Positions 1 through 64,000 of a stretch of DNA of 64,000 nucleotides are shown here, piece after piece. The translations under genes were made by a program, and so were the position numbers. The DNA lies in the NCBI RefSeq assembly GCF_003635115.1, contig NZ_RBXJ01000004.1, positions 1 to 64,000 of the forward strand, read 5' to 3'. This DNA is from Microbacterium sp. AG1240 (GTDB taxonomy: Bacteria; Actinomycetota; Actinomycetes; Actinomycetales; Microbacteriaceae). A model generated the notes under the pieces. It was not told where the DNA came from and did not search any database. It saw nothing but the letters and a program-made list of their open reading frames with translations. How positions within the stretch are numbered: position 1 is the first letter of the stretch; every line of letters starts with the position of its first letter.

Positions 1-53
1 GCGCCGATGGTACTGCAGGGGGGACCCTGTGGGAGAGTAGGACACCGCCGGAC
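1..53 (+). rRNA. rrf: 5S ribosomal RNA, 3' end (partial)
   Basis: The first 53 bases match the 3' third of an actinobacterial 5S rRNA: the loop and helix segment GATGGTACTGCAGGGGGGAC, then GGGAGAGTAGGACACCGCCG. The 5' part and the rest of the rRNA operon lie to the left of the window. The mature 3' end is placed after GGAC by analogy and could be off by a base or two. A hairpin terminator follows directly, so this is the end of an rrn operon. Confidence 0.93.
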
Positions 54-65
54 TTCTTTTCAGTG

Positions 66-96
66 AAATGGCCACCCAACGTTGGGTGGCCATTTT
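66..96 (+). terminator. rrn operon terminator
   Basis: The sequence forms a perfect hairpin, AAATGGCCACCCAAC paired with GTTGGGTGGCCATTT, with a T-run at its end. It sits 12 bases after the 5S end, which is the usual position for the rho-independent terminator of an rRNA operon. Confidence 0.93.
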
Positions 97-100
97 GCGT

Positions 101-114
101 TTACGGGCCCGTAA
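101..114. promoter_or_regulatory. perfect 14-bp palindrome upstream of the TPR-like gene
   Basis: TTACGGGCCCGTAA is a perfect palindrome between the rrn terminator and the next gene. TAAGCT at 112-117 overlaps it and could be a -10 element for the gene at 139. The palindrome could be an operator, but no partner copy was seen and no regulator is known. Confidence 0.35.
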
Positions 115-138
115 GCTGGCCCACCAGGAGGACCCGCC

Positions 139-1632
139 ATGGCAACTGAAGACGCCGACGCCCCCCGTCGCGACGATCGCCCCGCACGCGGCGGCGATGC
201 CCGCCGTGACGCCGATCGCGGTCCGCGTTCGGACAGGCCGCGGTCGGAGGGACGACCCTCGCGGGGTGGCACTCCTCGATCCGACAACCGTGCGGGCCGT
301 GACGACCGCCCTGCGCGCAGCGACCGGCCGCACCGCGACGGTGCGCGCCCGCCCTACGGTGACAGGCCGCGTCGCGACGCGCCGCGGTCCGATTCCGGTG
401 GGCGTCCGGCCGCGGGTCGGTCGTACGGTTCTTCGGACCGTCCGAACCGCGATGCGCGGCCCGTGCGCGATGGTCGTCCCTCGTCGACGGGACGTCCGGC
501 CCGCGACGGCGCATATTCGCGCGACGGTCGACCGCCGCGCAGTGATGACCGCAGTGGCCGTGCGCCGCGTAGTGATGACCGCAGTGGTCGCCCGCCGCGT
601 AGCGACGACCGTGGCGGTCGCCCTGGTGGCGGTCGACCCACGGGCGGCTCCGGGTACCGCGGAGCGGGTGGGGGAGGCCGGCCGTCGTCGACCGACCGTG
701 CGTCACGTCCGCCGGAGCGTTTCCGCGAGAGCGGCCCCGAACTCCCCGAAGACATCACCGCGCGCGATCTGCCTGCTCAGGCGCGCAATGAGCTGAAGAC
801 TCTCAGCAAGGAGAACGCGGAGGAGGTCGCTCGGCACCTGGCGATGGCTGCTCGTCTCATCGAAGACGACCCCGCCCTGGCGCACGAGCACGCCCTCGCG
901 GCCACCCGTCGCGCCGGCCGAATCGCGGTCGTCCGCGAGACTGCGGCGATCACCGCCTACGGCATCGGCGATTTCTCTCTGGCGCTGCGCGAACTCCGCA
1001 CCTATCGCCGCATCTCCGGTCGCGATGATCAGATCGCGCTCCTCGTCGACAGCGAGCGCGGTGTGGGTCGTCCCGACCGCGCTCTCGAAGAAGGCCGGGG
1101 GGTCGACCGTTCGAAGCTCCCGACAGAGGTGCGTGTCGAGCTCGCGATCGCCATGTCTGGCGCGCGGCTCGACCTCGGTGAGACCGAGCGCGCGCTGCAG
1201 GAGCTCGACATCCCCGAGCTCGACCCCGACCGTGCCTTCGAGTGGAGCCCCGCGCTCTTCGCCGCGCGCGCGGCCGTACTCGAGGAGCTCGGCCGCGACG
1301 ACGAGGCACAGCTGTGGCGTCGGCGCGCCGACGTCGCCGCCGACGCTCTCGATGACGCGTCGGGCGTCGCCGACCACGAGGTGCTGATCGTCGACGAGAC
1401 CGAGGACCCCGACGCCGTCATCCCGGCGGATCCCGACGAGGACACCGCCGACGAGATGTCGAACGAGTCCGACGACGTGGTGCCGGACGACTCCGACGAC
1501 GCGCGGTCAGGAGAGGCGATCGCCGAGGAGGCCGACGCGGGCGAGACGGCGGCGGAGCCCGCGGTCGGCGACGTGGACGAGAGCGGCGGGAGCGACGTCG
1601 CGAGCGACGAGACGGACGGCGAGGACCGCTGA
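139..1632 (+). CDS. TPR-like protein with Arg/Asp-rich disordered N-terminus and acidic tail
   Basis: A 497-residue protein starting at an ATG behind AGGAGG. Residues 1-190 are low-complexity Arg/Asp/Pro/Ser/Gly sequence containing short tandem repeats (SDDRSGRPPR type). Residues about 195-400 are alpha-helical with tetratricopeptide-like pairs (for example LAHEHALAATRRAGR and ERALQELDI). The last 90 residues are strongly acidic. Its charge layout (basic start, acidic end) suggests a scaffold or nucleic-acid/ribosome-associated protein, but the function is unknown. It heads the tlyA-nadK-recN gene row and overlaps the HAD gene by one base. The ORF and RBS are clear; the role is not. Confidence 0.85.
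   Translation: MATEDADAPRRDDRPARGGDARRDADRGPRSDRPRSEGRPSRGGTPRSDNRAGRDDRPARSDRPHRDGARPPYGDRPRRDAPRSDSGGRPAAGRSYGSSDRPNRDARPVRDGRPSSTGRPARDGAYSRDGRPPRSDDRSGRAPRSDDRSGRPPRSDDRGGRPGGGRPTGGSGYRGAGGGGRPSSTDRASRPPERFRESGPELPEDITARDLPAQARNELKTLSKENAEEVARHLAMAARLIEDDPALAHEHALAATRRAGRIAVVRETAAITAYGIGDFSLALRELRTYRRISGRDDQIALLVDSERGVGRPDRALEEGRGVDRSKLPTEVRVELAIAMSGARLDLGETERALQELDIPELDPDRAFEWSPALFAARAAVLEELGRDDEAQLWRRRADVAADALDDASGVADHEVLIVDETEDPDAVIPADPDEDTADEMSNESDDVVPDDSDDARSGEAIAEEADAGETAAEPAVGDVDESGGSDVASDETDGEDR
541..624 (+). repeat. 30-bp tandem repeat inside the TPR-like gene
   Basis: Three consecutive 30-bp units begin with AGTGATGACC, AGTGATGACC and AGCGACGACC (at 541, 571 and 601). They encode the repeated SDDRSGR/PPR blocks of the disordered N-terminus. 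The copy number may vary between strains. Confidence 0.8.
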
Positions 1633-2666
1633 TGTGGGGACGCTCGTCGTCCACACCGACACCGCTGGACGGCGTCGATGTGGTGCTCGCCGACCTCGAC
1701 GGCGTCGTATACGCCGGTCCCGGGCCGATCCCGCACGCCGTCGACAGCCTCAACCGCGCAGCATCCGACCGTCGTGTCGGGTTCATCACGAACAACGCCT
1801 CGCGAACGGATGCGTCGGTCGCCTCCCACCTCGTCGAGCTGGGTCTCACCGCGACCCGCGCCGATGACATCGTCACGAGCCCGCAGGCGGCGATGACGCT
1901 GCTCGCCGATCTCGTCGCGCCGGGCTCGACGGTGCTCGTCGTGGGCGGCGAAGGGCTCGTCGTCGAGGTCGAGAAGGCGGGCTTCGTCGTCACGCGTTCC
2001 GCAGACGATGCGCCGGCCGCCGTGGTGCAGGGGTTCGCCCCCGATGTGGCGTGGGTGCACCTGGCCGAGGCGGCGTTCGCGCTGAAGACGCCCGTCGAAG
2101 ATGGCGGCATCCCGTGGGTCGCGACCAACACCGACTGGACGATTCCGCAGGCGCGCGGCATCGCGCCGGGAAACGGCACGCTGGTCTCGGCCGTCCACAC
2201 CGCGGTCGGGCGCCTGGCGACGGTGGCGGGCAAGCCCGAGGTGCCGATCTTCCGCGAGGCGGAGAAGCGCTTCGACGCGTCGAGCCCTCTGTTCATCGGC
2301 GACCGGCTCGATACCGACATCAAGGGCGCCGTCGCCGCGGGGATGCGGTCGGTGCACGTGCTCACCGGGATCGATCGCCCGAAGCACCTGCTCGCGGCCC
2401 CTCCCGATTCGCGCCCCGACTTCATCGTGAGCGATCTGCGCGAGCTGTTCGAGCCGTACCCGGCGACCGTCGTGAAGGGCGCCCGCACCACCGTGGGCTC
2501 GGCGACGGTCGAGATCGACGGTGCGGATCTGCGGATCGTCTCCGAGGGCGACCGCCCGGTCGACCTCGTGCGTGCCGGGGCCGCGGCCGTCTGGAATTCC
2601 GGGCGGGCGATCTTCGGGTTCCGTGTTCCGGAGCGTCTGTACGCCGACCCGTTCTGGCGGCCGTGA
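1632..2666 (+). CDS. HAD-IIA family phosphatase (NagD-like)
   Basis: A 344-residue haloacid-dehalogenase hydrolase. Motif I, DLDGVVYAG (about residues 21-29), has the two aspartates needed for phosphoryl transfer. FITNNASR is motif II, a lysine lies in VAGKPEVPIF, and GDRLDTDIKGA is motif IV, all typical of NagD/PGPase members with a C2 cap. Likely substrates are small phosphate esters such as sugar or glycolate phosphates; the sequence does not say which. About 60 extra residues at the C-terminus follow the HAD core. The ATG overlaps the upstream stop (TGATG), so translation is probably coupled. Confidence 0.92.
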   Translation: MWGRSSSTPTPLDGVDVVLADLDGVVYAGPGPIPHAVDSLNRAASDRRVGFITNNASRTDASVASHLVELGLTATRADDIVTSPQAAMTLLADLVAPGSTVLVVGGEGLVVEVEKAGFVVTRSADDAPAAVVQGFAPDVAWVHLAEAAFALKTPVEDGGIPWVATNTDWTIPQARGIAPGNGTLVSAVHTAVGRLATVAGKPEVPIFREAEKRFDASSPLFIGDRLDTDIKGAVAAGMRSVHVLTGIDRPKHLLAAPPDSRPDFIVSDLRELFEPYPATVVKGARTTVGSATVEIDGADLRIVSEGDRPVDLVRAGAAAVWNSGRAIFGFRVPERLYADPFWRP

Positions 2667-2672
2667 GGTCGT

Positions 2673-2678
2673 TACGAT
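2673..2678 (+). promoter_or_regulatory. -10 hexamer TACGAT, leaderless arrangement
   Basis: TACGAT is followed by exactly six bases and then the ATG at 2685, so transcription would begin at the start codon. This gives the small gene, tlyA, nadK and recN an internal promoter. Confidence 0.5.
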
Positions 2679-2684
2679 AGCTGG

Positions 2685-2861
2685 ATGACCGACGCCAACC
2701 GCACGGAGGACGCCGGGCCCGAGGGTTCGGAGCTGATCAGTCGGCTGCGCATCATCGAGGGGCAACCCCTGGCAGACCGCGCCGCAGCCTACGCGTCGCT
2801 GCATGACGAGCTGGCCCGTCGCCTCGAGTCGGGGCCCACCGATCACCGCGTGAGCGGATGA
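2685..2861 (+). CDS. small conserved-looking protein between HAD phosphatase and TlyA
   Basis: A 58-residue ORF, MTDANRTEDAG... ending DHRVSG, too short for most gene finders. Three things support it: a promoter-like TACGAT six bases before the ATG, a four-base ATGA overlap with tlyA, and an amphipathic helix (LADRAAAYASLHDELARRLE). No family is recognised. Its place at the head of tlyA-nadK-recN suggests it is translated with them, or that its translation opens the tlyA start site. Confidence 0.75.
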   Translation: MTDANRTEDAGPEGSELISRLRIIEGQPLADRAAAYASLHDELARRLESGPTDHRVSG

Positions 2862-3658
2862 CGGCGCGTCTCGACGCGGAGCTTGCCCGTCGGGGCCTGG
2901 CGCGGTCGCGCACTCAGGCCGCGCAGCTGATCGCCGACGGACTGGTGAGCGTCGACGGCGGCGTCGTCGTGAAGCCGTCGGCGCGCATCGACGACGACGC
3001 GCAGCTCGCGGTCGCCGCATCCGACCACTACGTCAGTCGTGCCGCGCACAAACTGCTCGCCGGTCTCGACGCGTTCGACATCGCCGTGGAAGACCGGGTC
3101 GCTCTGGACATGGGCGCATCGACCGGGGGATTCACCCAGGTGCTGCGCGAGCGCGGTGCGCGACCGGTGCTGGCCGTCGACGTCGGTCACGGACAGCTCG
3201 ACCCCCTCCTCGCGCTCGATCCCGACGTGGTGGCGATCGAAGGGTTCAACGTCAGGTACATGGATGCGGCGACTCTCGCGTCCGCGACGGGGATCGCCGA
3301 GCGTCCCTCCGTCGTCACCGGCGACCTCTCCTTCATCTCGCTCACCCACGTGCTTCCCGCCGTCGTCGCCACCGCGACCGACGACGCCGACGTCGTGCTG
3401 CTGATCAAACCGCAGTTCGAGGTCGGACGCACCGCGGTCAAGGGCGGGCTCGTGACAGACCCCGACCTGCGCGCGGACGCCGTGTCGAGCGTGCTGTGGT
3501 CGGCGTGGGATGCCGGTCTGCGGACGGCGGGGCTCATCGCGTCGCCGATCGCCGGTCTGCACGGCAATAGGGAGTATGTGGTCCACCTCGCGACGTCGTG
3601 GGGGAGCGATCCGTCAGAATGGGTAAGCACCGTGAACGAACTGACCGGAAGCCGATGA
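2858..3658 (+). CDS. tlyA: TlyA family rRNA (cytidine-2'-O)-methyltransferase
   Basis: A 266-residue protein with an N-terminal S4 RNA-binding domain (residues 1-60, RLDAELARRGLARSR) and a Rossmann methyltransferase (LDMGASTGGFTQVL as the SAM-binding motif, then GDLSFISL and LIKPQFEVGR). In mycobacteria TlyA methylates C1409 of 16S rRNA and C1920 of 23S rRNA, and its loss gives capreomycin resistance. Length and motif order are normal for the family. ATGA overlaps on both sides place it in an operon with the small gene and nadK. Confidence 0.96.
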   Translation: MTARLDAELARRGLARSRTQAAQLIADGLVSVDGGVVVKPSARIDDDAQLAVAASDHYVSRAAHKLLAGLDAFDIAVEDRVALDMGASTGGFTQVLRERGARPVLAVDVGHGQLDPLLALDPDVVAIEGFNVRYMDAATLASATGIAERPSVVTGDLSFISLTHVLPAVVATATDDADVVLLIKPQFEVGRTAVKGGLVTDPDLRADAVSSVLWSAWDAGLRTAGLIASPIAGLHGNREYVVHLATSWGSDPSEWVSTVNELTGSR

Positions 3659-4575
3659 CACCCAGCGATCGCAACATCCTCGTGGTCGCCCACGCGCGCC
3701 GAGACGACACCGTCGACGCCGCGGGGCGAGTGGTCTCCGCCCTCACCCAGGCGGGTGCTCGCGCCGTGTTCTCGCGCGACGACCGCGACGACCTCGAGGG
3801 CGCGTTCCCGCTCGACGGGGTCGGCACCCTCGGGGAGGACGTCGCGGTCGACGAGATCGAACTCGCCATCGTGCTGGGCGGCGACGGCACCATCCTCCGC
3901 GCGGCCGAGCTCGTCCGCGGCGGGACGGCGCCCGTCCTCGGCATCAACATGGGGCACGTCGGGTTCCTCGCCGAGAGCGAGCGCGACGACATGGACGACG
4001 CCGTCCGCCGCGTCATCGACCGCGACTACCGGGTCGAGGAGCGGCTCGCGCTCTCGGTGCGGGTCAAGGACTCCACCGACGCCGTCATCTACGAGACGTG
4101 GGCACTGAACGAGGCCACCGTCGAGAAGGCCAGTCGCGAGAGGATGCTGGAGGTCGTGATCGAGGTCGACGGCCGCCCGCTGTCGTCGTTCGGCTGCGAC
4201 GGCGTCGTGGTCGCGACGCCCACCGGGTCGACCGCCTACAACTTCTCGGCGGGCGGACCCGTGATCTGGCCGTCGGTCGAGGCGATCGCCGTCGTGCCGC
4301 TCTCGGCGCACGCCCTCTTCGCGCGCCCGCTCGTCGTCGGGCCCGAGGCGCCCATCGCGATCGAGGTGCTCGAACGCACGAGCGGTGTCGGCATCCTGTG
4401 GTGCGACGGTCGCCGTTCCCACGAGCTGCCCCCGGGTGCGCGCGTCGTCGTCCGCCGCTCCAGCGAGCCCGTGCGGTTGGCGCGCCTGCACCCGCCCGCA
4501 TTCACCGACCGCCTCGTGCGGAAGTTCCGCCTCCCCGTCACCGGGTGGCGCGGACCTGCTCCGGAGATCTCATGA
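3655..4575 (+). CDS. nadK: NAD kinase
   Basis: A 306-residue ATP-NAD kinase that makes NADP+ from NAD+. LGGDGTILRAAEL carries the GGDGT motif, NEATVEK follows, and GDGVVVATPTGSTAYNFSAGGP-type sequence (here CDGVVVATPTGSTAYNFSAG) forms the active-site region. An in-frame ATG exists 57 bases upstream, but the ATG at 3655 overlaps the tlyA stop as ATGA and begins exactly where family homology should start, so it was chosen. It is coupled to tlyA and recN. Confidence 0.96.
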   Translation: MTPSDRNILVVAHARRDDTVDAAGRVVSALTQAGARAVFSRDDRDDLEGAFPLDGVGTLGEDVAVDEIELAIVLGGDGTILRAAELVRGGTAPVLGINMGHVGFLAESERDDMDDAVRRVIDRDYRVEERLALSVRVKDSTDAVIYETWALNEATVEKASRERMLEVVIEVDGRPLSSFGCDGVVVATPTGSTAYNFSAGGPVIWPSVEAIAVVPLSAHALFARPLVVGPEAPIAIEVLERTSGVGILWCDGRRSHELPPGARVVVRRSSEPVRLARLHPPAFTDRLVRKFRLPVTGWRGPAPEIS

Positions 4576-6269
4576 TCGAGGAGATGCGCCTGCGCGACCT
4601 CGGGGTCATCGCCGAGGCGACGCTGCCGATCGGTCCGGGTTTCACCGCGATCACCGGCGAGACCGGTGCCGGCAAGACCATGGTCGTCACGGGGCTCGGG
4701 CTCCTCCTCGGTAACCGGGCCGACTCGGGCGCCGTGCGCTCCGGTGCGGCGCAGGCCGCCGTCGACGGGGTGTGGAGCGTTCCCGAAGACGGTGCCGTCG
4801 TCGACCGCGTCCGCGAGGCCGGCGGCGACGTCGAACCCCTCGGCGGCGGCCAGGCCGAGCTCTACCTCGGACGCACCGTGTCGAGCGAGGGCCGAGGGCG
4901 CGCCACCGTCGGCGGGCGCAGCGCCCCGGCCGGAGTGCTCGCCGAACTCGCCGACTCCCTCGTCGTCGTGCACGGGCAGTCCGATCAGCTGCGGTTGCGA
5001 TCCGCCGTCGCGCAGCGCGACGCGCTGGACCGTTTCGGCGGCGCCCCGGTGGCCGCCGCCCTCGCCGACTACCGCGCCGGATACGAGCACTGGCGTGCGC
5101 TCGATGCGACGCTGACCGAGCTGCAGGAATACCGCGACGTGCGCGGCCGCGAGGCCGACGAGCTGCGCGCCGCGCTCGCCGAAATCGAGGCCGTCGCCCC
5201 GCTCCCCGGCGAGGACGCCGATCTGTCGCAGCGTGCCGAGCGGCTCGCGAACGCGGAGGAACTCCGGCTGGCCGCGGCCACCGCGCACGAAGCCCTCTCG
5301 AGCGAGATGGACGCCGCCGATGCGACCGCGCTCGTCGCCGACGCCCGCCGGTCGCTCGAGCGCGGCAGCATCCACGACGCGACCCTCGAGTCGCTCGCCG
5401 AACAGGCCGCCGACCTCGGGTACCGGATCGCCGACCTCGCCGCCGCCGTCTCGGCCTACCTCGCCGATCTCGACGAGTCGGGTCCGCACGAACTGGCGGC
5501 GACCGAGGAGCGGCGCGCGGCTCTGTCGGGACTCGCCCGTGCCCACGGCTCGGTCGACGCGGCGATCGCCCTGCTCGAGACCGGGTCGGCGCGCCTCGCC
5601 GAACTCGACGACGACGGCGACCGCATCGAGCGTCTGACGGTGGAGCGGGATGCCGCGGCCGCCGCGCTCGACGTCACCGCCGCCGCCCTGACGGCCGAGC
5701 GCGAGGCCGCAGCGCTCAGGCTCGGCGCTCTCGTGACCGATGAGCTCCACGCCCTGGCGCTTCCCGACGCGACGCTCGTCGTCGAGGTCGCTCCGGGAGC
5801 GGCGAGCACCCACGGTCGCGACGACGTCACGATCCTCCTCGCGCCGCATCCGGGCGCCGATCCGCGCCCCGTCGCGCGGGGGGCCTCCGGAGGGGAGCTC
5901 AGCCGGGTGATGCTCGCGATCGAGGTCGTCATCGCGGGAGTCGACCCCGTGCCGACGTTCGTCTTCGACGAGGTCGACGCCGGGATCGGTGGTGCCGCGG
6001 CGATCGAGGTCGGGCGGCGGCTCGCCCGGCTCGCCGAGTCGTCGCAGGTGATCGTCGTGACCCATCTCGCCCAGGTGGCGGCGTTCGCGGGCAACCATCT
6101 CTCGGTCGTCAAGAGCAACGACGGGTCGGTCACGGCCTCGAGCGTGAAACGCCTGGAGGGTGCCGAGCGCGAGGCCGAGATGGCGCGCCTGCTGTCGGGA
6201 CTGGCCGACTCGGACGCCGCTCTCACCCACGCCCGCGAGCTCCTCGACACGGCGCGCACGCCGCGGTGA
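4572..6269 (+). CDS. recN: DNA repair protein RecN
   Basis: A 565-residue SMC-like ATPase of recombinational repair. The Walker A motif GETGAGKT lies near residue 31, a long helical coiled-coil region occupies about 150-400, and the ABC signature GASGGELSRVMLAIE and Walker B FVFDEVDAGIGG lie near the C-terminus. The open frame continues far upstream inside nadK, but the start at 4572 (ATGA overlap, MIEEMRLRDLGVI) is the normal RecN beginning. In many Gram-positives recN follows nadK and tlyA as here. Confidence 0.97.
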   Translation: MIEEMRLRDLGVIAEATLPIGPGFTAITGETGAGKTMVVTGLGLLLGNRADSGAVRSGAAQAAVDGVWSVPEDGAVVDRVREAGGDVEPLGGGQAELYLGRTVSSEGRGRATVGGRSAPAGVLAELADSLVVVHGQSDQLRLRSAVAQRDALDRFGGAPVAAALADYRAGYEHWRALDATLTELQEYRDVRGREADELRAALAEIEAVAPLPGEDADLSQRAERLANAEELRLAAATAHEALSSEMDAADATALVADARRSLERGSIHDATLESLAEQAADLGYRIADLAAAVSAYLADLDESGPHELAATEERRAALSGLARAHGSVDAAIALLETGSARLAELDDDGDRIERLTVERDAAAAALDVTAAALTAEREAAALRLGALVTDELHALALPDATLVVEVAPGAASTHGRDDVTILLAPHPGADPRPVARGASGGELSRVMLAIEVVIAGVDPVPTFVFDEVDAGIGGAAAIEVGRRLARLAESSQVIVVTHLAQVAAFAGNHLSVVKSNDGSVTASSVKRLEGAEREAEMARLLSGLADSDAALTHARELLDTARTPR

Positions 6270-9139
6270 GCGTGGACGACGCCTCGGCCGACGCCGAGAC
6301 GCCGCCCGCATCTGCGGTGCGTGTGCCGCAGCCTCGTCCCACCCCGCTGTACGCGTTCCTCTCGACGCGGCTGCTGCGTCTGGAGGCGTGGCTGCAGTCC
6401 CACGGCGGAACGCCGCTGCGCCGCAGCATCCAGGCGTTCTGGGCGTTCCTGCTCGCCGTCGGCGTGCTGCTGCTGGTGGGCCCGGTGATCAACGAGCCGC
6501 TCACGTTCGACGACATCACCTCCTCGGCCGGCGAGGCGACCGACACCTGGATCGCGCGCTCCTTCGACGCGGACTATCAGCTCTCCCGCGACGACGACGG
6601 TCGCCTCACCCTGGAGATCGAGGAGCGCATCACCGCCTTCTTCCCCGACGACGTCGACGAGTCGGCGGTGGAGCGGGTCATCGCCACGCAGTACGAGGGG
6701 CACGACCTGCGACCCGAGCTGCGGGGCGCGACCCTCGACGGCGTGCCCGTCGACCCGGTCACGCGCGCTTCGCCCACCCGCTCGACCTACACCGTCGAGG
6801 CGGGGGAGAGACTGCGCGGCGACCACGAGGTCGTGCTGCGATACGCGCTGCACGACGTGGCCTATCCCACCGAGGATCCGTCGTCGCGGCAGTGGTACCA
6901 GCTGCTGAGGTGGGACGTCTTCGGACCGGAGTGGTCGCACGGCGTCACCGACAGCGCCCTCACCGTCACCGTGCCGCGAGAGCTGGCCGACGCGTACGCG
7001 CGGCAGCCGAGCTCGGGGATCGCGTGGCTGATCGTCGGCGGCTCGACCACGCTGAGCCCCGACACCGAGACGGCGGACGCCGTGGTCTACCGGGTCACGA
7101 ACGATCAGAGCCTCCCGCCCTACGCGTCGTTCTGGTTCGCCTTCCGATTCGAGGCGGGCGTCTTCGCGATGCCGGAGCCATCGGCCCTGTTCTGGGTGCA
7201 GGCGGCGGGCCCCTTCGTGCCGCTCGCGCTGCTCGCGGTGACGGTGCTGTTCGCCCTCGCCGCCCGGCGCGTGGCATGGGCCGACGCGCGCGGGCGTGCC
7301 TGGTTCGTGATGCAGGACACTCCGCGACGCGGTGCCACCCCGAGCGCCGATGCACGGCTGTGGCGGGCGCGGCGCACCAGTGCCCTGGTCGATGCGCTCG
7401 GGGCGTACCGGTCCGAGCCGTCGAACCCGGCCGCGCAACGTCACCTCGTGCGTGTCGCTCGGCGCACCGGCCGGCTCGGAGATCTGCCCTGGGCACTCAC
7501 CGCCTACCGCGCATCGCGCACGTGGAGGGCGCAGTTCGCGGAGGGACTGCGACGGGTGCCGCGCGGGTTCGTCCGCGATGCGTTCATCGGCGCCGCGCTC
7601 GGGTTGACGGTCGTGCAGTGGGGTCTCGTGCGCCAGCTGTCGTACCAGGTGCCGCTGTCGGTGTACTGGTGGCCGGTCGCCGTCGTGGCGGTGTCGACCC
7701 TGCTCGCGACCGTCGTGCTCTCCATCGCCCTCACCGCCCGCCCGTTGACGCGCGACGGCGCGCTCGCCGAGAAGCACCTCCGCGGTCAGCGGCTTTTCCT
7801 CGAGCAGACGTCGGCGATCGAGCGCACGCCGTTGCGCGACCCGCTTCTGCCCTATGTCGTCATGTTCGCACGGCCCGCCCGCGCGCGCCGGCTCGTGACC
7901 GGCCTCCTCGATCAGGAGGGGGTCTCGCGTCAGGTGACGGGCGATCCGACCTTCGTCACCGCGGGCCGGCTCGCGATCCGCGTGTCTGCCGTCGTCGCGG
8001 TGATCGCCGCGCTGGTGCTCTCGATCACCACGACGGCCGGCACCCGTCACGCCCTCGATCAGTACGCCGTGCTCGACGACATCGAGGGGGAGTACGGAGT
8101 CTTCGTCTCCGACATCGACATCGAGGCCACGCTGACCCGGGGGGAGGGCGGCGAAGCGCGTGTCGAGGTGATCGAGACCCTCGACGCGGTCGTCGGCGAG
8201 AACCTGCGCGCGATCCCGCAGGTCACCCGCGCGTGGCGCGACCAGGTCGACGGTCACGACCAGGGGCTGGTGGTCGAAGCGATCCTCGTCGACGGCGTGG
8301 AGGCACCTCTCGAGCAGAGCCGGATGCGGGGGCACGCGCTCGTGCAGACGAGAGTCGCCGACGAGTGGCCCGGCGCCCACGAGATCGAGATCCGCTACAC
8401 GCTCACCGACGCCGCATCCGCTCTTCGCACCGGGGACGGCTGGCAGGACCGCGTGCAGTGGACCGCGCTGCTGCCGTGGTGGGAGTCGTCGTGGCAGGGG
8501 ATCGACGTGGAACCCGAGCGCCTGCGCGTGGCGATCGGCATGTCGACCGACCTCGCAGCCGCTCTCGACCCCGACAGCGGGTGGCTCGCTGAGCTGGCGC
8601 ACCGTCGCGACCGTGCGCCCGAGCCCTTCGCGACGGCGTTCGAGGCGGGGGACGAGGCGGTGTTCTCCTTCGACGAGCGCGCCGACGACGAGTACGAGCC
8701 CGGCAGCCTCTGGCCGGGCGGCGCGCAGTTCGGCGGTGCGCAGCTGACGTTCCCCGCCGGAACGTTCACCGGGCCGTCCGAGGGCGAATGGGGCCGGTAC
8801 TCGGCGTGGCAGGTGCTGCCGTGGCTGCTGTCTCCGCTGCTGGCGCTCGTCGTGCTCCTCCTGAGCGCGGTCGGAGTCCTCTCGGGACGGGATCGGCTCG
8901 CCCGTCGCGGTAAGACCCGCGACCTCGTGCAATGGATGCCTCCCGCCCTCACCGTCGCGCAGCTGCCGGTGCTGATCTGGGCGACCCTCGACGCATACTC
9001 CGAGGATCCGCTGCTGGTCGTCCTGTTCGCGTCGCTCGCCGTCAGCGCGGCGGCCACGTGGGTCGTCATCGCGAAGACACGGCGCACGCCTGCGCCGATC
9101 GTCACACCCCCGGCGCGTCGACGGCGGGCTCGCAGGTGA
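6266..9139 (+). CDS. DUF2207-type membrane protein with duplicated extracytoplasmic domain
   Basis: A 957-residue protein starting at GTG (GTGA overlap with recN). A first membrane segment (about residues 57-75) precedes an exported domain at about 90-265; two segments near 320-345 flank a cytosolic stretch; then come segments near 450-500 and 580. A second exported domain lies at about 605-780, and the C-terminal segments at about 850-940. The two exported domains match each other ([10 protein letters not shown] against [10 protein letters not shown]; then [13 protein letters not shown] against [13 protein letters not shown], each followed by a QW..LL.W stretch), so the DUF2207-like unit appears duplicated. 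The function of the family is unknown. Confidence 0.85.
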
Positions 9140-9148
9140 GCGGACTGA

Positions 9149-9154
9149 TAGCAT
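9149..9154 (+). promoter_or_regulatory. -10 hexamer TAGCAT upstream of pyrG
   Basis: TAGCAT ends eight bases before the GTG at 9163. Transcription would therefore start at or one to two bases before the start codon. No Shine-Dalgarno sequence lies in front of the GTG, consistent with a leaderless pyrG transcript. Confidence 0.5.
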
Positions 9155-9162
9155 GGAAGCCC

Positions 9163-10860
9163 GTGACGGACTCTTCATCTACGGGCATCTCTTCCAGCAA
9201 GATCACCAAGCACATCTTCGTGACCGGGGGCGTGGTCTCCTCGCTCGGCAAGGGCCTCACGGCCGCCAGTCTCGGCAATCTTCTGACCGCGCGCGGCCTT
9301 CACGTCGTGATGCAGAAGCTCGATCCGTACCTCAACGTCGATCCGGGCACGATGAACCCGTTCCAGCACGGAGAGGTCTTCGTGACCGACGACGGAGCCG
9401 AGACCGACCTCGACATCGGGCACTACGAGCGGTTCCTCGACATCGAGCTCAGCCAGGCCGCGAACGTCACGACCGGCCAGGTCTACTCCGAGGTGATCGC
9501 GCGCGAGCGGCGCGGCGAGTACCTCGGCGACACGGTGCAGGTCATCCCGCACATCACCGACGAGATCAAGCGACGCATGCGTCTGCAGGCGAGCGAAGAT
9601 CCGCAGCCCGACGTCATCATCACGGAGATCGGCGGAACGGTCGGCGACATCGAGTCGCAGCCGTTCATCGAGTCCGCCCGCCAGATCCGGCACGAGCTCG
9701 GCCGCGGCAACGTCTTCTTCGTCCACGTCTCCCTCGTGCCGTTCATGGGGGCGTCGGGCGAGCAGAAGACCAAGCCGACGCAGCACTCCGTCGCTGCTCT
9801 CCGCTCGATCGGCATCCAGCCCGACGCGCTGGTGCTGCGCAGCGACCGCCCGGTGACCGAGTCGAACAAGCGCAAGATCGCGCTCATGTGCGACGTCGAC
9901 GAGGACGCCGTCGTCAACGCGGTCGACGTGCCGAGCATCTACGACATCCCGTCGTTGCTGCACGACCAGGGGCTCGACGAATACCTCGTGCGTTCCCTCG
10001 GGCTGAACGAGGCCGCCGACGTCGACTGGTCGCGCTGGCAGAAGGTGCTCCAGGCGGTGCACAACCCGAAGCACGAGGTCACGATCGGCCTCGTCGGCAA
10101 GTACATCGATCTGCCCGACGCCTACCTGTCGGTCACCGAGGCGCTGAAGGCGGGCGGGTTCGCGCAGGAGACCCATGTCACCATCACCTGGATCCCCTCC
10201 GACCTCTGCGAGACCCCCGAGGGTGCCGAGAAGGCCCTCGCGGGCGTCGACGGGATCATCGTTCCGGGAGGATTCGGCATCCGCGGCATCGAGGGCAAGC
10301 TCGGCGCGCTGCGATTCGCCCGCGAACAGGGTATTCCGACGCTCGGAATCTGCCTCGGTCTGCAGTGCATCGTGGTGGAGTACGCCCGGCACGTCGCGGG
10401 CCTCGAGGGGGCGTCGTCGAGCGAGTTCGACCCCGACAGCCCGCACCCGGTCGTGGCGACGATGGCCGAACAGGTCGACATCCTCGACCGCGGAGACCTG
10501 GGCGGAACGATGCGCCTCGGCCTCTACCCCGCCGACCTGGCTGCGGGCTCGATCGCCGAGGAGGTGTACGGCGCCGCCCAGGTGTCCGAGCGCCACCGCC
10601 ACCGCTACGAGGTCAACAACGCCTACCGGCAGCAGCTGACGGACGCGGGTCTGGTCTTCTCCGGGATCAACCCCGACCTCGACCTGGTCGAGTACGTCGA
10701 ACTCCCGCGCGACGTTCACCCGTACTACATCGCCACGCAGGCGCACCCCGAGCTCCGCTCGCGCCCGACCGCGCCGCATCCGCTCTTCCGCGGCCTCGTC
10801 GGCGCCGCGCTCGACCGTCACCGTGCGAGCGAGCTGTTCGACGTCGAGGAGTCGGCGTGA
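9163..10860 (+). CDS. pyrG: CTP synthase
   Basis: A 565-residue enzyme that aminates UTP to CTP with glutamine and ATP. The N-terminal synthetase domain begins [16 protein letters not shown] with the nucleotide P-loop, then [20 protein letters not shown]. The C-terminal class I glutaminase has the nucleophile in GICLGLQC and the His-Glu pair in [11 protein letters not shown]. The frame runs open upstream, but the GTG at 9163 gives the usual short leader before KHIFVTGG and fits the promoter position. Confidence 0.97.
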
Positions 10861-11465
10861 CGGATGCTGCGGGTTCCGTGCCCGCCGCGGGATTCCGCGA
10901 CGAGTCGGTCGAGCCCGAGGTGGTGGACTCCGAGAAGGTCTACACCGGTCGGGTGTGGGACGTGCGCTCCGACACCGTGCGATACGGCGACGGTGAGATC
11001 GTGCGTCAGTACGTCGATCACCCGGGCGCCGCGGCGGTCGTCGCGATCGACGACGAGGATCGCGTCGTGCTCATCCAGCAGTACCGCCACCCCGTGCGGT
11101 TGCGCGAATGGGAGATCCCGGCCGGGCTCCTCGACGTGGCGGGGGAGCCGCCCGCGGACTCGGTCAAGCGCGAGCTCGCCGAGGAGGTCGATCTCGTCGC
11201 CCGCCGCTGGCAGCCGCTGCTGACCATGCACACCTCGCCCGGCGGGAGCGACGAGGTGCTGCACATCTTCCTCGCCCGCGATCTCGAGGCCGCCCCCGCC
11301 GCGTTCGAGCGCGAGGACGAGGAGGCCGACATCCGGGTGGAGCGGGTTGCGATCGCCGAGGTCGTCGACGGGATCATCGAGGGCCGGTTCGGCAACGCGA
11401 TCCTCATCGCCGGTGTGATGGCGGCGGCCGAGGTGCTCCGGCGGGAAGCCGCCGCGGAGCACTGA
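10857..11465 (+). CDS. NUDIX hydrolase, ADP-ribose pyrophosphatase-like
   Basis: A 202-residue protein with a Nudix box beginning at [20 protein letters not shown]. The glycine-first position is present, and the REL(A)EE metal ligands read as RELAEEV. The N-terminal [15 protein letters not shown] and [16 protein letters not shown] are typical of ADP-ribose pyrophosphatases, which split ADP-ribose to AMP and ribose 5-phosphate. GTG start coupled to the pyrG stop (GTGA). It sits between pyrG and xerD, a common actinobacterial order. Confidence 0.93.
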
Positions 11466-11466
11466 C

Positions 11467-12390
11467 GTGCGCGTCGAGCGGGCGGTCGACGCGTATCTGC
11501 GGCACGTCTCGCTCGAACGGGGTCTCTCCGAGCACACGCAGGCGGCCTACCGGCGCGACCTCGCCGTGTACGCGGAGTGGCTGGCCGAGCGCGGGGTCGC
11601 CGACACGTCGGAGGTGACGACGGCGACGGTGGCCGAGTTCGCGGCCGAGCGCGCGTCGGCACAACCGCCCCCGGCATCGTCGTCGCTCGCGCGGCTGCAG
11701 TCGTCGGTGCGGGGCCTGCATCGGTACCTCGTGCGCGAAGGCACCGAGACCGAGGACCCCAGCGGTCGGCTGCGCCCGCCGAAGGCCGCGCGGCGGCTGC
11801 CGAAGGCGCTCACGGTGACCCAGATCGAAGAGCTGCTGGATGCCGCGGGCCCCGCGCCCGGCGACGACGTGCCCGCCGAGCCGGCCGCCGTGCGCGACCG
11901 GGCGCTGCTCGAGCTGCTCTACGCCACCGGTGCCCGCGTAACGGAGGCCGTGCAGCTCGATGTCGACGACCTCGCCCACGGCGATGTGATCCGGGTGCGC
12001 GGCAAGGGCGACAAGGAGCGGATCGTGCCCCTCGGTTCGTACGCGCGTGCCGCCGTCGATGCCTACCTGACGCGCGTGCGCCCGGCGCTCGCCGCCCGCG
12101 GCCACTCGTCGCCACGACTGTTCCTGGGTGTTCGCGGTGCCCCGTTGTCTCGGCAGAGCGCTTGGCTGGTCATCCAGCAGGCTGCTGAGCGCGCCGGTCT
12201 CGAGGCGCACGTCTCGCCGCACACGTTCCGGCACTCCTTCGCGACGCACCTGCTGCAGGGCGGAGCCGACGTGCGCGTCGTGCAGGAGCTTCTCGGGCAC
12301 GCCTCCGTCGCGACGACGCAGATCTACACGCATGTCAGCGTCGATGCGCTCCGCGACGTGTACGCCACGTCGCATCCGCGTGCACGCTGA
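11467..12390 (+). CDS. xerD: site-specific tyrosine recombinase XerD
   Basis: A 307-residue tyrosine recombinase that resolves chromosome dimers at dif. The N-terminal SAM-like domain is RAVDAYLRHVSLERGLS. Catalytic residues are visible: Arg in ATGARVTEAVQL, Lys in GKGDKERIVPLG, HTFRHSFATHLL (His-x-x-Arg), His in LLGHASVATTQ and Tyr in IYTHV. The GTG start lies one base after the NUDIX stop. Length and neighbours (pyrG-NUDIX upstream, parA-scpA-scpB downstream) match the chromosomal xerD of actinobacteria, not a phage integrase. Confidence 0.95.
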   Translation: MRVERAVDAYLRHVSLERGLSEHTQAAYRRDLAVYAEWLAERGVADTSEVTTATVAEFAAERASAQPPPASSSLARLQSSVRGLHRYLVREGTETEDPSGRLRPPKAARRLPKALTVTQIEELLDAAGPAPGDDVPAEPAAVRDRALLELLYATGARVTEAVQLDVDDLAHGDVIRVRGKGDKERIVPLGSYARAAVDAYLTRVRPALAARGHSSPRLFLGVRGAPLSRQSAWLVIQQAAERAGLEAHVSPHTFRHSFATHLLQGGADVRVVQELLGHASVATTQIYTHVSVDALRDVYATSHPRAR

Positions 12391-12443
12391 GCGGCGGGTG
12401 TTTCCACCCTGTGAATTTCCTGGACGAGGTCGAGGATCGCGGG

Positions 12444-12449
12444 TAGCGT
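12444..12449 (+). promoter_or_regulatory. -10 hexamer TAGCGT for the M28 peptidase gene
   Basis: TAGCGT lies about 40 bases before the GTG at 12488. This leaves room for a leader with the AGGAG Shine-Dalgarno at 12474. No clear -35 is visible. Confidence 0.35.
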
Positions 12450-12487
12450 GCCTTCAACCCCCAGGTAGGTCGAAGGAGAACCGCATC

Positions 12488-14140
12488 GTGCGAAAGCTGC
12501 AGCGTCGCTGGACACCCGTCGGAATCGGAATCGCAGCGAGCGCTCTGCTCGTCGCAGGGTCGGGCGCGGCCCCGGCGTTCGCGGTCGATCCGGACGATCT
12601 CGAGAGCCGGGTCACGGTCGAGGGCGTGCGCACGCACCTCGAGGCGTTCCAGGCGATCGCCGATGCGAACGACGGGAATCGCGCGGCCGGCACCTCGGGG
12701 TACGAGGCGAGCGGCGCCTACGTCGAGGAGGTGCTGCGCGAGGCCGGGTACGAGACCCAGCGGCAGAGGTTCGCGGCGACGGTGCAGACGATCGACGAGT
12801 ACGCGCTCGCGATCGACGGGATCACGTTCACCGACGACGAAGACGAGGACGGCGCCCCCGGCCCGTTCGGACTCCCGATGGAGTACACGCCGTCGACCCC
12901 GGCCGACGGCGTGACCGATGTCGCGCTCGTCGCGCCGACCACGGCGACCGGCTGCAGCGCCGACGAGTGGGGCGGCGCGGATGCGACGGGCAAGATCGCG
13001 GTCGTCTCTCGCGGCGTGTGCTCGTTCACCGAGAAGTCCATCGCCGCCGGGGTCGCCGGCGCCGTCGCGATCCTCGTGTACAACAGCGAACCGGGCGTGC
13101 TCTCGGGAACGCTCGCGGAGCAGACTCCCGATCTCATCCCCTCGGTGGGCATCCTGCAGTCGCAGGGGCAGACGCTGGTCGCGGCGATGGCCGCGGGAAC
13201 CGTGACGGCCGACCTCCAGCTGCAGCAGACGCTGTCGGTCATCGAGACGTTCAACGTCATCGCCGACACCCCCACCGGTGCGGCCGAGAACACCGTCATG
13301 CTCGGCGCCCACCTCGACTCCGTACCCGAGGGCGCCGGCATCAACGACAACGGTTCGGGATCGGCGGCCATCCTCGAGACGGCCGTGCAGCTCGCCGCAT
13401 CCGGAGACCTCGCCCACCGCGTGCGTTTCGCGTGGTGGGGTGCGGAGGAGATCGGCCTGCTCGGTTCGGCGGACTACGTCGCGAAGCTCTCCGACGCTCA
13501 GGCCGACGAGATCGTCACCTACCTCAACTTCGACATGGTCGCCTCGCCGAACTACGTGATCTCGGTCTACGACGCCGACCAGTCGACGTACGAGGCACCC
13601 GTCGACGTCCCCGAGGGATCCATCCAGACCGAGGCGGCGTTCACCGACTACTTCGACGCGATCGGACAGCCCTGGATCGATACCGCGTTCGATGCCCGCA
13701 GCGACTACGACGCGTTCATCTCCGCGGGGATCCCCGCCTCGGGGCTGTTCACCGGCGCCGACGAGGTCAAGACCGAGGAGCAGGCCGCGCTGTTCGGCGG
13801 CACGGTCGGCGAGATCCACGACCCGAACTACCACACGCCCGCCGACGACATCACGAACGTCAACGACGAGGCGCTCGGGATCATGATCGGGGCGATCGCC
13901 CACGTGACCGCGCAGCTCGCCGACGACGTCACGTCGATCACCGGCGTCGTGCCCCCGGTCGAACCGTCGCCCGAGCCGACGGCGAGCCCCGCACCGACCG
14001 TCACCGGCGCCCCGGCCACCCTGGCCGAGAGCGGCGGAGAGCCGGCGACGGCGTGGATGGCGGGCGCCGCCCTCCTGACGGGAGTCGGCGCGATGGCCCT
14101 CGTCGTCGTGCGGCGTCGCGGATCGGTGCGCACGGAGTGA
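12488..14140 (+). CDS. secreted M28-family aminopeptidase with PA domain and surface-anchor-like tail
   Basis: A 550-residue exported zinc peptidase. The GTG start is set by AGGAG nine bases upstream and gives a Sec signal peptide (KLQRRW..., hydrophobic stretch, APAFA). A PA domain occupies about 130-235 (GVCSFTEKSIAAGVAGAVA). The M28 domain has zinc ligands in LGAHLDSVPEGAGINDNGSG, WWGAEEIGLLG and NFDMVASPN, and the final His in HDPNYHTPADD. After a proline-rich linker, LAESGGEP, a hydrophobic segment and VVRRR resemble a sortase or membrane-anchor signal, so the enzyme probably stays on the cell surface. Confidence 0.92.
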   Translation: MRKLQRRWTPVGIGIAASALLVAGSGAAPAFAVDPDDLESRVTVEGVRTHLEAFQAIADANDGNRAAGTSGYEASGAYVEEVLREAGYETQRQRFAATVQTIDEYALAIDGITFTDDEDEDGAPGPFGLPMEYTPSTPADGVTDVALVAPTTATGCSADEWGGADATGKIAVVSRGVCSFTEKSIAAGVAGAVAILVYNSEPGVLSGTLAEQTPDLIPSVGILQSQGQTLVAAMAAGTVTADLQLQQTLSVIETFNVIADTPTGAAENTVMLGAHLDSVPEGAGINDNGSGSAAILETAVQLAASGDLAHRVRFAWWGAEEIGLLGSADYVAKLSDAQADEIVTYLNFDMVASPNYVISVYDADQSTYEAPVDVPEGSIQTEAAFTDYFDAIGQPWIDTAFDARSDYDAFISAGIPASGLFTGADEVKTEEQAALFGGTVGEIHDPNYHTPADDITNVNDEALGIMIGAIAHVTAQLADDVTSITGVVPPVEPSPEPTASPAPTVTGAPATLAESGGEPATAWMAGAALLTGVGAMALVVVRRRGSVRTE

Positions 14141-14221
14141 CGGGCGACCGGTGTGCCCGCGCGGGTGCCGGCCCCCTCACTCGGTAGCATGGGAGGCAAG
14201 ATATCTAGGGCAGGTGGGTCG

Positions 14222-15109
14222 GTGGCGCGAAGCGCAACGAAGAAGTCGGTGACGGCCGGCGACGGCGAAGTGACCCTTGGCCCGACCGGGCGGCCGTACC
14301 ACGGCTTCGCGACCCCGCCGAAGCTCTCGGGGCACGGCCCGGCTCGGATCATCGCGCTGTGCAACCAGAAGGGCGGCGTCGGCAAGACGACGACGACCAT
14401 CAACCTGGCCGCAGCGCTCGCCGGGTACGGCCGCAAGGTGCTGGCGGTCGACTTCGACCCGCAGGGTGCGCTCTCGGCGGGCCTCGGCATCCAGACGCAC
14501 GAGTCGCCGACCATCTACGATCTGCTGCTCGACACGAAGCGCGATCCGCGGGAGGTCATCGTGCCGACCCGGGTCGAGGGCCTCGACATCGTGCCGGCCA
14601 ACATCGACCTGTCGGCGGCCGAGGTGCACCTCATCAACGAGGTCGCCCGCGAGACGATCCTCGCCCGGGTGCTCCGCAAGGTCTCGGCCGACTACGACGT
14701 CATCCTCATCGACTGCCAGCCGTCGCTCGGGCTGCTCACGGTGAACGCCCTCACGGCGAGCCACGGCGTACTCATCCCGCTCGAGTGCGAGTTCTTCGCG
14801 CTCCGCGGCGTCGCGCTCCTCATCGAGACCATCGACAAGGTGCGCGACCGGCTGAACCCGTCGATCACGCTCGACGGCGTGCTCGCCACCATGTACGACC
14901 CGCGTACGCTCCACTCCCGGGAGGTGCTGGAGCGGGTCGTCGAGGCGTTCGGCGACGACGTGCTCGAAACCGTGATCGGCCGGACGGTGAAGTTCCCCGA
15001 CGCGTCGGTCTCAGGGATGCCCATCACCGAGTTCGCGCCGGAGCACGCGGCCGCCCAGGCCTACCTGCGTCTTGCGCGGGAGCTGGTCGCCCGTGGCGCC
15101 GTCGCCTGA
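14222..15109 (+). CDS. parA: ParA family chromosome-partitioning ATPase (scp-linked)
   Basis: A 295-residue Walker-type ATPase: deviant Walker A NQKGGVGKTTTTINL, DFDPQGALS, and LIDCQPSLGLLTVNAL as Walker B. It is the second ParA type that actinobacteria keep beside scpA-scpB, away from parB. Start choice is uncertain: a TAGCAT box at 14185-14190 would initiate near 14197, leaving the GTG at 14222 (VARSATKK) as first in-frame start; an ATG at 14189 overlaps that box. The next gene starts 17 bases before its stop, so the two are coupled. Confidence 0.9.
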   Translation: MARSATKKSVTAGDGEVTLGPTGRPYHGFATPPKLSGHGPARIIALCNQKGGVGKTTTTINLAAALAGYGRKVLAVDFDPQGALSAGLGIQTHESPTIYDLLLDTKRDPREVIVPTRVEGLDIVPANIDLSAAEVHLINEVARETILARVLRKVSADYDVILIDCQPSLGLLTVNALTASHGVLIPLECEFFALRGVALLIETIDKVRDRLNPSITLDGVLATMYDPRTLHSREVLERVVEAFGDDVLETVIGRTVKFPDASVSGMPITEFAPEHAAAQAYLRLARELVARGAVA

Positions 15110-15944
15110 CGCCGCCGACACTCCGCCGGTCGGCGACGACTCCGCGCCGATCGACGAGACCGGCGACGGCTTCCGTGTCTCCCTCGGGGTGTTCGACGGA
15201 CCGTTCGACCTGTTGCTGACACTCATCTCCCAGCATGAGCTCGACATCACCGACGTCTCGTTGAGCCGCGTCACCGACGAGTTCATCGCCTACCTGAAGG
15301 CGCTGGGGCCCGACGAGGACCTCGACGAAGCATCCGAGTTCCTCGTGGTCGCCGCGACCCTGCTCGACATGAAGGTCGCCGGTCTCCTGCCCCAGGGCGA
15401 ACTCGTCGATGCGGAGTCGGTGGCGCTGCTCGAGGCGCGCGATCTGCTCTTCGCGCGGCTGCTGCAGTACCGCGCGTTCAAAGACGTCTCGGCGTGGTTC
15501 GCGTCGGGGCTGCAGGCCGAGGACCGACGGCACGTGCGCGCCGTGCGGCTCGACGAGAAGTACCGCAACGCCGTTCCCGATCTCGTCTGGACGCACAGCG
15601 TCGACGACTTCGCCGCCCTGGCGCTGCTCGCCTTCGCGCCGAAGGAGATCCCGCAGGTCGGGCTCGACCACCTGCACGCGCCCCTCGTCAGCATCCGCGA
15701 GCAGGCAGCGGTCGTCGTCACGCTCCTGCGCAGCGCGGGCACCCTCACCTTCCGCGAACTGGTCGCCGGGGTCGCCCAACCGGGCGTCGTCGTCGCCCGG
15801 TTCATCTCCGTGCTGGAGCTGTACCGCCACGCCGCCCTGACGTTCGAGCAGCTCGAACCGCTGGGCGAACTCACGCTGAGGTGGAGCGCGGCGCGCTGGT
15901 CGGAAGAGAACCTCGCCACCCTGGGAGCAGATTATGACCGATGA
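15093..15944 (+). CDS. scpA: segregation and condensation protein A
   Basis: A 283-residue kleisin of the SMC-ScpA-ScpB condensin. The N-terminal SMC-neck-binding part is FRVSLGVFDGPFDLLLTLIS followed by HELDITDVSL. The C-terminal winged helix is around LTFRELVAGVAQPGVVVARF and the motif FISVLELYRHAALTFEQ. The GTG at 15093 (VAPSPDAADT) overlaps the end of parA; an alternative TTG lies at 15072. Directly followed by scpB with an 11-base overlap. Confidence 0.95.
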   Translation: MAPSPDAADTPPVGDDSAPIDETGDGFRVSLGVFDGPFDLLLTLISQHELDITDVSLSRVTDEFIAYLKALGPDEDLDEASEFLVVAATLLDMKVAGLLPQGELVDAESVALLEARDLLFARLLQYRAFKDVSAWFASGLQAEDRRHVRAVRLDEKYRNAVPDLVWTHSVDDFAALALLAFAPKEIPQVGLDHLHAPLVSIREQAAVVVTLLRSAGTLTFRELVAGVAQPGVVVARFISVLELYRHAALTFEQLEPLGELTLRWSAARWSEENLATLGADYDR

Positions 15945-16536
15945 GACACCGGCCGCCCCGTCGAACGGGGGAGCGGGCACCGCCTCGATCGCCCGACGGC
16001 TGGAGGCGATCCTGCTCGTGATCGAGGAGCCGCAGAGCCTCGTGAGCCTCGCGGCCGCCGTCAGCGCGCCGGTGGCCGCGGTGCGCCAGGCGGTCGAGAT
16101 GCTCGTCGACGACTACGACGGTCGGGGCACCGGACCTCGTCGCGGCTTCGAGCTGCGCGAGGTCGGCGGCGGGTGGCGGCTCTACGTCCGCGCCGAGCAC
16201 GACGACCTCGTCTCGGAGTTCGTCAACACCCAGGCCCCGTCACGACTGTCGCAGGCCGCGCTCGAGACGCTCGCCGTGATCGCGTACAAGCAGCCCGTGA
16301 CCCGGGGTCAGGTCGCCGCGATCCGCGCCGTGAACGTCGACTCGGTCGTACGGACGCTTCTGGCCCGCGGGCTCATCACGGAGGCGTATGCCGACCCCGA
16401 GACGGGCGCCATCCATTACGGCACGACCGATGCGTTGCTGGTCAACCTCGGTATCAACTCCCTCGACGAGCTGCCGCGCATCGCGCCGCTGCTCGACGAC
16501 GGTTCGGCAGGATTCGATGCGGAGGTCGTGAGATGA
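15934..16536 (+). CDS. scpB: segregation and condensation protein B
   Basis: A 200-residue ScpB with two winged-helix domains. Typical segments are RRLEAILLVIEEPQSL, RRGFELREVGGGWRLYVR, and LSQAALETLAVIAYKQPVTR followed by VDSVVRTLLARGLI. It dimerises and binds ScpA in the condensin complex. ATG behind GGGAG; it overlaps scpA upstream and rluB downstream (ATGA), so these three are one translational unit. Confidence 0.96.
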   Translation: MTDETPAAPSNGGAGTASIARRLEAILLVIEEPQSLVSLAAAVSAPVAAVRQAVEMLVDDYDGRGTGPRRGFELREVGGGWRLYVRAEHDDLVSEFVNTQAPSRLSQAALETLAVIAYKQPVTRGQVAAIRAVNVDSVVRTLLARGLITEAYADPETGAIHYGTTDALLVNLGINSLDELPRIAPLLDDGSAGFDAEVVR

Positions 16537-17339
16537 CGGAGATGGACACCGAGGGCGTTCGCCTGCAGAAGGTGCTGGCCAACGCGGGCGTGGCCTCGCG
16601 GCGGGTGAGCGAAGACATGATCGTGGCGGGACGGGTGCGCGTGAACGGCGTCGTCGTCACCGAGCTCGGCAGCCGTATCGACCCCGAGACCGACCTCGTC
16701 GACGTCGACGGTGTGGCCGTGCAGCTCGACACGTCGAAGCGGTACGTAATTCTCAACAAGCCCACGGGCGTGGTGAGCTCGATGCGCGACGAGCGCGGTC
16801 GCCCCGATCTGCGCGAGTACGCCGACGAGTGGCCCGAGCGGCTCTACAACGTCGGCCGCCTGGACGCCGACACCAGCGGTCTGCTGATCCTGACGAACGA
16901 CGGCGACCTCGCGCACGTGCTCGCCCACCCCTCATTCGGGGTCACGAAGATGTACATCGCGAAGGTCGAGGGGCGCGTCTCACCGCAGACGATCGCGACC
17001 CTCACCAAGGGCATCGAGCTCGAGGACGGCCCGATCGCGGCCGACAAGGCACGTCTGCTGGATGCGTCGGAGGACTACAGCATCGTCGAGCTGACGCTGC
17101 ACTCCGGGCGCAACCGGATCGTGCGCCGCATGATGGCCGAGGTGGGTCACCCCGTCGTCGACCTGGTCCGGCGGCGTTTCGGTCCGCTCTCCCTGGGTCC
17201 GCTCCCGGTCGGGCGCGCGCGCGAATTGACTACGATAGAGCGCGGCGCACTGCTTACTCTGTCGCGTCGTGACGGCGGCACCGAACCCGCCGCCGACGAC
17301 GCCCCTCCCCGCACGGACGATCCGTCGGCCGAAGAGTGA
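16533..17339 (+). CDS. rluB: ribosomal large-subunit pseudouridine synthase (RluB-like)
   Basis: A 268-residue RsuA/RluB-family pseudouridine synthase. An N-terminal S4 domain (VRLQKVLANAGVASRR) is followed by the catalytic segment YNVGRLDADTSGLLILTNDG, where the Asp of GRLDADT is the nucleophile. LHSGRNRIVRRMMAEVGHPV is the family's conserved C-terminal motif. RluB modifies 23S rRNA U2605 in E. coli; RsuA acts on 16S, but the scpB-linked copy is normally RluB. The last 30 residues are a disordered acidic tail. Confidence 0.94.
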   Translation: MTEMDTEGVRLQKVLANAGVASRRVSEDMIVAGRVRVNGVVVTELGSRIDPETDLVDVDGVAVQLDTSKRYVILNKPTGVVSSMRDERGRPDLREYADEWPERLYNVGRLDADTSGLLILTNDGDLAHVLAHPSFGVTKMYIAKVEGRVSPQTIATLTKGIELEDGPIAADKARLLDASEDYSIVELTLHSGRNRIVRRMMAEVGHPVVDLVRRRFGPLSLGPLPVGRARELTTIERGALLTLSRRDGGTEPAADDAPPRTDDPSAEE

Positions 17340-17359
17340 GCATTCCACCCGTGCCGTGC

Positions 17360-17376
17360 CCCGCCTCGAAGGCGGG
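17360..17376 (+). other. perfect hairpin just before tyrA
   Basis: CCCGCCT and AGGCGGG pair perfectly around a CGA loop. The hairpin sits in the 52-bp gap between rluB and tyrA, just before the tyrA Shine-Dalgarno. No T-run follows, so it is not a classic terminator; it may stabilise the message or shape the tyrA leader. Confidence 0.4.
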
Positions 17377-17391
17377 TGACCAGGAGAGACC

Positions 17392-18525
17392 GTGAGCGAT
17401 TCGACCGCGTCGTCCGTACGCCCGCCGGTGCCGTTGGCACCGCGTGTGCGCGGCACCGTTCGCGTCGTCGGCGCCGGCCTCCTCGGCGCGAGCGTCGGTC
17501 ATGCCCTCACCGCCCTCGGTGTCGACGTCGTCCTCGACGACACGTCTCCGGCTCAGCTGCGTCTCGCCGTCGACTACGGCGCGGGACGGCTTCCTCGCCC
17601 GGATGACGCGCCGGCGCTCGTCGTCGTCGCCGTGCCCCCCGACGTGACGGCCGACGTGATCGAGCGCGAGCTCGCCGCCCACCCGGGTGCCGTGGTCACC
17701 GACGTCGCGAGCGTGAAGCTCGAGCCGCTCCGCGCGCTGCAGGCGCGCGGTATCGACCTCTCCCGGTACATCGGTTCGCACCCGCTCGCCGGGCGCGAGC
17801 GCGGCGGCGCCATCTCGGCGCGCGCCGACATCTTCATCGGGCGGCCGTGGGTGGTCTGCCGCGATGGCGAGACGACCCCCGACGACCTCGCCCTGGTCGA
17901 GGCGCTCGCGCTCGATCTCGGCGCGACCCCGATCGAGATGACGCCCGAGGAGCACGACCGTTCGGTCGCCGTCGTCTCGCACGTGCCGCAGCTGGTGGCC
18001 AGCCTTCTCGCCGGACGCTTCGTCGACGCGCCCGACGGGTCGCTCCGTCTCGCCGGGCAGGGCGTGCGCGACACCACGCGGATCGCCGCCTCGGCGCCCG
18101 AGTTGTGGGTGCAGATCCTCGGGGCGAATGCCGCCCTGGTCGTCGACGTGCTCGACGAGCTCGCCGGGGATCTCTCCCGTGTCGCCGAGGCGCTGCGTCA
18201 CCCCGACGCGCCGGGTGCGCGACGTGCCGTCGCCGACACCATCCGCCGCGGCAACGACGGCGTCGAGCGTCTCCCCGGCAAGCACGGCCAGAACCGCCGC
18301 TTCGAGACCATCGTCGTGATGGTCGACGACACCCCCGGCCAGCTCGGCCGCCTCTTCGGAGAGCTCGGTGAGCTCTCGGTGAACGTCGAAGACCTCCGGC
18401 TCGAGCACTCTCCGGGCGCGCCCTTCGGCCTCGCCGAGATCAGCGTCGTCCCCGATGCCGTCCATCGCGCCTCGGAGGGACTCCAGGCGCGCGGGTGGCG
18501 GATTGCGAACAACACCCATGACTGA
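17392..18525 (+). CDS. tyrA: prephenate dehydrogenase with C-terminal ACT domain
   Basis: A 377-residue enzyme of tyrosine synthesis that oxidatively decarboxylates prephenate with NAD+. The Rossmann motif is [17 protein letters not shown]. Catalytic-region motifs are [18 protein letters not shown] and [17 protein letters not shown]. After about residue 300 an ACT domain ([20 protein letters not shown]) is expected to give tyrosine feedback. GTG start behind AGGAGAG. It overlaps cmk by eight bases. TyrA before Cmk and Der is a usual actinobacterial order. Confidence 0.95.
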
Positions 18526-19219
18526 TCCCCGCCCGTTCGACGAGACCGTCGTCGTCGCCATCGACGGTCCGGCCGGCAGCGGCAAGTCGAGCGTCTCAAA
18601 GGGCGTCGCCGCACGTCTCGGCTACGGCTACCTCGACACCGGCGCCGTCTATCGCGCGCTGGCATGGTCGGTGCTCGAGGCCGGGGGAGACACCGACGAC
18701 GCCGCGTCGGCGCTCGCCGCGTTCGAGTCTCTCGACGTGCACATCTCGCTCGCGCCCCACGACTTCGCGATCACCGTGGGCGGCGCCGACGTCGCTGCGG
18801 CCATTCGCGAGCCTCGCGTGACCGCGGCCGTCAGCGGCGTGGCGCGTGTCGCCGGCGTGCGCGAGGGTCTGAACGGCCTGTTCCGCTCGCTCGTGGCGCA
18901 GTCGGCCCGCCCCGGTGTCGTCGTCGAGGGGCGCGACATCACCACCGTGGTCGCACCCGATGCGCCCGTGCGCATCCTGCTCACCGCCGATCCTGAGGTG
19001 CGCGCCGCGCGTCGCAGCGCCGAACTGGACGGTCAGGATGCGGCGGCCGTGGCCGACGCGATCCGGCGGCGCGACGCATCCGACTCCACGGTCGTCGATT
19101 TCCAGACGGCCGCCGACGGCGTGACCGTCGTCGATTCCACGCACTTGGACTTCGAGCAGACGGTCTCGGCCGTGCTCGAGGTCGTCGATCAGAAGATGGG
19201 AGCCCACCATGGGCGATGA
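18518..19219 (+). CDS. cmk: cytidylate kinase
   Basis: A 233-residue CMP/dCMP kinase. P-loop [15 protein letters not shown] at about residues 14-28, [13 protein letters not shown] (the CMP-binding part), [13 protein letters not shown], and the LID-like [13 protein letters not shown] followed by RRRDASDST. Start ATG at 18518 was chosen because [17 protein letters not shown] is the normal length; earlier in-frame starts lie within tyrA. It overlaps der by 11 bases. Confidence 0.96.
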
Positions 19220-20732
19220 AGAAGAGTACGAGGGCGGTCCCGACCAGCTCGAAGAGAAGCTCGCCGACCTCGACGAGGAACTGGCCGAGCAGCGCGCGGC
19301 GGCCCTGCGCGCGACGCTGGAAGACTTCGATCTCGACGCGGAGGATGCCGAGCTGCTCGCGGGCATCACGGCCAGCGGCGATGCGATCGAGTATCTGCCG
19401 GCGCTCCCGGTCGTCGCGATCGTCGGTCGACCGAACGTCGGCAAGTCGGCGCTCGTGAACCGCATCATCGGGCGTCGCGAGGCCGTCGTCGAAGACACCC
19501 CCGGTGTGACGCGCGACCGCGTCACCTACAAGGCCGAGTGGGCAGACCGCCGCTACTCGCTGGTCGACACCGGCGGGTGGGAGCCCGACGCCCGCGGCAT
19601 CGACAAGTCGGTCGCTCTGCAGGCCGAGGTCGCGATCGAGCTGTGCGACGTCGTGCTGTTCGTCGTCGATGCGATGGTGGGCGCCACCTCCACCGACGAG
19701 CAGGTCGTGCGCCTGCTGCGCCGCAGCGGCAAGCCCGTCTTCCTCGTCGCCAACAAGGTCGACGACGCGCGTCACGAGTCCGAGGCCGCAGCTCTCTGGA
19801 GCCTGGGTCTCGGCGAGCCGCACCCGGTCTCGGCAATCCACGGTCGCGGCGTCGCCGACCTCCTCGACGCCATGATGAAGGTGCTGCCCGAGGTCTCGGC
19901 CGTCGCCGGCCACGAGATCGGCGGACCCCGTCGTGTCGCGATCCTCGGTCGCCCGAACGTGGGCAAGTCGTCGCTGCTGAACAAGGCCGCCGGCGAGGAG
20001 CGCGTCGTCGTCAACGAGCTCGCGGGCACCACCCGCGACCCGGTCGACGAGATCGTCGAACTCGGCGGCAAGGTCTGGCGTCTCGTCGACACCGCCGGCA
20101 TCCGTCGTCGCGTGCACCTGCAGCAGGGGGCCGACTTCTATGCGTCCCTTCGCACCTCGGCCGCGCTGGAGAAGGCGGAGGTGGCCGTCGTGGTGCTCGA
20201 CGTCTCGCAGACGTTGAGCGAGCAGGACGTGCGCATCATCGACCTCGTTCTCGAGTCGGGACGTGCCCTGGTTCTCGCGTTCAACAAGTGGGACCTCATG
20301 AACACCCCCGAGATGGAGAACCAGGATCGTCGCCGATACCTGGAGCGTGAGATCGAGCAGGACCTCGCGCACGTCGCGTGGGCGCCCCGCGTGAACATCT
20401 CGGCGCGCACCGGTCGTCATCTCGACAAGCTCGTGCCCGCGCTCGAGACGGCGTTGGAGTCGTGGGATCTGCGCATCCCGACCGGCAAGTTCAACGCATT
20501 CCTCGCGGAGCTCGTCGCCGAGCACCCGCATCCGCTGCGCGGCGGCAAGCAGCCCCGCATCCTGTTCGGCACCCAGGCGTCGACGCGTCCGCCGACCTTC
20601 GTGCTGTTCACGACGGGCTTCCTTGACCCGGGCTACCGTCGCTTCATCCAGCGTCGCCTGCGTGAGATCTACGGCTTCGAGGGAAGCCCGATCGTGCTCA
20701 ACATGCGCGTGCGCGAGCGTCGCCAGCGCTGA
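19209..20732 (+). CDS. der: GTPase Der (EngA), ribosome assembly
   Basis: A 507-residue protein with two tandem Era-like GTPase domains. The G1 motifs are [14 protein letters not shown] (about residue 76) and [14 protein letters not shown] (about 250). Both G3 motifs ([14 protein letters not shown]) and both G4 motifs (NKVDD, NKWDLM) are present. The C-terminal KH-like domain ends in [17 protein letters not shown]. An acidic helical extension of about 60 residues precedes the first GTPase domain, as in other actinobacteria. It is needed for 50S maturation and closes the row that began at parA. Confidence 0.97.
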
Positions 20733-20763
20733 GTCGCCTCTCGAGACGGCATCGTCTCGTCGA

Positions 20764-20786
20764 GCTCCCCGAATTCGGGGCGTTTT
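20764..20786 (+). terminator. terminator after der
   Basis: GCTCCCCGAATTCGGGGC forms a perfect stem and is followed by GTTTT. An additional stem, CGAGACG-GCAT-CGTCTCG, lies just before it at 20742-20759. Together they end the housekeeping row. Confidence 0.8.
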
Positions 20787-20824
20787 CGTCGAGACGGTGC
20801 CGTTTCGGCGTGCGGGTGTTGTGA

Positions 20825-20830
20825 CAGGCT
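20825..20830 (+). promoter_or_regulatory. -10-like CAGGCT, leaderless arrangement
   Basis: CAGGCT is followed by exactly six bases and the ATG at 20837, with no Shine-Dalgarno in between. This is the same layout as several other starts in the window. Confidence 0.4.
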
Positions 20831-20836
20831 GGTGCG

Positions 20837-21736
20837 ATGACGATCGTGCCGCCCGCTCCCGGTGAGCCGCGTCGCCCGCACGGGCCACGCGATCCCGGAG
20901 ATGCGTGGGTCGAGACGCCCGAGGGCGAGCGCTACTGGGGGCGGTTCGGTGCCGCGGGGCTCCTCGCCCTCGACCCGGAGCGCGGGGTGCTGCTGCAGCA
21001 TCGCGTGTCGTGGAGCCATCACGGCGACACCTGGGCGCTTCCCGGCGGTGCGCGTCATCAGGGCGAGTCGGCCCACGATGCCGCCCTGCGCGAATCGGCG
21101 GAGGAAGCCGGCGTTCCGGCCGGGTCGGTCGCGCCGCGGTTCGTGAACGTCTTCGACCTCGGCGTCTGGAGTTACACGACCCTCGTCGGCGATGTGGTGG
21201 TGCCGTTCGAGCCGGTGATCAGCGATCCCGAGAGTCGGGCGCTCGCGTGGATCCCGGTCGAAGAGGTCGATCGGCGTCCGCTGCATCCCTCGTTCGCCGA
21301 CGCGTGGAGACTCCTGCGCCCCCTGCTGGAGGTGCGTCCGACGATCGTCGTGGATGTCGCGAACGTCATGGGTTCGGTACCCGATGGGTGGTGGCGCGAT
21401 CGGGCCGGTGCCGCCGACAGGCTCATCCAGCGGCTGGGCGCTCTGGCGGCGTCGGGCGTGCCCGCGTCGGCTCTGGGCCTGGGGGCGACGGGCTGGTTCG
21501 CGCCGATCGTCGCGGTCGTCGAGAGGCAGGCGAAGACGGTGGATGCTGCGCCCGAGGGCGTCGTGATCGCTCGTGCCGAAGCATCCGGAGACGACGAGAT
21601 CGTGGCGCAGACCGCGGCGCTCGCCGAACCGTCGGCCGCGATCGTGGTCACGAGCGATCGTGCGCTCGCCGATCGCGTGCGCTCTCTCGGTGCAACGGTT
21701 CACGGCGCGGGATGGCTGCTCGACCTGCTGGCCTAG
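20837..21736 (+). CDS. NUDIX hydrolase fused to a NYN/PIN-like domain
   Basis: A 299-residue protein. Residues about 30-165 are a Nudix domain with a box of the form GGARHQGESAHDAALRESAEEAGV. The box reads ESAEEAG in place of REVxEE, so the arginine is replaced by glutamate while the glutamates are kept. Residues about 170-299 look like a NYN/PIN-type nuclease fold: TIVVDVANVMGSVPDGWW at the start (an Asp after a beta strand) and IVVTSDRALADRVRSLG near the end. The two halves suggest nucleotide or RNA clean-up, but the substrate is unknown. Its 3' end overlaps the HNH gene on the other strand by 89 bp. Confidence 0.8.
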   Translation: MTIVPPAPGEPRRPHGPRDPGDAWVETPEGERYWGRFGAAGLLALDPERGVLLQHRVSWSHHGDTWALPGGARHQGESAHDAALRESAEEAGVPAGSVAPRFVNVFDLGVWSYTTLVGDVVVPFEPVISDPESRALAWIPVEEVDRRPLHPSFADAWRLLRPLLEVRPTIVVDVANVMGSVPDGWWRDRAGAADRLIQRLGALAASGVPASALGLGATGWFAPIVAVVERQAKTVDAAPEGVVIARAEASGDDEIVAQTAALAEPSAAIVVTSDRALADRVRSLGATVHGAGWLLDLLA

Positions 21737-23285
21737 TTCGTCGGGCTGCCGCCCCCGGTGATGTGCGGAACCGGGGGAGTGGTGGGGGGATGTCGGCCCA
21801 TGCATAAGTGAGGGCGAGCCGTGGGGTGAGGACGATGGGCGCGCCCTTTCCGGGTGGCGGGTGCAGCACGAAGTCGCCGTGGCCCTCGCGGGTGATGCGC
21901 CACCGGTGGTGGTGGAGGTGCATGTGGTGGAACCGGCAGAGCAGGATGCCGCGATCGGTGTCGGTTCGGCCGCCCTCGGAGTAGGGATCGATGTGGTGGG
22001 CCTCGCACATCGAGGCGGGCCGGTCGCACCCCCGCCAGCGGCAGCCGCCATCGCGAAGGGCCAGCGTGAGGCGTTGCCCGGCGCTGAAGAGTCGCTGTTC
22101 GCGGCCGAGGCGGAGGGGCTCGCCGGCGCCGTCGACCCAGACGGTGCGGGTGCCGCCGTCGCAGGCGCGTTGTGCGGCGACCCACGCGGGGAGTGCCGCC
22201 AACCCGTCTTCGAGGTGTGCGACCGCGGGGGTTCCGTCGTGACTCGTCTGCCACGCGTGGTCGGTGACGACGATGCGCACCCCGGCTTGGCGGGTGCCGT
22301 GCACGGCTTTCGCATCGGCGAGGACGCCCGCGCGCAGGATGTCGAGGAGCAGGTCGAACTCGAGCTGCGTGTTGGTGCGCGGGTCGTCGCGCAGCTCGGC
22401 GGCGGCGGCCTTCTCGTCGTCGGCGACGAAGCGGGGCCCGCCGCGGCGGGGCCGGAGCGCGGAGTCGAACACGCTCCGCAGGAAGGCGGCGGACTCATCG
22501 TCGAAGATGAGGTGCCCGTGCGAGACACCGCGGGTGTCTTTCCACATCCGGAACGAGCGACCGTCGAACCGCGCGGCGAACCGCTGCTCCGCTCCGACGG
22601 GGTCGAGTCGATCACGGATGGTGCGCGCCGCCGCCGCGAGCTCTTCGACGGTGCGGTGGGCGGCCTCTTCCGTCAGTTGTGATGCGGCCAACGACCACGC
22701 CTCGGCGAATTCTGCGTCGACGGCGTCGTCGCCAGGGGCAGGGGGATCGCCGAGACCGTGGAGGATGGCGTGGTGCTGCGCCGCACTCAGCGTTCCGGCC
22801 AACTGTGCGCGCCCGAGCGACGCGTGCCACGGTTCGCGCACTCGACTCGCCGTGCCCGTGCCCGCGTCGTCGCCGGCGTCCACCGCGTCCGCCGCATCCG
22901 CTTCATCGTCGGCCGACGGTGCTCGTGCCCCGCCGAGCAGGTTCGCGCCGTCGAGCAGCGACTCGCCCAATCGCACCTGTTTGGCGGCCTCGGTGCGGGT
23001 CGTGCCGGCGATCTCCTGCACCAGACTCACTGCGCTGCGGTGGCCTTCGCCGGCTGCCGCGCCATCGTGGCCCTGCTCGCGCCGCGACCGCGCGGCGAGC
23101 ACGCCTGAGGCAGCGATGCGCAGCGAGGCGAGCGCCTCTATGACCCTCGTCGATTCACGGATCACCCGCATCACGTCGGCGTCGCGCGCCTCGGCGACCG
23201 TTGTCGGCAGTGCGCCGGCATCGACCTCGCCGACGACATCGCGCAGCACACCGAGGTGCCGGTGGATTTCTTCGAAGAAGCTCAT
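21648..23285 (-). CDS. DUF222 / HNH endonuclease domain protein (13E12-repeat type)
   Basis: A 545-residue protein. DUF222 covers roughly residues 30-370; the HNH domain has GGCRWRGCDRPASMCEAHHI, then DPYSEGG and LLCRFHHMHLHHHRW, with paired cysteines and the HH/H catalytic triad. This family is multi-copy in actinobacteria and its role is not established. Start is set by GATAAT six bases before the ATG at 23285; an in-frame ATG also exists at 23303. The last 40 residues are an Arg/Ala-rich tail that runs over the NUDIX-NYN gene and may come from a frame slip near the G-runs at about 21775-21790. Confidence 0.85.
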   Translation of the reverse strand: MSFFEEIHRHLGVLRDVVGEVDAGALPTTVAEARDADVMRVIRESTRVIEALASLRIAASGVLAARSRREQGHDGAAAGEGHRSAVSLVQEIAGTTRTEAAKQVRLGESLLDGANLLGGARAPSADDEADAADAVDAGDDAGTGTASRVREPWHASLGRAQLAGTLSAAQHHAILHGLGDPPAPGDDAVDAEFAEAWSLAASQLTEEAAHRTVEELAAAARTIRDRLDPVGAEQRFAARFDGRSFRMWKDTRGVSHGHLIFDDESAAFLRSVFDSALRPRRGGPRFVADDEKAAAAELRDDPRTNTQLEFDLLLDILRAGVLADAKAVHGTRQAGVRIVVTDHAWQTSHDGTPAVAHLEDGLAALPAWVAAQRACDGGTRTVWVDGAGEPLRLGREQRLFSAGQRLTLALRDGGCRWRGCDRPASMCEAHHIDPYSEGGRTDTDRGILLCRFHHMHLHHHRWRITREGHGDFVLHPPPGKGAPIVLTPRLALTYAWADIPPPLPRFRTSPGAAARRTRPAGRAAIPRREPLHRESARDRRAHDRS

Positions 23286-23291
23286 GCATAC

Positions 23292-23297
23292 ATTATC
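23292..23297 (-). promoter_or_regulatory. -10 hexamer GATAAT, leaderless arrangement
   Basis: On the minus strand GATAAT is followed by six bases and the ATG of the DUF222/HNH gene. The surrounding 100 bp are noticeably A+T-richer than average, as expected of a promoter. Confidence 0.55.
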
Positions 23298-23389
23298 GAA
23301 CATAGGTACGACATTGGATGAGGGAAGTGACGAACCGGTGAATAACTCCCGTGGTCGCCGCCCGGGAGGAGGAGCGAACGAGGCGGGTT

Positions 23390-23770
23390 TCAGTGCTCGA
23401 GGTCGCGCCCGCGGAGCTTCTCGATGTCGCGCCGATCGCGTTTGGTGGGGCGACCCGCTCCCCGGTCGCGCACCGGCACGAAGGGCGTGCTCTCGCGCGG
23501 CGGGGGCGGGGGAGTGCGGTCTTCCGCGGCGGCCGCGGCCTGCACGGCGCCGACCCGCTTCACGATCGTCTCGCGCACGACCAGGATGCGGTCGAACCCG
23601 GCGACCCGCACGCGCAGCTCGTCTCCGGGACGCACCTGCTGCGCGGCCTTCGCCTTCTCGCCGTTGACGCGCACGTGGCCGGCGCGGCACGCGGCCGTGG
23701 CCAGCGACCGTGTCTTGTAGACGCGCACCGCCCACAACCAGGCGTCGACGCGCGCGGATGACGCCGTCAT
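23390..23770 (-). CDS. S4 RNA-binding domain protein (Hsp15-like)
   Basis: A 126-residue protein, essentially one S4 domain: RVDAWLWAVRVYKTRSLATA, CRAGHVRVNGEKAKAAQQVR, PGDELRVRVAGFDRILVV. It then has a basic tail. It resembles Hsp15 (HslR), which binds 50S subunits carrying stalled nascent chains; that function in actinobacteria is inferred. It overlaps the stop of the upstream yhhN gene (ATGA), so the two are coupled. Confidence 0.9.
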   Translation of the reverse strand: MTASSARVDAWLWAVRVYKTRSLATAACRAGHVRVNGEKAKAAQQVRPGDELRVRVAGFDRILVVRETIVKRVGAVQAAAAAEDRTPPPPPRESTPFVPVRDRGAGRPTKRDRRDIEKLRGRDLEH

Positions 23771-24456
23771 CGGGCGGCCGTCCGCTCTCGCAGCCGGACG
23801 GCGGTCACGACGCCCCCTGCGATCAGGCCCTGGCCGACGGTGTATGTGAGCATCACCAGCGGGCTCGTCATCGTCGGCATCGCCTCGGGGGTGAAGAGGC
23901 GGAACGCGAGCAGCGTGTCGGAGGCGAGGAAGAACGCCGCCCCGATCGTGATGATCCGGTTGGTGCGGGCAGCGGTGGCGGCCGTTCCCGCGAGCACCAC
24001 TCCATAGATCGCGACGGCCACGGTCAGTGCTCCGAGGTGCGGCCAGAGCACCGCGAGCAAGACGCCCCACCACAGGGCGTAGACGATCGTCCACGCGGGG
24101 AGCGGACGGGTCGGGAGCACGCGCGCGAAGAGCCAGATGTAGGCCAGGTGGGCGAGTCCGAAGCATCCGAGCATCACCGGCAACTCTGGTGCGAAGGGGA
24201 AGAACGTGGCCGCGCCGTCTCCGAGCCACGACAGCGCGATCGCGACGAAGAGCAGCGAGAACGGCGTGCCCCATGCCGTGCCTCGGCCGGCCCACAGGAC
24301 CGCGATCGCCAGCGCCGGCATGAGGAGGAGCTTGGTCGGACCGGCCAGGGCGTCGGCTCCGAGTCCGAGCGCGACGACGTGGATGACTGACAGCACCGCG
24401 TAGGGCGCGAAGCCCCACGTCCACGTCGGCAGCGTCGCCGTTCGTTGCTCGCGCAT
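23767..24456 (-). CDS. YhhN family membrane protein (lysoplasmalogenase-like)
   Basis: A 229-residue protein with about eight hydrophobic segments. It carries the YhhN-family patterns GPTKLLLMPALAIAVLW, LSWLGDGAATFFP and FFLASDTLLAF, whose aspartates are conserved. Eukaryotic TMEM86 members hydrolyse lysoplasmalogens; in bacteria the substrate is not settled. Start ATG at 24456 lies behind CGGAGGA. Confidence 0.88.
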   Translation of the reverse strand: MREQRTATLPTWTWGFAPYAVLSVIHVVALGLGADALAGPTKLLLMPALAIAVLWAGRGTAWGTPFSLLFVAIALSWLGDGAATFFPFAPELPVMLGCFGLAHLAYIWLFARVLPTRPLPAWTIVYALWWGVLLAVLWPHLGALTVAVAIYGVVLAGTAATAARTNRIITIGAAFFLASDTLLAFRLFTPEAMPTMTSPLVMLTYTVGQGLIAGGVVTAVRLRERTAAR

Positions 24457-24784
24457 GGTGTCCTCCGGGTTCGCTCCATCGTAGGCGGGCGATACGTCCC
24501 CGCGCCGATCGCGCATGCGCTCGCCGCGGGCGAGCGCCTGGCGGGTCTGCCGTGCCGCGCCGCGGTGCCGCTGCGCCGTCAGATGCCGAGATGGGTATCG
24601 GTGGTGGCGGTCGCTGCCGTCCGCGTTGCCGCGGCTGCAGGCCCTCTTCCGCGGGCGAGTTCGTCGTCGCAGCTGTGGTGTCGACGGCGGTTGTCGTGGC
24701 GCTCGAGGGCGACGGGGTGCGCCGCGTTCGCGGCAGGGTTGTGGACCGGGTAGGATAGTGGAGTTGTCCGCGTGCGGGCAGTTC
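24457..24784. other. intergenic stretch with no supported gene
   Basis: These 328 bp separate the divergent yhhN and tRNA-Pro genes. Short ORFs occur in several frames, but none has a Shine-Dalgarno, family features or the local codon pattern. The only recognisable element is TAGGAT at 24751-24756, a candidate -10 for the tRNA. Confidence 0.5.
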
Positions 24785-24858
<74 letters not shown>

Positions 24859-24867
24859 CGGAACGTG

Positions 24868-24897
24868 AAAAGGGTCGGCCGAGAGGCCGGCCCTTTT
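24868..24897 (+). terminator. terminator after tRNA-Pro
   Basis: AAAAGGGTCGGCC pairs with GGCCGGCCCTTTT around GAGA (one mismatch). The right arm ends in a T-run. It lies 10 bases after the tRNA and is a classic rho-independent terminator. Confidence 0.9.
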
Positions 24898-25025
24898 CGT
24901 TTGGCCGCGGAGCGCTGCGGGTCCACTCGCCGCATGCTCCGTGCGGAGGCAGTGCAGGGCGCGCGAGCGATTCGGGACTGCGTGAACGGGACGCGGGCGG
25001 ATAGTTCGCCGAGGCGGGAGAACAC

Positions 25026-25056
25026 GGAAGGCCCCCGCGGATCGCAGAGGCCTTCC
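25026..25056 (-). terminator. possible terminator after the small secreted protein gene
   Basis: GGAAGGCC and GGCCTTCC form an eight-base stem with a 15-base loop, about 50 bp past the stop of the minus-strand gene. The T-run is poor, so the call is tentative. Nothing else is recognised in 24898-25108. Confidence 0.4.
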
Positions 25057-25108
25057 CTGTGTCGGGCGGGCCTGAGGCCGGGCCGGCGGCGAGACCTCGA
25101 CCGGAGAC

Positions 25109-25354
25109 CTACTGGTAGATGAGCCTCCACCGCACGGGGGTGCCGTTCTGATACGAGTCCGGCGTGCAGCCCTGGACGATCGTGTAGCCCTGCTGCGCGA
25201 GGCGGTCCATCCTGAGCGAGCAGGTGTTCCAGCTGCTGTAATACGAAACCTGCTGCGCGGCCTGCGCCGGCGCGGGGGCGGCGAACGCGAGAATTCCGAT
25301 CGCAAGGGCAGTCGCCGGGATGCCGGCAAGGACTCGACGTCGAATTTTCATCAT
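25109..25354 (-). CDS. small secreted protein with one probable disulfide
   Basis: An 81-residue protein. Residues 1-33 are a Sec signal peptide (MMKIRRR, hydrophobic stretch, then APAQAAQ). The mature part of about 48 residues has exactly two cysteines (NTCSLRM and VQGCTPD) and aromatic residues, ending VRWRLIYQ. This resembles short actinobacterial exported proteins of unknown role. The start at 25354 is favoured because TAGGGT lies exactly six bases upstream; a second ATG follows at once. Confidence 0.8.
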   Translation of the reverse strand: MMKIRRRVLAGIPATALAIGILAFAAPAPAQAAQQVSYYSSWNTCSLRMDRLAQQGYTIVQGCTPDSYQNGTPVRWRLIYQ

Positions 25355-25360
25355 TAAGGC

Positions 25361-25366
25361 ACCCTA
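25361..25366 (-). promoter_or_regulatory. -10 hexamer TAGGGT, leaderless arrangement
   Basis: On the minus strand TAGGGT is followed by six bases (GCCTTA) and the ATG of the small secreted protein. There is no Shine-Dalgarno. Confidence 0.5.
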
Positions 25367-25411
25367 GGCGCGTTCGCGTGCGAATGCACGGGGTCGGAAG
25401 AGTCGGCACGC

Positions 25412-25767
25412 TCAGTCGTGCTGTCCGGCCCCGCCGTGAGCAGGCCCGCTCGCATGTTCGCGATCGGTGAGAACGTACCGGGCCATCGTTCCCTGATCTT
25501 CGTGCCAGAGCAGGTGGCAGTGGTACACGTACGAGGTGGCGGGATCGACGAAGGATGCGAACGGGATGATCAGCTCGACGGAGTCTCCCCGCGGGCTCAA
25601 GACAGTGTCCTTCGGCCCCCGCGGGGGCCGGTCGGACCGACACCGGTCGTGCTGTGCACGGCGGACTGCGAGCCCTGGATGTGGAAGTCACTCGCGCGAG
25701 TCGAACAGTTCTCCATCGTCCGCATATACGTACTGCCGGCGGCGACCACGGTATCGATGCGAGTCAT
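25412..25767 (-). pseudogene. multicopper oxidase, C-terminal remnant with frameshift
   Basis: The minus strand encodes only the end of a multicopper oxidase in two frames. The first is MTRIDTVVAAGS..., DFHIQGSQSAVHSTTGVG (the FHxHG-type copper region, already altered to FHIQG). After a shift at about 25612-25630 comes LSPRGDSVELIIPFASFVD, then YVYHCHLLWHEDQGTMARYV (the HCHxxxHxxxG type-1 copper motif). The cupredoxin domains 1 and 2 are missing. The intact gene would have had about 450-500 residues. It borders the stress island and is probably an ancient member that decayed. Confidence 0.8.
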
Positions 25768-25774
25768 GTACCGC

Positions 25775-25788
25775 GGGACTTTGGTCCC
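25775..25788. promoter_or_regulatory. DosR/DevR-type box GGGACTTTGGTCCC
   Basis: A 14-bp near-palindrome of the GGGACTTT-N-GTCCC type bound by DosR/DevR in mycobacteria. It lies at the edge of the multicopper oxidase remnant, so its original target gene may be gone. Confidence 0.5.
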
Positions 25789-25973
25789 GTGGGTCGCGCT
25801 CGCAGCGCAGAAGTATGACGGCGAGGCAAGTTGTGGGACTCGTCTCTTCCACCACACCTGCGTGGTGACGAGGGGCGATCGTGATCATTCGATCGGGGGG
25901 CCGATCGCGATCGCCCCTCGAGTTCGGCCGCGCGGCCTCGCGCCGGTTTTTCACGGCTCGTCAGCACGACGGC

Positions 25974-25987
25974 GGGACCTAGGACCC
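25974..25987. promoter_or_regulatory. DosR/DevR-type box GGGACCTAGGACCC
   Basis: A 14-bp near-palindrome 75 bp before the ATG at 26063, in the only sizeable gap upstream of the small gene and metal ATPase. Otherwise 25858-26062 holds no gene; a G/C-rich inverted repeat of GATCG words lies around 25878-25915. Confidence 0.55.
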
Positions 25988-26062
25988 TATGCAGGCGGAG
26001 CGCGGCGCGCGAGGGTGGGGTGACGAGGAAGAGCAACCGGGTGCTCGGCGAGCGGGGGAACG

Positions 26063-26260
26063 ATGACGGCTCGCGACGTCGATGAACCGGGTGCCACTCG
26101 CCCGCTCTATCCGATCGACCACGTCCTCGTCGAGCGAGCGATCGTCTTGCGCACCTCGCCGGGCACGAAGCCGCGGGAGCTGACGATCCGCCGCTCGGTG
26201 GCCTTCGAGGTGGACGGCCTCGACCGCGATGAGGTGCTCTCACTGGCGCACGCGCCGTGA
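26063..26260 (+). CDS. small protein coupled to the metal ATPase
   Basis: A 65-residue soluble protein (MTARDVDEPG... EVLSLAHAP) with no recognised family. A GGGGG-type Shine-Dalgarno precedes the ATG, and its stop overlaps the GTG start of the ATPase gene (GTGA). That makes it very probably translated and coupled to the pump. It contains no cysteine or His cluster, so it is not an obvious metal chaperone. Confidence 0.7.
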   Translation: MTARDVDEPGATRPLYPIDHVLVERAIVLRTSPGTKPRELTIRRSVAFEVDGLDRDEVLSLAHAP

Positions 26261-28188
26261 CCCGGCCCGCACGCATCCTCCTCCCGACGCTGGCCGGCAC
26301 CGCCGTCGTGCTCGGCGGTGTGCTCGTCCTAACGGTGATCGGGAGGGACGACATCGCGCGCTGGAGCGCCACGGCGTGGGTGGGCGCTTTCATCGCATGG
26401 ACGCTCGTGGGCATGGTGCGAGATGTCCTCGCCGGGCACGTGGGGTTGGACCTGCTCGCCGTCGTCGCGATGGTGTCGACCCTGGCCGTGGGGGAGTACG
26501 TCGCGTCGTTGATCGTGGTGCTCATGCTCTCGGGTGGGCAGGCTCTCGAGCAGTACGCCACCCGGCGGGCGAAGCGCGATCTGACCTCTCTGCTCGACCG
26601 CTCTCCGCGTCGTGCTCACGTGTTGGTACGACCGGATGATGCGGGCTCTGCCGAAACGCGGGAGGTGGCGGTCGCCGACGTGCGGGTCGGCGACATCCTG
26701 CTCATCCGGCCGTCCGAGATCGTTCCGGTGGACGGTGTCCTGCTCAGCTCCGACGGCACTTTCGACGAATCATCCTTGACCGGCGAAAGCCTTCCCGTCG
26801 CGCGGGTCAGAGGGGACCACGTGCTGTCGGGCGTCGTCAACGGAAGCGGGGCCGTGCGTGTGCACGCCGAGCGGACGAGCGAGCGGAGCCAGTACCAGCA
26901 GATCGTCGCTCTCGTGGAGAGCGCGCAGTCCTCGCGGGCGCCGGTGGTGCGCCTCGCAGACCGATTCGCCATTCCATTCACGGCGGTGGCCCTCGTCCTG
27001 GCGGGCGGAGCGTGGATCGTCTCCGGACTTCCGGAGCGGTTCGCCGAGGTGCTGGTTCTGGCGACGCCGTGCCCGCTGCTGATCGCCGCCCCGGTGGCCT
27101 TCCTCGGCGGGTTGTCGCGATCCGCGAAGACGGGGGTCATCGTGAAAGGCGGCGGAGTCATCGAGCAGCTGGCCCGGGTGCGATCTGCCGCTTTCGACAA
27201 GACGGGCACGCTGACGCAGGGTCGCCCCCGGTTGACGGAGGTGCGGCCCGCGTGGCCGTTCGACGCCGATGAGCTGCTCCGTCTCGCCGCCTCGGCGGAG
27301 CAGTACTCCACGCACGTCTTCGCCGACACGATCCGCCGCGAGGCCGTCGACCGGGGGCTGACACTGCGTGCTGCCGATCGTGCCGAAGAAGTGGCCACCC
27401 TGGGTGTGACGGCGATGATCGGCGGACGGGAGGTCGTCGTCGGCAAGCCCGGCTTCGTGGCGGGCGTCGCGCCCGAGACAGTGCCCATCACCCTTCACGG
27501 CGGGGAGGCGGCTGCGTACGTCGCGGTCGACGGATGCTTCGCCGGAGTGCTCGTGCTCGCCGATCCTGCGCGCCCCGAATCGGCGGAGGTGGTTCGGTGG
27601 CTGCGCGAGCACGGGGTGGAGAACATCGTCATGCTCACCGGTGACGGACCATCCACGGCTGCAGCGATCGCGCGTCGGGTGGGGATCGACGTCGTGCACT
27701 CCGACCTGCTCCCCGGCCAGAAGGTGGTGTACGCCGCGGGGATGGTTCCACGCCCGCTGATGATGGTGGGCGACGGAATAAACGATGCGCCGGTGCTGGC
27801 CGCCGCCGACATCGGAGTCGCCATGGGGGCGCGCGGCGCGACAGCCGCCGGTGACGCCGCCGACGTCGTGGTGCTGGTGGACTCGCTGACGAAGGTCGCG
27901 GAGGCGGTCGCGATCGGTCGCCACACCCTGCGGGTCGCCGTCACGGCGATCTGGATCGGGATCGGGCTGAGCACGGCTCTCATGATCATCGCGACCTCCG
28001 GCGCCATCCCCGCGGTGGCGGGGGCGCTCATCCAGGAACTCGTCGACGTGGCCACCATCCTCTACGCCCTCCGCGCTCTGGGCGGGCCGAGCTCGCGGAC
28101 CGCGGGACTTTCGGCCCGGGAACGAGTCGTCGTCGGCGCGACGATCGGTGCGGGGGATCCTTCCCGCACGACGAGACGACAGGAGTAA
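26257..28188 (+). CDS. P1B-type heavy-metal-transporting ATPase
   Basis: A 643-residue pump without an N-terminal HMA metal-binding domain. Landmarks in order: paired membrane segments (residues 5-100), actuator loop with FDESSLTGES, membrane CPx motif ATPCPLLIA, phosphorylation site FDKTGTLTQG, hinge VGDGINDAPVL, and a final membrane pair. The usual Ser-x-His-Pro nucleotide-domain motif reads STHVFA, so the proline is missing; ATP affinity may differ. The CPC/CPL membrane motif fits Zn/Cd/Co or Cu groups and does not settle the metal. The island setting and boxes suggest induction by hypoxia or redox stress. Confidence 0.9.
   Translation: MTRPARILLPTLAGTAVVLGGVLVLTVIGRDDIARWSATAWVGAFIAWTLVGMVRDVLAGHVGLDLLAVVAMVSTLAVGEYVASLIVVLMLSGGQALEQYATRRAKRDLTSLLDRSPRRAHVLVRPDDAGSAETREVAVADVRVGDILLIRPSEIVPVDGVLLSSDGTFDESSLTGESLPVARVRGDHVLSGVVNGSGAVRVHAERTSERSQYQQIVALVESAQSSRAPVVRLADRFAIPFTAVALVLAGGAWIVSGLPERFAEVLVLATPCPLLIAAPVAFLGGLSRSAKTGVIVKGGGVIEQLARVRSAAFDKTGTLTQGRPRLTEVRPAWPFDADELLRLAASAEQYSTHVFADTIRREAVDRGLTLRAADRAEEVATLGVTAMIGGREVVVGKPGFVAGVAPETVPITLHGGEAAAYVAVDGCFAGVLVLADPARPESAEVVRWLREHGVENIVMLTGDGPSTAAAIARRVGIDVVHSDLLPGQKVVYAAGMVPRPLMMVGDGINDAPVLAAADIGVAMGARGATAAGDAADVVVLVDSLTKVAEAVAIGRHTLRVAVTAIWIGIGLSTALMIIATSGAIPAVAGALIQELVDVATILYALRALGGPSSRTAGLSARERVVVGATIGAGDPSRTTRRQE
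28104..28117. promoter_or_regulatory. DosR/DevR-type box GGGACTTTCGGCCC
   Basis: A 14-bp match inside the last codons of the ATPase gene, 76 bp before the small gene at 28193. It could drive the small gene and the universal stress protein separately from the ATPase. Being inside a coding region, it is weaker evidence than the intergenic copies. Confidence 0.4.
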
Positions 28189-28192
28189 CGAC

Positions 28193-28357
28193 GTGGATCG
28201 ACTCAGCTTCACGAGTCCGGCACCCATCGGTCCGGCGGATCTCGCCCTCCCTCCGACGGAACCCATCGATATCGCCGCCGACACCGCCGCGACCCACCCC
28301 GACGTCCTTTCGGGTTCGTCCGAGATGACGCCGTCGTTCGGACGGGTGGCCCCGTGA
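28193..28357 (+). CDS. very small protein between metal ATPase and universal stress protein
   Basis: A 54-residue ORF starting at a GTG seven bases after AGGAG. It reads MDRLSFTSPAPIGPADLALP and ends MTPSFGRVAP. It is proline-, alanine- and acidic-rich with no cysteine, hydrophobic segment or known domain. Its stop overlaps the start of the stress-protein gene (GTGA). The good ribosome site and the coupling argue that it is real; function unknown. Confidence 0.65.
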   Translation: MDRLSFTSPAPIGPADLALPPTEPIDIAADTAATHPDVLSGSSEMTPSFGRVAP

Positions 28358-29205
28358 ACGGCAAGATCGTGGTCGGTGTGTCCGACCGCGTCGATGACGG
28401 CGACGCGGTGCGGCGAGCAGTCTCGTGGGCGATCGAGCGGGCCACGAGGAGCGGCAGCGTGCTTCATCTCGTGACGGTGGTGGGCGGCCCTCTCGGTGTC
28501 ATCGGTGAGGGCGAAGTGCTCGAGAGGGCCATGGCGGAGGCGGGCGCGCGGTTGGAGCGCTACACGCACGAAGCCCGCGCGCGCGGTATCACGGTGACGG
28601 CGCTCGTGTACCAGGGGAGGCCCGTCGAGCGTCTCCTGGAAGCATCCGTCTCAGCCCGTCTCCTCGTGATCGGGAGCGACTACCGGGGGCCGGGGAGCGG
28701 TGTGCGGCGCGGGCCCCACGGGGTGCGCATCGCGGCCGGCGCCCACTGCCCGGTCATCGTCGTTCCTGATATCGACCTCGCGCAACGAGAGGGCATCGTC
28801 GTCGGGGCGGATGGCTCCGCGCTGTCGGAAGCGGCCATCGCGTTCGGCGCAGCCGAGGCGGACCGCGACGGACAGACGCTCACCGTGGTCACGACATGGG
28901 CGCCGGTTCCGCTGAGCGTGGAGTTCGACGGGTACCCCGCCGGATACTTCGACAACCTCCAGGCGCTGGCCGAGGAGGCGCAAGCCATCTCTCTCGCCGG
29001 AATCCCCGAGGACTACCCCGACCTCCGCGTCGTGCGCGTCGTCGAACGCGGTGACCCCGCCGACGTCTTGAACCGTTTCGCTGTGCACACGCGGCTCGTG
29101 GCGGTCGGAACGCACGGGCGCGGGGCGTTCGCGCGCTTCCTTCTCGGGTCCACCAGCCAGGAGATGCTCGCGGCACCCGCCACCGTCACTGCGGTGATCA
29201 GGTGA
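28354..29205 (+). CDS. universal stress protein, two UspA domains
   Basis: A 283-residue tandem UspA protein. Domain 1 runs from KIVVGVSDRVDD to VIVVPD (about 1-145), domain 2 from GIVVGADGSALSE to TVTAVIR. The ATP-binding G-x2-G-x9-G(S/T) motif is intact in domain 2 (VGTHGRGAFARFLLGSTS) and modified in domain 1 (GSDYRGPGSGVRRGPHG). Tandem UspA proteins are hallmark members of the mycobacterial DosR regulon. It starts at a GTG coupled to the small gene upstream. Confidence 0.93.
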   Translation: MNGKIVVGVSDRVDDGDAVRRAVSWAIERATRSGSVLHLVTVVGGPLGVIGEGEVLERAMAEAGARLERYTHEARARGITVTALVYQGRPVERLLEASVSARLLVIGSDYRGPGSGVRRGPHGVRIAAGAHCPVIVVPDIDLAQREGIVVGADGSALSEAAIAFGAAEADRDGQTLTVVTTWAPVPLSVEFDGYPAGYFDNLQALAEEAQAISLAGIPEDYPDLRVVRVVERGDPADVLNRFAVHTRLVAVGTHGRGAFARFLLGSTSQEMLAAPATVTAVIR

Positions 29206-29208
29206 CGC

Positions 29209-29751
29209 TCATCGCGAGAACGGCGGCAGGTGCGGGATGGGGTGAGGCCGTGTCGGCTCCGGCGGGCGGGGGCGAGCACCCCGCGGGCCGGGCGCGTCGA
29301 GCGCCGTGCGATCCGATTCGCGAAACCTCCGTCCGCTCACAGCGGTCGGTTCGACACGGATGACGTAGCGCTTGTGCGTCGGAGTCGCCGTCCGCAACGA
29401 CGCGGCGCCGCTCTCGCGCAGCTCCTCCTCCGTCGTCACCTGCTGGGCTGTTCCGCGCAGGAGCACGCTCCAGCGGAGTGCGCCGTCTGCCCCGTCGATT
29501 TCCAGGGCCACGGCGGGATGGGAACGGATGTGGCGCAGCTTGCTGTCGTTAGCGGTGCGGATGTAGACGATGCGTTTGCGGCTCAAATAGTTCACCGGGA
29601 ACACTTCGGGGTCGCCCGCGGGGTCGACCAGAGCGATCCGGCCCATCTCACCCTGCTCGATCAGTTCCCAGCATTCGGCCGCCGACAGCGCTGCGATCAG
29701 CGGTGCGGTGCTCTCAGGGCTCGAGGATGGCGGGGAAGGGGTGGTAGGCAT
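29209..29751 (-). CDS. pyridoxamine 5'-phosphate oxidase (PPOX) family flavoprotein
   Basis: A 180-residue protein whose split-barrel domain covers about residues 15-145: CWELIEQGEMGRIALVDP, EVFPVNYLSRKRIVYIRT, KLRHIRSHPAVALEIDG, and the WSVLLRGTAQQV strand. Such proteins bind FMN, F420 or heme; several belong to the DosR regulon of mycobacteria. The final 35 residues are a proline- and arginine-rich tail. Start ATG lies behind GAGGAG. It is transcribed away from the sensor kinase and shares the box-bearing gap with it. Confidence 0.88.
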   Translation of the reverse strand: MPTTPSPPSSSPESTAPLIAALSAAECWELIEQGEMGRIALVDPAGDPEVFPVNYLSRKRIVYIRTANDSKLRHIRSHPAVALEIDGADGALRWSVLLRGTAQQVTTEEELRESGAASLRTATPTHKRYVIRVEPTAVSGRRFRESDRTALDAPGPRGARPRPPEPTRPHPIPHLPPFSR

Positions 29752-29803
29752 CGGAACTCCTCTGTGTGCTCTCCATCGCACCGGAGCCCGGGGGGATACG
29801 TCA

Positions 29804-29817
29804 GGGCCGAAGGTCCC
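29804..29817. promoter_or_regulatory. DosR/DevR-type box (minus-strand GGGACCTTCGGCCC)
   Basis: The sequence is the exact reverse complement of the box at 32246. It lies 53 bp before the start of the PPOX gene and about 75 bp before the kinase gene, in their shared promoter region. Confidence 0.65.
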
Positions 29818-29857
29818 CTCGCTCGGGCGAGGTCGTCCCCCTAGCGGTCGCGGGCGA

Positions 29858-29871
29858 GGGACCTTAGATTG
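29858..29871. promoter_or_regulatory. half DosR/DevR box overlapping a -10 element
   Basis: GGGACCTTAGATTG keeps the left half GGGACCTT. TAGATT at 29865-29870 inside it is a good -10 hexamer that would start transcription near 29877 and leave the GGGGGG Shine-Dalgarno before the kinase ATG. Overlap of box and -10 would suit repression or autoregulation. Confidence 0.4.
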
Positions 29872-29892
29872 AGCGCAGATGAGGGGGGTGAG

Positions 29893-31605
29893 ATGCACAG
29901 CGTTCTACCGCTTTCGTTTCCCGATGAACCCCGTGGGGAGTTGGACCGAGCGATCGCCGTGCTGATGACGACGGCGGAGCGGGTCATGACGACGCAGAGT
30001 CGCCTTCGCGCGCTGCTGCACGCCGTGCAGACGGTCGTCGGCGACATCGATCTCCCCACGGTGCTCACCAGGGTCGTCGAGGCTGCCGTGCAACTGGTCG
30101 ACGCCGAGTACGGAGCGATCGGCGTCGTCTCGCCGGACGGCAGGTCGCTGGATGAGTTCATCCACGTCGGGGTGGACGAGGATGCTGCGTCGCTCATCGG
30201 GCATCTGCCGAGGGGACGCGGCGTGCTCGGTGCTCTCCTCGCCGATCCGCGACCCATCAGGATGCCGCACATCGGCGACGACGCCCGTGCGGTCGGCTTT
30301 CCCCCTCACCACCCGCCGATGGATTCCTTCCTGGGCGTCCCCGTGCGGGTCCGAGAGGAGGTCTTCGGAAACCTCTACCTCACGAACCGTCGCGGCGGTG
30401 TGTTCTCCGCGGAGGACGAGGAGCTGTTGGACGCCCTGGCGACGACCGCGGGGTTCGCCATCCAGAATGCCCGGCTCTTCGAGGAAGCTCGACTGCGGGA
30501 GCGGTGGATGGCTGCCGCATCCCAGCTCTCGTCCGCCCTGTTGAGCACGCCCCCGCACGGTGCATTCGACCTCATCGCGGGGCGAGTCCGCGATGTCTCG
30601 CGCGCTGCGGTGGTCGCCATCGTGACGGCGACGGAGTCGGAAGGGGAGGCACGAGTGGCCGCCTGGCGCGGCCCCGACGAGATCACGATCCACCCCCGCG
30701 TGCAGACGGCGCGGACGTTCGCTGCGCCCGCTCTCGTTGACGACGAGCGGGTGGTGGTGCGCGCGTCCGAGGGGAAGGGCGACGATCCTCTGCGGGTGAA
30801 CGAGACGGACGCCGTGGGATCGTCGATGGCGGTGCCGCTGCGCTCTCGCCTCCGCTCGTGGGGCGCGATCATCGTCTCCCGGTCTCCCGGTGAGAAGGCG
30901 TTCTCCGAGGTGGACGCGGAGGTGCTCGCCAATCTCGCCTCGCAGGCGAGTATCGCCCTGGAGCTCGCAGACGCCCGCGCCGAACAGCAGCGCACCATCC
31001 TCGCGGAAGACCGCGCGCGCATCGCTCGCGATCTTCACGACCACGTCATCCAGCAGCTGTTCGGTGCGGAGATGACCCTGCTGTCGGTCGCCGCCGCGCT
31101 GCCTGAGGGTCCTCGCCGCCATCAGATACAGGAGGCGACGGACCACGTCGACCTCGCGATCTCGCAGATCCGCACGATCGTCTTCGCGCTGTCGTCGAAA
31201 GACGCCACGTCGGTTCGCCACCGCATCATCGACAGCGTCGCCGCAGCCTCCGGCACGCTGCTGCGCACCCCGTCGATACGGTTCGGCGGGCCGGTCGACC
31301 ACATCGTCGGAGGTCAGCTCGCCGATGACCTCGTCGCCGCGGTCACGGAACTGCTCTCCAACAGCATCCGGCACGGCGATGCCGACAACATCTCGCTGGA
31401 GGTGACCGTCGGCGACGACGCCCTCTCCCTCGTCGTGGTCGATGACGGCAACGGGATGGGGGCCACCGGCCGTCGCAGCGGGCTGAAGAACCTCCAGGAT
31501 CGCGCTGCCGCTCACGGGGGGACGCTGCAGATGCTGAGCGGACCTACCGGAACGCGCGCGCACTGGTCGGCGCTCATCGGCTCCGAAGGCGAGCCGGCTC
31601 CGTGA
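29893..31605 (+). CDS. devS: DevS/DosS-like GAF-GAF sensor histidine kinase
   Basis: A 570-residue kinase. GAF-A is about residues 50-195, GAF-B about 220-360, HisKA_3 has H382 in ARDLHDHVIQQLFG, and the HATPase follows (TELLSNSIRHGDADN, then DDGNGMG). GAF-A matches mycobacterial DosS closely, including RGRGVLGAL and GFPPHHPPM followed by SFLGVPVRV. HHPPM (139-143) corresponds to the region of the heme-ligand histidine of DosS, so O2/NO/CO or redox sensing through heme is likely, though unproven here. A TTG 24 bases upstream is in frame; the ATG with GGGGGG Shine-Dalgarno was preferred. Coupled to the regulator by GTGA. Confidence 0.92.
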   Translation: MHSVLPLSFPDEPRGELDRAIAVLMTTAERVMTTQSRLRALLHAVQTVVGDIDLPTVLTRVVEAAVQLVDAEYGAIGVVSPDGRSLDEFIHVGVDEDAASLIGHLPRGRGVLGALLADPRPIRMPHIGDDARAVGFPPHHPPMDSFLGVPVRVREEVFGNLYLTNRRGGVFSAEDEELLDALATTAGFAIQNARLFEEARLRERWMAAASQLSSALLSTPPHGAFDLIAGRVRDVSRAAVVAIVTATESEGEARVAAWRGPDEITIHPRVQTARTFAAPALVDDERVVVRASEGKGDDPLRVNETDAVGSSMAVPLRSRLRSWGAIIVSRSPGEKAFSEVDAEVLANLASQASIALELADARAEQQRTILAEDRARIARDLHDHVIQQLFGAEMTLLSVAAALPEGPRRHQIQEATDHVDLAISQIRTIVFALSSKDATSVRHRIIDSVAAASGTLLRTPSIRFGGPVDHIVGGQLADDLVAAVTELLSNSIRHGDADNISLEVTVGDDALSLVVVDDGNGMGATGRRSGLKNLQDRAAAHGGTLQMLSGPTGTRAHWSALIGSEGEPAP

Positions 31606-32237
31606 TCCGCGTGTTCGTCGTCGACGATCACGAGATCGTGCGACGCGGTGTGGTGGACCTGGTGGAGAGCGCGCGAGACATGGAGGTGGTGGGAGAGGCG
31701 GGAACGGTTCGGCAAGCGGCCGCTCGGATCCCGGCAGCCGCCCCCGATGTCGCCGTGCTCGATGTGAGGCTGCCCGATGGCAGCGGGGTCGATCTGTGCC
31801 GGGACCTGCGATCGACGATGCCCGGGCTCGCGTGCCTGATGCTCACCGCCCACGATGACGACGACGCCACTTTCGACGCGGTGCTCGCAGGCGCCGCGGG
31901 GTACCTCCTGAAGAGCGTCGGCGCGAAGACGCTCCTCGACGACATCCGCGCCGTGGCAGGCGGCAAGATCCTGTTGAGCGCGGTCGCTTCGCAGCGCGCT
32001 TCCGCTCAGATGCGCGACCAGCCTCACGACGATCCCCGCATGGGGTCGCTCGGGTTGCGCGAGCGACAGGTGCTCGCGCTCATCGCGGACGGCTTGACGA
32101 ATCGGCAGATCGGCGAACGACTCGGCCTGGCGGAGAAGACGGTGAAGAACTACGTGTCGTCTCTCCTCAGCAAGCTGGGCGTGGGATCGCGCACGCAGGC
32201 GGCCCTCCTGCGCGTCGAATACGACGACACCCGGTAG
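31602..32237 (+). CDS. devR: DevR/DosR-like NarL-family response regulator
   Basis: A 211-residue regulator. Receiver with FVVDDHEIVRRG, phospho-acceptor D54 in VAVLDVRLPDGSG, LTAHDDD and the conserved lysine in YLLKSVGAK. LuxR-type helix-turn-helix at about 148-205: GLRERQVLALIADGLTNRQI and LAEKTVKNYVSSLLSKLG. DosR of mycobacteria has the same order and binds GGGACTTTNGTCCC-like boxes; similar boxes flank nearly every unit here. GTG start overlaps the kinase stop, so the pair is co-translated. Confidence 0.93.
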   Translation: MIRVFVVDDHEIVRRGVVDLVESARDMEVVGEAGTVRQAAARIPAAAPDVAVLDVRLPDGSGVDLCRDLRSTMPGLACLMLTAHDDDDATFDAVLAGAAGYLLKSVGAKTLLDDIRAVAGGKILLSAVASQRASAQMRDQPHDDPRMGSLGLRERQVLALIADGLTNRQIGERLGLAEKTVKNYVSSLLSKLGVGSRTQAALLRVEYDDTR

Positions 32238-32245
32238 GTCGACGG

Positions 32246-32259
32246 GGGACCTTCGGCCC
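32246..32259. promoter_or_regulatory. DosR/DevR-type box GGGACCTTCGGCCC
   Basis: It lies 54 bp before the ATG of the next stress-protein gene. TACCGT at 32282-32287 could be that gene's -10, putting the box at about -40, a typical activator position. Confidence 0.65.
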
Positions 32260-32312
32260 GCTCCTCATTTCGCCCACGGCCTACCGTCGCAGTGACAAGC
32301 GGGGGGTTCGAG

Positions 32313-33191
32313 ATGGGGCACATCGTTCTCGGGTTCGACGGCAGCGCCGCCGCCGATTCGGCGCTCGACTGGGTGGCCGAACGGGTATCGGCGCGTCCGG
32401 CGGGCGTCGTGCTGGTCGTCGTGGCGAACATGTTCCACGCGGAGAGACCGGTGCTCGAACGTTTCGCGCAGGAGGCGTCGGAGCGATTGCGGGCGCGGGT
32501 ACCGGATGCCGCGGTCGACATCGACATCGTCGACGGACGGATGCCGGGCACGCTGTCGCGCTCGGCGGAGGGTGCGGAGCTGCTCGTGGTGGGCATGCAC
32601 ACGAACGCGCGCGCACGGTCGATGTTCGCCGGCGCGATTCCGCTGCGCCTGACCGCCCTCTCCGCGGTTCCCGTCGTGCTCGTGCCGGCGGGATGGGCGC
32701 CGCGCGACGCGCCGGTGACGGTGGGGTTGGCGGCGGACGGTTCCTCCGCTGCCGCGCTTCGCTTCGCGGCCGTCGAAGCGCTCGCGCAGGCACAACCGCT
32801 GCGGATCGTGCATTCCTGGTTGATGACCTCCCCGCTGCCGTCCGCGCCGGCCGGAGGAGGATCCGCCGCGCGGGAAGCGCACGACGTGCATCGGGCGATC
32901 GTCGACGGAGCCGTCGCCGCACTGACGCACGAGCACCCGGGTCTCGTGGCCGAAGCCGCGCTCGTGCGGGACAACCCCGCAGCAGCCCTCACCTCGCAGG
33001 CGTCGCGCAGCTCGCTCGTCGTGATCGGCACCCATCGACGGGGACTGCTCACGGGGTGGCTTCTCGGGTCGGTCGCGTGGGACCTGGTGGGCGAACTGGA
33101 CGACCCGATCTGCGTCGTCCCGCCGCCGCTCTCCTCGGCGGGGAGCACGACGCGGATCCGGCCGGGAGTCAGGCGTCGAGTCGATCGGTGA
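32313..33191 (+). CDS. universal stress protein, two UspA domains
   Basis: A 292-residue tandem UspA protein: HIVLGFDGSAAADSALDW starts domain 1, and VTVGLAADGSSAAALRFA starts domain 2. The second nucleotide motif is well kept (VIGTHRRGLLTGWLLGSVAWD); the first is partly degenerate (VVGMHTNARARSMFAGAIP). The ATG at 32313 follows GGGGGG; a GTG at 32292 is in frame but precedes that site. Its 3' end overlaps the convergent stress-protein gene by 23 bp. Confidence 0.9.
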   Translation: MGHIVLGFDGSAAADSALDWVAERVSARPAGVVLVVVANMFHAERPVLERFAQEASERLRARVPDAAVDIDIVDGRMPGTLSRSAEGAELLVVGMHTNARARSMFAGAIPLRLTALSAVPVVLVPAGWAPRDAPVTVGLAADGSSAAALRFAAVEALAQAQPLRIVHSWLMTSPLPSAPAGGGSAAREAHDVHRAIVDGAVAALTHEHPGLVAEAALVRDNPAAALTSQASRSSLVVIGTHRRGLLTGWLLGSVAWDLVGELDDPICVVPPPLSSAGSTTRIRPGVRRRVDR

Positions 33192-34011
33192 TCGGCGTCG
33201 CTTCGGGAACGATGAGCACGGGGCAGCGGGCGCGCCACAGGAGGTCCTGAGCGACGGCCCCGGTCAGACCTCCGGCGAGAACGCCCTGATGGTGGGTGCC
33301 GATGACGATGAGAGCTGCCCGCTCCGCGTGGCCGAGCAGGGCGTTCACGGGGGAGGAGCGCACGACGTCGCTCTCGATGTCGACGTCGGTGAACCGTCGC
33401 TGCAGGGACCTCACCGCAGCATCCAGAAGCGCTCGGTGTTCCTCGACGATGCGGTCGGGTCTCTCCTCGATCACGGAGGACTCCACCACCACCCCCGGGA
33501 GTGCCCAGGCGTGCACGACGTGCAGTTTCTTCGTCGTCGCCGACGCCTCGCGCGCGGCGAGGTCGAGGGCGGCGGCGGAGGAGGTGTCGTCTGCGAGACC
33601 GACCACGACGTCTCCGTCGGTCTGCGTCCACCCGGCCGGGACGACGCAGACCGGAACGCTCGCGCGCGCGACGACGCGCACCGGAACCCACCCTCCGATG
33701 GCTGCCCGCACGGGATGATCGGGGTCGACGCCGATCACGAGGAGGTCGGCGCCGGCGCTCAATCTCGCGAGCGCGCGGCTGACGGCACCGTCGGCTCGGA
33801 GCAGCTCGACGGCCTGACCGGGGACCCTGTCGCGAAGCACGCGCTCGGCCCTCTCGAGCAGCTCCAGCGACGCGTGACGGTCGGCTGTCAGGGTTCCGAT
33901 GACGTTCACGATCCGCACCCGAGACGGCTCGCGCACGCACCTCTCGGCGACCCACTGCGTCGCTGATGCGGATGCGCGGGTTCCGTCCACTCCCAGAACG
34001 AGGTCCTTCAT
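33169..34011 (-). CDS. universal stress protein, two UspA domains
   Basis: A 280-residue tandem UspA protein: KDLVLGVDGTRASASATQW opens domain 1 and DGDVVVGLADDTSSAAALDL opens domain 2. The ATP motif in domain 2 is VIGTHHQGVLAGGLTGAVAQD; the domain 1 equivalent is VIGVDPDHPVRAAIGG. The start ATG is set by GGAGG nine bases upstream. The gene converges with the previous stress-protein gene and has its own box in front. Confidence 0.92.
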   Translation of the reverse strand: MKDLVLGVDGTRASASATQWVAERCVREPSRVRIVNVIGTLTADRHASLELLERAERVLRDRVPGQAVELLRADGAVSRALARLSAGADLLVIGVDPDHPVRAAIGGWVPVRVVARASVPVCVVPAGWTQTDGDVVVGLADDTSSAAALDLAAREASATTKKLHVVHAWALPGVVVESSVIEERPDRIVEEHRALLDAAVRSLQRRFTDVDIESDVVRSSPVNALLGHAERAALIVIGTHHQGVLAGGLTGAVAQDLLWRARCPVLIVPEATPITDRLDA

Positions 34012-34074
34012 CGGAATCACCCTCCAGGCTCCGCGTTCGTGCCTCGACGCTACGGGCGGGCGGCTCCCGACCGG

Positions 34075-34088
34075 GGGACGAAAGTCCC
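34075..34088. promoter_or_regulatory. DosR/DevR-type box (minus-strand GGGACTTTCGTCCC)
   Basis: The box sits inside a larger perfect-armed inverted repeat, CCGGGGGAC-GAAA-GTCCCCCGG (34071-34092), 64 bp before the start of the minus-strand stress-protein gene. It is the most symmetrical of the set. Confidence 0.7.
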
Positions 34089-34199
34089 CCGGTCGTCGGT
34101 GCGCCCCGAGCCTTCGGCGGGCCACCTCCCGGACCCCCGCCGTGACGGTCGCGCGGTGTCGCGTTTGCCAGGCGTGCCGAGCGGTGACAGTCTCGAAGG

Positions 34200-34421
34200 A
34201 TGTTCAGCGGACTCACCGGATGGCATCTGATCATCCTCTCGGTCGTCTTCTTCATCCCCTTCCTCCTCGCGGCGATCAGCATCGCGCGCCATCGCACGGC
34301 GTCGGGGCTGGAGAAGGCGGTATGGGTTCTGGTGATCCTCGCGTTCCCGTTGCTCGGTCCCCTCCTCTGGTTCGTGATCGGTCGCCGAGGAGGCCGCGAG
34401 AGTCCTCGCCCAACCCCGTGA
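34200..34421 (+). CDS. small membrane protein, PLDc_N (phospholipase D-nuclease N-terminal) type
   Basis: A 73-residue protein with two membrane helices (WHLIILSVVFFIPFLLAAIS and KAVWVLVILAFPLLGPLLWF). The spacing and the LAFPLLGPLLWFVIGRR ending are typical of stand-alone PLDc_N proteins. It has no catalytic part. CAGTCT lies six bases before the ATG, and GAAGG just upstream could also serve as a ribosome site. Function unknown. Confidence 0.85.
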   Translation: MFSGLTGWHLIILSVVFFIPFLLAAISIARHRTASGLEKAVWVLVILAFPLLGPLLWFVIGRRGGRESPRPTP

Positions 34422-34535
34422 CGGGACCGGTGTGCCGGCGCGGGGCGGTGATCGTCCCGGCGAGCCGCGACCCCGACCTCGCGTGAGCGACGAACTGTCA
34501 GCGCAGACATAGCCGCAGCGGGTTAACGTGGGTCT

Positions 34536-34635
34536 CGCAAGGGGAGTACTCCCATCACGTCGGATTCGTCAGTACGGATGTGCCGCAGCATCCCGGATCC
34601 ATCGGCCCCGCCCGCGGGGTGGAGGAGACCTTGAA
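34536..34635 (+). promoter_or_regulatory. probable yybP-ykoY (Mn2+-sensing) riboswitch
   Basis: The RNA begins GCAAGGGGAGTACTCCC and ends GGAGGAGACCTTG. CAAGG (34538-34542) and CCTTG (34629-34633) can close the P1 stem; GGGGAGTA is the family's conserved first loop; CGTCAGTACGG lies in the middle; GAGACCTT is the conserved 3' strand. This is the layout of the manganese riboswitch that usually precedes TerC, MntP or P-type ATPase genes. TTAACG at 34523-34528 is a candidate -10. The match is by eye, so a covariance search is needed to settle the class. Confidence 0.7.
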
Positions 34636-34689
34636 TGCCCGACCGGCCGTGGCCGGGGCGTTCGAGGTGGCTCGGCGCTCCGACGCACC

Positions 34690-34710
34690 GGTCCGACCCT
34701 CAGGAGGACC
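34690..34710 (+). promoter_or_regulatory. hairpin that can hide the ribosome site after the riboswitch
   Basis: GGTCC (34690-34694) can pair with GGACC (34706-34710). The loop and stem contain the AGGAGG Shine-Dalgarno at 34702-34707 of the gene at 34712. This would be a translational expression platform. An upstream stem, CCGGCC-GTG-GGCCGG, at about 34642-34656 could switch with it. Confidence 0.5.
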
Positions 34711-34711
34711 C

Positions 34712-35548
34712 GTGAGCAAGCTCTCACGTCTCATCGGCATCGCGTCGAAGGCGCTGGACAAGAACGGATCGTCGCAGACCGCGAGCCCCGGCGCTGGATC
34801 CGACTGGCGTTCGATCGTTCGATCGGCCGCGGACTCGCTCACCGGTGACGGGCGTCAGGCCCAGCCCGGCGCACGTGATGACGCCTCGCCGTCGTCGAAC
34901 CGGTACGCACCGCCCCCGCCCGCCGGCTACGCGCCTCCTGCCGCGAAGGGAGCGGGCTCGGTGAGCGCCGCCGACCGGCAGGCGATCGCCCGCTACGACT
35001 ACCTGCTCCAGACCGCCGATCCGCACCAGATCGAGCAGATCCACCGCGATGCGTTCGCGCGGCTCAGCCCCGAGCAGCGTGCTCACGTCGAGACCCGGAT
35101 GCGGGCGGAGCTGCCGCCGCACGAGGCCCCGCGTTCGTCCGATCCGTCGGATCTCGCGCGAACCGCGGCGCGCGCCGAGGCATCGCGACCCGGGATGCTG
35201 CGCGGCCTCCTCGCCCGAGCCGGTGGCGGATCCCGCGGCGGCGGTCACGGTGGGGCGCTCGCCGGCGCCGGTCTCGGAATGGCGGGAGGAATACTCGCCG
35301 GTGTCGCCGGCGGCGCGATCCTCAGCGGCATCGCCGGTCCGCTGCTCGCGCAGGCCGCAGGGTTCGGCGTCGACTTCGACGCCCTCGCCGGTTCGCTCGA
35401 TGTGGAGGGCCTGGCCGGCGGTGTGGAGGGGATCGCCGGCGGGGTCGAGGGGATCGCGGGAGATGCGACATCGGCTCTCGGCGAGCAGGTGAGCGGGTTC
35501 GGCGATCAGCTGGGCGGGTTCGATCTGGGGGGCCTCTTCGACCGCTGA
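34712..35548 (+). CDS. uncharacterised protein with glycine-rich hydrophobic C-terminus, under riboswitch control
   Basis: A 278-residue protein starting at a GTG five bases after AGGAGG. Residues 1-60 form a helix-rich head (VSKLSRLIGIASKALDKNGS, SDWRSIVRSAADSLTGD); about 95-150 is a conserved-looking helical unit (ADRQAIARYDYLLQTADPHQ, RLSPEQRAHVETRMRAELPP); about 190-235 is a Gly/Ala-zipper that could insert into membrane; the tail repeats GGVEGIAG. I recall related actinobacterial proteins being auto-named cation-transporting ATPase, but no ATPase motif is present. The leader suggests a role in manganese handling. Confidence 0.85.
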   Translation: MSKLSRLIGIASKALDKNGSSQTASPGAGSDWRSIVRSAADSLTGDGRQAQPGARDDASPSSNRYAPPPPAGYAPPAAKGAGSVSAADRQAIARYDYLLQTADPHQIEQIHRDAFARLSPEQRAHVETRMRAELPPHEAPRSSDPSDLARTAARAEASRPGMLRGLLARAGGGSRGGGHGGALAGAGLGMAGGILAGVAGGAILSGIAGPLLAQAAGFGVDFDALAGSLDVEGLAGGVEGIAGGVEGIAGDATSALGEQVSGFGDQLGGFDLGGLFDR

Positions 35549-35565
35549 TGCGGGTGGGGCGCGGG

Positions 35566-36003
35566 TCAGTCGATCGGTCGTCGACGCATCTGCTTCACGT
35601 CGGTCCGCCGCTGCTTGGCCTTGAGCCGCCTCTCCTTCGCGCCGCGGCTCGGTTTTGTCGCACGTCGGGCCGGCGCCGGAGGGCGGAGGGCGTCGGCGAC
35701 GATCTCGGCGAGGCGTTCGCGCGCAGCATCCCGATTGCGAATCTGGGCGCGATGTTCGGACGCGGCGATCGTGAGCACTCCGTCGACCAGACGACCGCCC
35801 AGCCGTTCGAGCAGCCGATCGCGCTGAACGGTCGACAAAGCGCTCGAGCCGGCGGCGTCCCACGAGAGCTCGACCCGGGAGTCGGCCGTGTTGACGCCCT
35901 GTCCGCCGGGCCCCGACGACCGCGAGAACCGCCACGACAGCTCGGCTTCGGGAATCGTGACACCCTCCGTGACCCGGAGGCCCGGACGATGGGGGACAGG
36001 CAT
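35566..36003 (-). CDS. arfB: peptidyl-tRNA hydrolase ArfB (alternative ribosome rescue)
   Basis: A 145-residue release-factor-like protein with the catalytic GGQ in SRSSGPGGQGVNTADSRVEL. The basic tail (RRLKAKQRRTDVKQMRRR) enters the empty mRNA channel of stalled ribosomes. This length and tail distinguish ArfB/YaeJ from full release factors. Start ATG at 36003 was chosen for a normal N-terminus; the frame is open further upstream. Confidence 0.93.
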   Translation of the reverse strand: MPVPHRPGLRVTEGVTIPEAELSWRFSRSSGPGGQGVNTADSRVELSWDAAGSSALSTVQRDRLLERLGGRLVDGVLTIAASEHRAQIRNRDAARERLAEIVADALRPPAPARRATKPSRGAKERRLKAKQRRTDVKQMRRRPID

Positions 36004-36049
36004 ACGTCCATCCTCGTACAGCGAGGCGGCTCGCCGGCATCCGGTCTGT

Positions 36050-36055
36050 GACAAT
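36050..36055 (+). promoter_or_regulatory. -10 hexamer GACAAT, leaderless arrangement
   Basis: GACAAT is followed by six bases and the GTG at 36062. This fixes the start of the glutamine-amidotransferase gene, whose frame is open far upstream. Confidence 0.45.
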
Positions 36056-36061
36056 GTCGAC

Positions 36062-36814
36062 GTGCCCGATGCGAACGCCCGAACGAGTCCGCCCCGCCCT
36101 GTCCTCCTCGTCGTCGACGTCGGTGACGGGGGGCGCGTCGACCCGGCTTTCGAAGACCGGCTGCAGAAGCTCACCGCGGGCGTGATCGCCGCGGCCGACG
36201 CGGTCGGCTTCGACGTCGACCGCGTGCCGGCCGCGCAGACGCCGGTCGATGAGATGGTCCGGCGGCTGGACGCGGCGGACGCGGTGGTCATAACGGGTGG
36301 GGAGGATGTCGATCCGTCGTTCTACGGGGGTCGTGCGGATGAGCCGCATCTGGGTCAGACGTTTCCCGCCGCCGACCGGGCGCAGATCGCCGTCGTGCGA
36401 CGAGCAGTCGAGACTCGGGTGCCGCTCGTCGGCATCTGCCGAGGCATGCAGCTGGTGAACGTCGCGCTGGGGGGAGACCTCGTGCAGCACCTGCACGGCG
36501 GCGGGCACTCGAACGCTGCCGACCCGGCCGACAGCATGGTCGACCACCGTGTCGAGCTCGACGCCGACAGTGTCTTGGCGCGCCTGCTGGGCGCGACCGA
36601 GCTCGAGGTCCGCAGCTCGCACCATCAGTCCGTGAACCGGCCGGGAGAGGGTCTGCGGGTCGTCGCCCATGCCGACGACGGCACGATCGAGGCGATCGAG
36701 CACGAAGATGCTCCCCTCTGGTGCGTGCAGTGGCATCCGGAGGAGGCTGGCTCGCGCGGTACCGTGCTCGCCGACCTGCTCGCGGCCGCGATGGGGGCCC
36801 GGCGTCGGGGCTGA
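36062..36814 (+). CDS. class I glutamine amidotransferase, gamma-Glu-GABA hydrolase (PuuD)-like
   Basis: A 250-residue protein of the peptidase C26 family. The nucleophile cysteine is in VGICRGMQLVNVALGG, and the His/Glu pair in WCVQWHPEEAG. GGEDVDPSFYGG is the family's N-terminal motif. PuuD members cleave gamma-glutamyl-GABA in putrescine breakdown; no other putrescine gene is nearby, so the substrate is open. Confidence 0.9.
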   Translation: MPDANARTSPPRPVLLVVDVGDGGRVDPAFEDRLQKLTAGVIAAADAVGFDVDRVPAAQTPVDEMVRRLDAADAVVITGGEDVDPSFYGGRADEPHLGQTFPAADRAQIAVVRRAVETRVPLVGICRGMQLVNVALGGDLVQHLHGGGHSNAADPADSMVDHRVELDADSVLARLLGATELEVRSSHHQSVNRPGEGLRVVAHADDGTIEAIEHEDAPLWCVQWHPEEAGSRGTVLADLLAAAMGARRRG

Positions 36815-36862
36815 CCCGGTCGCCCGGATGCTGCTCCCGGATGCTGCGCCCCGGGCCCGGTC

Positions 36863-36918
36863 GCCCCGGACGCGGCGCCCCGGGTGCTGCGGCCCGGACG
36901 CGGCGCCCCGGGTGCTGC
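36863..36918 (+). repeat. 28-bp tandem repeat, two units
   Basis: Two adjacent 28-bp units of the form CCCGGACGCGGCGCCCCGGG followed by TGCTGC differ at one base. Degenerate relatives occur just upstream from 36825. The stretch is non-coding, between the amidotransferase gene and the 94-bp element. Confidence 0.75.
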
Positions 36919-36931
36919 GCGCACCCTTCTC

Positions 36932-37025
36932 GACCGAACTCAGGATGAATCTGCGTGACCGGCCGGCGGGCCGCGAAAACACGCGGGCCGTCGAGCCCCG
37001 CTCCACGTTCGTCCTGAGTACGGGC
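36932..37025. repeat. 94-bp terminal-inverted-repeat element, copy 1
   Basis: The left end GACCGAACTCAGGATGAAT and the right end (TTCGTCCTGAGTACGG) are imperfect inverted repeats. The element has exactly the same length, ends and partly conserved centre as the copy at 43461-43554. It lies in an intergenic gap, codes for nothing, and looks like a REP- or MITE-type mobile repeat. This copy is the more diverged. Confidence 0.75.
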
Positions 37026-37131
37026 TCGCGGGTGCGGATGACACGGGGGCAAGAGACGGGTCGGGGTGCGGTCCGCGCTAGGGTGCGGATGACGCCGACG
37101 CCCGTTGCGCCGCGGAGAAGGGAGGTGCCGC

Positions 37132-37791
37132 GTGAGCGATCAGACCCGTGACTTCGACGACGCCTGGCACCGGTCGGGGGTGCGCGTCGGGGTGATGTTC
37201 CTCGTTCTCGTCCTGGTCACCGTCGGCGTGAGCGCGGCCGGATCGTGGGCGTACGCGCCCGCGGTCGGGTGGACCGCCGCATCCGCCACCTTCATCTCGT
37301 GGGAGTGGGCGACGGTTCTGCGCCTCGGACCCGCCGACACCGCCAGCCACGCGACGCGCGAAGACCCCACGAGGGCGACGGCGCAGGGGCTGCTGCTGCT
37401 GTCGAGTCTCGCCAGCTTCGGGGCCATCGCGCTCGTGCTGTACGAGTCGGGCTCGGTGACCGGGCCCGAGAAGTTCGCGCTCGTGGCCATCGCGCTGCTC
37501 ACCGTCGCCGCTTCGTGGTGTCTCGTGCACGTGCTCTTCACACTGCGATACGCCGCGATCTACTACCGCGACGCAGGCGCGGGTGTCGACTTCAACCAGA
37601 CCGAGCCGCCGCAGTACCGCGACTTCGCCTACCTCGCCTTCACCCTGGGCATGACCTACCAGGTGTCGGACACGAACCTGACGAGCAGCGCCATCCGCCG
37701 TGAGGCGTTGCGGCACGCGCTGCTCTCGTTCGTACTCGGGGTCGTGGTGCTCGCCGCGACCATCAACCTCGTGGCCACACTCATCGCCTGA
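37132..37791 (+). CDS. DUF1345 membrane protein
   Basis: A 219-residue protein with about five membrane helices. DUF1345 features are HVLFTLRYAAIYYRDAG, a soluble loop with DFNQTEPPQYRDFAYLAFTLG, and MTYQVSDTNL before the last helices. GTG start follows GGGAGG seven bases upstream. Function of the family is unknown. Confidence 0.9.
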   Translation: MSDQTRDFDDAWHRSGVRVGVMFLVLVLVTVGVSAAGSWAYAPAVGWTAASATFISWEWATVLRLGPADTASHATREDPTRATAQGLLLLSSLASFGAIALVLYESGSVTGPEKFALVAIALLTVAASWCLVHVLFTLRYAAIYYRDAGAGVDFNQTEPPQYRDFAYLAFTLGMTYQVSDTNLTSSAIRREALRHALLSFVLGVVVLAATINLVATLIA

Positions 37792-37806
37792 CGGGCCGGC
37801 GCCCGA

Positions 37807-38973
37807 TCAGCCGCTGCGTTCGACGCCCGTCGCGTCGGGCAGCATGTCGAAGAACACCGAGGTGTACTCGTCCCGGGCCGAGAACACGACGCGCAGGGGG
37901 CCGGTCTGCTGGCCGAACAACTCGCTGTCGATGTCGGAGTCGACGCCGCGGCTCACTGACAGGGTCATATCGTCGGTGTTCGCGTAGCCGGCGTCGGTGG
38001 CCGCACCCTCGGCCACGGGCCATAGCGCTTCCCACGACACCTCGTCGGCGCCGAACTCCTGCGCGACCGAGCGGGGCTGGCTGGGCGCTGCGCCGGCGTG
38101 ATCCACCCGGCCGGCGCGGTACATCCACGAGTCCGACGCGAGCTCGCCAGGTCGGACGGGAGCGGTGACGCTGATGAAATCGGCGGAGACCGTGACCGAG
38201 ATCAGGCGCCTGTGACCGACCTCGGCGGCGATCGCGTCCACCGCCGCGGTGAGATGTTCGGGGGAGCGGAGGTCGGCGTGCAGGCGTCCCTCCTGGAGGG
38301 CGCTGATGCTCTGCCCGACGGCGACGTGGTACGGGGCGACCACCGCGGCGGCGGTGATCAGGGCGGTCGCGGCGAACAGCACGAAGCGCACCGGCCGCCC
38401 CCGTCGCCCGACCCCGAGGAACGGGCGCCGTCGTCGTCCGCCCATCGGCACGGTGCCCGGTTCGGGGCGCAGGATCGGTCCCGCCTGCGCAGCAGGCGGA
38501 ATCCGCGACGCGTCCGCCGCGGGCGTTTCCTCGGGCGCGTCGACGAGCGCGATCTCCGGACCGTCCGGTACGAGCAGGACGGCCGAGTGGATGCTTCCCG
38601 GTTGGAAGCGGGGCACGTCGACGATCTTCACGATCCGACGAACCGTGGTGCGGAACGCCGCACCGGTCTGCGGAAGCACCGTGACGTCGAGCTCGCACAG
38701 AGGCTGGTCGTTGATCAGCGTGCCCGTCTGCCGGATCGCATCCACCCGCGCGACGGCCGAGCGACCTGCGGCCCGGGCTGCGGCGATGTCGGCGTCGGAG
38801 GCCGGCGAGATCCCTCGCGCCGTTCGCAGGACGGCCATGAGGATGCTGGTGCCGACGATGAGCGTCAACGACACCGCGATCGTCCAGTCGCCCGCGCCGG
38901 GCGGACCCACGAGCTGAACCACCACCCCTCCCGCACCGATACCGACACCGATGAAGAAGAGCAGGCGAAGCAT
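37807..38973 (-). CDS. membrane protein of unknown function
   Basis: A 388-residue protein. Two membrane helices at the N-terminus (about 2-24 and 30-48), a cytosolic domain (about 60-150: GRSAVARVDAIRQTGTLIND, VRRIVKIVDVPRFQPG), a proline-rich linker, a third helix at about 197-218, then an external domain to the end. No recognised family. It is convergent with the DUF1345 gene. Confidence 0.75.
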   Translation of the reverse strand: MLRLLFFIGVGIGAGGVVVQLVGPPGAGDWTIAVSLTLIVGTSILMAVLRTARGISPASDADIAAARAAGRSAVARVDAIRQTGTLINDQPLCELDVTVLPQTGAAFRTTVRRIVKIVDVPRFQPGSIHSAVLLVPDGPEIALVDAPEETPAADASRIPPAAQAGPILRPEPGTVPMGGRRRRPFLGVGRRGRPVRFVLFAATALITAAAVVAPYHVAVGQSISALQEGRLHADLRSPEHLTAAVDAIAAEVGHRRLISVTVSADFISVTAPVRPGELASDSWMYRAGRVDHAGAAPSQPRSVAQEFGADEVSWEALWPVAEGAATDAGYANTDDMTLSVSRGVDSDIDSELFGQQTGPLRVVFSARDEYTSVFFDMLPDATGVERSG

Positions 38974-39051
38974 GATCTCAGGCTATCGAGCCGCCCGACG
39001 GGCCTCGGCCCGCCGTCCAGAGCGGGGCTGCGGGTCGCTCCTGACTCGGCT

Positions 39052-39831
39052 TCAGGCGGTCGGGCAGCTCGGGATGCCGTCGGCGCGATCGTCGCCGATC
39101 GGTGCGCCCGACACGGCGGCGACGGCACGCACGGCCGCGTCCCAGTAGCGCGCGTAGTGAGACGGATCGGCGTTGACCTGCGTGGTGTGCGCAACGATCG
39201 TGGGCTCGAGTGCGGCGCGGTCGGGCACACGCGCAGCCATGGCCCGGTAGAACAGGGTCGCCGCGGTGTACGGATCGAGGCGCGCCTCGCGCGTGCCCCA
39301 GGTGTCCTGCTGCTGGAACAGCCCGATCGACGTCGTCCGCGATCCGTCGGGGTTCGTGACGCCGCTGGTCTCCCAGTCGCCGTAGTCGATGTTGCGCAGA
39401 GACGACTCGCCCATCGCTGTCATCACGGCGATCGTCTGGTCGCGGCTGTCGAAGCCGAGGTCGCGCCCCGCGATCAGGATCGTGCAGGCGTTGCCGAGTT
39501 GCGCCACCCCGTACCCGGCGATGCCGGGCGCGGCGGGCTCGACGGGTGCGGGTGGTGCTTCGCGGTCCGTGCCGAAGGCGGGCGAGCTCAGCGCATCGTC
39601 CCAGGCTGCCGACAGAGAGGTCAGAGCGTAGCCGCCGCCCCAGATGACAGCGGCGCCGAGCAGCAGCGGCAGCACGATGCCGGAGGCGATCAGCCACGTG
39701 CGTCGGGTGCGCCGTCGCTTCGCGCGCCGTGCGCGCGCTCGCCGGGCGGCGGATGCGGGGGGCCTCCTGGCGCCGCGCCGCGCCGGTGCTGACCGGGATG
39801 TCGACCGGCGAACGGGAGGGCGAGAGTGCAC
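39052..39831 (-). CDS. membrane-anchored lysozyme-like (transglycosylase-fold) protein
   Basis: A 259-residue protein starting at GTG behind GGAGGGG. A very basic cytosolic head (Arg/Ala/Ser/Pro-rich) leads to one membrane helix (WLIASGIVLPLLLGAAVIWG). The external domain, about residues 110-240, matches the lysozyme-like module found in actinobacterial M23 and spike proteins: DQTIAVMTAMGESSLRNIDY, TTSIGLFQQQDTWG, DPYTAATLFYRAM. The glutamate of AMGESSL would be the catalytic acid. Likely cell-wall remodelling. Confidence 0.8.
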   Translation of the reverse strand: MHSRPPVRRSTSRSAPARRGARRPPASAARRARARRAKRRRTRRTWLIASGIVLPLLLGAAVIWGGGYALTSLSAAWDDALSSPAFGTDREAPPAPVEPAAPGIAGYGVAQLGNACTILIAGRDLGFDSRDQTIAVMTAMGESSLRNIDYGDWETSGVTNPDGSRTTSIGLFQQQDTWGTREARLDPYTAATLFYRAMAARVPDRAALEPTIVAHTTQVNADPSHYARYWDAAVRAVAAVSGAPIGDDRADGIPSCPTA

Positions 39832-39950
39832 GTGTTCCCCTCCGGTCTCTCTGTGGGCGGCGCGAAGCCATCGTAGAGGCCCCGGCCGCTGCTGCGGCAC
39901 CCGGGGGATCGGCGAACGAATCACCGTCGCCCGGGCGTACCGTGGAACAC

Positions 39951-40790
39951 ATGACCCAGCTCGCGCCCCTCATCGCCCTGAACGACGGCCATCAGATCCC
40001 CGCTCTCGGGTTCGGCACGTACCCGTTGCGCGGAGAAGACGGTGCCGACGCCGTCGCCTCGGCGATCCGCACCGGCTACCGGTCGCTCGACACCGCGTTC
40101 AACTACGACAACGAGGGAGCGGTCGGAGAGGGCATCCGCCGTTCGGGGCTCGCGCGCGACGAGCTGTTCGTCACCTCGAAGCTCCCGGGGCGTCACCAGG
40201 GCGAGCCGACGGTGGCCGCCGTTCGCGAGTCGCTGTGGCGTCTGGGGGTGGAGTACCTCGACCTGTACCTGATCCATTGGCCCAACCCCAGCGTGGGGGA
40301 GTACGTGCGCTCGTGGGAGAACCTGGTGCGCGCGCGCGAGCTGGGTCTGGTGAGGTCGATCGGTGTGAGCAACTTCACCGAGCAGCACCTCACCGACGTC
40401 ATCGACGCGACCGGGGTGACGCCGGCCGTGAATCAGATCGAGATGCACCCGTACTTCCCGCAGGTGGAGCAGCGGGCGGCCAACGCGCGTTGGGGAATTG
40501 TCACGGAGGCGTGGAGTCCTCTCGGGAAGGGCAACGCCCCCTACGAGGAAGAACCGGTGGTGACGGCGGCCTCGGCGCACCGGGTGACCCCCGCGCAGGT
40601 CATCCTGCGCTGGCACGTGCAGCTCGGCAGCGTCCCCATCCCGAAGAGTGCGACGCCGTCCCGTCAGGCCGAGAACCTCGACGTGTTCGGTTTCGAGCTC
40701 GACGACGCCGAGATGGCGGCCATCACCGCGCTGGGCCGGCCCGACGGACGCCTCTTCGGCGGCGACCCCGACACCCACGAGGAGCAGTGA
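39951..40790 (+). CDS. aldo/keto reductase
   Basis: A 279-residue NADPH-dependent reductase. The catalytic tetrad is visible: Asp in RSLDTAFNYDNE, Tyr in the same segment, Lys in FVTSKLPG, His in LYLIHWPNP. IPKSATPSRQAEN is the cofactor-phosphate loop. It resembles 2,5-diketo-gluconate reductase-type members; the natural substrate is unknown. ATG start with TACCGT seven bases upstream. It converges with the UvrA-like gene four bases past its stop. Confidence 0.93.
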   Translation: MTQLAPLIALNDGHQIPALGFGTYPLRGEDGADAVASAIRTGYRSLDTAFNYDNEGAVGEGIRRSGLARDELFVTSKLPGRHQGEPTVAAVRESLWRLGVEYLDLYLIHWPNPSVGEYVRSWENLVRARELGLVRSIGVSNFTEQHLTDVIDATGVTPAVNQIEMHPYFPQVEQRAANARWGIVTEAWSPLGKGNAPYEEEPVVTAASAHRVTPAQVILRWHVQLGSVPIPKSATPSRQAENLDVFGFELDDAEMAAITALGRPDGRLFGGDPDTHEEQ

Positions 40791-40794
40791 CCTC

Positions 40795-43344
40795 CTAGGA
40801 GCCGGCGAGCCGCCGCGCGAGGTACGGGGCTGTTCGGCTGGCGGTGTCGCTCGCGACGGTCGACGGCGTGCCCTCGGCGACGATGCGTCCCCCCGCGTCT
40901 CCTCCCGCCGGACCCAGGTCGATGACCCAGTCGGCCGCGGCCACGACGTCCATGTCGTGCTCGACGACGACGACGGTGTTGCCCGCCTCGACGAGCGCGT
41001 GCAGCTGCGTCAGCAGCAGTCGGACGTCGGCGGGGTGCAGCCCCGTCGTCGGCTCATCGAGCAGGTAGAGCGTGTGACCCCGGCGTGTGCGCTGCAGCTC
41101 GGTCGCGAGTTTGATGCGCTGCGCCTCTCCGCCCGACAGCTCGGTGGCCGGCTGCCCGAGACGGAGGTAGCCCAGACCCACCTCGCGCAGGGTGCGCAGA
41201 CTCCGGGATGCTGCGGGCACGGCCTCGAGGAACTCCGCCGCCTGCTCGACGGTGAGCGCGAGGACATCGGCGATGTTCTTGCCGTCGTACGTCACCTCGA
41301 GCGTCTCGGCGTTGTAGCGCGAGCCGCCGCAGGTCGGGCACCGCCCGTAGCTTCCGGGGAGGAACAGCAGCTCCACCGACACGTAGCCCTCGCCGAGGCA
41401 CGTCTCGCAGCGTCCGCCGGCGACGTTGAACGAGAACCGCCCGGCGGTGTATCCGCGCTCCCGGGCCAGGGCGGTCGCGGCGAACACGGATCGCACCGCG
41501 TCGAACAGGCCCGTATAGGTCGCCAGGTTCGAGCGCGGCGTGCGTCCGATCGGCTTCTGGTCCACGCGCACGAGACGGTCGATGTTCTCGAGGCCCGTCA
41601 CACGGCGAACGGCGAGGGCGTCGACCGACGGGGTGGGCACGGGCACCTCGGTGGGGTCGCCCGTGCCGGTCGTCTCGGTTGCCTCTTCGTCTTCGTCGCC
41701 CTCGCCGCTGCCTCGAAGATGTCCGTTCACGACGTCCCGCAGCACCCGGCCGACGAGTGTCGACTTCCCCGATCCCGAGACGCCGGTGACCGCGACCAGC
41801 GTTCCCAGCGGGACGGCCGTGTCGACATCTGCGAGGTTGTGGAGCGATGCGCCCTCCAGCGTCAACCAGCTCGTGGGGGTGCGCACCTCGTGCGCCTCAG
41901 CGGGGCGCTCGGCGAGATCGGGGAAGAGGAACGGACGCGTCGCCGACTCCGTCACGTCGACGAGACCGTCGACGGGCCCGCTGTAGAGCACGTCGCCGCC
42001 CCCTTCGCCGGCTCCCGGTCCGACGTCGACGATCCAGTTCGCGCCGCGCACGACGTCCATGTTGTGCTCGACGACGAAGACCGAGTTGCCGGAGGACACG
42101 AGCTGCTCGAGCACGTCCAGCAGGGGTTCGGCGTCGGCCGGGTGAAGGCCGGCCGACGGTTCGTCGAGCACATAGACGACCCCGAACAGGCCCGAGCGCA
42201 GCTGGGTCGCGAGGCGCAGGCGCTGCATCTCGCCCGGCGAGAGCGTGGTGGTCACGCGGCCGAGTCCGAGGTAGCCGAGACCGAGATCGGTGAGCACCTG
42301 GATGCGGGAGAGCAGGTCGGTGGTCAGCGCCACGGCGACGTCGGTGCGCTCGCCGGAGGATGACGTGGGCAGGGCCTGCCCCGCATCCTCGAGCATCGTC
42401 GTCGGGCGGAGCACCTCGGCGAGTTCGCTCATCGGCAGCGCGTTCAGTTCGGCGATCGTGCGGCCCGCGAACGTGACGGCGAGCGCCTCGCGGCGCAGTC
42501 CCGAGCCCCCGCACAACGGGCAGACGCCCGTGCGGACGAAACGGAGAACGCGGTCGCGCATCGTGGCGCTCTTCGAATCGGCGAGGGTGTGGAAGACGTA
42601 CTTCCTCGCGCTCCAGAACATGCCCTTGTAGGGCTTGGCGACGCGGTCGCGCTGCGGGGTGATCTCCACGACGGGCTGTTCATCGGTGAAGAGGAGCCAC
42701 TCGCGGTCGGCGGGGTCGAGGTCGCGCCACGGGCGGTCGACGTCGTAGCCCAGGGCGATCGTGATGTCGCGCAGGTTCTTCGCCTGCCAGGCACCGGGCC
42801 ACGCGGCGATGGCGCCGTCGCGGATGCTCAGCGATGTGTCGGGTACGAGCGTTTCTTCGGTGACGGTGTGCGCGACGCCGACGCCGTGGCACTCGGGGCA
42901 TGCTCCCGCGGCGGTGTTGGGCGAGAACGCATCCGAGTCGAGCCGGGTGTCGAAGCCCTCGGGGAACGTCCCGGCGCGAGAGAACAGCATCCTCAGCGAA
43001 TTCGAGAGCGTGGTGACCGTTCCGACGCTCGACCGCGAGCTGGGCGCGCCGCGTCGCTGCTGCAGCGCCACGGCCGGCGGGAGACCCGTGATGGATTCGA
43101 CGTGCGGGTTGTGGCCCTGCTGGATGAGGCGGCGCGCGTAGGGCGCGACGGATTCGAGGTAGCGGCGCTGGGCCTCGGTGAAGATGGTGCCGAATGCGAG
43201 CGACGACTTCCCCGACCCCGATACGCCGGTGAAGGCGACGATGGTGTCGCGGGGTACGTCGACGTCGACGTCGCGGAGATTGTTCTCACTGGCTCCGCGT
43301 ACGCGAACGAAGGCGTCGGGTGTCGCGTGCTCATATTCGGACAT
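40795..43344 (-). CDS. UvrA-like ABC ATPase (short, UvrA2/DrrC type)
   Basis: An 849-residue double-ABC protein. Walker A motifs GVSGSGKSSLA and GVSGSGKSTLV; signatures LSPGEMQRLRLAT (first half, with P in place of G) and LSGGEAQRIKLAT; zinc-finger pairs CPECHGVG, CPLCGGSG, CETCLGEG and CPTCGGSRYN. It is about 100 residues shorter than excision-repair UvrA, and an acidic insert lies before the second half's lasting region. Such proteins accompany UvrA and are tied to DNA-damage or drug tolerance; a role in standard excision repair is uncertain. Confidence 0.88.
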   Translation of the reverse strand: MSEYEHATPDAFVRVRGASENNLRDVDVDVPRDTIVAFTGVSGSGKSSLAFGTIFTEAQRRYLESVAPYARRLIQQGHNPHVESITGLPPAVALQQRRGAPSSRSSVGTVTTLSNSLRMLFSRAGTFPEGFDTRLDSDAFSPNTAAGACPECHGVGVAHTVTEETLVPDTSLSIRDGAIAAWPGAWQAKNLRDITIALGYDVDRPWRDLDPADREWLLFTDEQPVVEITPQRDRVAKPYKGMFWSARKYVFHTLADSKSATMRDRVLRFVRTGVCPLCGGSGLRREALAVTFAGRTIAELNALPMSELAEVLRPTTMLEDAGQALPTSSSGERTDVAVALTTDLLSRIQVLTDLGLGYLGLGRVTTTLSPGEMQRLRLATQLRSGLFGVVYVLDEPSAGLHPADAEPLLDVLEQLVSSGNSVFVVEHNMDVVRGANWIVDVGPGAGEGGGDVLYSGPVDGLVDVTESATRPFLFPDLAERPAEAHEVRTPTSWLTLEGASLHNLADVDTAVPLGTLVAVTGVSGSGKSTLVGRVLRDVVNGHLRGSGEGDEDEEATETTGTGDPTEVPVPTPSVDALAVRRVTGLENIDRLVRVDQKPIGRTPRSNLATYTGLFDAVRSVFAATALARERGYTAGRFSFNVAGGRCETCLGEGYVSVELLFLPGSYGRCPTCGGSRYNAETLEVTYDGKNIADVLALTVEQAAEFLEAVPAASRSLRTLREVGLGYLRLGQPATELSGGEAQRIKLATELQRTRRGHTLYLLDEPTTGLHPADVRLLLTQLHALVEAGNTVVVVEHDMDVVAAADWVIDLGPAGGDAGGRIVAEGTPSTVASDTASRTAPYLARRLAGS

Positions 43345-43460
43345 CGGGCCACCCTATGCGGTGCGGGCGGCGGCGACAGGACGGTGGGCGACGACGAGCT
43401 GTCGATCCTCGACCGGCACCCAGCGGTGGCTCGACCGAACGCCCCGACGGACGAGGCCCA

Positions 43461-43554
43461 GACCGTACTCAGGATGATTGCGCGCGGGTCGCGCGCGGAC
43501 CCTGGAAATCCGCGAGAGATCGCACCCGCGCCGGGAATGATCCTGAGTACGGTC
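43461..43554. repeat. 94-bp terminal-inverted-repeat element, copy 2
   Basis: The ends are nearly perfect inverted repeats: GACCGTACTCAGGATGATT on the left and the complement of GACCGTACTCAGGATCATT on the right. Copy 1 at 36932 has the same 94-bp length. It lies between the UvrA-like gene and the end of the helicase gene. The rest of 43345-43611 holds nothing recognisable. Confidence 0.8.
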
Positions 43555-43611
43555 GACCCGGTGCGGCGTGCACCCGCCGCCGTCGCCTCCGGCGTGCCGG
43601 CGGCTCAGGTG

Positions 43612-45351
43612 TCAGTAGCGGGGCTTGCGATCGGGGCGTCCGCCCGGGCCGCCGCGGTCGACGCGCATCTCGATGAGCTTGCCGCCGATGCGGGTGCCGC
43701 TCAGGCGGTTCAGCGCGTCGTCGGGCAGGTCCGCCGGCAGCTCGACGAGCGAGAAGTCGGGGCGGATGTCGATCTTGCCGAAGTCCTCGCGCCGAAGGCC
43801 CCCCTCGTTCGCGAGGGCGCCGACGATCTGGCGCGGCTCGACCTTGTGTCGCTTGCCCACGGCGAGCCGGTACATGACGAGGTTCGCCTGCGACGGGCGT
43901 CCGCGACGCTCGGGGCGACCATCGTCGTCGCGATCGTTGCGGGGCGTGCGCGGGCGGTCGTCGCGGTCGAACCGCTCGGTGCGCTCCTGGGCGGGGTCGA
44001 GGAGGAGGGGCGTCTCGCCCTGCGAGACCACGGCCAGCGCGGCGGCGACGTCGGCCTCGGGCACGTCGTGGTGCTCGACGTAGTGCGCGATGATGTCGCG
44101 GAACCGGTCGATGCGGGCCGTCTGCTCGAGCGCGGCGGTGATGGCTTCGTCGAAGCGGGTCAGTCGGGTCGCGTTCACGTCCTCGACGCTCGGCAGCTGC
44201 ATCTGGGTGAGGGGCTGCCGGGTGGCGCGCTCGATGTTCGCCAGCATGCGTCGCTCGCGCGGCGTGACGAAGCTGATCGCGTCGCCGGTGCGTCCGGCAC
44301 GGCCGGTGCGGCCGATGCGGTGCACGTACGACTCGGTGTCGATCGGCAGGTCGAAGTTCACGACGTGGCTGATCCGGTCGACGTCGAGGCCGCGCGCGGC
44401 GACGTCGGTCGCGACGAGGATGTCGAGCTTTCCCGACTTCAGCTGGTTGACGGTCTTCTCGCGCTGCGCCTGGGCGACATCACCGCTGATCGCGGAGGCC
44501 GTGTAGCCGCGTGCGCGGAGTTTCTCGGCGAGCGTCTCGGTCTCGTTCTTCGTGCGGACGAACACGATCATGCCCTCGAAGTTCTCGACCTCGAGGATGC
44601 GGGTGAGCGCGTCGACCTTCTGGGGGTACGAGACGTTCAGGTAGCGCTGGGTGATGTTCGACGAGGTCGCGGTCTTGTTCTTGACCGTGATCTCCTGCGG
44701 ATCGCGCAGGTACTGCTGCGAGATCCGGCGGATCTGGGCGGGCATGGTGGCGGAGAACAGCGCCACCTGCTTGTCGGCGGGGGTATCGGCGAGGATCGTC
44801 TCGACGTCTTCGGCGAAGCCCATCTTGAGCATCTCGTCGGCTTCGTCGAGCACGAGGAACTTCAGCTCCGACAGGTCGAGGGTGCCCTTGACGAGGTGGT
44901 CCATGATGCGCCCGGGCGTACCGACGACGACGTGCACGCCGCGGCGCAGCGCCGACAGCTGAGTGCCGTACCCCTGTCCGCCGTAGATCGGCAGCACGTT
45001 CACGCCGCGAAGGTGCGACGCGTAGCGCTCGAACGCCTCGCAGACCTGCAGCGCGAGCTCGCGGGTGGGGGCGAGCACGAGCGCCTGCGGCTTCTGCTGC
45101 GACGCGTCGAGCTGCGAGAGGATCGGCAGCGCGAACGCGGCCGTCTTTCCCGTGCCCGTCTGCGCCATGCCGATCACGTCGCGGCCGGCCAGCAGAGGCG
45201 GGATGGTCGCCGCCTGGATGGCCGACGGGGTCTCGTAGCCGACGTCTTTCAACGCCTTGAGCACCGAAGCGTCGAGTCCCAGGTCGGAGAAGGACTGCTG
45301 CTCGACGACCACGTCGGGTGTTGCGGACGTGTCGGACTCGGATGCTGTCAT
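43612..45351 (-). CDS. deaD: DEAD-box RNA helicase with DbpA-type RNA-binding domain
   Basis: A 579-residue helicase. Q motif FSDLGLDASVLKALKDVGYE, motif I AQTGTGKT, DEAD in FLVLDEADEMLKMGF, motif III SAT, motif VI HRIGRTGRAGR. An acidic/Arg linker (about 455-490) leads to a C-terminal DbpA RNA-binding domain (MYRLAVGKRHKVEPRQIVG). The DeaD/CsdA group helps ribosome assembly and cold growth. Start fixed by TACCGT six bases before the ATG. Confidence 0.94.
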   Translation of the reverse strand: MTASESDTSATPDVVVEQQSFSDLGLDASVLKALKDVGYETPSAIQAATIPPLLAGRDVIGMAQTGTGKTAAFALPILSQLDASQQKPQALVLAPTRELALQVCEAFERYASHLRGVNVLPIYGGQGYGTQLSALRRGVHVVVGTPGRIMDHLVKGTLDLSELKFLVLDEADEMLKMGFAEDVETILADTPADKQVALFSATMPAQIRRISQQYLRDPQEITVKNKTATSSNITQRYLNVSYPQKVDALTRILEVENFEGMIVFVRTKNETETLAEKLRARGYTASAISGDVAQAQREKTVNQLKSGKLDILVATDVAARGLDVDRISHVVNFDLPIDTESYVHRIGRTGRAGRTGDAISFVTPRERRMLANIERATRQPLTQMQLPSVEDVNATRLTRFDEAITAALEQTARIDRFRDIIAHYVEHHDVPEADVAAALAVVSQGETPLLLDPAQERTERFDRDDRPRTPRNDRDDDGRPERRGRPSQANLVMYRLAVGKRHKVEPRQIVGALANEGGLRREDFGKIDIRPDFSLVELPADLPDDALNRLSGTRIGGKLIEMRVDRGGPGGRPDRKPRY

Positions 45352-45357
45352 TACTCC

Positions 45358-45363
45358 ACGGTA
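45358..45363 (-). promoter_or_regulatory. -10 hexamer TACCGT, leaderless arrangement
   Basis: On the minus strand TACCGT, six bases (GGAGTA), then the helicase ATG. GGAG could double as a ribosome site if transcription starts earlier. Confidence 0.45.
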
Positions 45364-45406
45364 GCGCGTGCGAGCCCTCGGACCACGGTCGAGCGGGTGC
45401 CTCGGG

Positions 45407-46816
45407 TCAGTACGCCTGCTCGATCCACGCGTCGCCCGACACGTCGTCGCCCAGGAATGTGCCCGACGGCTCGGCCGTGCCTTCGTAGATCGGGGCCCCG
45501 CCGACCGAGAACTCCTGGTCTTCCAGGCGCGTCGTGACGGTGATGTCGGCCTGGAAGGAGGGGATCTCGACCCGGAACTGCCGGGCGTAGGCGTTGCCGG
45601 TGCGCGGGCTCGTCCAGAGCTCGCCCACGGCGGTCACGGTGCTCGAGACGTAGAAGAGCTCGCCGTCCGCGTCCTGCAGGGTGGCGAACGCGTCGACCGG
45701 CACCCCGATCTCGGGCTTGTAGCCCTCGCCGATCATCCCGGCGTTGGAGATCGTGTATCCGTTCGAGAGCTGCATGTCCTGAAGGAGCCATCGCACGCGC
45801 GTGTCCGACGTGCCGCCGCCGAAGAACCCGTACTCGTGGTCCATCCAGGTCGTCCCGGTGACCGTGTACTCGTGCCCGGCGACGGTGATGGTGCCGGATG
45901 CGGCGAGGCGCGTGTAGGAGAAGTAGTAGTTGTCCTTCTCGAGACTCTGCTCGGTGGCAGTCGGTTCGATGCCGGTGCCCCACACGAAGAACGGACGCCC
46001 CTGCTGCGAGAACTCCAGATCGAAGACGACCTCGTCGAGGGTCTCCTGGTCGACCAGCACGGAGTGCACGGCGATGTTTCTCGTCGGGTCGCTCTGGGGT
46101 GCCGTCATCGTCACGGAGTTGCGGACGGCGACGGCCGTCGCCCCGCTCCCTCCGCCACCGGTGAGTGTCACGGCGGGGGTCCGGGTGTAGCCCGCTCCCG
46201 GCTTCAGCAGCACGATCTGGGTGACGCCGCCGCGGTCGTCGAGCACGGCGATCCCGCTCGCCCCCGACCCGTCCCCGTCGATCGACACCGTGGGCGCCGA
46301 GGTGTAGCCCGACCCTGCCGATGCCACACTGAAGCCTCCGACCAGCCAGCCCGGGTCGCCCAGTCGCGCGTACCAGGGTTTCGCGGGATCCCCTTCGGCC
46401 CAGTGGCGCACGTCGAACACGCCGAAGGGAGCGGGCCCGTACACCTGCGTGCGCTCGTAGTGCCGCGCGGCGGAGACGTCGCTCAGCGACACCTGGGTCA
46501 TGGCGAAGTGCTGCCCGGTGAACGATGCGGCGTTGATCTCGAACCCGAAGACCCTGTCGCCGGCGCGCAGCGTGCCGGTGTGCCACCACCATTCCGTCGG
46601 GGCGCCGTCGTGGCGGTACATGTCGTCGGGGAGGCGGAGAACGACGTCTTCCCGGGGCACCGGTGCGGGCTTCGTCGAGCCCGACCACCGCGGATTGGGC
46701 GGGACCGGAACGGTCGGTGCGGGCACACCGCCCGGCGAAGGGTGCACCAGGTCCCGCAGGGCCGAAGCGATCGCACCGATGACCGGCATCCGAGAAGCCC
46801 ACCCACGTCGTGACAT
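45407..46816 (-). CDS. lipocalin-like (AttH/CrtC-type) protein with inserted glycine-rich repeat pair
   Basis: A 469-residue protein. The N-terminal lipocalin half has the CrtC/AttH mark GAPTEWWWHTGTLRAGDRVF and FTGQHFAMTQVSLSD; the second half has TTWMDHEYGFFGGG and RWLLQDMQLSNG, the family's metal/active-site region. Between them (about residues 178-240) are two repeats, GSGYTSAPTVSIDGDGSGAS and GAGYTRTPAVTLTGGGGSGA, normally seen in extracellular repeat proteins. No clear signal peptide. Relatives hydrate carotenoids or bind lipids; here the substrate is unknown. TAGGCT lies seven bases before the ATG. Confidence 0.82.
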   Translation of the reverse strand: MSRRGWASRMPVIGAIASALRDLVHPSPGGVPAPTVPVPPNPRWSGSTKPAPVPREDVVLRLPDDMYRHDGAPTEWWWHTGTLRAGDRVFGFEINAASFTGQHFAMTQVSLSDVSAARHYERTQVYGPAPFGVFDVRHWAEGDPAKPWYARLGDPGWLVGGFSVASAGSGYTSAPTVSIDGDGSGASGIAVLDDRGGVTQIVLLKPGAGYTRTPAVTLTGGGGSGATAVAVRNSVTMTAPQSDPTRNIAVHSVLVDQETLDEVVFDLEFSQQGRPFFVWGTGIEPTATEQSLEKDNYYFSYTRLAASGTITVAGHEYTVTGTTWMDHEYGFFGGGTSDTRVRWLLQDMQLSNGYTISNAGMIGEGYKPEIGVPVDAFATLQDADGELFYVSSTVTAVGELWTSPRTGNAYARQFRVEIPSFQADITVTTRLEDQEFSVGGAPIYEGTAEPSGTFLGDDVSGDAWIEQAY

Positions 46817-47011
46817 GTTCCGGAGCCTAGGGGGTCGAAGCCGTCCGAGACGAGACCCCGGCGATCTCCGCAGCATCCGATCGACATCTTCGCGTGTGAA
46901 CCCGCATCCCCGCGCGGCTGCGGGTGTGGATCGCGGCGATGGTGTGTGGAATGGATGCTGCGCTGGTCGGCGCAGGACCGGTACCGCGCGCCGGTGGTTA
47001 CGGTGAGGCGT

Positions 47012-47443
47012 ATGAGTCCGCCCCCGCGCACCGCCCGTCGTCGACGGCTGGCCGCCGCGATCGCGCTCGTCGTCATCGTGGCCGCGGGTCTCCTCGTGCA
47101 CCGGGCGGCGCCGAGCTCTCCGGCGACCGACGTCGCCGGAGACGCGCTCTACTCCGTCGCGGTCTACACGGGCCTCGTCACGCTCTTCGCGTCGGGACGG
47201 CGGTCGGCGCTGGGTGCTCTCGCCGTGGTCTGGTGCGTGGCGGTCGAGCTCTTCCAGCTCACCGGAGTTCCCGTCGCGCTCGCTGCGGCCTTCCCACCGA
47301 TCGCGCTGGTGCTCGGTACCGGGTTCGACGCGCGCGATCTCGTGGTGTACCCGCTCGCCGTCGTCGTCGCCGCGGCCGTCGACGCGATGGTCGGGCGCCG
47401 CGGCGGAATGACCTCGGGCGACCGGGGGTTGGAGTCGACATGA
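47012..47443 (+). CDS. DUF2809 family membrane protein
   Basis: A 143-residue protein with four membrane helices: LAAAIALVVIVAAGLLVHR, ALYSVAVYTGLVTLFA, LGALAVVWCVAVELFQLTG and the last VVYPLAVVVAAAVDAMVG. VELFQLTGVP and LGTGFDARDLVVYPLA are DUF2809 hallmarks. The ATG at 47012 with TACGGT seven bases upstream is preferred over an upstream in-frame ATG. It is coupled to the quinone-reductase gene (ATGA). Function unknown. Confidence 0.85.
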   Translation: MSPPPRTARRRRLAAAIALVVIVAAGLLVHRAAPSSPATDVAGDALYSVAVYTGLVTLFASGRRSALGALAVVWCVAVELFQLTGVPVALAAAFPPIALVLGTGFDARDLVVYPLAVVVAAAVDAMVGRRGGMTSGDRGLEST

Positions 47444-48462
47444 CCTCGATCGTGTACTCCCACCGTGGCCCCTCGTCCGTCCTCTCGGTCGCGGAGCGAC
47501 CGGTTCCGAAGCCGGGTCGCGGCGAGGTGAGGGTGAAGATCGCCGTCTCGGGCGTGAACCCGACCGACTGGAAGGCGCGCGCGGCCGACCGTCCGATGGA
47601 GTTCGCGGAGATCGTGCCGAACCAGGACGGCGCGGGAACGGTCGACGCCGTCGGCGAGGGCGTCGACGACCTCTCCGTGGGCGACCGCGTCTGGATCTAC
47701 CTCGCGCAGCACGGCCAACCGGGCGGGACGGCCCAGGAATACGCGGTGGTTCCGTCGGTGCGCGCCGTACGTCTCCCCGACGACATCGGCTTCGACGTCG
47801 CCGCGAGCCTCGGCGTACCGGCCATGACGGCGCATCGCGCGCTCACCGTGCACGAGTCCGGCCCCGCGCGCCTGGGCCCGGGGGCTCTGGAGGGGCGCAC
47901 CGTGCTCGTCGCCGGCGGCGCGGGCGCTGTCGGTCACGCCGCGATCCAGCTCGCGGTATGGGCCGGGGCGACGGTGCTCACGACGATCAGCTCGCCCGAG
48001 AAGGCGGCGCTCGCGCGCGCGGCCGGCGCGCACCACGTCATCGACTACCGCACCCAGGACGTCGCGGCCGAGGTCGGAAAGATCGTTCCCGACGGTGTCG
48101 ATCACATCGTCGAGGTGTCGCTCGCGACGAACCTCGGCCTCGACCTCGAGGTCGTCGCCAACCACGGGTCGATCGCCTACTACGCCGACAACGGCGGCGA
48201 CCGGTTCGGCGGGCCCATCCGCTCCTCGTTCGCGAAGAACGTTCGCCTGCAGGGGCTGCTTCTGTACACGGTCGGCGATCACGCGCTCTTCGCGGCGGCC
48301 GATGACATCACCCGTGCGCTCGATGACGGAGCGCTGCCGGTCGGGGAGGGAGCGGGGCTCCCGCTCCTGTGGTTCCCCCTCGCCGAGACGGCCGCCGCTC
48401 ACGACGCCGTCGAGGCGGGCGCGACCGGCAAGGTGCTCATCCGGGTCTCGGACGACGCCTGA
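47440..48462 (+). CDS. zinc-independent medium-chain dehydrogenase, NADPH:quinone reductase-like
   Basis: A 340-residue MDR-superfamily protein: VNPTDWKARAADRP and PNQDGAGTVDAVGEGV in the catalytic domain, VLVAGGAGAVGHAAIQLAVW as cofactor-binding motif, then DYRTQDVAAEV. The cysteines and histidines that bind zinc in alcohol dehydrogenases are absent, which places it with quinone oxidoreductases. It starts inside the DUF2809 stop. Confidence 0.92.
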   Translation: MTSIVYSHRGPSSVLSVAERPVPKPGRGEVRVKIAVSGVNPTDWKARAADRPMEFAEIVPNQDGAGTVDAVGEGVDDLSVGDRVWIYLAQHGQPGGTAQEYAVVPSVRAVRLPDDIGFDVAASLGVPAMTAHRALTVHESGPARLGPGALEGRTVLVAGGAGAVGHAAIQLAVWAGATVLTTISSPEKAALARAAGAHHVIDYRTQDVAAEVGKIVPDGVDHIVEVSLATNLGLDLEVVANHGSIAYYADNGGDRFGGPIRSSFAKNVRLQGLLLYTVGDHALFAAADDITRALDDGALPVGEGAGLPLLWFPLAETAAAHDAVEAGATGKVLIRVSDDA

Positions 48463-48477
48463 CGCGATAACTGCGTC

Positions 48478-49116
48478 CTAGGGGAGCGAGACCACGACGC
48501 CGGTGACGCCGAGCCGGATGCTGGCGAACCCGGCCGAGATCGCCTCGCTCGCCATCGGCGTGGTCACCGCCGAAGGATCGGCATCCGCCTCGGGGGTGAT
48601 GCCCGTTCCTCGGAACCCGGCGCCCGGCCACACCACGGACGTCACATTCTCGGTCGGCTCGGCCAGCTTGGCGCCCACGACGAGAAACTGCTGATCGAGG
48701 AGCTGCGATGTCGTGAGGGCGAAGACGTCGACGACGCCGGCGCCGAGTCCGACGATGAGATCGGGTCGCTCATTCGCCGCCGTGACGAGTTGCTCGTCGA
48801 TGCCCTCCGCGTCGGCACCGATGCGCAGGTCGAAGACCGCGCCGTTCGCTCTCGCCCACTGCTCGACGGCTCCCGCGATCACGTCGCCGGCCGGATCGGA
48901 GGCCACCCCGACGGCGATCACGCGATACCCGGCGGGCACGGCGACGGCGTGATACGCCTCCGGGGCGGGAGCGATCGTCGCCTCGGAGACCGGGACGGGC
49001 GCGCCGCCGAGGAACGCCGCGCGTTGCGCGTCGGCATCGTCGACGGGCGCGCTGCACGAGGCGAGAAGCCCCGCGGCGAGCACCAGGGCGACGAGCGCCG
49101 TCTTCTTCGATCTCAC
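48478..49116 (-). CDS. lipoprotein with periplasmic-binding-like fold (BMP/sugar-binding type)
   Basis: A 212-residue lipoprotein. GTG start behind GGAGG; signal peptide with lipobox LLASC, so Cys21 would be acylated. The mature part alternates strands and helices as in type I solute-binding proteins (YRVIAVGVASDPAGDVIAGA, RPDLIVGLGAGVVDVFAL, DQQFLVVGAKLAEP). At about 190 residues it is shorter than most binding proteins, so it may be a half-type or sensor lipoprotein. No ABC transporter adjoins it. Confidence 0.78.
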   Translation of the reverse strand: MRSKKTALVALVLAAGLLASCSAPVDDADAQRAAFLGGAPVPVSEATIAPAPEAYHAVAVPAGYRVIAVGVASDPAGDVIAGAVEQWARANGAVFDLRIGADAEGIDEQLVTAANERPDLIVGLGAGVVDVFALTTSQLLDQQFLVVGAKLAEPTENVTSVVWPGAGFRGTGITPEADADPSAVTTPMASEAISAGFASIRLGVTGVVVSLP

Positions 49117-49181
49117 GAGCACCTCCGGCCGTGAGGCTGTCACGGTGGCACCCGAGGTCCGTTTCTCCCTGCCGCCGGACG

Positions 49182-49199
49182 GATGAACAGAAGACGAAC
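49182..49199 (-). promoter_or_regulatory. candidate PHO box (11-bp-spaced GTTC repeats)
   Basis: On the minus strand GTTCGTCTTCTGTTCATC has two GTTCRTC words with starts exactly 11 bp apart. This is the spacing of PhoP direct repeats in streptomycetes (GTTCACC units). It lies between the lipoprotein and metallophosphatase genes. The remaining 49117-49371 has TAGGGAT at about 49266 as a possible -10 and no gene. Confidence 0.45.
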
Positions 49200-49371
49200 A
49201 TTTCGATCACCGCGCCGCCGGGAGGAGCCGAGCCCGACGCCGACGCGAACGGTTCGCCGCCGGGATAGGGATACGGAGCCAGCTATTCACCTGCCGGCCA
49301 CCCGCGCCGATGAGCCTCATGGGGTGCCCGCTCGGGCGATTGCCATCAGTGCGACCATCGGAAAGAAGCAG

Positions 49372-51798
49372 ATGCTGGAAAACACCCCCCGGACCCGCTC
49401 GGGCCGGCGGACGACCCGCGCGGCCATCGCCGCCCTGGGCGTCGCGTCGGTGATCGCGGGATCCTTCGCGGCGACCACCGTCGCTGCGACCGCCGCCGAC
49501 CTTCCGGCCACGGTTCTGGACACCACCGCGACCTGGAAGTACTCCGAGAACAACACCGACCCCGCCGCCGGCAACCCCGACCGACTGGTCTGGACGAAGG
49601 CCGGTTTCGACGACAGCGCCTGGAAGAGCGGCACGACCGCATTCGGCGCGAAGAACGGTGCGGCCACGCCGAACCTGGGGGCGAACTTCCCCGTCAGCAC
49701 CGTGCTGAACCAGTACATCGACCCGACCGCGACGTCGAAGGTCGACGTTCCGACCTTCCACTTCCGCTCCAGCTTCTCGGTCAGCGCCGATACGCTCTCG
49801 CAGATCTCCGGTCTCGCGGGCAGCGTCCGATACGACGACGGCGCGCAGATCTTCGTCAACGGCGTCAAGGTGGCCGGCCTGTCGGACGAGCGCGTCGAAG
49901 CGGCGCCCGAAGCGCAGCGCAACCTCATGTACGCCGGATCGGGGGCGTCCGACCCGATCACGTCGACCTACACGGTGCCCGCGTCTGTGCTCACCGCGGG
50001 GGTCAACACCATCGCCGTGGCGCTCTACCAGGACCGCGCCACATCGAGCGACATCTTCCTCGACATGCAGAAGCTGGCTCCGGTCGCCAAGACCTCCGGC
50101 GCCGCATCCATCAGCGACATCATCATGAACGTCGGCGCCGACGAGTCCGCGCGCAATCTCGCGTGGTACTCCTCCACCGACACCGCGCAGGTCGCTCAGG
50201 TCGCGCCGTCGTCGCGGCTGGTCGACGGGGCGTTCCCGTCGGACGCGACCACCGTGGCCGCAACCGGCGGTGTGACCACCAGTGGCGAGTTCAGCCGCAA
50301 GGCGACCCTGTCGGGCCTCGCCGAGAACACGGCCTACTCGTACCGCGTCGGGACCGAGGGGGCCTGGTCGGCGACGCAGTCGTTCGTGACCCGGTCCTTC
50401 GACGGCGACTTCGAATTCTTCTTCGTCGGAGACCCGCAGATCGGCGCCTCCGGCAACGTCGCGAACGATCGTGCCGGCTGGGTCGACACCATGAATGTCG
50501 CGTCCCAGGCCTACCCCGACGCCGAGATGATCTTCTCGGCGGGCGACCAGGTCGACCACGCCGCCAACGAGACCGAGTTCGAGGCGTTCCATGCGCCCGA
50601 CCAGATGCGCTCGCTGCCCGTGGCCGTCACGAACGGCAACCACGACGTCGGGTCGAAGGCGTACCTGCAGCACAACAACATCACGAACCTCGACGAGACG
50701 TCGGGCGCGGCGGCCTCGGGCTCGAGCTCGGGCGGCGACTACTGGTTCTTCTACAAGGACGTCCTGTTCGTCAACATCAACTCGAACAGCCGCGACTACG
50801 CCTCGCACAACGCGTTCATGGAGAAGGTCGTCGCCGAGCAGGGCGCGAAGGCGAAGTGGAAGGTGCTGGGTTTCCACCACTCGATCTACTCCGTCGCCGC
50901 CCACCAGAACGACAACGACATCAAGGACCGGCGCGCGAACATGCCCGCGAAGATCTCCGAGCTCGGCTTCGACCTCGTTCTGCAGGGTCACGATCACAAC
51001 TACACGCGCAGCTACCTCGTGAAGAACGGCGAGCTCGCCGACAAGACCGAGGTCAAGGGCGCGTCCGAAGTCACGGCGGCCGAGGGCGAGGTGCTCTACG
51101 TCACGGCGAATTCGGCCAGCGGCTCGAAGTACTACCAGTTCGACGACCGGAACGCCTGGTACGCGTCGGTGACCAACCAGGAGAACGTGCGCAACTACTC
51201 GGTGGTCGACGTCACCGACGGCTCGCTGAAGATCACCACGCTCCGCAGTCAGGCCAACGGCACCTCGGCACCGGTCAACAGCATCGTCGACGAGGTCACC
51301 CTGAAGAGCGAGGCGAAGGCCGGCGAGCAGCAGCTGCAGGTCACGGTGCCCGAGGGCGCACCGGGCGAGTTCTCCTGGAATATCGACGGCACCAACGGAC
51401 TCGTCGACCTGGGCACCGCCGTCGACAGCGGCGACTCGTTCACCGCCAGCGGCGCGATCAACCCGATCCGCGTCACCGACACGCGACGGGGCGGCCCGCA
51501 GTGGTCGGTCTCGGCGCAGGTCGGCGACTTCACCTCGGGTGACGAGTCGTTCTCGGGCAAGTACCTGGGCTGGACCCCGCGCGTCATCGAGGAAGGTGCC
51601 GGCACCATCGCCGGTGCCCCCGTCACCTCCGGCTTCGACAGCGGCAACGGCCTCACCGACTCGTCCACGCTCGGTTACGGTCCGGCCGCGCACCTGCGCG
51701 GTTCGGCCAAGCTCGGCGCGGATCTCTTCCTGAAGATCCCGGTCGACGTCACCGACGGCACATACAAGGCGACGCTCACGCTCACCGCGCTGAGCTGA
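49372..51798 (+). CDS. secreted metallophosphatase with C-terminal WxL-like domain
   Basis: An 808-residue exported protein. Signal peptide to about residue 43 (AAIAALGVASVIAGSFAATT, then VAATAAD); a beta-sandwich at about 45-230; a fibronectin-like domain at about 240-340 as in purple acid phosphatases; the calcineurin-type domain with FFFVGDPQIG, SAGDQVDH, TNGNHDVG, LGFHHS and VLQGHDHNYTRSY. The last 150 residues resemble a WxL surface domain (QWSVSAQVGDFTSG, YLGWTPRV, YKATLTLTALS). The next gene encodes the DUF916 protein that partners WxL domains in Firmicutes. A candidate PHO box is upstream. Confidence 0.88.
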   Translation: MLENTPRTRSGRRTTRAAIAALGVASVIAGSFAATTVAATAADLPATVLDTTATWKYSENNTDPAAGNPDRLVWTKAGFDDSAWKSGTTAFGAKNGAATPNLGANFPVSTVLNQYIDPTATSKVDVPTFHFRSSFSVSADTLSQISGLAGSVRYDDGAQIFVNGVKVAGLSDERVEAAPEAQRNLMYAGSGASDPITSTYTVPASVLTAGVNTIAVALYQDRATSSDIFLDMQKLAPVAKTSGAASISDIIMNVGADESARNLAWYSSTDTAQVAQVAPSSRLVDGAFPSDATTVAATGGVTTSGEFSRKATLSGLAENTAYSYRVGTEGAWSATQSFVTRSFDGDFEFFFVGDPQIGASGNVANDRAGWVDTMNVASQAYPDAEMIFSAGDQVDHAANETEFEAFHAPDQMRSLPVAVTNGNHDVGSKAYLQHNNITNLDETSGAAASGSSSGGDYWFFYKDVLFVNINSNSRDYASHNAFMEKVVAEQGAKAKWKVLGFHHSIYSVAAHQNDNDIKDRRANMPAKISELGFDLVLQGHDHNYTRSYLVKNGELADKTEVKGASEVTAAEGEVLYVTANSASGSKYYQFDDRNAWYASVTNQENVRNYSVVDVTDGSLKITTLRSQANGTSAPVNSIVDEVTLKSEAKAGEQQLQVTVPEGAPGEFSWNIDGTNGLVDLGTAVDSGDSFTASGAINPIRVTDTRRGGPQWSVSAQVGDFTSGDESFSGKYLGWTPRVIEEGAGTIAGAPVTSGFDSGNGLTDSSTLGYGPAAHLRGSAKLGADLFLKIPVDVTDGTYKATLTLTALS

Positions 51799-51818
51799 TC
51801 CGCATCTCCGCACCGGGT

Positions 51819-51848
51819 CGGGGTGAGCGTCTGCGGACGCTCACCCCG
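51819..51848 (+). other. perfect 13-bp hairpin between phosphatase and DUF916 genes
   Basis: CGGGGTGAGCGTC pairs perfectly with GACGCTCACCCCG around TGCG. There is no T-run after it. It lies 21 bp past the phosphatase stop and 36 bp before the DUF916 ATG. It probably acts as a leaky terminator or RNA-stability element that makes the upstream product more abundant. Confidence 0.65.
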
Positions 51849-51883
51849 ATCCTCGGTTCCGTCCGCCACACGAAAGCCGTCCC

Positions 51884-53041
51884 ATGATCGCTCGACCCCG
51901 TTCGCTCCGTCCGGCCCTCGCCCGCTTCGGGCTGGCAGTTCTCGTCGTCTCCGCGACCGTCTTCTCTGCCGGGGCAGCCATCGCGGCCACGGCACCCGCG
52001 CCGCCCTCCGGCGAAGATGTCACCTGGGGCGTGCGGACGGCGACGAACGCGCAGGGGAGCGCGCGAGACAACTTCGCCTACGTCGTCGGTCCGGGCGGCA
52101 CGGTCGACGATGCGATCGTGGTGACGAACCACGACGATCAGCCGCTCGATCTCGACCTGTACGCCGCCGACGGGTTCACCACGCAGAGCGGGCAGCTCGA
52201 CGTGCTCACCCGGGGCGAGGAGTCGTCCGAGGTGGGCGTGTGGACCGGTGTCGGCCAGGAGCACGTGCAGATACCCGCGGGGGAGTCCGCCGAGATCCCG
52301 TTCACCATCACCGTTCCCGAGAACGCGACCCCGGGGGACTACGCCGGAGGCATCATCACCTCGCTCGCCCGGCCGACGCAGGAGGACGGCATCACCGTCG
52401 ACCGTCGTCTCGGCATCCGGGTGCAACTTCGCGTGGACGGCACCCTGCAGCCCGGCCTCGTCATCGAGGGTCTCACGGTGGGGTTCACGGGCTCGCTGAA
52501 CCCGTTCGCGGGTGGCACGGCCACCGTCGACTACACCGTGCGCAACACCGGGAACGTGCGGCTCTCGGGCCAGCAGTCGGTCGCGCTCTACGGACCGTTC
52601 GGACTCTTCCGCGCGGACATCGAGGGCGTCGACGACGTGCCCGAGATCCTCCCCGGCGAATCCTGGACGGTCTCGGCCACCGCTCAGGGCGTCTTCCCCC
52701 TGGCCTGGCTGGGAACGGACGTCACCATCGACCCTGCCTTCCCCGCGGGGCTGGAGAGCGGACCCGATCTGGCGATGTTCGTCACGAGCTCGGGCACGGT
52801 GGCGATCCCGTGGAGTCTTGTCGTCCTCGTTCTGCTCGTCGGCGCGGCCGTGGTGGGCATCGTCGTCCTGCGGCGCCGGGCCCGCCGCCGGAGGACGCAG
52901 AACGAGGACGCCCGTGTGAAGGCGGCCGTCGCCGCCGCCCTGAAGGAGCAGCAGGCCCCGGTCGATGCGTCGTCGCACGACGAGGTCGCGGTGGGCGCGG
53001 GTGCAGGCGCGGGCGAGCGCTCGGCGTCGTCCTCGCGCTGA
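51884..53041 (+). CDS. DUF916-type (WxL-interacting) surface protein
   Basis: A 385-residue protein: signal peptide to about residue 35; DUF916-like domain (TWGVRTATNAQGSARDNFAY, GGTVDDAIVVTNHDDQPLDL); second beta domain (IRVQLRVDGTLQPGLVIEG, ATVDYTVRNTGNVRLSG); one membrane helix at about 307-328; then a basic cytosolic tail. In Firmicutes DUF916 proteins bind WxL proteins and peptidoglycan. Its place right after a phosphatase with a WxL-like tail supports the same partnership here. The C-terminal 40 residues are helical and Ala/Glu-rich. Confidence 0.86.
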   Translation: MIARPRSLRPALARFGLAVLVVSATVFSAGAAIAATAPAPPSGEDVTWGVRTATNAQGSARDNFAYVVGPGGTVDDAIVVTNHDDQPLDLDLYAADGFTTQSGQLDVLTRGEESSEVGVWTGVGQEHVQIPAGESAEIPFTITVPENATPGDYAGGIITSLARPTQEDGITVDRRLGIRVQLRVDGTLQPGLVIEGLTVGFTGSLNPFAGGTATVDYTVRNTGNVRLSGQQSVALYGPFGLFRADIEGVDDVPEILPGESWTVSATAQGVFPLAWLGTDVTIDPAFPAGLESGPDLAMFVTSSGTVAIPWSLVVLVLLVGAAVVGIVVLRRRARRRRTQNEDARVKAAVAAALKEQQAPVDASSHDEVAVGAGAGAGERSASSSR

Positions 53042-53090
53042 CGAGCACGATCGACTTGCCAAGGAGCACCTCGCCGTCGAGCATGAGGAG

Positions 53091-54023
53091 ATGACTGCCA
53101 CGCCCGCGGCTGCACTGCGCTCCCACCGGTGGTGGTGGTGGGTTGTCGCCATCGTCGTCGTCGCAGGGGCGGTCGTGGGTGCGGTCGCGTGGTCGGTGCT
53201 CGCGCCGCGGCCCGCAGCGGCTCCCGTCGCCGCCAGTCCGGCCGTCACGTCGACGTACACCCCCACGCCCAGCCCGACGCCGACCCCGACACCGACGCCG
53301 ACGGGGTTCGCCGCGAACACCGCGGTGTATCCGCTCGACGCCCTTCCTCAGGTCGACGTCTATGCGGTGATCCCCGCGCTCCCGGTCGACGACGACCCCC
53401 GGGGCGCCATGACGGGCGACACCGTTCGCGCCGTGACCGATCGCATCCCGGTCTTCGCCGACCCGACCGCCGAACCGGTCGCCTTCCTTCCCCGCGACTA
53501 CCAGTTCGACGGCACGACGGTCCCGGTCGTCGAACGCCAGGACCATTGGGTGCGCGTGCTGCTCACCGGCCGCGAAGCGGTGCCCTCGGCGGGCAATCCG
53601 GCGCAGCTGAGCGGCTGGCTCCGCATCCAGGACGTGGAGTTCTCCCGCGCCGACGCGACGGTCGAGGTGGGGCTGACGAGCCGCACGGTCGACATCGTGC
53701 ACGCCGATGGCACCAGGGAGCGTGTCGCCGACGACTTCGCATCGGGAACCGCGTCGACCCCGACGCCTGTCGGCCGCACGTTCGTGATGATGGTGCGCGT
53801 CGAGCCGTCGTTCGGGTACACCCGCGGCCACCCGCTGGTCTACCTCGGCGTGCAGTCGCCGACGCTCGACGGCTTCGGCGGGGCAGCCGTCGCCGTGACC
53901 GCCTTCCATTACCACGACGCCCGGTCGGGGGCGATCTCCAACGGGTGCCTGCGTCTCGGGCCCGAGGCGATCGACAGACTGGCGCAGCTGCCGCTGGGTA
54001 CTGCCGTATACGTGAACCCATGA
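53091..54023 (+). CDS. L,D-transpeptidase (YkuD family), membrane-anchored
   Basis: A 310-residue protein. One N-terminal membrane helix (WWWWVVAIVVVAGAVVGAV), a Pro/Thr linker with TPTPSPTPTPTPTPT, a linker domain, and the YkuD domain at about 205-310. The active-site cysteine is in ISNGCLRLGPEAID (the SxGCxR motif), with the histidine in VTAFHYHD. It cross-links meso-DAP or acts on peptidoglycan stems; the actinobacterial wall type is not known from the window. The ATG is the only in-frame start near GAGGAG, which abuts it, so initiation may be weak. Confidence 0.88.
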   Translation: MTATPAAALRSHRWWWWVVAIVVVAGAVVGAVAWSVLAPRPAAAPVAASPAVTSTYTPTPSPTPTPTPTPTGFAANTAVYPLDALPQVDVYAVIPALPVDDDPRGAMTGDTVRAVTDRIPVFADPTAEPVAFLPRDYQFDGTTVPVVERQDHWVRVLLTGREAVPSAGNPAQLSGWLRIQDVEFSRADATVEVGLTSRTVDIVHADGTRERVADDFASGTASTPTPVGRTFVMMVRVEPSFGYTRGHPLVYLGVQSPTLDGFGGAAVAVTAFHYHDARSGAISNGCLRLGPEAIDRLAQLPLGTAVYVNP

Positions 54024-54319
54024 TCGTCGAGTTCACCGACGAGATGTACCGCTGGCAGGCCCGCTCCGACGCGGACTGGTACTTCGTCGCGATGCCGGAA
54101 GACCCGAGCTCCGACGTGGCGGAGCTGCAGGGCCCCTCCCGCCGGGGCTTCGGTGCGGTGCGGGTGCATGCGACGGTCGGTTCGTCGAGCTGGCGCACGT
54201 CGATCTTCCCCGGCGGGGACGGGCGCTACGTCCTGCCGCTCAAGCGTGCCGTCCGCGAGGCCGAGAACCTCCGCGAGGGTGCGCCGGTGACGGTGACCCT
54301 CGAGATCGCCGGCCTATGA
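54020..54319 (+). CDS. DUF1905 domain protein
   Basis: A 99-residue protein consisting of the DUF1905 beta-barrel: WQARSDADWYFVAMPED, RRGFGAVRVHATVGSSSW, TSIFPGGDGRYVLPLKRAVR, VTVTLEIAGL. The fold is known but its role is not. ATGA overlap with the transpeptidase gene and another with the peptidase gene show one transcript. Confidence 0.92.
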   Translation: MIVEFTDEMYRWQARSDADWYFVAMPEDPSSDVAELQGPSRRGFGAVRVHATVGSSSWRTSIFPGGDGRYVLPLKRAVREAENLREGAPVTVTLEIAGL

Positions 54320-54810
54320 GCGCGGTGTTCGCGCTCGCGGTCGAGGTCACCGCCTACGGGGCGTTCGCTGTGCTAAGCGCGGTGCTGACGGTCATCGACC
54401 TGCGCACCCATCGACTGCCCGACCGCCTGGTGCTCCCGGCCTATCCCGTGGCAGCCGTCCTGCTGACGGGCGCGGCGTTCCTGCGCGGCGATCCGGCCCG
54501 GCTCCTCTCGGTCGCCGGCGGGGCGATCGTGCTCTTCGCCTTCTACCTGCTGTTGCGGATGCTGCGCCCCGGGGCGATGGGCGGAGGAGACGTCAAGCTG
54601 GCCGGCGTCATCGGTGCGTTCCTCGGTTACCTGGGGTGGGATGCCGTGCTCGGAGGCGCGATCGCGGGGTTCGTGTTCGGCGGCCTGGTCGCCGCCGTGA
54701 TCGTGCTCGCCCGACGGGCGAGGGGCGCGAACCGGCTCGCTTTCGGGCCGTGGATGCTTCTGGGTGCCTGGACGGCGATCCTCGCGACGGCTGCGACGGC
54801 CGTTTCCTGA
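54316..54810 (+). CDS. prepilin peptidase (A24 family), short form
   Basis: A 164-residue membrane peptidase with the two catalytic aspartates in VIDLRTHRLPDRLVLP and GGGDVKLAGVIGAF. About five membrane helices. It lacks the N-terminal methyltransferase part of PilD, as in the Flp/Tad-type TadV group. No pilin genes lie in the window, so it probably serves a Tad or type II secretion locus elsewhere. Confidence 0.92.
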   Translation: MSAVFALAVEVTAYGAFAVLSAVLTVIDLRTHRLPDRLVLPAYPVAAVLLTGAAFLRGDPARLLSVAGGAIVLFAFYLLLRMLRPGAMGGGDVKLAGVIGAFLGYLGWDAVLGGAIAGFVFGGLVAAVIVLARRARGANRLAFGPWMLLGAWTAILATAATAVS

Positions 54811-54853
54811 CGGCGCACGGCGTCAAGCCCCGGGACGAGGGGCACGGCGCCGA

Positions 54854-54859
54854 TAGCCT
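54854..54859 (+). promoter_or_regulatory. -10 hexamer TAGCCT, leaderless arrangement
   Basis: TAGCCT is followed by six bases (GGCGTG) and the ATG at 54866. This settles that start over the GTG three bases earlier. Confidence 0.55.
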
Positions 54860-54865
54860 GGCGTG

Positions 54866-55906
54866 ATGACCGACACCGTGATCTCTCGCGCCACCGCGTG
54901 GGCGCTGGCTCGCCGGCCCGTGCGTGCCTACCTGCGCTACGCCGGAGCCCGCGGTCCGGTCCTCGCCGACAGCGTGACCTATCGCACCCTGTTCAGCCTC
55001 TTCGCCGGTGTGCTCCTCGGATTCTCGTTCGCGGGCATCTGGCTGGCGGGGAACCCCGACGCCCTGTCGGCGCTCACCCGCTCACTGAATTCCGCGATCC
55101 CCGGGCTGGTGGGCGAGAACGGCCTCATCGACGTCTCGAAGATCGAGGCGCCCGGGGCGTTCACGATCGCCGGTATCGTCTCGCTCCTCGGTCTTGTCGG
55201 AGCGGCGATCGGCGCCATCGGGACCCTCCGCACCGCCCTGCGCCAGATCGCGGCCCAGACGACCGACGACACCTTCATCGCGTGGGTGCTGCTGCGTAAC
55301 CTCGCCCTCGCCATCGGCATCGGCGGTTCCCTCGCCGCCGCGGCCGCCGCCACGTTCCTCGCCACCGCCGGTCTCGATGTCCTGCGGGGCTGGCTGGGTG
55401 TCGCCGCCGACGCCGGGTGGGCAGGGTTCCTCGCCTGGTTCGTCTCCGTCGTCGTCGTCCTCGCCCTGGACACCGTGGTCGTCGCGGCACTGTTCGCCTT
55501 CCTGTCGGGTCTCCGCGTCCGCCGTCGCACCCTGTGGAAGGGCGCGCTCCTCGGCGGCGTCGGGCTCACCGTGCTGCAGCAGTTGTCGGGCCTGTTCGTC
55601 GGCGGCGCGAGCTCCAATCCGCTCCTGGGCACGTTCGCGTCGCTGATCGCGCTGCTGCTGTGGCTCAACCTCTCCAGCCAGGTCATCCTCATCGCGTCGG
55701 CCTACATCGTCACCGGCCACGAGGAGGACGAAGACCGGGTGCACGCCCGCTTCGGTGCGGCGACCATGGTGCAGTTCCGCGTCCGGCAGGCAGAGCGCGC
55801 CGTGCAGGCGGCGGCGTCCGAACTCACCGCGGCGCGCGACGCCGAAGCGACCGAGCGCGAGAAGAGCGCAGCATCCGGAGACGCCGCCGACGCATCCCAC
55901 CAGTAG
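54866..55906 (+). CDS. YihY/BrkB family membrane protein
   Basis: A 346-residue protein with six membrane helices and the family marks LADSVTYRTLFSLFAGVLLG near the start and ALLLWLNLSSQVILIASAYI near the end. The C-terminal 60 residues form a charged helix (RVRQAERAVQAAASELTAAR). The family was once called ribonuclease BN; it is now seen as a membrane protein of unknown transport role. Confidence 0.93.
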   Translation: MTDTVISRATAWALARRPVRAYLRYAGARGPVLADSVTYRTLFSLFAGVLLGFSFAGIWLAGNPDALSALTRSLNSAIPGLVGENGLIDVSKIEAPGAFTIAGIVSLLGLVGAAIGAIGTLRTALRQIAAQTTDDTFIAWVLLRNLALAIGIGGSLAAAAAATFLATAGLDVLRGWLGVAADAGWAGFLAWFVSVVVVLALDTVVVAALFAFLSGLRVRRRTLWKGALLGGVGLTVLQQLSGLFVGGASSNPLLGTFASLIALLLWLNLSSQVILIASAYIVTGHEEDEDRVHARFGAATMVQFRVRQAERAVQAAASELTAARDAEATEREKSAASGDAADASHQ

Positions 55907-55926
55907 CATTCGCTCAAGGAGGGATC

Positions 55927-57582
55927 ATGATCGGTGTGCGTACAGGATCACGGGGACGTCGCTGGCTCGGACTTCTGTTGTCGGTCGCGTTCGTCGTCTC
56001 GGCCGGGGTCATGACTCCGGTCGTCGCCGCGCGCGCCGCGACCACCGTCGGATGGCTGCACACCGACGGCTCCCGCATCGTCACGGAGTCGGGGCAGACG
56101 CACACCGTCCGCGCGGTGTCGTGGTTCGGGATGGAGACGAGCAATTGCGCTCCCCACGGCCTCTGGACCATCTCCCTCGACGAGGGGATGCGGCGCATCG
56201 CCGAGATGGGTTTCAACACCATCCGGCTGCCCTTCTCGAACGAGTGCCTGACGGCGGCGTCCACCACCTCCATCGACGCGAACGCCAACCCGACGCTGGT
56301 GGGTCTGACGCCGCTGCAGCTGATGGACACGGTCATCGCCCGTGCGAAGGCCGTCGGTCTGAGCGTGATCCTCGATCGGCACCGCCCGGGGTCGGACGCC
56401 CAGTCGGAGCTCTGGTACACCTCCGCCTACTCGGAACAGCGCTGGATTGACGAGTGGAAGATGCTCGCGCAGCGGTACAAGAACGAGCCGGCCGTCGTCG
56501 GTGTCGATCTCCACAACGAGCCCCACGGCGCCGCGTGCTGGGGATGCGGCGATGCCGCCACCGACTGGCGGGCGGCAGCGACGCGTGCGGGCAACGCCGT
56601 GCTGTCGGTGAATCCCAGACTCCTGATCGTCGTCGAGGGCGTCGAACGCCAGCCCGACGGCAGCTCCACGTGGTGGGGCGGGGGTCTCGCGGGCGTCGCG
56701 ACGAAGCCCGTCACCCTGAACGTCGCCAACCGGGTGGTGTACTCGCCCCACGACTATCCCGCGAGCGTCTACAACCAGACGTGGTTCGGCGCGGCTGACT
56801 ACCCCGCGAACCTCCCGGCGGTCTGGGAGAAGAACTGGGGGTTCATCGCCACCCGCGGGATCGCCCCGGTGCTCCTCGGCGAGTTCGGCACGAAGCTCGA
56901 GACCGCGAGCGACAAAGCCTGGCTGAAGAGCCTCGTCGACTACCTCGGGAAGACCGGCATCAGCTTCGCCTACTGGTCGTTCAATCCGAACAGCGGCGAT
57001 ACCGGGGGGCTCGTTCTCGATGACTGGCGCACCCCGCAGACGGCGAAGCTCGCCGCTCTCGCGCCTCTGCTGAAGCCGACGACCGAGCCGACCGCGGCGC
57101 CCACGGCATCGGCGACGCCGAAGCCGACCGCGACGCCGAAGCCGACCGCGACGCCGAAGCCGACCAGCACGGCGACGCCGAAGCCGACCGCGACGCCCAG
57201 ACCCAGCGCCACGCCGAAGCCGACCAGTACCGCGACGCCGAAGCCGACCGCGTCGGCCACCCCGTCGCCGAGCGCTCCGTCAGCCGGTGGGATCACGGCC
57301 GCGTGGAGCCTGCAGAGCGCCTGGGGCGAGGGATACGTCGCCGATGTCACGGTGACGGCGGCTCGGAAGGTCGATCGTTGGACGGTCAGCTGGTCGTCGC
57401 CGGGAGCCACGTCGATCGTCAGCGCGTGGGGGATGGACTGCCGGCTCTCCGGATCGACCATCACCTGCACCGGCGCCGGATGGGCCGCGGGCCTCGCCCC
57501 GGGGCAGACCGTGAAGGTCGGTCTGCAGGTGGCCGCCACCCGCGCCCCCGCGGCACCCGCGCTGAGCTCTACCTCCTCCTGA
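55927..57582 (+). CDS. secreted GH5 endoglucanase with CBM2
   Basis: A 551-residue exported cellulase. ATG behind AAGGAGGG; signal peptide to about 39. The GH5 domain covers about 40-380: MGFNTIRLPFSNECL, the acid/base in VDLHNEPHGAA, YSPHDYP, and the nucleophile in VLLGEFGTK. A 70-residue linker of TPKPTA-like repeats follows. The last 100 residues match a family 2 cellulose-binding module (ITAAWSLQSAWGEGYVADVT, tryptophans spaced as on the binding face). It indicates use of plant polysaccharide. Confidence 0.94.
   Translation: MIGVRTGSRGRRWLGLLLSVAFVVSAGVMTPVVAARAATTVGWLHTDGSRIVTESGQTHTVRAVSWFGMETSNCAPHGLWTISLDEGMRRIAEMGFNTIRLPFSNECLTAASTTSIDANANPTLVGLTPLQLMDTVIARAKAVGLSVILDRHRPGSDAQSELWYTSAYSEQRWIDEWKMLAQRYKNEPAVVGVDLHNEPHGAACWGCGDAATDWRAAATRAGNAVLSVNPRLLIVVEGVERQPDGSSTWWGGGLAGVATKPVTLNVANRVVYSPHDYPASVYNQTWFGAADYPANLPAVWEKNWGFIATRGIAPVLLGEFGTKLETASDKAWLKSLVDYLGKTGISFAYWSFNPNSGDTGGLVLDDWRTPQTAKLAALAPLLKPTTEPTAAPTASATPKPTATPKPTATPKPTSTATPKPTATPRPSATPKPTSTATPKPTASATPSPSAPSAGGITAAWSLQSAWGEGYVADVTVTAARKVDRWTVSWSSPGATSIVSAWGMDCRLSGSTITCTGAGWAAGLAPGQTVKVGLQVAATRAPAAPALSSTSS
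57107..57262 (+). repeat. 18-bp tandem repeats coding the cellulase linker
   Basis: GCGACGCCGAAGCCGACC and close variants recur about eight times and encode TPKPTA/S blocks between the GH5 and CBM2 domains. The linker length could vary by slippage. It is not a CRISPR: there are no spacers. Confidence 0.85.
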
Positions 57583-57622
57583 CCGAGACGGCAACCGCCG
57601 GACTCGGACGCACGGGCGCGAC

Positions 57623-57628
57623 TAGCGT
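57623..57628 (+). promoter_or_regulatory. -10 hexamer TAGCGT, leaderless arrangement
   Basis: TAGCGT is followed by six bases (GACCCC) and the ATG at 57635. There is no Shine-Dalgarno. Confidence 0.55.
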
Positions 57629-57634
57629 GACCCC

Positions 57635-58345
57635 ATGAGCTCGTCAGAAGTGCGCGGCGCCTATACCGCCGCCGCCGTGCGGGCCGCCGAGGCTCCTCTG
57701 CTGGCCGCGGGGGAGCCGCTCATGCTCGAAGCCGCCGCAGCGCTGGCAGAGATCGCCCGGGAAGTGCTCGCCGAGCGCCCCGGGCGCGTGCTCGTGCTGG
57801 CCGGTGCCGGCGACAACGGCGGCGATGCCCTCTTCGCTGCGGCCGAACTCGCGCCGCTCGTACCCGTCGAGATCGTACTCACCTCCGACAGGGTGCACCG
57901 CGAGGCGCTCGGCACGGCCCTGGGTGCTGGTGCCGCACTGCGCGCCGTGGCCGACGTCTGCGCCCGACCGGGGGAGTACTCCGTCATCCTCGACGGCATC
58001 CTCGGTATCGGCGCGGCGGCCGACCCCCGGCTGCGCGGTGCCGCCCGAGCGGTGGTCGAATCGCTGGCACCCGCGAGCGCCGCATCCGACACCGTCGTCA
58101 TCGCGGTCGATCTCCCCAGCGGCCTGCACCCCGACGACGGCACCGCCGACTCCGCGGTGCTGCCCGCGTCGATCACCGTCACGTTCGGGGCGGTGAAGGC
58201 GGGTCTCGTGAGGGGGCGGGGGCCCGCGGTGGTCGGCGAGATCCGGGTCGTCGATCTCGGGCTGGAGCCGGCGCTCGCGCGCGTGCGGCCCGCGGTGACA
58301 GGCGTCCTCGACGTGGTGCGCGTTCCTCGCCGCACCCGCGTCTGA
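57635..58345 (+). CDS. nnrE: NAD(P)H-hydrate epimerase (YjeF N-terminal domain)
   Basis: A 236-residue epimerase that repairs damaged NADHX/NADPHX: RVLVLAGAGDNGGDALFAA (the GxGNNGGD motif, here GAGDNGGD), VILDGILGIGAA and VIAVDLPSGLHPDDG. The dehydratase half of the usual fusion is absent, so it is the stand-alone type. The stop region CTGATCGATCAG is palindromic and shared with the convergent phosphorylase gene. Confidence 0.92.
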   Translation: MSSSEVRGAYTAAAVRAAEAPLLAAGEPLMLEAAAALAEIAREVLAERPGRVLVLAGAGDNGGDALFAAAELAPLVPVEIVLTSDRVHREALGTALGAGAALRAVADVCARPGEYSVILDGILGIGAAADPRLRGAARAVVESLAPASAASDTVVIAVDLPSGLHPDDGTADSAVLPASITVTFGAVKAGLVRGRGPAVVGEIRVVDLGLEPALARVRPAVTGVLDVVRVPRRTRV

Positions 58346-58349
58346 TCGA

Positions 58350-60896
58350 TCAGGTCGCGACGGCGACGAGGCCGAGCTCCACGGCCGACACGAGACGATC
58401 GTGGCGAGGGACCACGCGCACCGCGTAACCGAACGGACCGGTCGCCTCGAGGGCGAGGCTCCCCTCGAACACGGTCGCCGAGTCTTCTTCTCCGGCATCC
58501 GACAGCGCGCTCGTCGTCCGTTCTCCGGCCAGTGTCCCGTCAGCGTCGATCGCACCGGAGATGAGCTGCACCGAGACGTCGTCGGGGGTCAGGCCGTCGA
58601 GGTCGACGATCGCCCGCACCGAGATCCGGTCGCCCGCCCGAGCCTGGGCGGAGATGGCCGTCGCATCGACCGCCCGCACCGACACCCGCGGCCACGCATC
58701 GCGCACCCGGGTGAGGAACGCCGCGAACTCCCGTGCACCGGCGAAGCCGCCGGTGCTCAGAGCGTGATCGTTGGCCGAGGCGGGCGCGTAGAGCCTGGTG
58801 ACGTAATCGCGCACCATGCGATCGCTCGTGGCCTTGCGTCCGAGGTCGGTCATCGTGTGTCGCACGCGCTCGAGCCACCCGACGGGGATGCCGCCCTCCC
58901 GCTCGTAGAAGGTGGGCACGAGCTGGTGCTCGATCAGGTCGTAGAGGGCGGATGCTTCGGCGTCGTCGCGCTCGTCGTCGTTCGCCGCGGTGTCGGCGGT
59001 GGGGATCGCCCAGCCGTTGCGACCGTCGTACCACTCGTCCCACCAGCCGTCGAGGATGGAGAGGTTGAGCGATCCGTTGAGCGCCGCCTTCATGCCCGAC
59101 GTGCCGCTCGCCTCGAGCGGGCGCACCGGCGTGTTCAGCCAGACGTCGCACCCGGGGTAGAGCTTCTTGGCGAGGGTGATGTCGTAGTCGGGCAGGAAGA
59201 CGATCCGCTCGCGCACCTTCGGGTCGCGGCTGAAACGCACGAGCTGCTGGATGAGGGTCTTCCCGGAATCGTCGGCCGGGTGCGACTTCCCTCCGATGAC
59301 GATCTGCACCGGACGGTCGGGATCGGTGAGCAGCCGGGTGAGGCGCTCGGGATCGCGCAGCATCAGCGTCAGGCGCTTGTAGGTCGGCACGCGGCGCGCG
59401 AATCCGATCGTGAGCACCTCGGGGTCGAGCACCTTCGCCGTCCACGCCGCGGGCGACGAAGACGCGGCGGCCCCGAGCCTCCGGCGGGCCTCTGCCACGA
59501 GCTCCTGCTTCATCTCGACGCGCACTCCCCAGAGCTCGGCGTCGGTGATGGCCGCGCGATCGCGCCAGTCGTGGTCTGCGGTGAGGGCGTCGCCGAACCC
59601 GCGCTCGCTCAGCGCCTTCAGCGACGGGTGCACCCAGGTCGGCGCATGCACGCCGTTCGTGATCGACGTGATCGGCACCTCGTCGGGGTCGATCCCGGGC
59701 CAGAGGGCGCCGAACATGCCGCGGCTGACCGCGCCGTGCAGCAGAGAGACGCCGTTGGCGTGCTGGCCGAGATGGAGCCCGAGCACGGCCATGTTGAACA
59801 CGTGCGGGTCGCCGCCGTCGTAGTCCTCGAGTCCGAGCGCGAGGGCGCGGGCGCCGTCGATTCCCGCGAGCAGACCGCCGGAGAGGTAGTCGGCCACGAG
59901 CGTCCGCGGGAAACGGTCGATGCCGGCGGGCACCGGGGTGTGGGTCGTGAAGACGGTCGACGCCCGCACCTGCGCCAGCGCGACCTCGAACGACAGGCCG
60001 TCGCGAGCGATGAATTCCGACATGCGCTCGAGGCCCTGGAATCCGGCGTGGCCCTCGTTCGTGTGGAAGACGTCGGGGTCGGGCCGGCCCGTGATGCGGC
60101 ACCACGCCCGCACCGCGCGGACGCCTCCGATGCCGAGCAGCAGCTCCTGGTGCAGCCGGTGCTCGCCCCCGCCGCCGTAGAGACGATCGGTGACGCGACG
60201 CAGCTCCTCCGAGTTCGACGGGGTCTCGGCGTCGAGGAGCAGCAGCGGAACGCGCCCGATGTCGGCCACCCAGACGCGGGCGAACAGGGTTCTGCCTGCC
60301 GGCAGCTCGAGCGAGATCTCGACGGGTGATCCGTCGGGCTCCTGCAGCTGCCGAAGTCCGAGGCCGTAGGGGTCGAGCACCGGGTAGCTCTCGTGCTGCC
60401 AGCCGTCGTCGCCGATCGACTGGCGGAAGTACCCGGCGCGATAGAAGAGTCCGACGCCCGTCAGCGGCACGCCCAGGTCGGACGCGCTCTTGAGGTGGTC
60501 GCCGGCGAGGATGCCGAGGCCTCCCGAGTACTGCGGAAGCGATCCGTCGACACCGAACTCGGGGGAGAAGTACGCGATGTGCGCGGGCTTGGGATCGGCG
60601 AGACCCTGGAACCAGCGCTCACCGGTGAGATAGGCCTCGAGGCGTTCGTCTTCGGCCCGCACGCGGGCGACGAACCCCTCGTCCGACGCCAGCTCGTCGA
60701 GACGCGCTTGGCCGATGGTGCCGAGCAGTCGCGAGGGGTTCTCATCGACCCTGGCCCAGAGATCGTGGTCCATCGAGGCGAACAGCGACGACGTGGCGCG
60801 GCTCCACGACCATCGCCAATTCGTCGCGAGACGGTCGAGCGGCGCCAGCGCGGGCGACAGGACGGGACGGACGGTGAACGTGCGGAGAGCCTTCAC
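58350..60896 (-). CDS. glgP: alpha-glucan (maltodextrin/glycogen) phosphorylase
   Basis: An 848-residue GT35 enzyme of the actinobacterial/archaeal short subgroup: IAYFSPEFGVDGSLPQYSGG, TNEGHAGFQGLERM, TTHTPVPAGIDRF, IGFARRVPTYKRLTLM, and VRPLEASGTSGMKAALNGS, whose downstream region binds pyridoxal phosphate. It releases glucose 1-phosphate from glycogen. GTG start with TAAGAT seven bases upstream. A C-terminal domain of about 130 residues completes it, as in other actinobacteria. Confidence 0.95.
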   Translation of the reverse strand: MKALRTFTVRPVLSPALAPLDRLATNWRWSWSRATSSLFASMDHDLWARVDENPSRLLGTIGQARLDELASDEGFVARVRAEDERLEAYLTGERWFQGLADPKPAHIAYFSPEFGVDGSLPQYSGGLGILAGDHLKSASDLGVPLTGVGLFYRAGYFRQSIGDDGWQHESYPVLDPYGLGLRQLQEPDGSPVEISLELPAGRTLFARVWVADIGRVPLLLLDAETPSNSEELRRVTDRLYGGGGEHRLHQELLLGIGGVRAVRAWCRITGRPDPDVFHTNEGHAGFQGLERMSEFIARDGLSFEVALAQVRASTVFTTHTPVPAGIDRFPRTLVADYLSGGLLAGIDGARALALGLEDYDGGDPHVFNMAVLGLHLGQHANGVSLLHGAVSRGMFGALWPGIDPDEVPITSITNGVHAPTWVHPSLKALSERGFGDALTADHDWRDRAAITDAELWGVRVEMKQELVAEARRRLGAAASSSPAAWTAKVLDPEVLTIGFARRVPTYKRLTLMLRDPERLTRLLTDPDRPVQIVIGGKSHPADDSGKTLIQQLVRFSRDPKVRERIVFLPDYDITLAKKLYPGCDVWLNTPVRPLEASGTSGMKAALNGSLNLSILDGWWDEWYDGRNGWAIPTADTAANDDERDDAEASALYDLIEHQLVPTFYEREGGIPVGWLERVRHTMTDLGRKATSDRMVRDYVTRLYAPASANDHALSTGGFAGAREFAAFLTRVRDAWPRVSVRAVDATAISAQARAGDRISVRAIVDLDGLTPDDVSVQLISGAIDADGTLAGERTTSALSDAGEEDSATVFEGSLALEATGPFGYAVRVVPRHDRLVSAVELGLVAVAT

Positions 60897-60973
60897 GCGA
60901 GTGATCTTAGGTCATCGCCCTCTGCGCGGAAGGGTCGTCTCCACAGCGGATGCTTCGGACTACGCTGGGCGAC

Positions 60974-61201
60974 ATGGCACTTGCACGACTGACTGGCGGG
61001 CCGCTCGACGGCCAGGTGATCCCCCTCGAAGACGACGTCGACGACTCGCTCATCGTCCCCTACGGCGAGGGCCAGCTGGTCTACCGCCGCGGCGGCGACC
61101 TCGAGAACACCGGCGACAGCGACGGACCCACCGAGGCGGTCTTCACCTACGCCGAAGCGACCCAGGACATCAACCCGAACGAAGACGGACGAGACGATTG
61201 A
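60974..61201 (+). CDS. small conserved hypothetical protein
   Basis: A 75-residue acidic protein: MALARLTGGPLDGQVIPLED, VYRRGGDLENTGDSDGPTEA. No recognised domain, but the GGPLDGQ start is found in short actinobacterial proteins. TACGCT lies seven bases before the ATG. Its stop overlaps the TTG start of the CYTH gene (TTGA). Confidence 0.8.
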   Translation: MALARLTGGPLDGQVIPLEDDVDDSLIVPYGEGQLVYRRGGDLENTGDSDGPTEAVFTYAEATQDINPNEDGRDD

Positions 61202-61833
61202 GCGCGCCGGCCTCGCCCGAACCCACGCGTTCGATCGAGGTCGAGCGCACGTACGACGTCTCGGCCGAGACACCGCTCCCGGATTGGTCTCGCCTGCCCG
61301 GGGTCTCTCGCGTCGGTGACGCCGAGATCCGCGAGTTGGACGCGCGTTACTTCGACACCGCGGGCCTCGACCTCGCCCGAGCTCGAGTCGCCGTCCGTCG
61401 TCGCGAGGGCGGTCCGGATGCCGGATGGCACGTGAAGGCATCCGTCGCCGACGGGCGCTCGGAGTGGGGCTGGCCGTTGGGTGACGGGGACGACACCTCC
61501 GTTCCGCCGGCGATCGTCGACGCGGTGGCACCGTGGGCCGCTCCGCCGTTCGCGCTCCTCGCACGCATCCGAAACACGCGCACCGCCTACGCCCTTCACG
61601 ACGCCGAGGGCGGGCTGGTGGCGGAGTTCGTCGACGACCACGTGCGCGGCCGTGACGAGCGCGGTGAGCGCGACACCACCTGGCGGGAGTGGGAGATGGA
61701 GCTCGGCCCCGCCGCCCCCGATGCTCCCGCCGACCGCGAGGCGTTCTTCGCCGCGGTCGACGCGGCCGTGGCGGCCGTCGGCGGTCGGCCCGCAGCATCC
61801 GACTCCAAGCTCGGCCGCGTCCTCGGGCACTGA
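61198..61833 (+). CDS. CYTH domain protein (triphosphatase-like)
   Basis: A 211-residue protein. The CYTH signature ExExK appears as IEVERTYDVSA, with arginine for lysine, and RRREGGPDAGWHVK, VAEFVDDHV and WREWEMEL supply the tunnel's basic and acidic residues. The likely reaction is hydrolysis of inorganic or organic triphosphate. No CHAD domain follows. TTG start chosen for the TTGA coupling. Confidence 0.88.
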   Translation: MSAPASPEPTRSIEVERTYDVSAETPLPDWSRLPGVSRVGDAEIRELDARYFDTAGLDLARARVAVRRREGGPDAGWHVKASVADGRSEWGWPLGDGDDTSVPPAIVDAVAPWAAPPFALLARIRNTRTAYALHDAEGGLVAEFVDDHVRGRDERGERDTTWREWEMELGPAAPDAPADREAFFAAVDAAVAAVGGRPAASDSKLGRVLGH

Positions 61834-61875
61834 TCCGATCCGGGGTTCGGGACGGGCGCGTCGGGGTCGGCTCGC

Positions 61876-61881
61876 TAGGCT
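61876..61881 (+). promoter_or_regulatory. -10 hexamer TAGGCT, leaderless arrangement
   Basis: TAGGCT, six bases (GCCGCC), then the GTG at 61888. A normal promoter remains in front of the broken VOC gene. Confidence 0.5.
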
Positions 61882-61887
61882 GCCGCC

Positions 61888-62079
61888 GTGGCCGATCACG
61901 CGATCCCCAACCTCCCGTCACGCGACTTCGACGCGACCGCGGCCTTCTACGGCGCGTTCGGGTTCGATGTGCACTTCCGCGACGACGGATGGTTGATCCT
62001 CCGCCGGGGTTCGTTGCAGGATTGCTGCCGGGGTGAGGTCGCACGAGTGGGTAGCTTGTCATCGTGGACGAGAACGTAG
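61888..62079 (+). pseudogene. bleomycin-resistance/VOC gene cut off at its 5' third
   Basis: The first 44 codons read as a typical Ble-like VOC protein (NLPSRDFDATAAFYGAFGFD, VHFRDDGWLILRRGSLQ). After GSLQ, at about 62020, the homology ends and the frame continues as unrelated DCCRGEVARVG... to a stop. A complete protein would have about 115-130 residues. Foreign sequence joins at this point, so the gene was probably split by insertion or deletion; the missing 3' part may lie beyond the window. Confidence 0.75.
62052..62057 (+). promoter_or_regulatory. -10 hexamer TAGCTT, leaderless arrangement
   Basis: TAGCTT, six bases (GTCATC), then the GTG at 62064. It lies inside the inserted segment, within the fused tail of the VOC frame. 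Confidence 0.5.
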
Positions 62080-62510
62080 TTGCATTGCTGGTGGCTGGCA
62101 TTCCCGCGGCAGTTGCAGCAGGCACCTTTCTTGGGGCGGAGATCATCCGCGCTCGCAACGCACGAGGCGATCGTGTGTCCGCCGCGGTGCACGAGCTGGT
62201 GGACGCTCTAGTCGAGGTGGTCATCGTTGAGGGGCGCCCGCTGCCTATCCGGTGGTTCCGTTTCACTTCAGTGGTCGCCCGTGCGACGGCAGCTTCGACT
62301 GCTTTCCTCGCTGCGGTGGAAGAGAAGGACCGGGACTTCGCACTATGGGTCGTACTGCAGTCGCAGACGCTGATCGGTGATCGTGGCGAGCGTGTCGTGT
62401 GGTCGTCGAAGCTGCTCGCGTCGGTTCGCCTGTGGCAGATCCGTCCGGCGCAAATGAGGGCACAAGCCACCGCGGAGCTACCCGCGCTGCGCGCGCTCAC
62501 TGCTGAATAA
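62064..62510 (+). CDS. orphan protein with one N-terminal membrane segment
   Basis: A 148-residue protein. Residues 5-25 are hydrophobic (VVALLVAGIPAAVAAGTFLG); the rest is an amphipathic helical cytosolic part (RVSAAVHELVDALVEVV, TAASTAFLAAVEEKDRDFAL). No family recognised. This single-helix-plus-helical-body plan is common for orphan genes in genomic islands. Confidence 0.7.
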   Translation: MDENVVALLVAGIPAAVAAGTFLGAEIIRARNARGDRVSAAVHELVDALVEVVIVEGRPLPIRWFRFTSVVARATAASTAFLAAVEEKDRDFALWVVLQSQTLIGDRGERVVWSSKLLASVRLWQIRPAQMRAQATAELPALRALTAE

Positions 62511-62802
62511 CCGGGCCGTCGAAGATGCGCCGGGTAATGCAAGCGAGGACATAGCCGTAAGTGTGCGCACGGTTCGGTGACTCCCACCATGGAAGCTGCT
62601 CGCGGATGCGGTCAAACCGTTCGGCGGCGCGGCATCCGTCGTCGGCGTAGAGGCCCGAGGTGACGGCGTCGGCCATGCGTTCGCAGTCGACGCGCTTCTC
62701 GTACCCTTGGCCGCCGTCGGTCGCGATGATGGCGCCGTTGTCGGCGCGGAGTCGTCAGGCAAATCGGCCGTCGGCGCGACGATAGGTCTCGGGGTTGGGC
62801 AT
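62497..62802 (-). pseudogene. YegP/DUF1508-like gene with an in-frame TGA
   Basis: From an ATG with a strong GGAGG site, 101 codons read MPNPETYRRADGRFA-stop-RLRADNGAIIATDGGQGYEK and on to PVIQQ. The TGA at 62757-62755 replaces a position where YegP-like proteins have Trp (FAWRL), so a single TGG to TGA change broke it. Downstream sequence is undamaged (CERMADAVTSGLYADDG), so the mutation looks recent. A sequencing error is possible. Confidence 0.75.
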
Positions 62803-62840
62803 CGCGTGACCTCCGGCCGTAGCTGTGGGAGCATCGGGGC

Positions 62841-63233
62841 ATGCCGCGCTTCGTCGACAACGACCAGTACTCGAACGTGAATGAAATCGCCGACCGCAAC
62901 GGGCTGATTTGGGATGGGCAGTACGGGTCGCCGTACGACATCGAGTCCCTCATCGAGAAAGCCCTACGGGACCGCGACGAGATGCAGCGCTACTCGCGCC
63001 TCTTCGACCACACGAAGCGTTTCAAGCCACGCGGGTCGGGGAAGAAGGCGCCTGTCATGGCGATCAGTTCGCCTTACCTAGCTGACAATGATGAACTTCG
63101 ATCGGCTGTCGCTGCCTTCGCGACACGCTTCGGGCTGGACGCGGTAGTCAACGACTCGCAGTACCGCGTCTACGCGGAGAATGGCACTATCCCGATCGTC
63201 TTCTGGCGACCGGACCTGCACACACTCGCTTGA
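62841..63233 (+). CDS. orphan hypothetical protein
   Basis: A 130-residue soluble protein. It starts MPRFVDNDQYSNVNEIADRN and ends VFWRPDLHTLA; the middle is rich in charged residues (LIEKALRDRDEMQRYSRLFD). No domain recognised. GAGCAT, six bases, then the ATG, gives it a leaderless-type start. Its base composition is visibly less G+C-rich than the housekeeping genes, in line with a transferred segment. Confidence 0.7.
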   Translation: MPRFVDNDQYSNVNEIADRNGLIWDGQYGSPYDIESLIEKALRDRDEMQRYSRLFDHTKRFKPRGSGKKAPVMAISSPYLADNDELRSAVAAFATRFGLDAVVNDSQYRVYAENGTIPIVFWRPDLHTLA

Positions 63234-63529
63234 TCACGCCCACTGGCGGGACGGAACGCCCAGGTCGGCAATCGGGGCACCGTTGCCGCGCTCCCGATCA
63301 CAGCCCGCGTGGCTGGCCTTCTTGTTCGTCGGGTCTTCCTGCAGTTCGGGGTAGGCGGACACAGGCTAGAAGTGATCCTCTTGGAACCGGTCGTCGTTGC
63401 CCCTGTCGTTCCATCGGCGCCCTAATCGACCGCGAGGCCGCAAATCCAGCACGGCTCGTCGTTCTCCTTGCATTCAGCCCGGAATTTCTGGCGCTGCGTG
63501 TTCTGTCGACGGGTATTGGTACGTGTCAC
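63234..63529 (-). pseudogene. HNH endonuclease gene, frameshifted and interrupted
   Basis: A GTG behind GGGAGGA opens VTRTNTRRQNTQRQKFRAEC and continues ENDEPCWICGLAVD, then stops. In the next frame homology resumes: WNDRGNDDRFQEDHF-stop-PVSAYPELQEDPTNKKASHA followed by GCDRERGNG. Together these give CxxC...DH...N...H...C, a phage-type HNH nuclease, with one frameshift (about 63424) and one TAG where Tyr is expected. Such genes lie next to terminase genes in phages, so this may be a prophage remnant. Confidence 0.75.
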
Positions 63530-63549
63530 GAGCAATCCTCCCGAATCGG

Positions 63550-63555
63550 TAGCCT
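63550..63555 (+). promoter_or_regulatory. -10 hexamer TAGCCT, leaderless arrangement
   Basis: TAGCCT, six bases (GCTCGG), then the ATG at 63562. This supports the start of the last, incomplete gene. Confidence 0.5.
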
Positions 63556-63561
63556 GCTCGG

Positions 63562-64000
63562 ATGACGAACCCCGCGGCCGAACTCGCTTCGCTCCTGACA
63601 AGCTGGCGGCGAATGCCGAACGCGAAGAGCATCTACGGCGTTCGCGGCATGGACGCTCAGACGAGGGAGGAATGGCGTACCCAGGTGCGAGCTGTGGAAC
63701 TACTCGCCCAGGTGGATCGCGCACTGGATGCCCTTGAGAGTTCCGGCCGCAGCGTCGGCCATTACCGCAGTTACTACGTCGCATGGATGAAAGCGATCAT
63801 TGTTCCCGAGTACAACTGGGCTGCAGGAAACAATGGGACGACGAACCTGTTTGACGAGCACGTCATCGACATGCTCAAGGCGACGGCCGATCTGCTGACA
63901 AGCACCGAAGCCCCAGTGACAGTGACGTCTGAGTCGAAGACCGAAAGTCTTGACGCCCTCGATCAAATCCTCGAGGCCATTCGGGACGCCCCCGTGGCGG
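63562..64000 (+). CDS. orphan protein, 3' end outside the window
   Basis: An open frame of at least 146 codons that runs off the right edge: MTNPAAELASLLTSWRRMPN, then YGVRGMDAQTREEWRTQVRA, HYRSYYVAWMKAIIVPEYNW, and ALDQILEAIRDAPVA at the edge. It looks soluble and helical, with no recognised family. It belongs to the transferred segment that began at about 62020. Confidence 0.7.
   Translation, partial: MTNPAAELASLLTSWRRMPNAKSIYGVRGMDAQTREEWRTQVRAVELLAQVDRALDALESSGRSVGHYRSYYVAWMKAIIVPEYNWAAGNNGTTNLFDEHVIDMLKATADLLTSTEAPVTVTSESKTESLDALDQILEAIRDAPVA

Follow-up and report, generated by a model that had tools for sequence, protein, structure and literature searches.

The window analysed here, a 64,000-nt stretch of Microbacterium sp. 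AG1240 (contig NZ_RBXJ01000004.1, positions 1 to 64,000), carries on its forward strand a gene for a glycine-rich protein of 278 residues, preceded by a leader with the features of a metal-sensing RNA (Table 1). The motifs that the initial annotation had named in the leader (CAAGG/CCTTG, GGGGAGTA, CGTCAGTACGG, GAGACCTT and AGGAGG) all lie where they had been placed, and the 278-residue reading frame with its GGVEGIAG repeats is likewise present. The same annotation held that the gene is not terC, in agreement with the lack of a Pfam TerC domain, or of any other Pfam family, in its product.

Table 1. Features of the leader and gene in the window (R1 is the covariance model built from 54 leaders, described in the text)
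Feature	Position	Strand	Evidence
Probable −10 box TAACGT, 13 nt before the aptamer	34524–34529	+	TANNNT conserved in leaders
Aptamer assigned to the Mn2+ riboswitches of yybP-ykoY type, actinobacterial form	34537–34634	+	R1 score, covariation, R1 recovery of E. coli alx
P1 switch helix, 5′ strand CAAGG	34538–34542	+	Partner CCTTG 34629–34633; motifs read in the sequence
L1 core GGGGAGUA (DNA GGGGAGTA)	34541–34548	+	Invariant in 54/54 leaders (partly through the search pattern); also in alx
P1.2, 5′ strand CUCC	34549–34552	+	Partner 34621–34624
L3 core CGUCAGUACGG (DNA CGTCAGTACGG)	34567–34577	+	CGUCA invariant in 54/54 leaders (partly through the search pattern); also in alx
L1 3′ side and P1 3′ strand GAGACCUUG	34625–34633	+	Motif in the sequence; leader alignment
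Predicted alternative hairpin using up the P1 3′ strand, 34628–34640 with 34656–34668, 13 bp	34628–34668	+	MFE fold, pairing probability
Predicted small hairpin, GGUCC 34690–34694 / GGACC 34706–34710, inner CC/GG	34690–34710	+	MFE and centroid fold
Shine–Dalgarno AGGAGG	34702–34707	+	Sequence
Gene for the 278-residue protein, GTG start at 34712, stop ending at 35548	34712–35548	+	Orthologues, TerC operons, AlphaFold2, hydropathy

The pattern GGGGAGTAN{10,40}CGTCANTACG occurs twice in the genome of AG1240 and in 63 of 148 related genomes (this one included), while the reversed control pattern has no occurrence in the same 148 genomes. With a slightly wider pattern, we collected 54 distinct actinobacterial leaders, aligned them and derived a consensus structure of 27 pairs using RNAalifold, in favour of which a hand-drawn structure of the aptamer was dropped. 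In this alignment, 94.1 % of the cells pair and 21 of the 27 pairs display changes on both sides, a result reached by none of 500 shuffles, which ignore the relatedness of the leaders; when the partners were slid by one to three columns, a control that retains relatedness, pairing fell to 32–52 % (maximum 51.7 %). Helix P1 (98.1 % of cells paired) has both-side changes in three of its five pairs, and in P1.2 each of the four pairs shows such a change in at least one sequence. R1, the covariance model built from the 54 leaders, includes the window element in its training set and contains no E. coli sequence. It places the element at 34537–34634 (82.8 bits, E value 2e-20), the second-best place in the window scoring 20.8 bits, and it returned at least one match in 127 of the 148 genomes at E values up to 0.01. 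Judging from this covariation and spread, the leader element is a conserved structured RNA and not a product of chance.

The core of the element resembles that of the yybP-ykoY riboswitches. The L1 core GGGGAGUA is present in the window opposite the GAGAC of the L1 3′ side (34625–34629), which opens the motif GAGACCTT at 34625–34632. It is invariant in the 54 rows of the leader alignment, an invariance that is partly built in for the L1 and L3 core strings alike, as both were required by the search pattern, and it is also found in all seven rows formed by the window element, alx and five other elements, whose common core includes GGGGAGTA, CGTCA and GAGACC. From its position in the sequence, A34571 is the likely Mn2+-contacting adenosine and the proposed counterpart of A41 in L. 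lactis, a residue-by-residue matching made against what we take to be the L. lactis sequence. The Mn site (MB) of L. lactis is described as comprising G9, U39, C40, A41, U44 and C45, with N7 of A41 as the metal ligand (PMC9190785), and in the account of a Xanthomonas construct, Mn2+ stabilises P1.1, and the 3′ half of L1/P1.1 begins with GAGACC (PMC6754395). Unlike the yybP-ykoY element of L. lactis, the window form is compact (98 nt); helices P1, P3 and P4 were found in it, with no room for a P2 hairpin and only a few bases where the L. lactis hairpin would be. As alx, when aligned to R1, likewise has only a few bases at this position, the P2 hairpin may not be obligatory for the class.

R1 recovered the E. 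coli alx leader with 54.7 bits (E value 2.6e-13 in 15 kb) and the E. coli mntP leader weakly (18.2 bits, E value 0.0028), placing the window element closer to alx than to mntP. Both leaders are reported to bear Mn-sensing riboswitches (PMC9603457), and a yybP-ykoY leader is listed, and transcribed, for C. glutamicum terC (PMC3890552). A search with the Rfam model RF00080 (Rfam 15, ‘Manganese’), which the initial annotation had proposed as a check, came out negative: no match was returned in the window at the gathering score, nor in 34400–34800 or the AG1240 genome at E values up to 10. In the E. coli stretches scanned with the same model (L236:4250–4650 and L235:3330–3730), alx was missed both at the gathering score and at E values up to 10, and mntP reached 41.6 bits, short of the gathering score (45). 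Since alx is missed too, an alx-like form in the window remains compatible with the silence of RF00080. The model was positive in E. coli and other members of a control panel, for which match positions were not given, and in one relative it independently picked out the R1 element, with a sub-cut-off score of 31.7 bits. Over 198 genomes of the order Actinomycetales, it gave nine positives at E values up to 0.01 and none above the cut-off, a count made on a different genome set from the 127 of 148 obtained with R1. The actinobacterial elements share with yybP-ykoY members (E. coli alx and mntP, L. lactis yoaB) the L1 pair GGGGAGUA/GAGACC, the L3 CGUCA, the P1 switch helix and a site before TerC. 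The class originally named, a Mn2+ riboswitch, is thus upheld by the homology to alx, by L1 and L3 cores with the adenosine of the putative Mn2+ site and by the TerC context; on this comparison, the leader is almost certainly an actinobacterial form of the yybP-ykoY Mn2+ riboswitch, and Mn2+ would be its ligand.

The genes behind the element fall largely into two families. Among 150 R1 places, which are the best-scoring part of the matches in the 148 related genomes, TerC lies within 1.5 kb downstream at 109, and the glycine-rich protein follows at 37, all of them in Microbacterium. One further place (G054) precedes TerC and the glycine-rich protein in a row, and three precede neither, being followed by a contig end, a CNNM protein and a V-type ATPase-like gene. 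The second R1 copy in the genome of AG1240 precedes TerC. Co-occurrence of leader and gene in relatives, suggested at the outset as a check, is borne out: in the 148 genomes, 37 leaders immediately precede homologues, one of them (in G052) being an intact R1 element before a frameshifted copy.

Two of the exceptions deserve mention in their own right. At L090:201–294 (G022), the R1 element stands approximately 350 nt before the gene for a CNNM/CBS membrane protein, a possible Mn-regulated transporter, and at L152 (G120:C106:1438–1543) a gene that by eye resembles one for a V-type ATPase subunit lies behind an R1 match of 59.6 bits that lacks the usual CGUCA core.

A box of the form TANNNT was detected at −22 to −10 relative to the aptamer, mostly at −15 to −13, in all 38 leaders of the glycine-rich gene and in 98 of 110 TerC leaders (G054 being counted in both groups), compared with 0–2 of 150 when equally wide search intervals were placed at shifted positions. 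As this box is conserved before the aptamer, transcription probably starts at or close to the aptamer itself. A generic sigma-70 scan of 34400–35700 found no promoter.

Folding predictions support a downstream competition for the 3′ strand of P1. In the window, with P1 left unformed, the pairing of 34628–34640 with 34656–34668 has a mean probability of 0.98, against 0.45 with the downstream part shuffled. Downstream pairing of the P1 3′ strand was 0.755 versus 0.585 shuffled in 33 of the 37 glycine-rich-gene leaders (p 5e-4) and 0.701 versus 0.522 in 103 of the 110 TerC leaders (p 5e-11), the remaining four and seven having been left out for want of a start with a recognisable Shine–Dalgarno site; these p-values are optimistic, as related leaders are not independent. 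The TerC leader of AG1240 itself showed downstream pairing no higher than its shuffled counterparts (0.41 versus 0.48).

Closer to the gene, the hairpin at 34690–34710 is predicted to tie up all but two of the six bases of AGGAGG. The proposal that a hairpin masks this site stands as a predicted fold in the window, but gains no statistical backing from the leaders as a group: in an ensemble calculation over 33 glycine-rich-gene leaders, the change in Shine–Dalgarno accessibility was not significant (p 0.85). In TerC leaders, the change was weak (p 0.03). We accordingly set aside a clean Shine–Dalgarno access switch as unsupported for the glycine-rich gene and weak for TerC. On these models, the 13-bp helix at 34628–34640/34656–34668, which is absent from the initial annotation, appears to be the stronger alternative to the AGGAGG-masking hairpin.

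The direction of switching is suggested by the literature on the class: in Vibrio parahaemolyticus, mneA and terC behind such an element are described as Mn-induced (PMC13274385), and by analogy the window element would be an ON switch. In a transcript beginning close to the aptamer, the P1 3′ strand (ACCUUG) would be taken by the 13-bp downstream hairpin when Mn2+ is scarce, keeping expression low, whereas plentiful Mn2+ would allow L1 and L3 to dock around the metal, P1 to close and the message to be expressed. Because no intrinsic terminator was found in 34400–35700, control is most likely exerted at translation or through Rho-dependent termination.

The glycine-rich protein consists of an N-terminal helix, a conserved helical domain (residues ~86–171), a Gly/Ala-rich hydrophobic segment (~186–213) and a Gly-rich tail. 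It belongs to no family in Pfam or NCBIfam and matches PHROGs solely at E values above 0.2, and its one PDB sequence match (E value 0.029) is to a chain named HeliScrew4. An AlphaFold2 model made with six sequences (mean pLDDT 56) is confident for residues ~86–171 alone, where a small helical bundle is predicted. The fold search returned nothing below an E value of 1 and no convincing match to a solved structure; a CARD-like fold, to which weak helical matches pointed (VIA Z 3.4 at best), was rejected as reflecting a common helical arrangement. Residues kept in all 60 aligned orthologues include D88, Y95, Y97, L98, T101, E108, H111, A114, F115, Q122, R123, R154, P160, G161, V198 and D221. Each of the 60 also has a hydrophobic segment of 19 residues with a mean hydropathy above 1.6 (maximum 1.88 in the window protein). 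This architecture, a conserved soluble domain on a single putative membrane anchor, is more in keeping with an accessory protein than with a transporter.

More distant actinobacterial homologues, many of them starting with MGFLDRLFG, share with this protein a RYxYLLxTAxPxxxEQxHxxAF-like motif and the Gly-rich hydrophobic segment and tail, but differ in that identity is mostly 37–49 % over part of the length. At 18 sampled loci of this group (L160–L177), the best R1 score was 22.2 bits, at a place not adjoining the homologue. In three genomes (L174, L175 and L176), two diverged homologues lie approximately 5 kb apart.

Strong orthologues of the protein (at least 166 bits) were found in 41 genomes of the same genus, and R1 is directly upstream in 36 of them. 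Two others link the gene to TerC: in G054, the order is R1–TerC–orthologue, and in G078 the orthologue follows a co-directional R1–TerC gene at a distance of approximately 1 kb, separated from it by other frames. The remaining three have neither R1 nor TerC near the orthologue. Outside these 41 genomes, to which G052 does not belong, R1 is upstream in all three further same-genus orthologue loci. The intervening frames in G078 include one of 136 residues (L246:2121–2531) that has a hydrophobic stretch and no Pfam match and overlaps the end of the TerC gene behind the riboswitch.

Beyond the genus, the Arthrobacter plasmids pA8H1 and pA2H2 have the order R1 (82.1 bits)–TerC–orthologue, the last annotated as a hypothetical protein. 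There, the TerC and orthologue genes overlap by 4 nt; the TerC protein matches PF03741, and the adjacent orthologue matches no family. Among 27 orthologues from other genera of Microbacteriaceae, six have this same order and 21 have neither R1 nor TerC within approximately 1.5 kb. For 19 of these 21 lone loci, 10-kb stretches contained no R1 match (E values up to 0.01) and no TerC among the called frames. A set of 13 out-of-genus loci, one of which is already among the 27 and 12 of which lie outside Microbacteriaceae, likewise has no R1 or TerC nearby. The neighbours scanned at seven lone loci included no recognisable manganese gene; a Na+/H+ exchanger, alanine dehydrogenase, peptide transport and a tRNA synthetase were among the functions found. 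As far as gene order can tell, the gene is strongly tied to manganese regulation in Microbacterium and in some of its relatives, a bond not seen elsewhere.

Two routes of co-regulation with TerC, a shared riboswitch in Microbacterium and a shared operon in several other genera, argue for a shared task. The link to manganese handling made in the initial annotation gains support from the 37 leaders and the riboswitch–TerC–gene operons. It is very likely that the glycine-rich gene is under manganese control, and its product probably shares a joint task with TerC. As a whole, we consider it likely that a yybP-ykoY Mn2+ ON switch controls a membrane-anchored companion of TerC. The product would join the helical domain to a single Gly/Ala-rich membrane segment and a flexible tail and would work with TerC on excess manganese (export or the loading of exported proteins), as a partner subunit or an accessory factor. 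Beside the RNA homology, structure, conservation and gene order that we observed, the activity of the protein in manganese tolerance or export is one that we infer.

The TerC proteins of B. subtilis are described as copurifying with Sec components and supplying Mn to secreted enzymes (PMC10550928), and by analogy the glycine-rich protein could be a partner of TerC in such a setting. It is like the TerC family (PF03741; B. subtilis MeeF/MeeY, E. coli Alx) in its regulation and operon context, yet unlike it in having no Pfam family and a single hydrophobic segment, compared with the seven membrane segments given for MeeF and MeeY (PMC10550928). More tentatively, a family of TerC accessory proteins may exist in Actinomycetes, with this protein as its first member. 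In this picture, the protein would be a helical adaptor tethered to the membrane, would carry a glycine-zipper segment and would associate with TerC, possibly also with the secretion machinery, in moving or loading Mn2+; its synthesis would be confined to conditions in which the riboswitch signals an excess of manganese. The picture is possible, though we hold it to be somewhat doubtful.

The lone loci (21 of the 27 in other Microbacteriaceae and the 12 outside the family) count against a role strictly bound to manganese. They are also what would be expected if the RNA were a true Mn2+ riboswitch and the protein a general envelope protein recruited to the manganese regulon in Microbacterium, neither working with TerC nor handling metal itself. 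We think this unlikely, even though the more distant paralogue group has no adjoining R1 and sits near other genes (a histidine kinase at L170) and no obvious metal-binding cluster is apparent, the sole invariant His (H111) lying in the helical domain. Against recruitment of this kind speak the operons that unite TerC and the gene, found in several genera as well as on plasmids and showing the 4-nt overlap in Arthrobacter, and the riboswitch that the two have separately in common in Microbacterium.

A second alternative concerns the signal. The alx leader reportedly responds to pH, and the window element, being nearer to alx than to mntP, could be a relative of the Mn2+ riboswitches that answers mainly to pH or to another divalent metal. 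We regard this as improbable, since neither the L1 and L3 cores nor the adenosine whose N7 is proposed to contact Mn2+ has changed and since TerC is the gene behind most of the R1 elements (109 of the 150 places), although the title of PMC9603457 claims that alkalization turns on the mntP riboswitch. A chance resemblance to a riboswitch, or a neutral repeat, agrees with the negative RF00080 result at the window but is contradicted by the covariation, the order-wide conservation, the constant site before two gene families and the conserved −10 box, leaving it a negligible probability.

Under the favoured reading of an Mn2+ switch controlling a TerC companion, the RNA is of a known class, in a form missed by the present Rfam model. 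What is added is a second protein family for the Mn2+ regulon, as yet uncharacterised and tied to TerC in two different ways. Our literature search, which covered titles and the starts of abstracts, no preprints and few subscription papers, returned no report of the glycine-rich gene under a Mn2+ riboswitch and no paper combining ‘manganese riboswitch’ with ‘Microbacterium’. Many yybP-ykoY targets are characterised as transporters for tellurium resistance or for unknown substrates in a passage of PMC3766115 that does not name the glycine-rich family. The window form differs from known RF00080 members both in escaping that model and in having a target gene absent from the targets named in the literature examined. 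A family tied to TerC by riboswitch and operon is a concrete candidate partner, open to deletion and tagging. An alx-like form common among the searched actinobacterial genomes escapes the present Rfam model, so that the annotation of their manganese regulons is probably incomplete.

Elsewhere in the window, at 29869–34062, sensor kinase-like and response regulator-like frames (recognised by eye) are followed by two universal stress protein (Usp) genes, an arrangement reminiscent of a dormancy-type two-component regulon.
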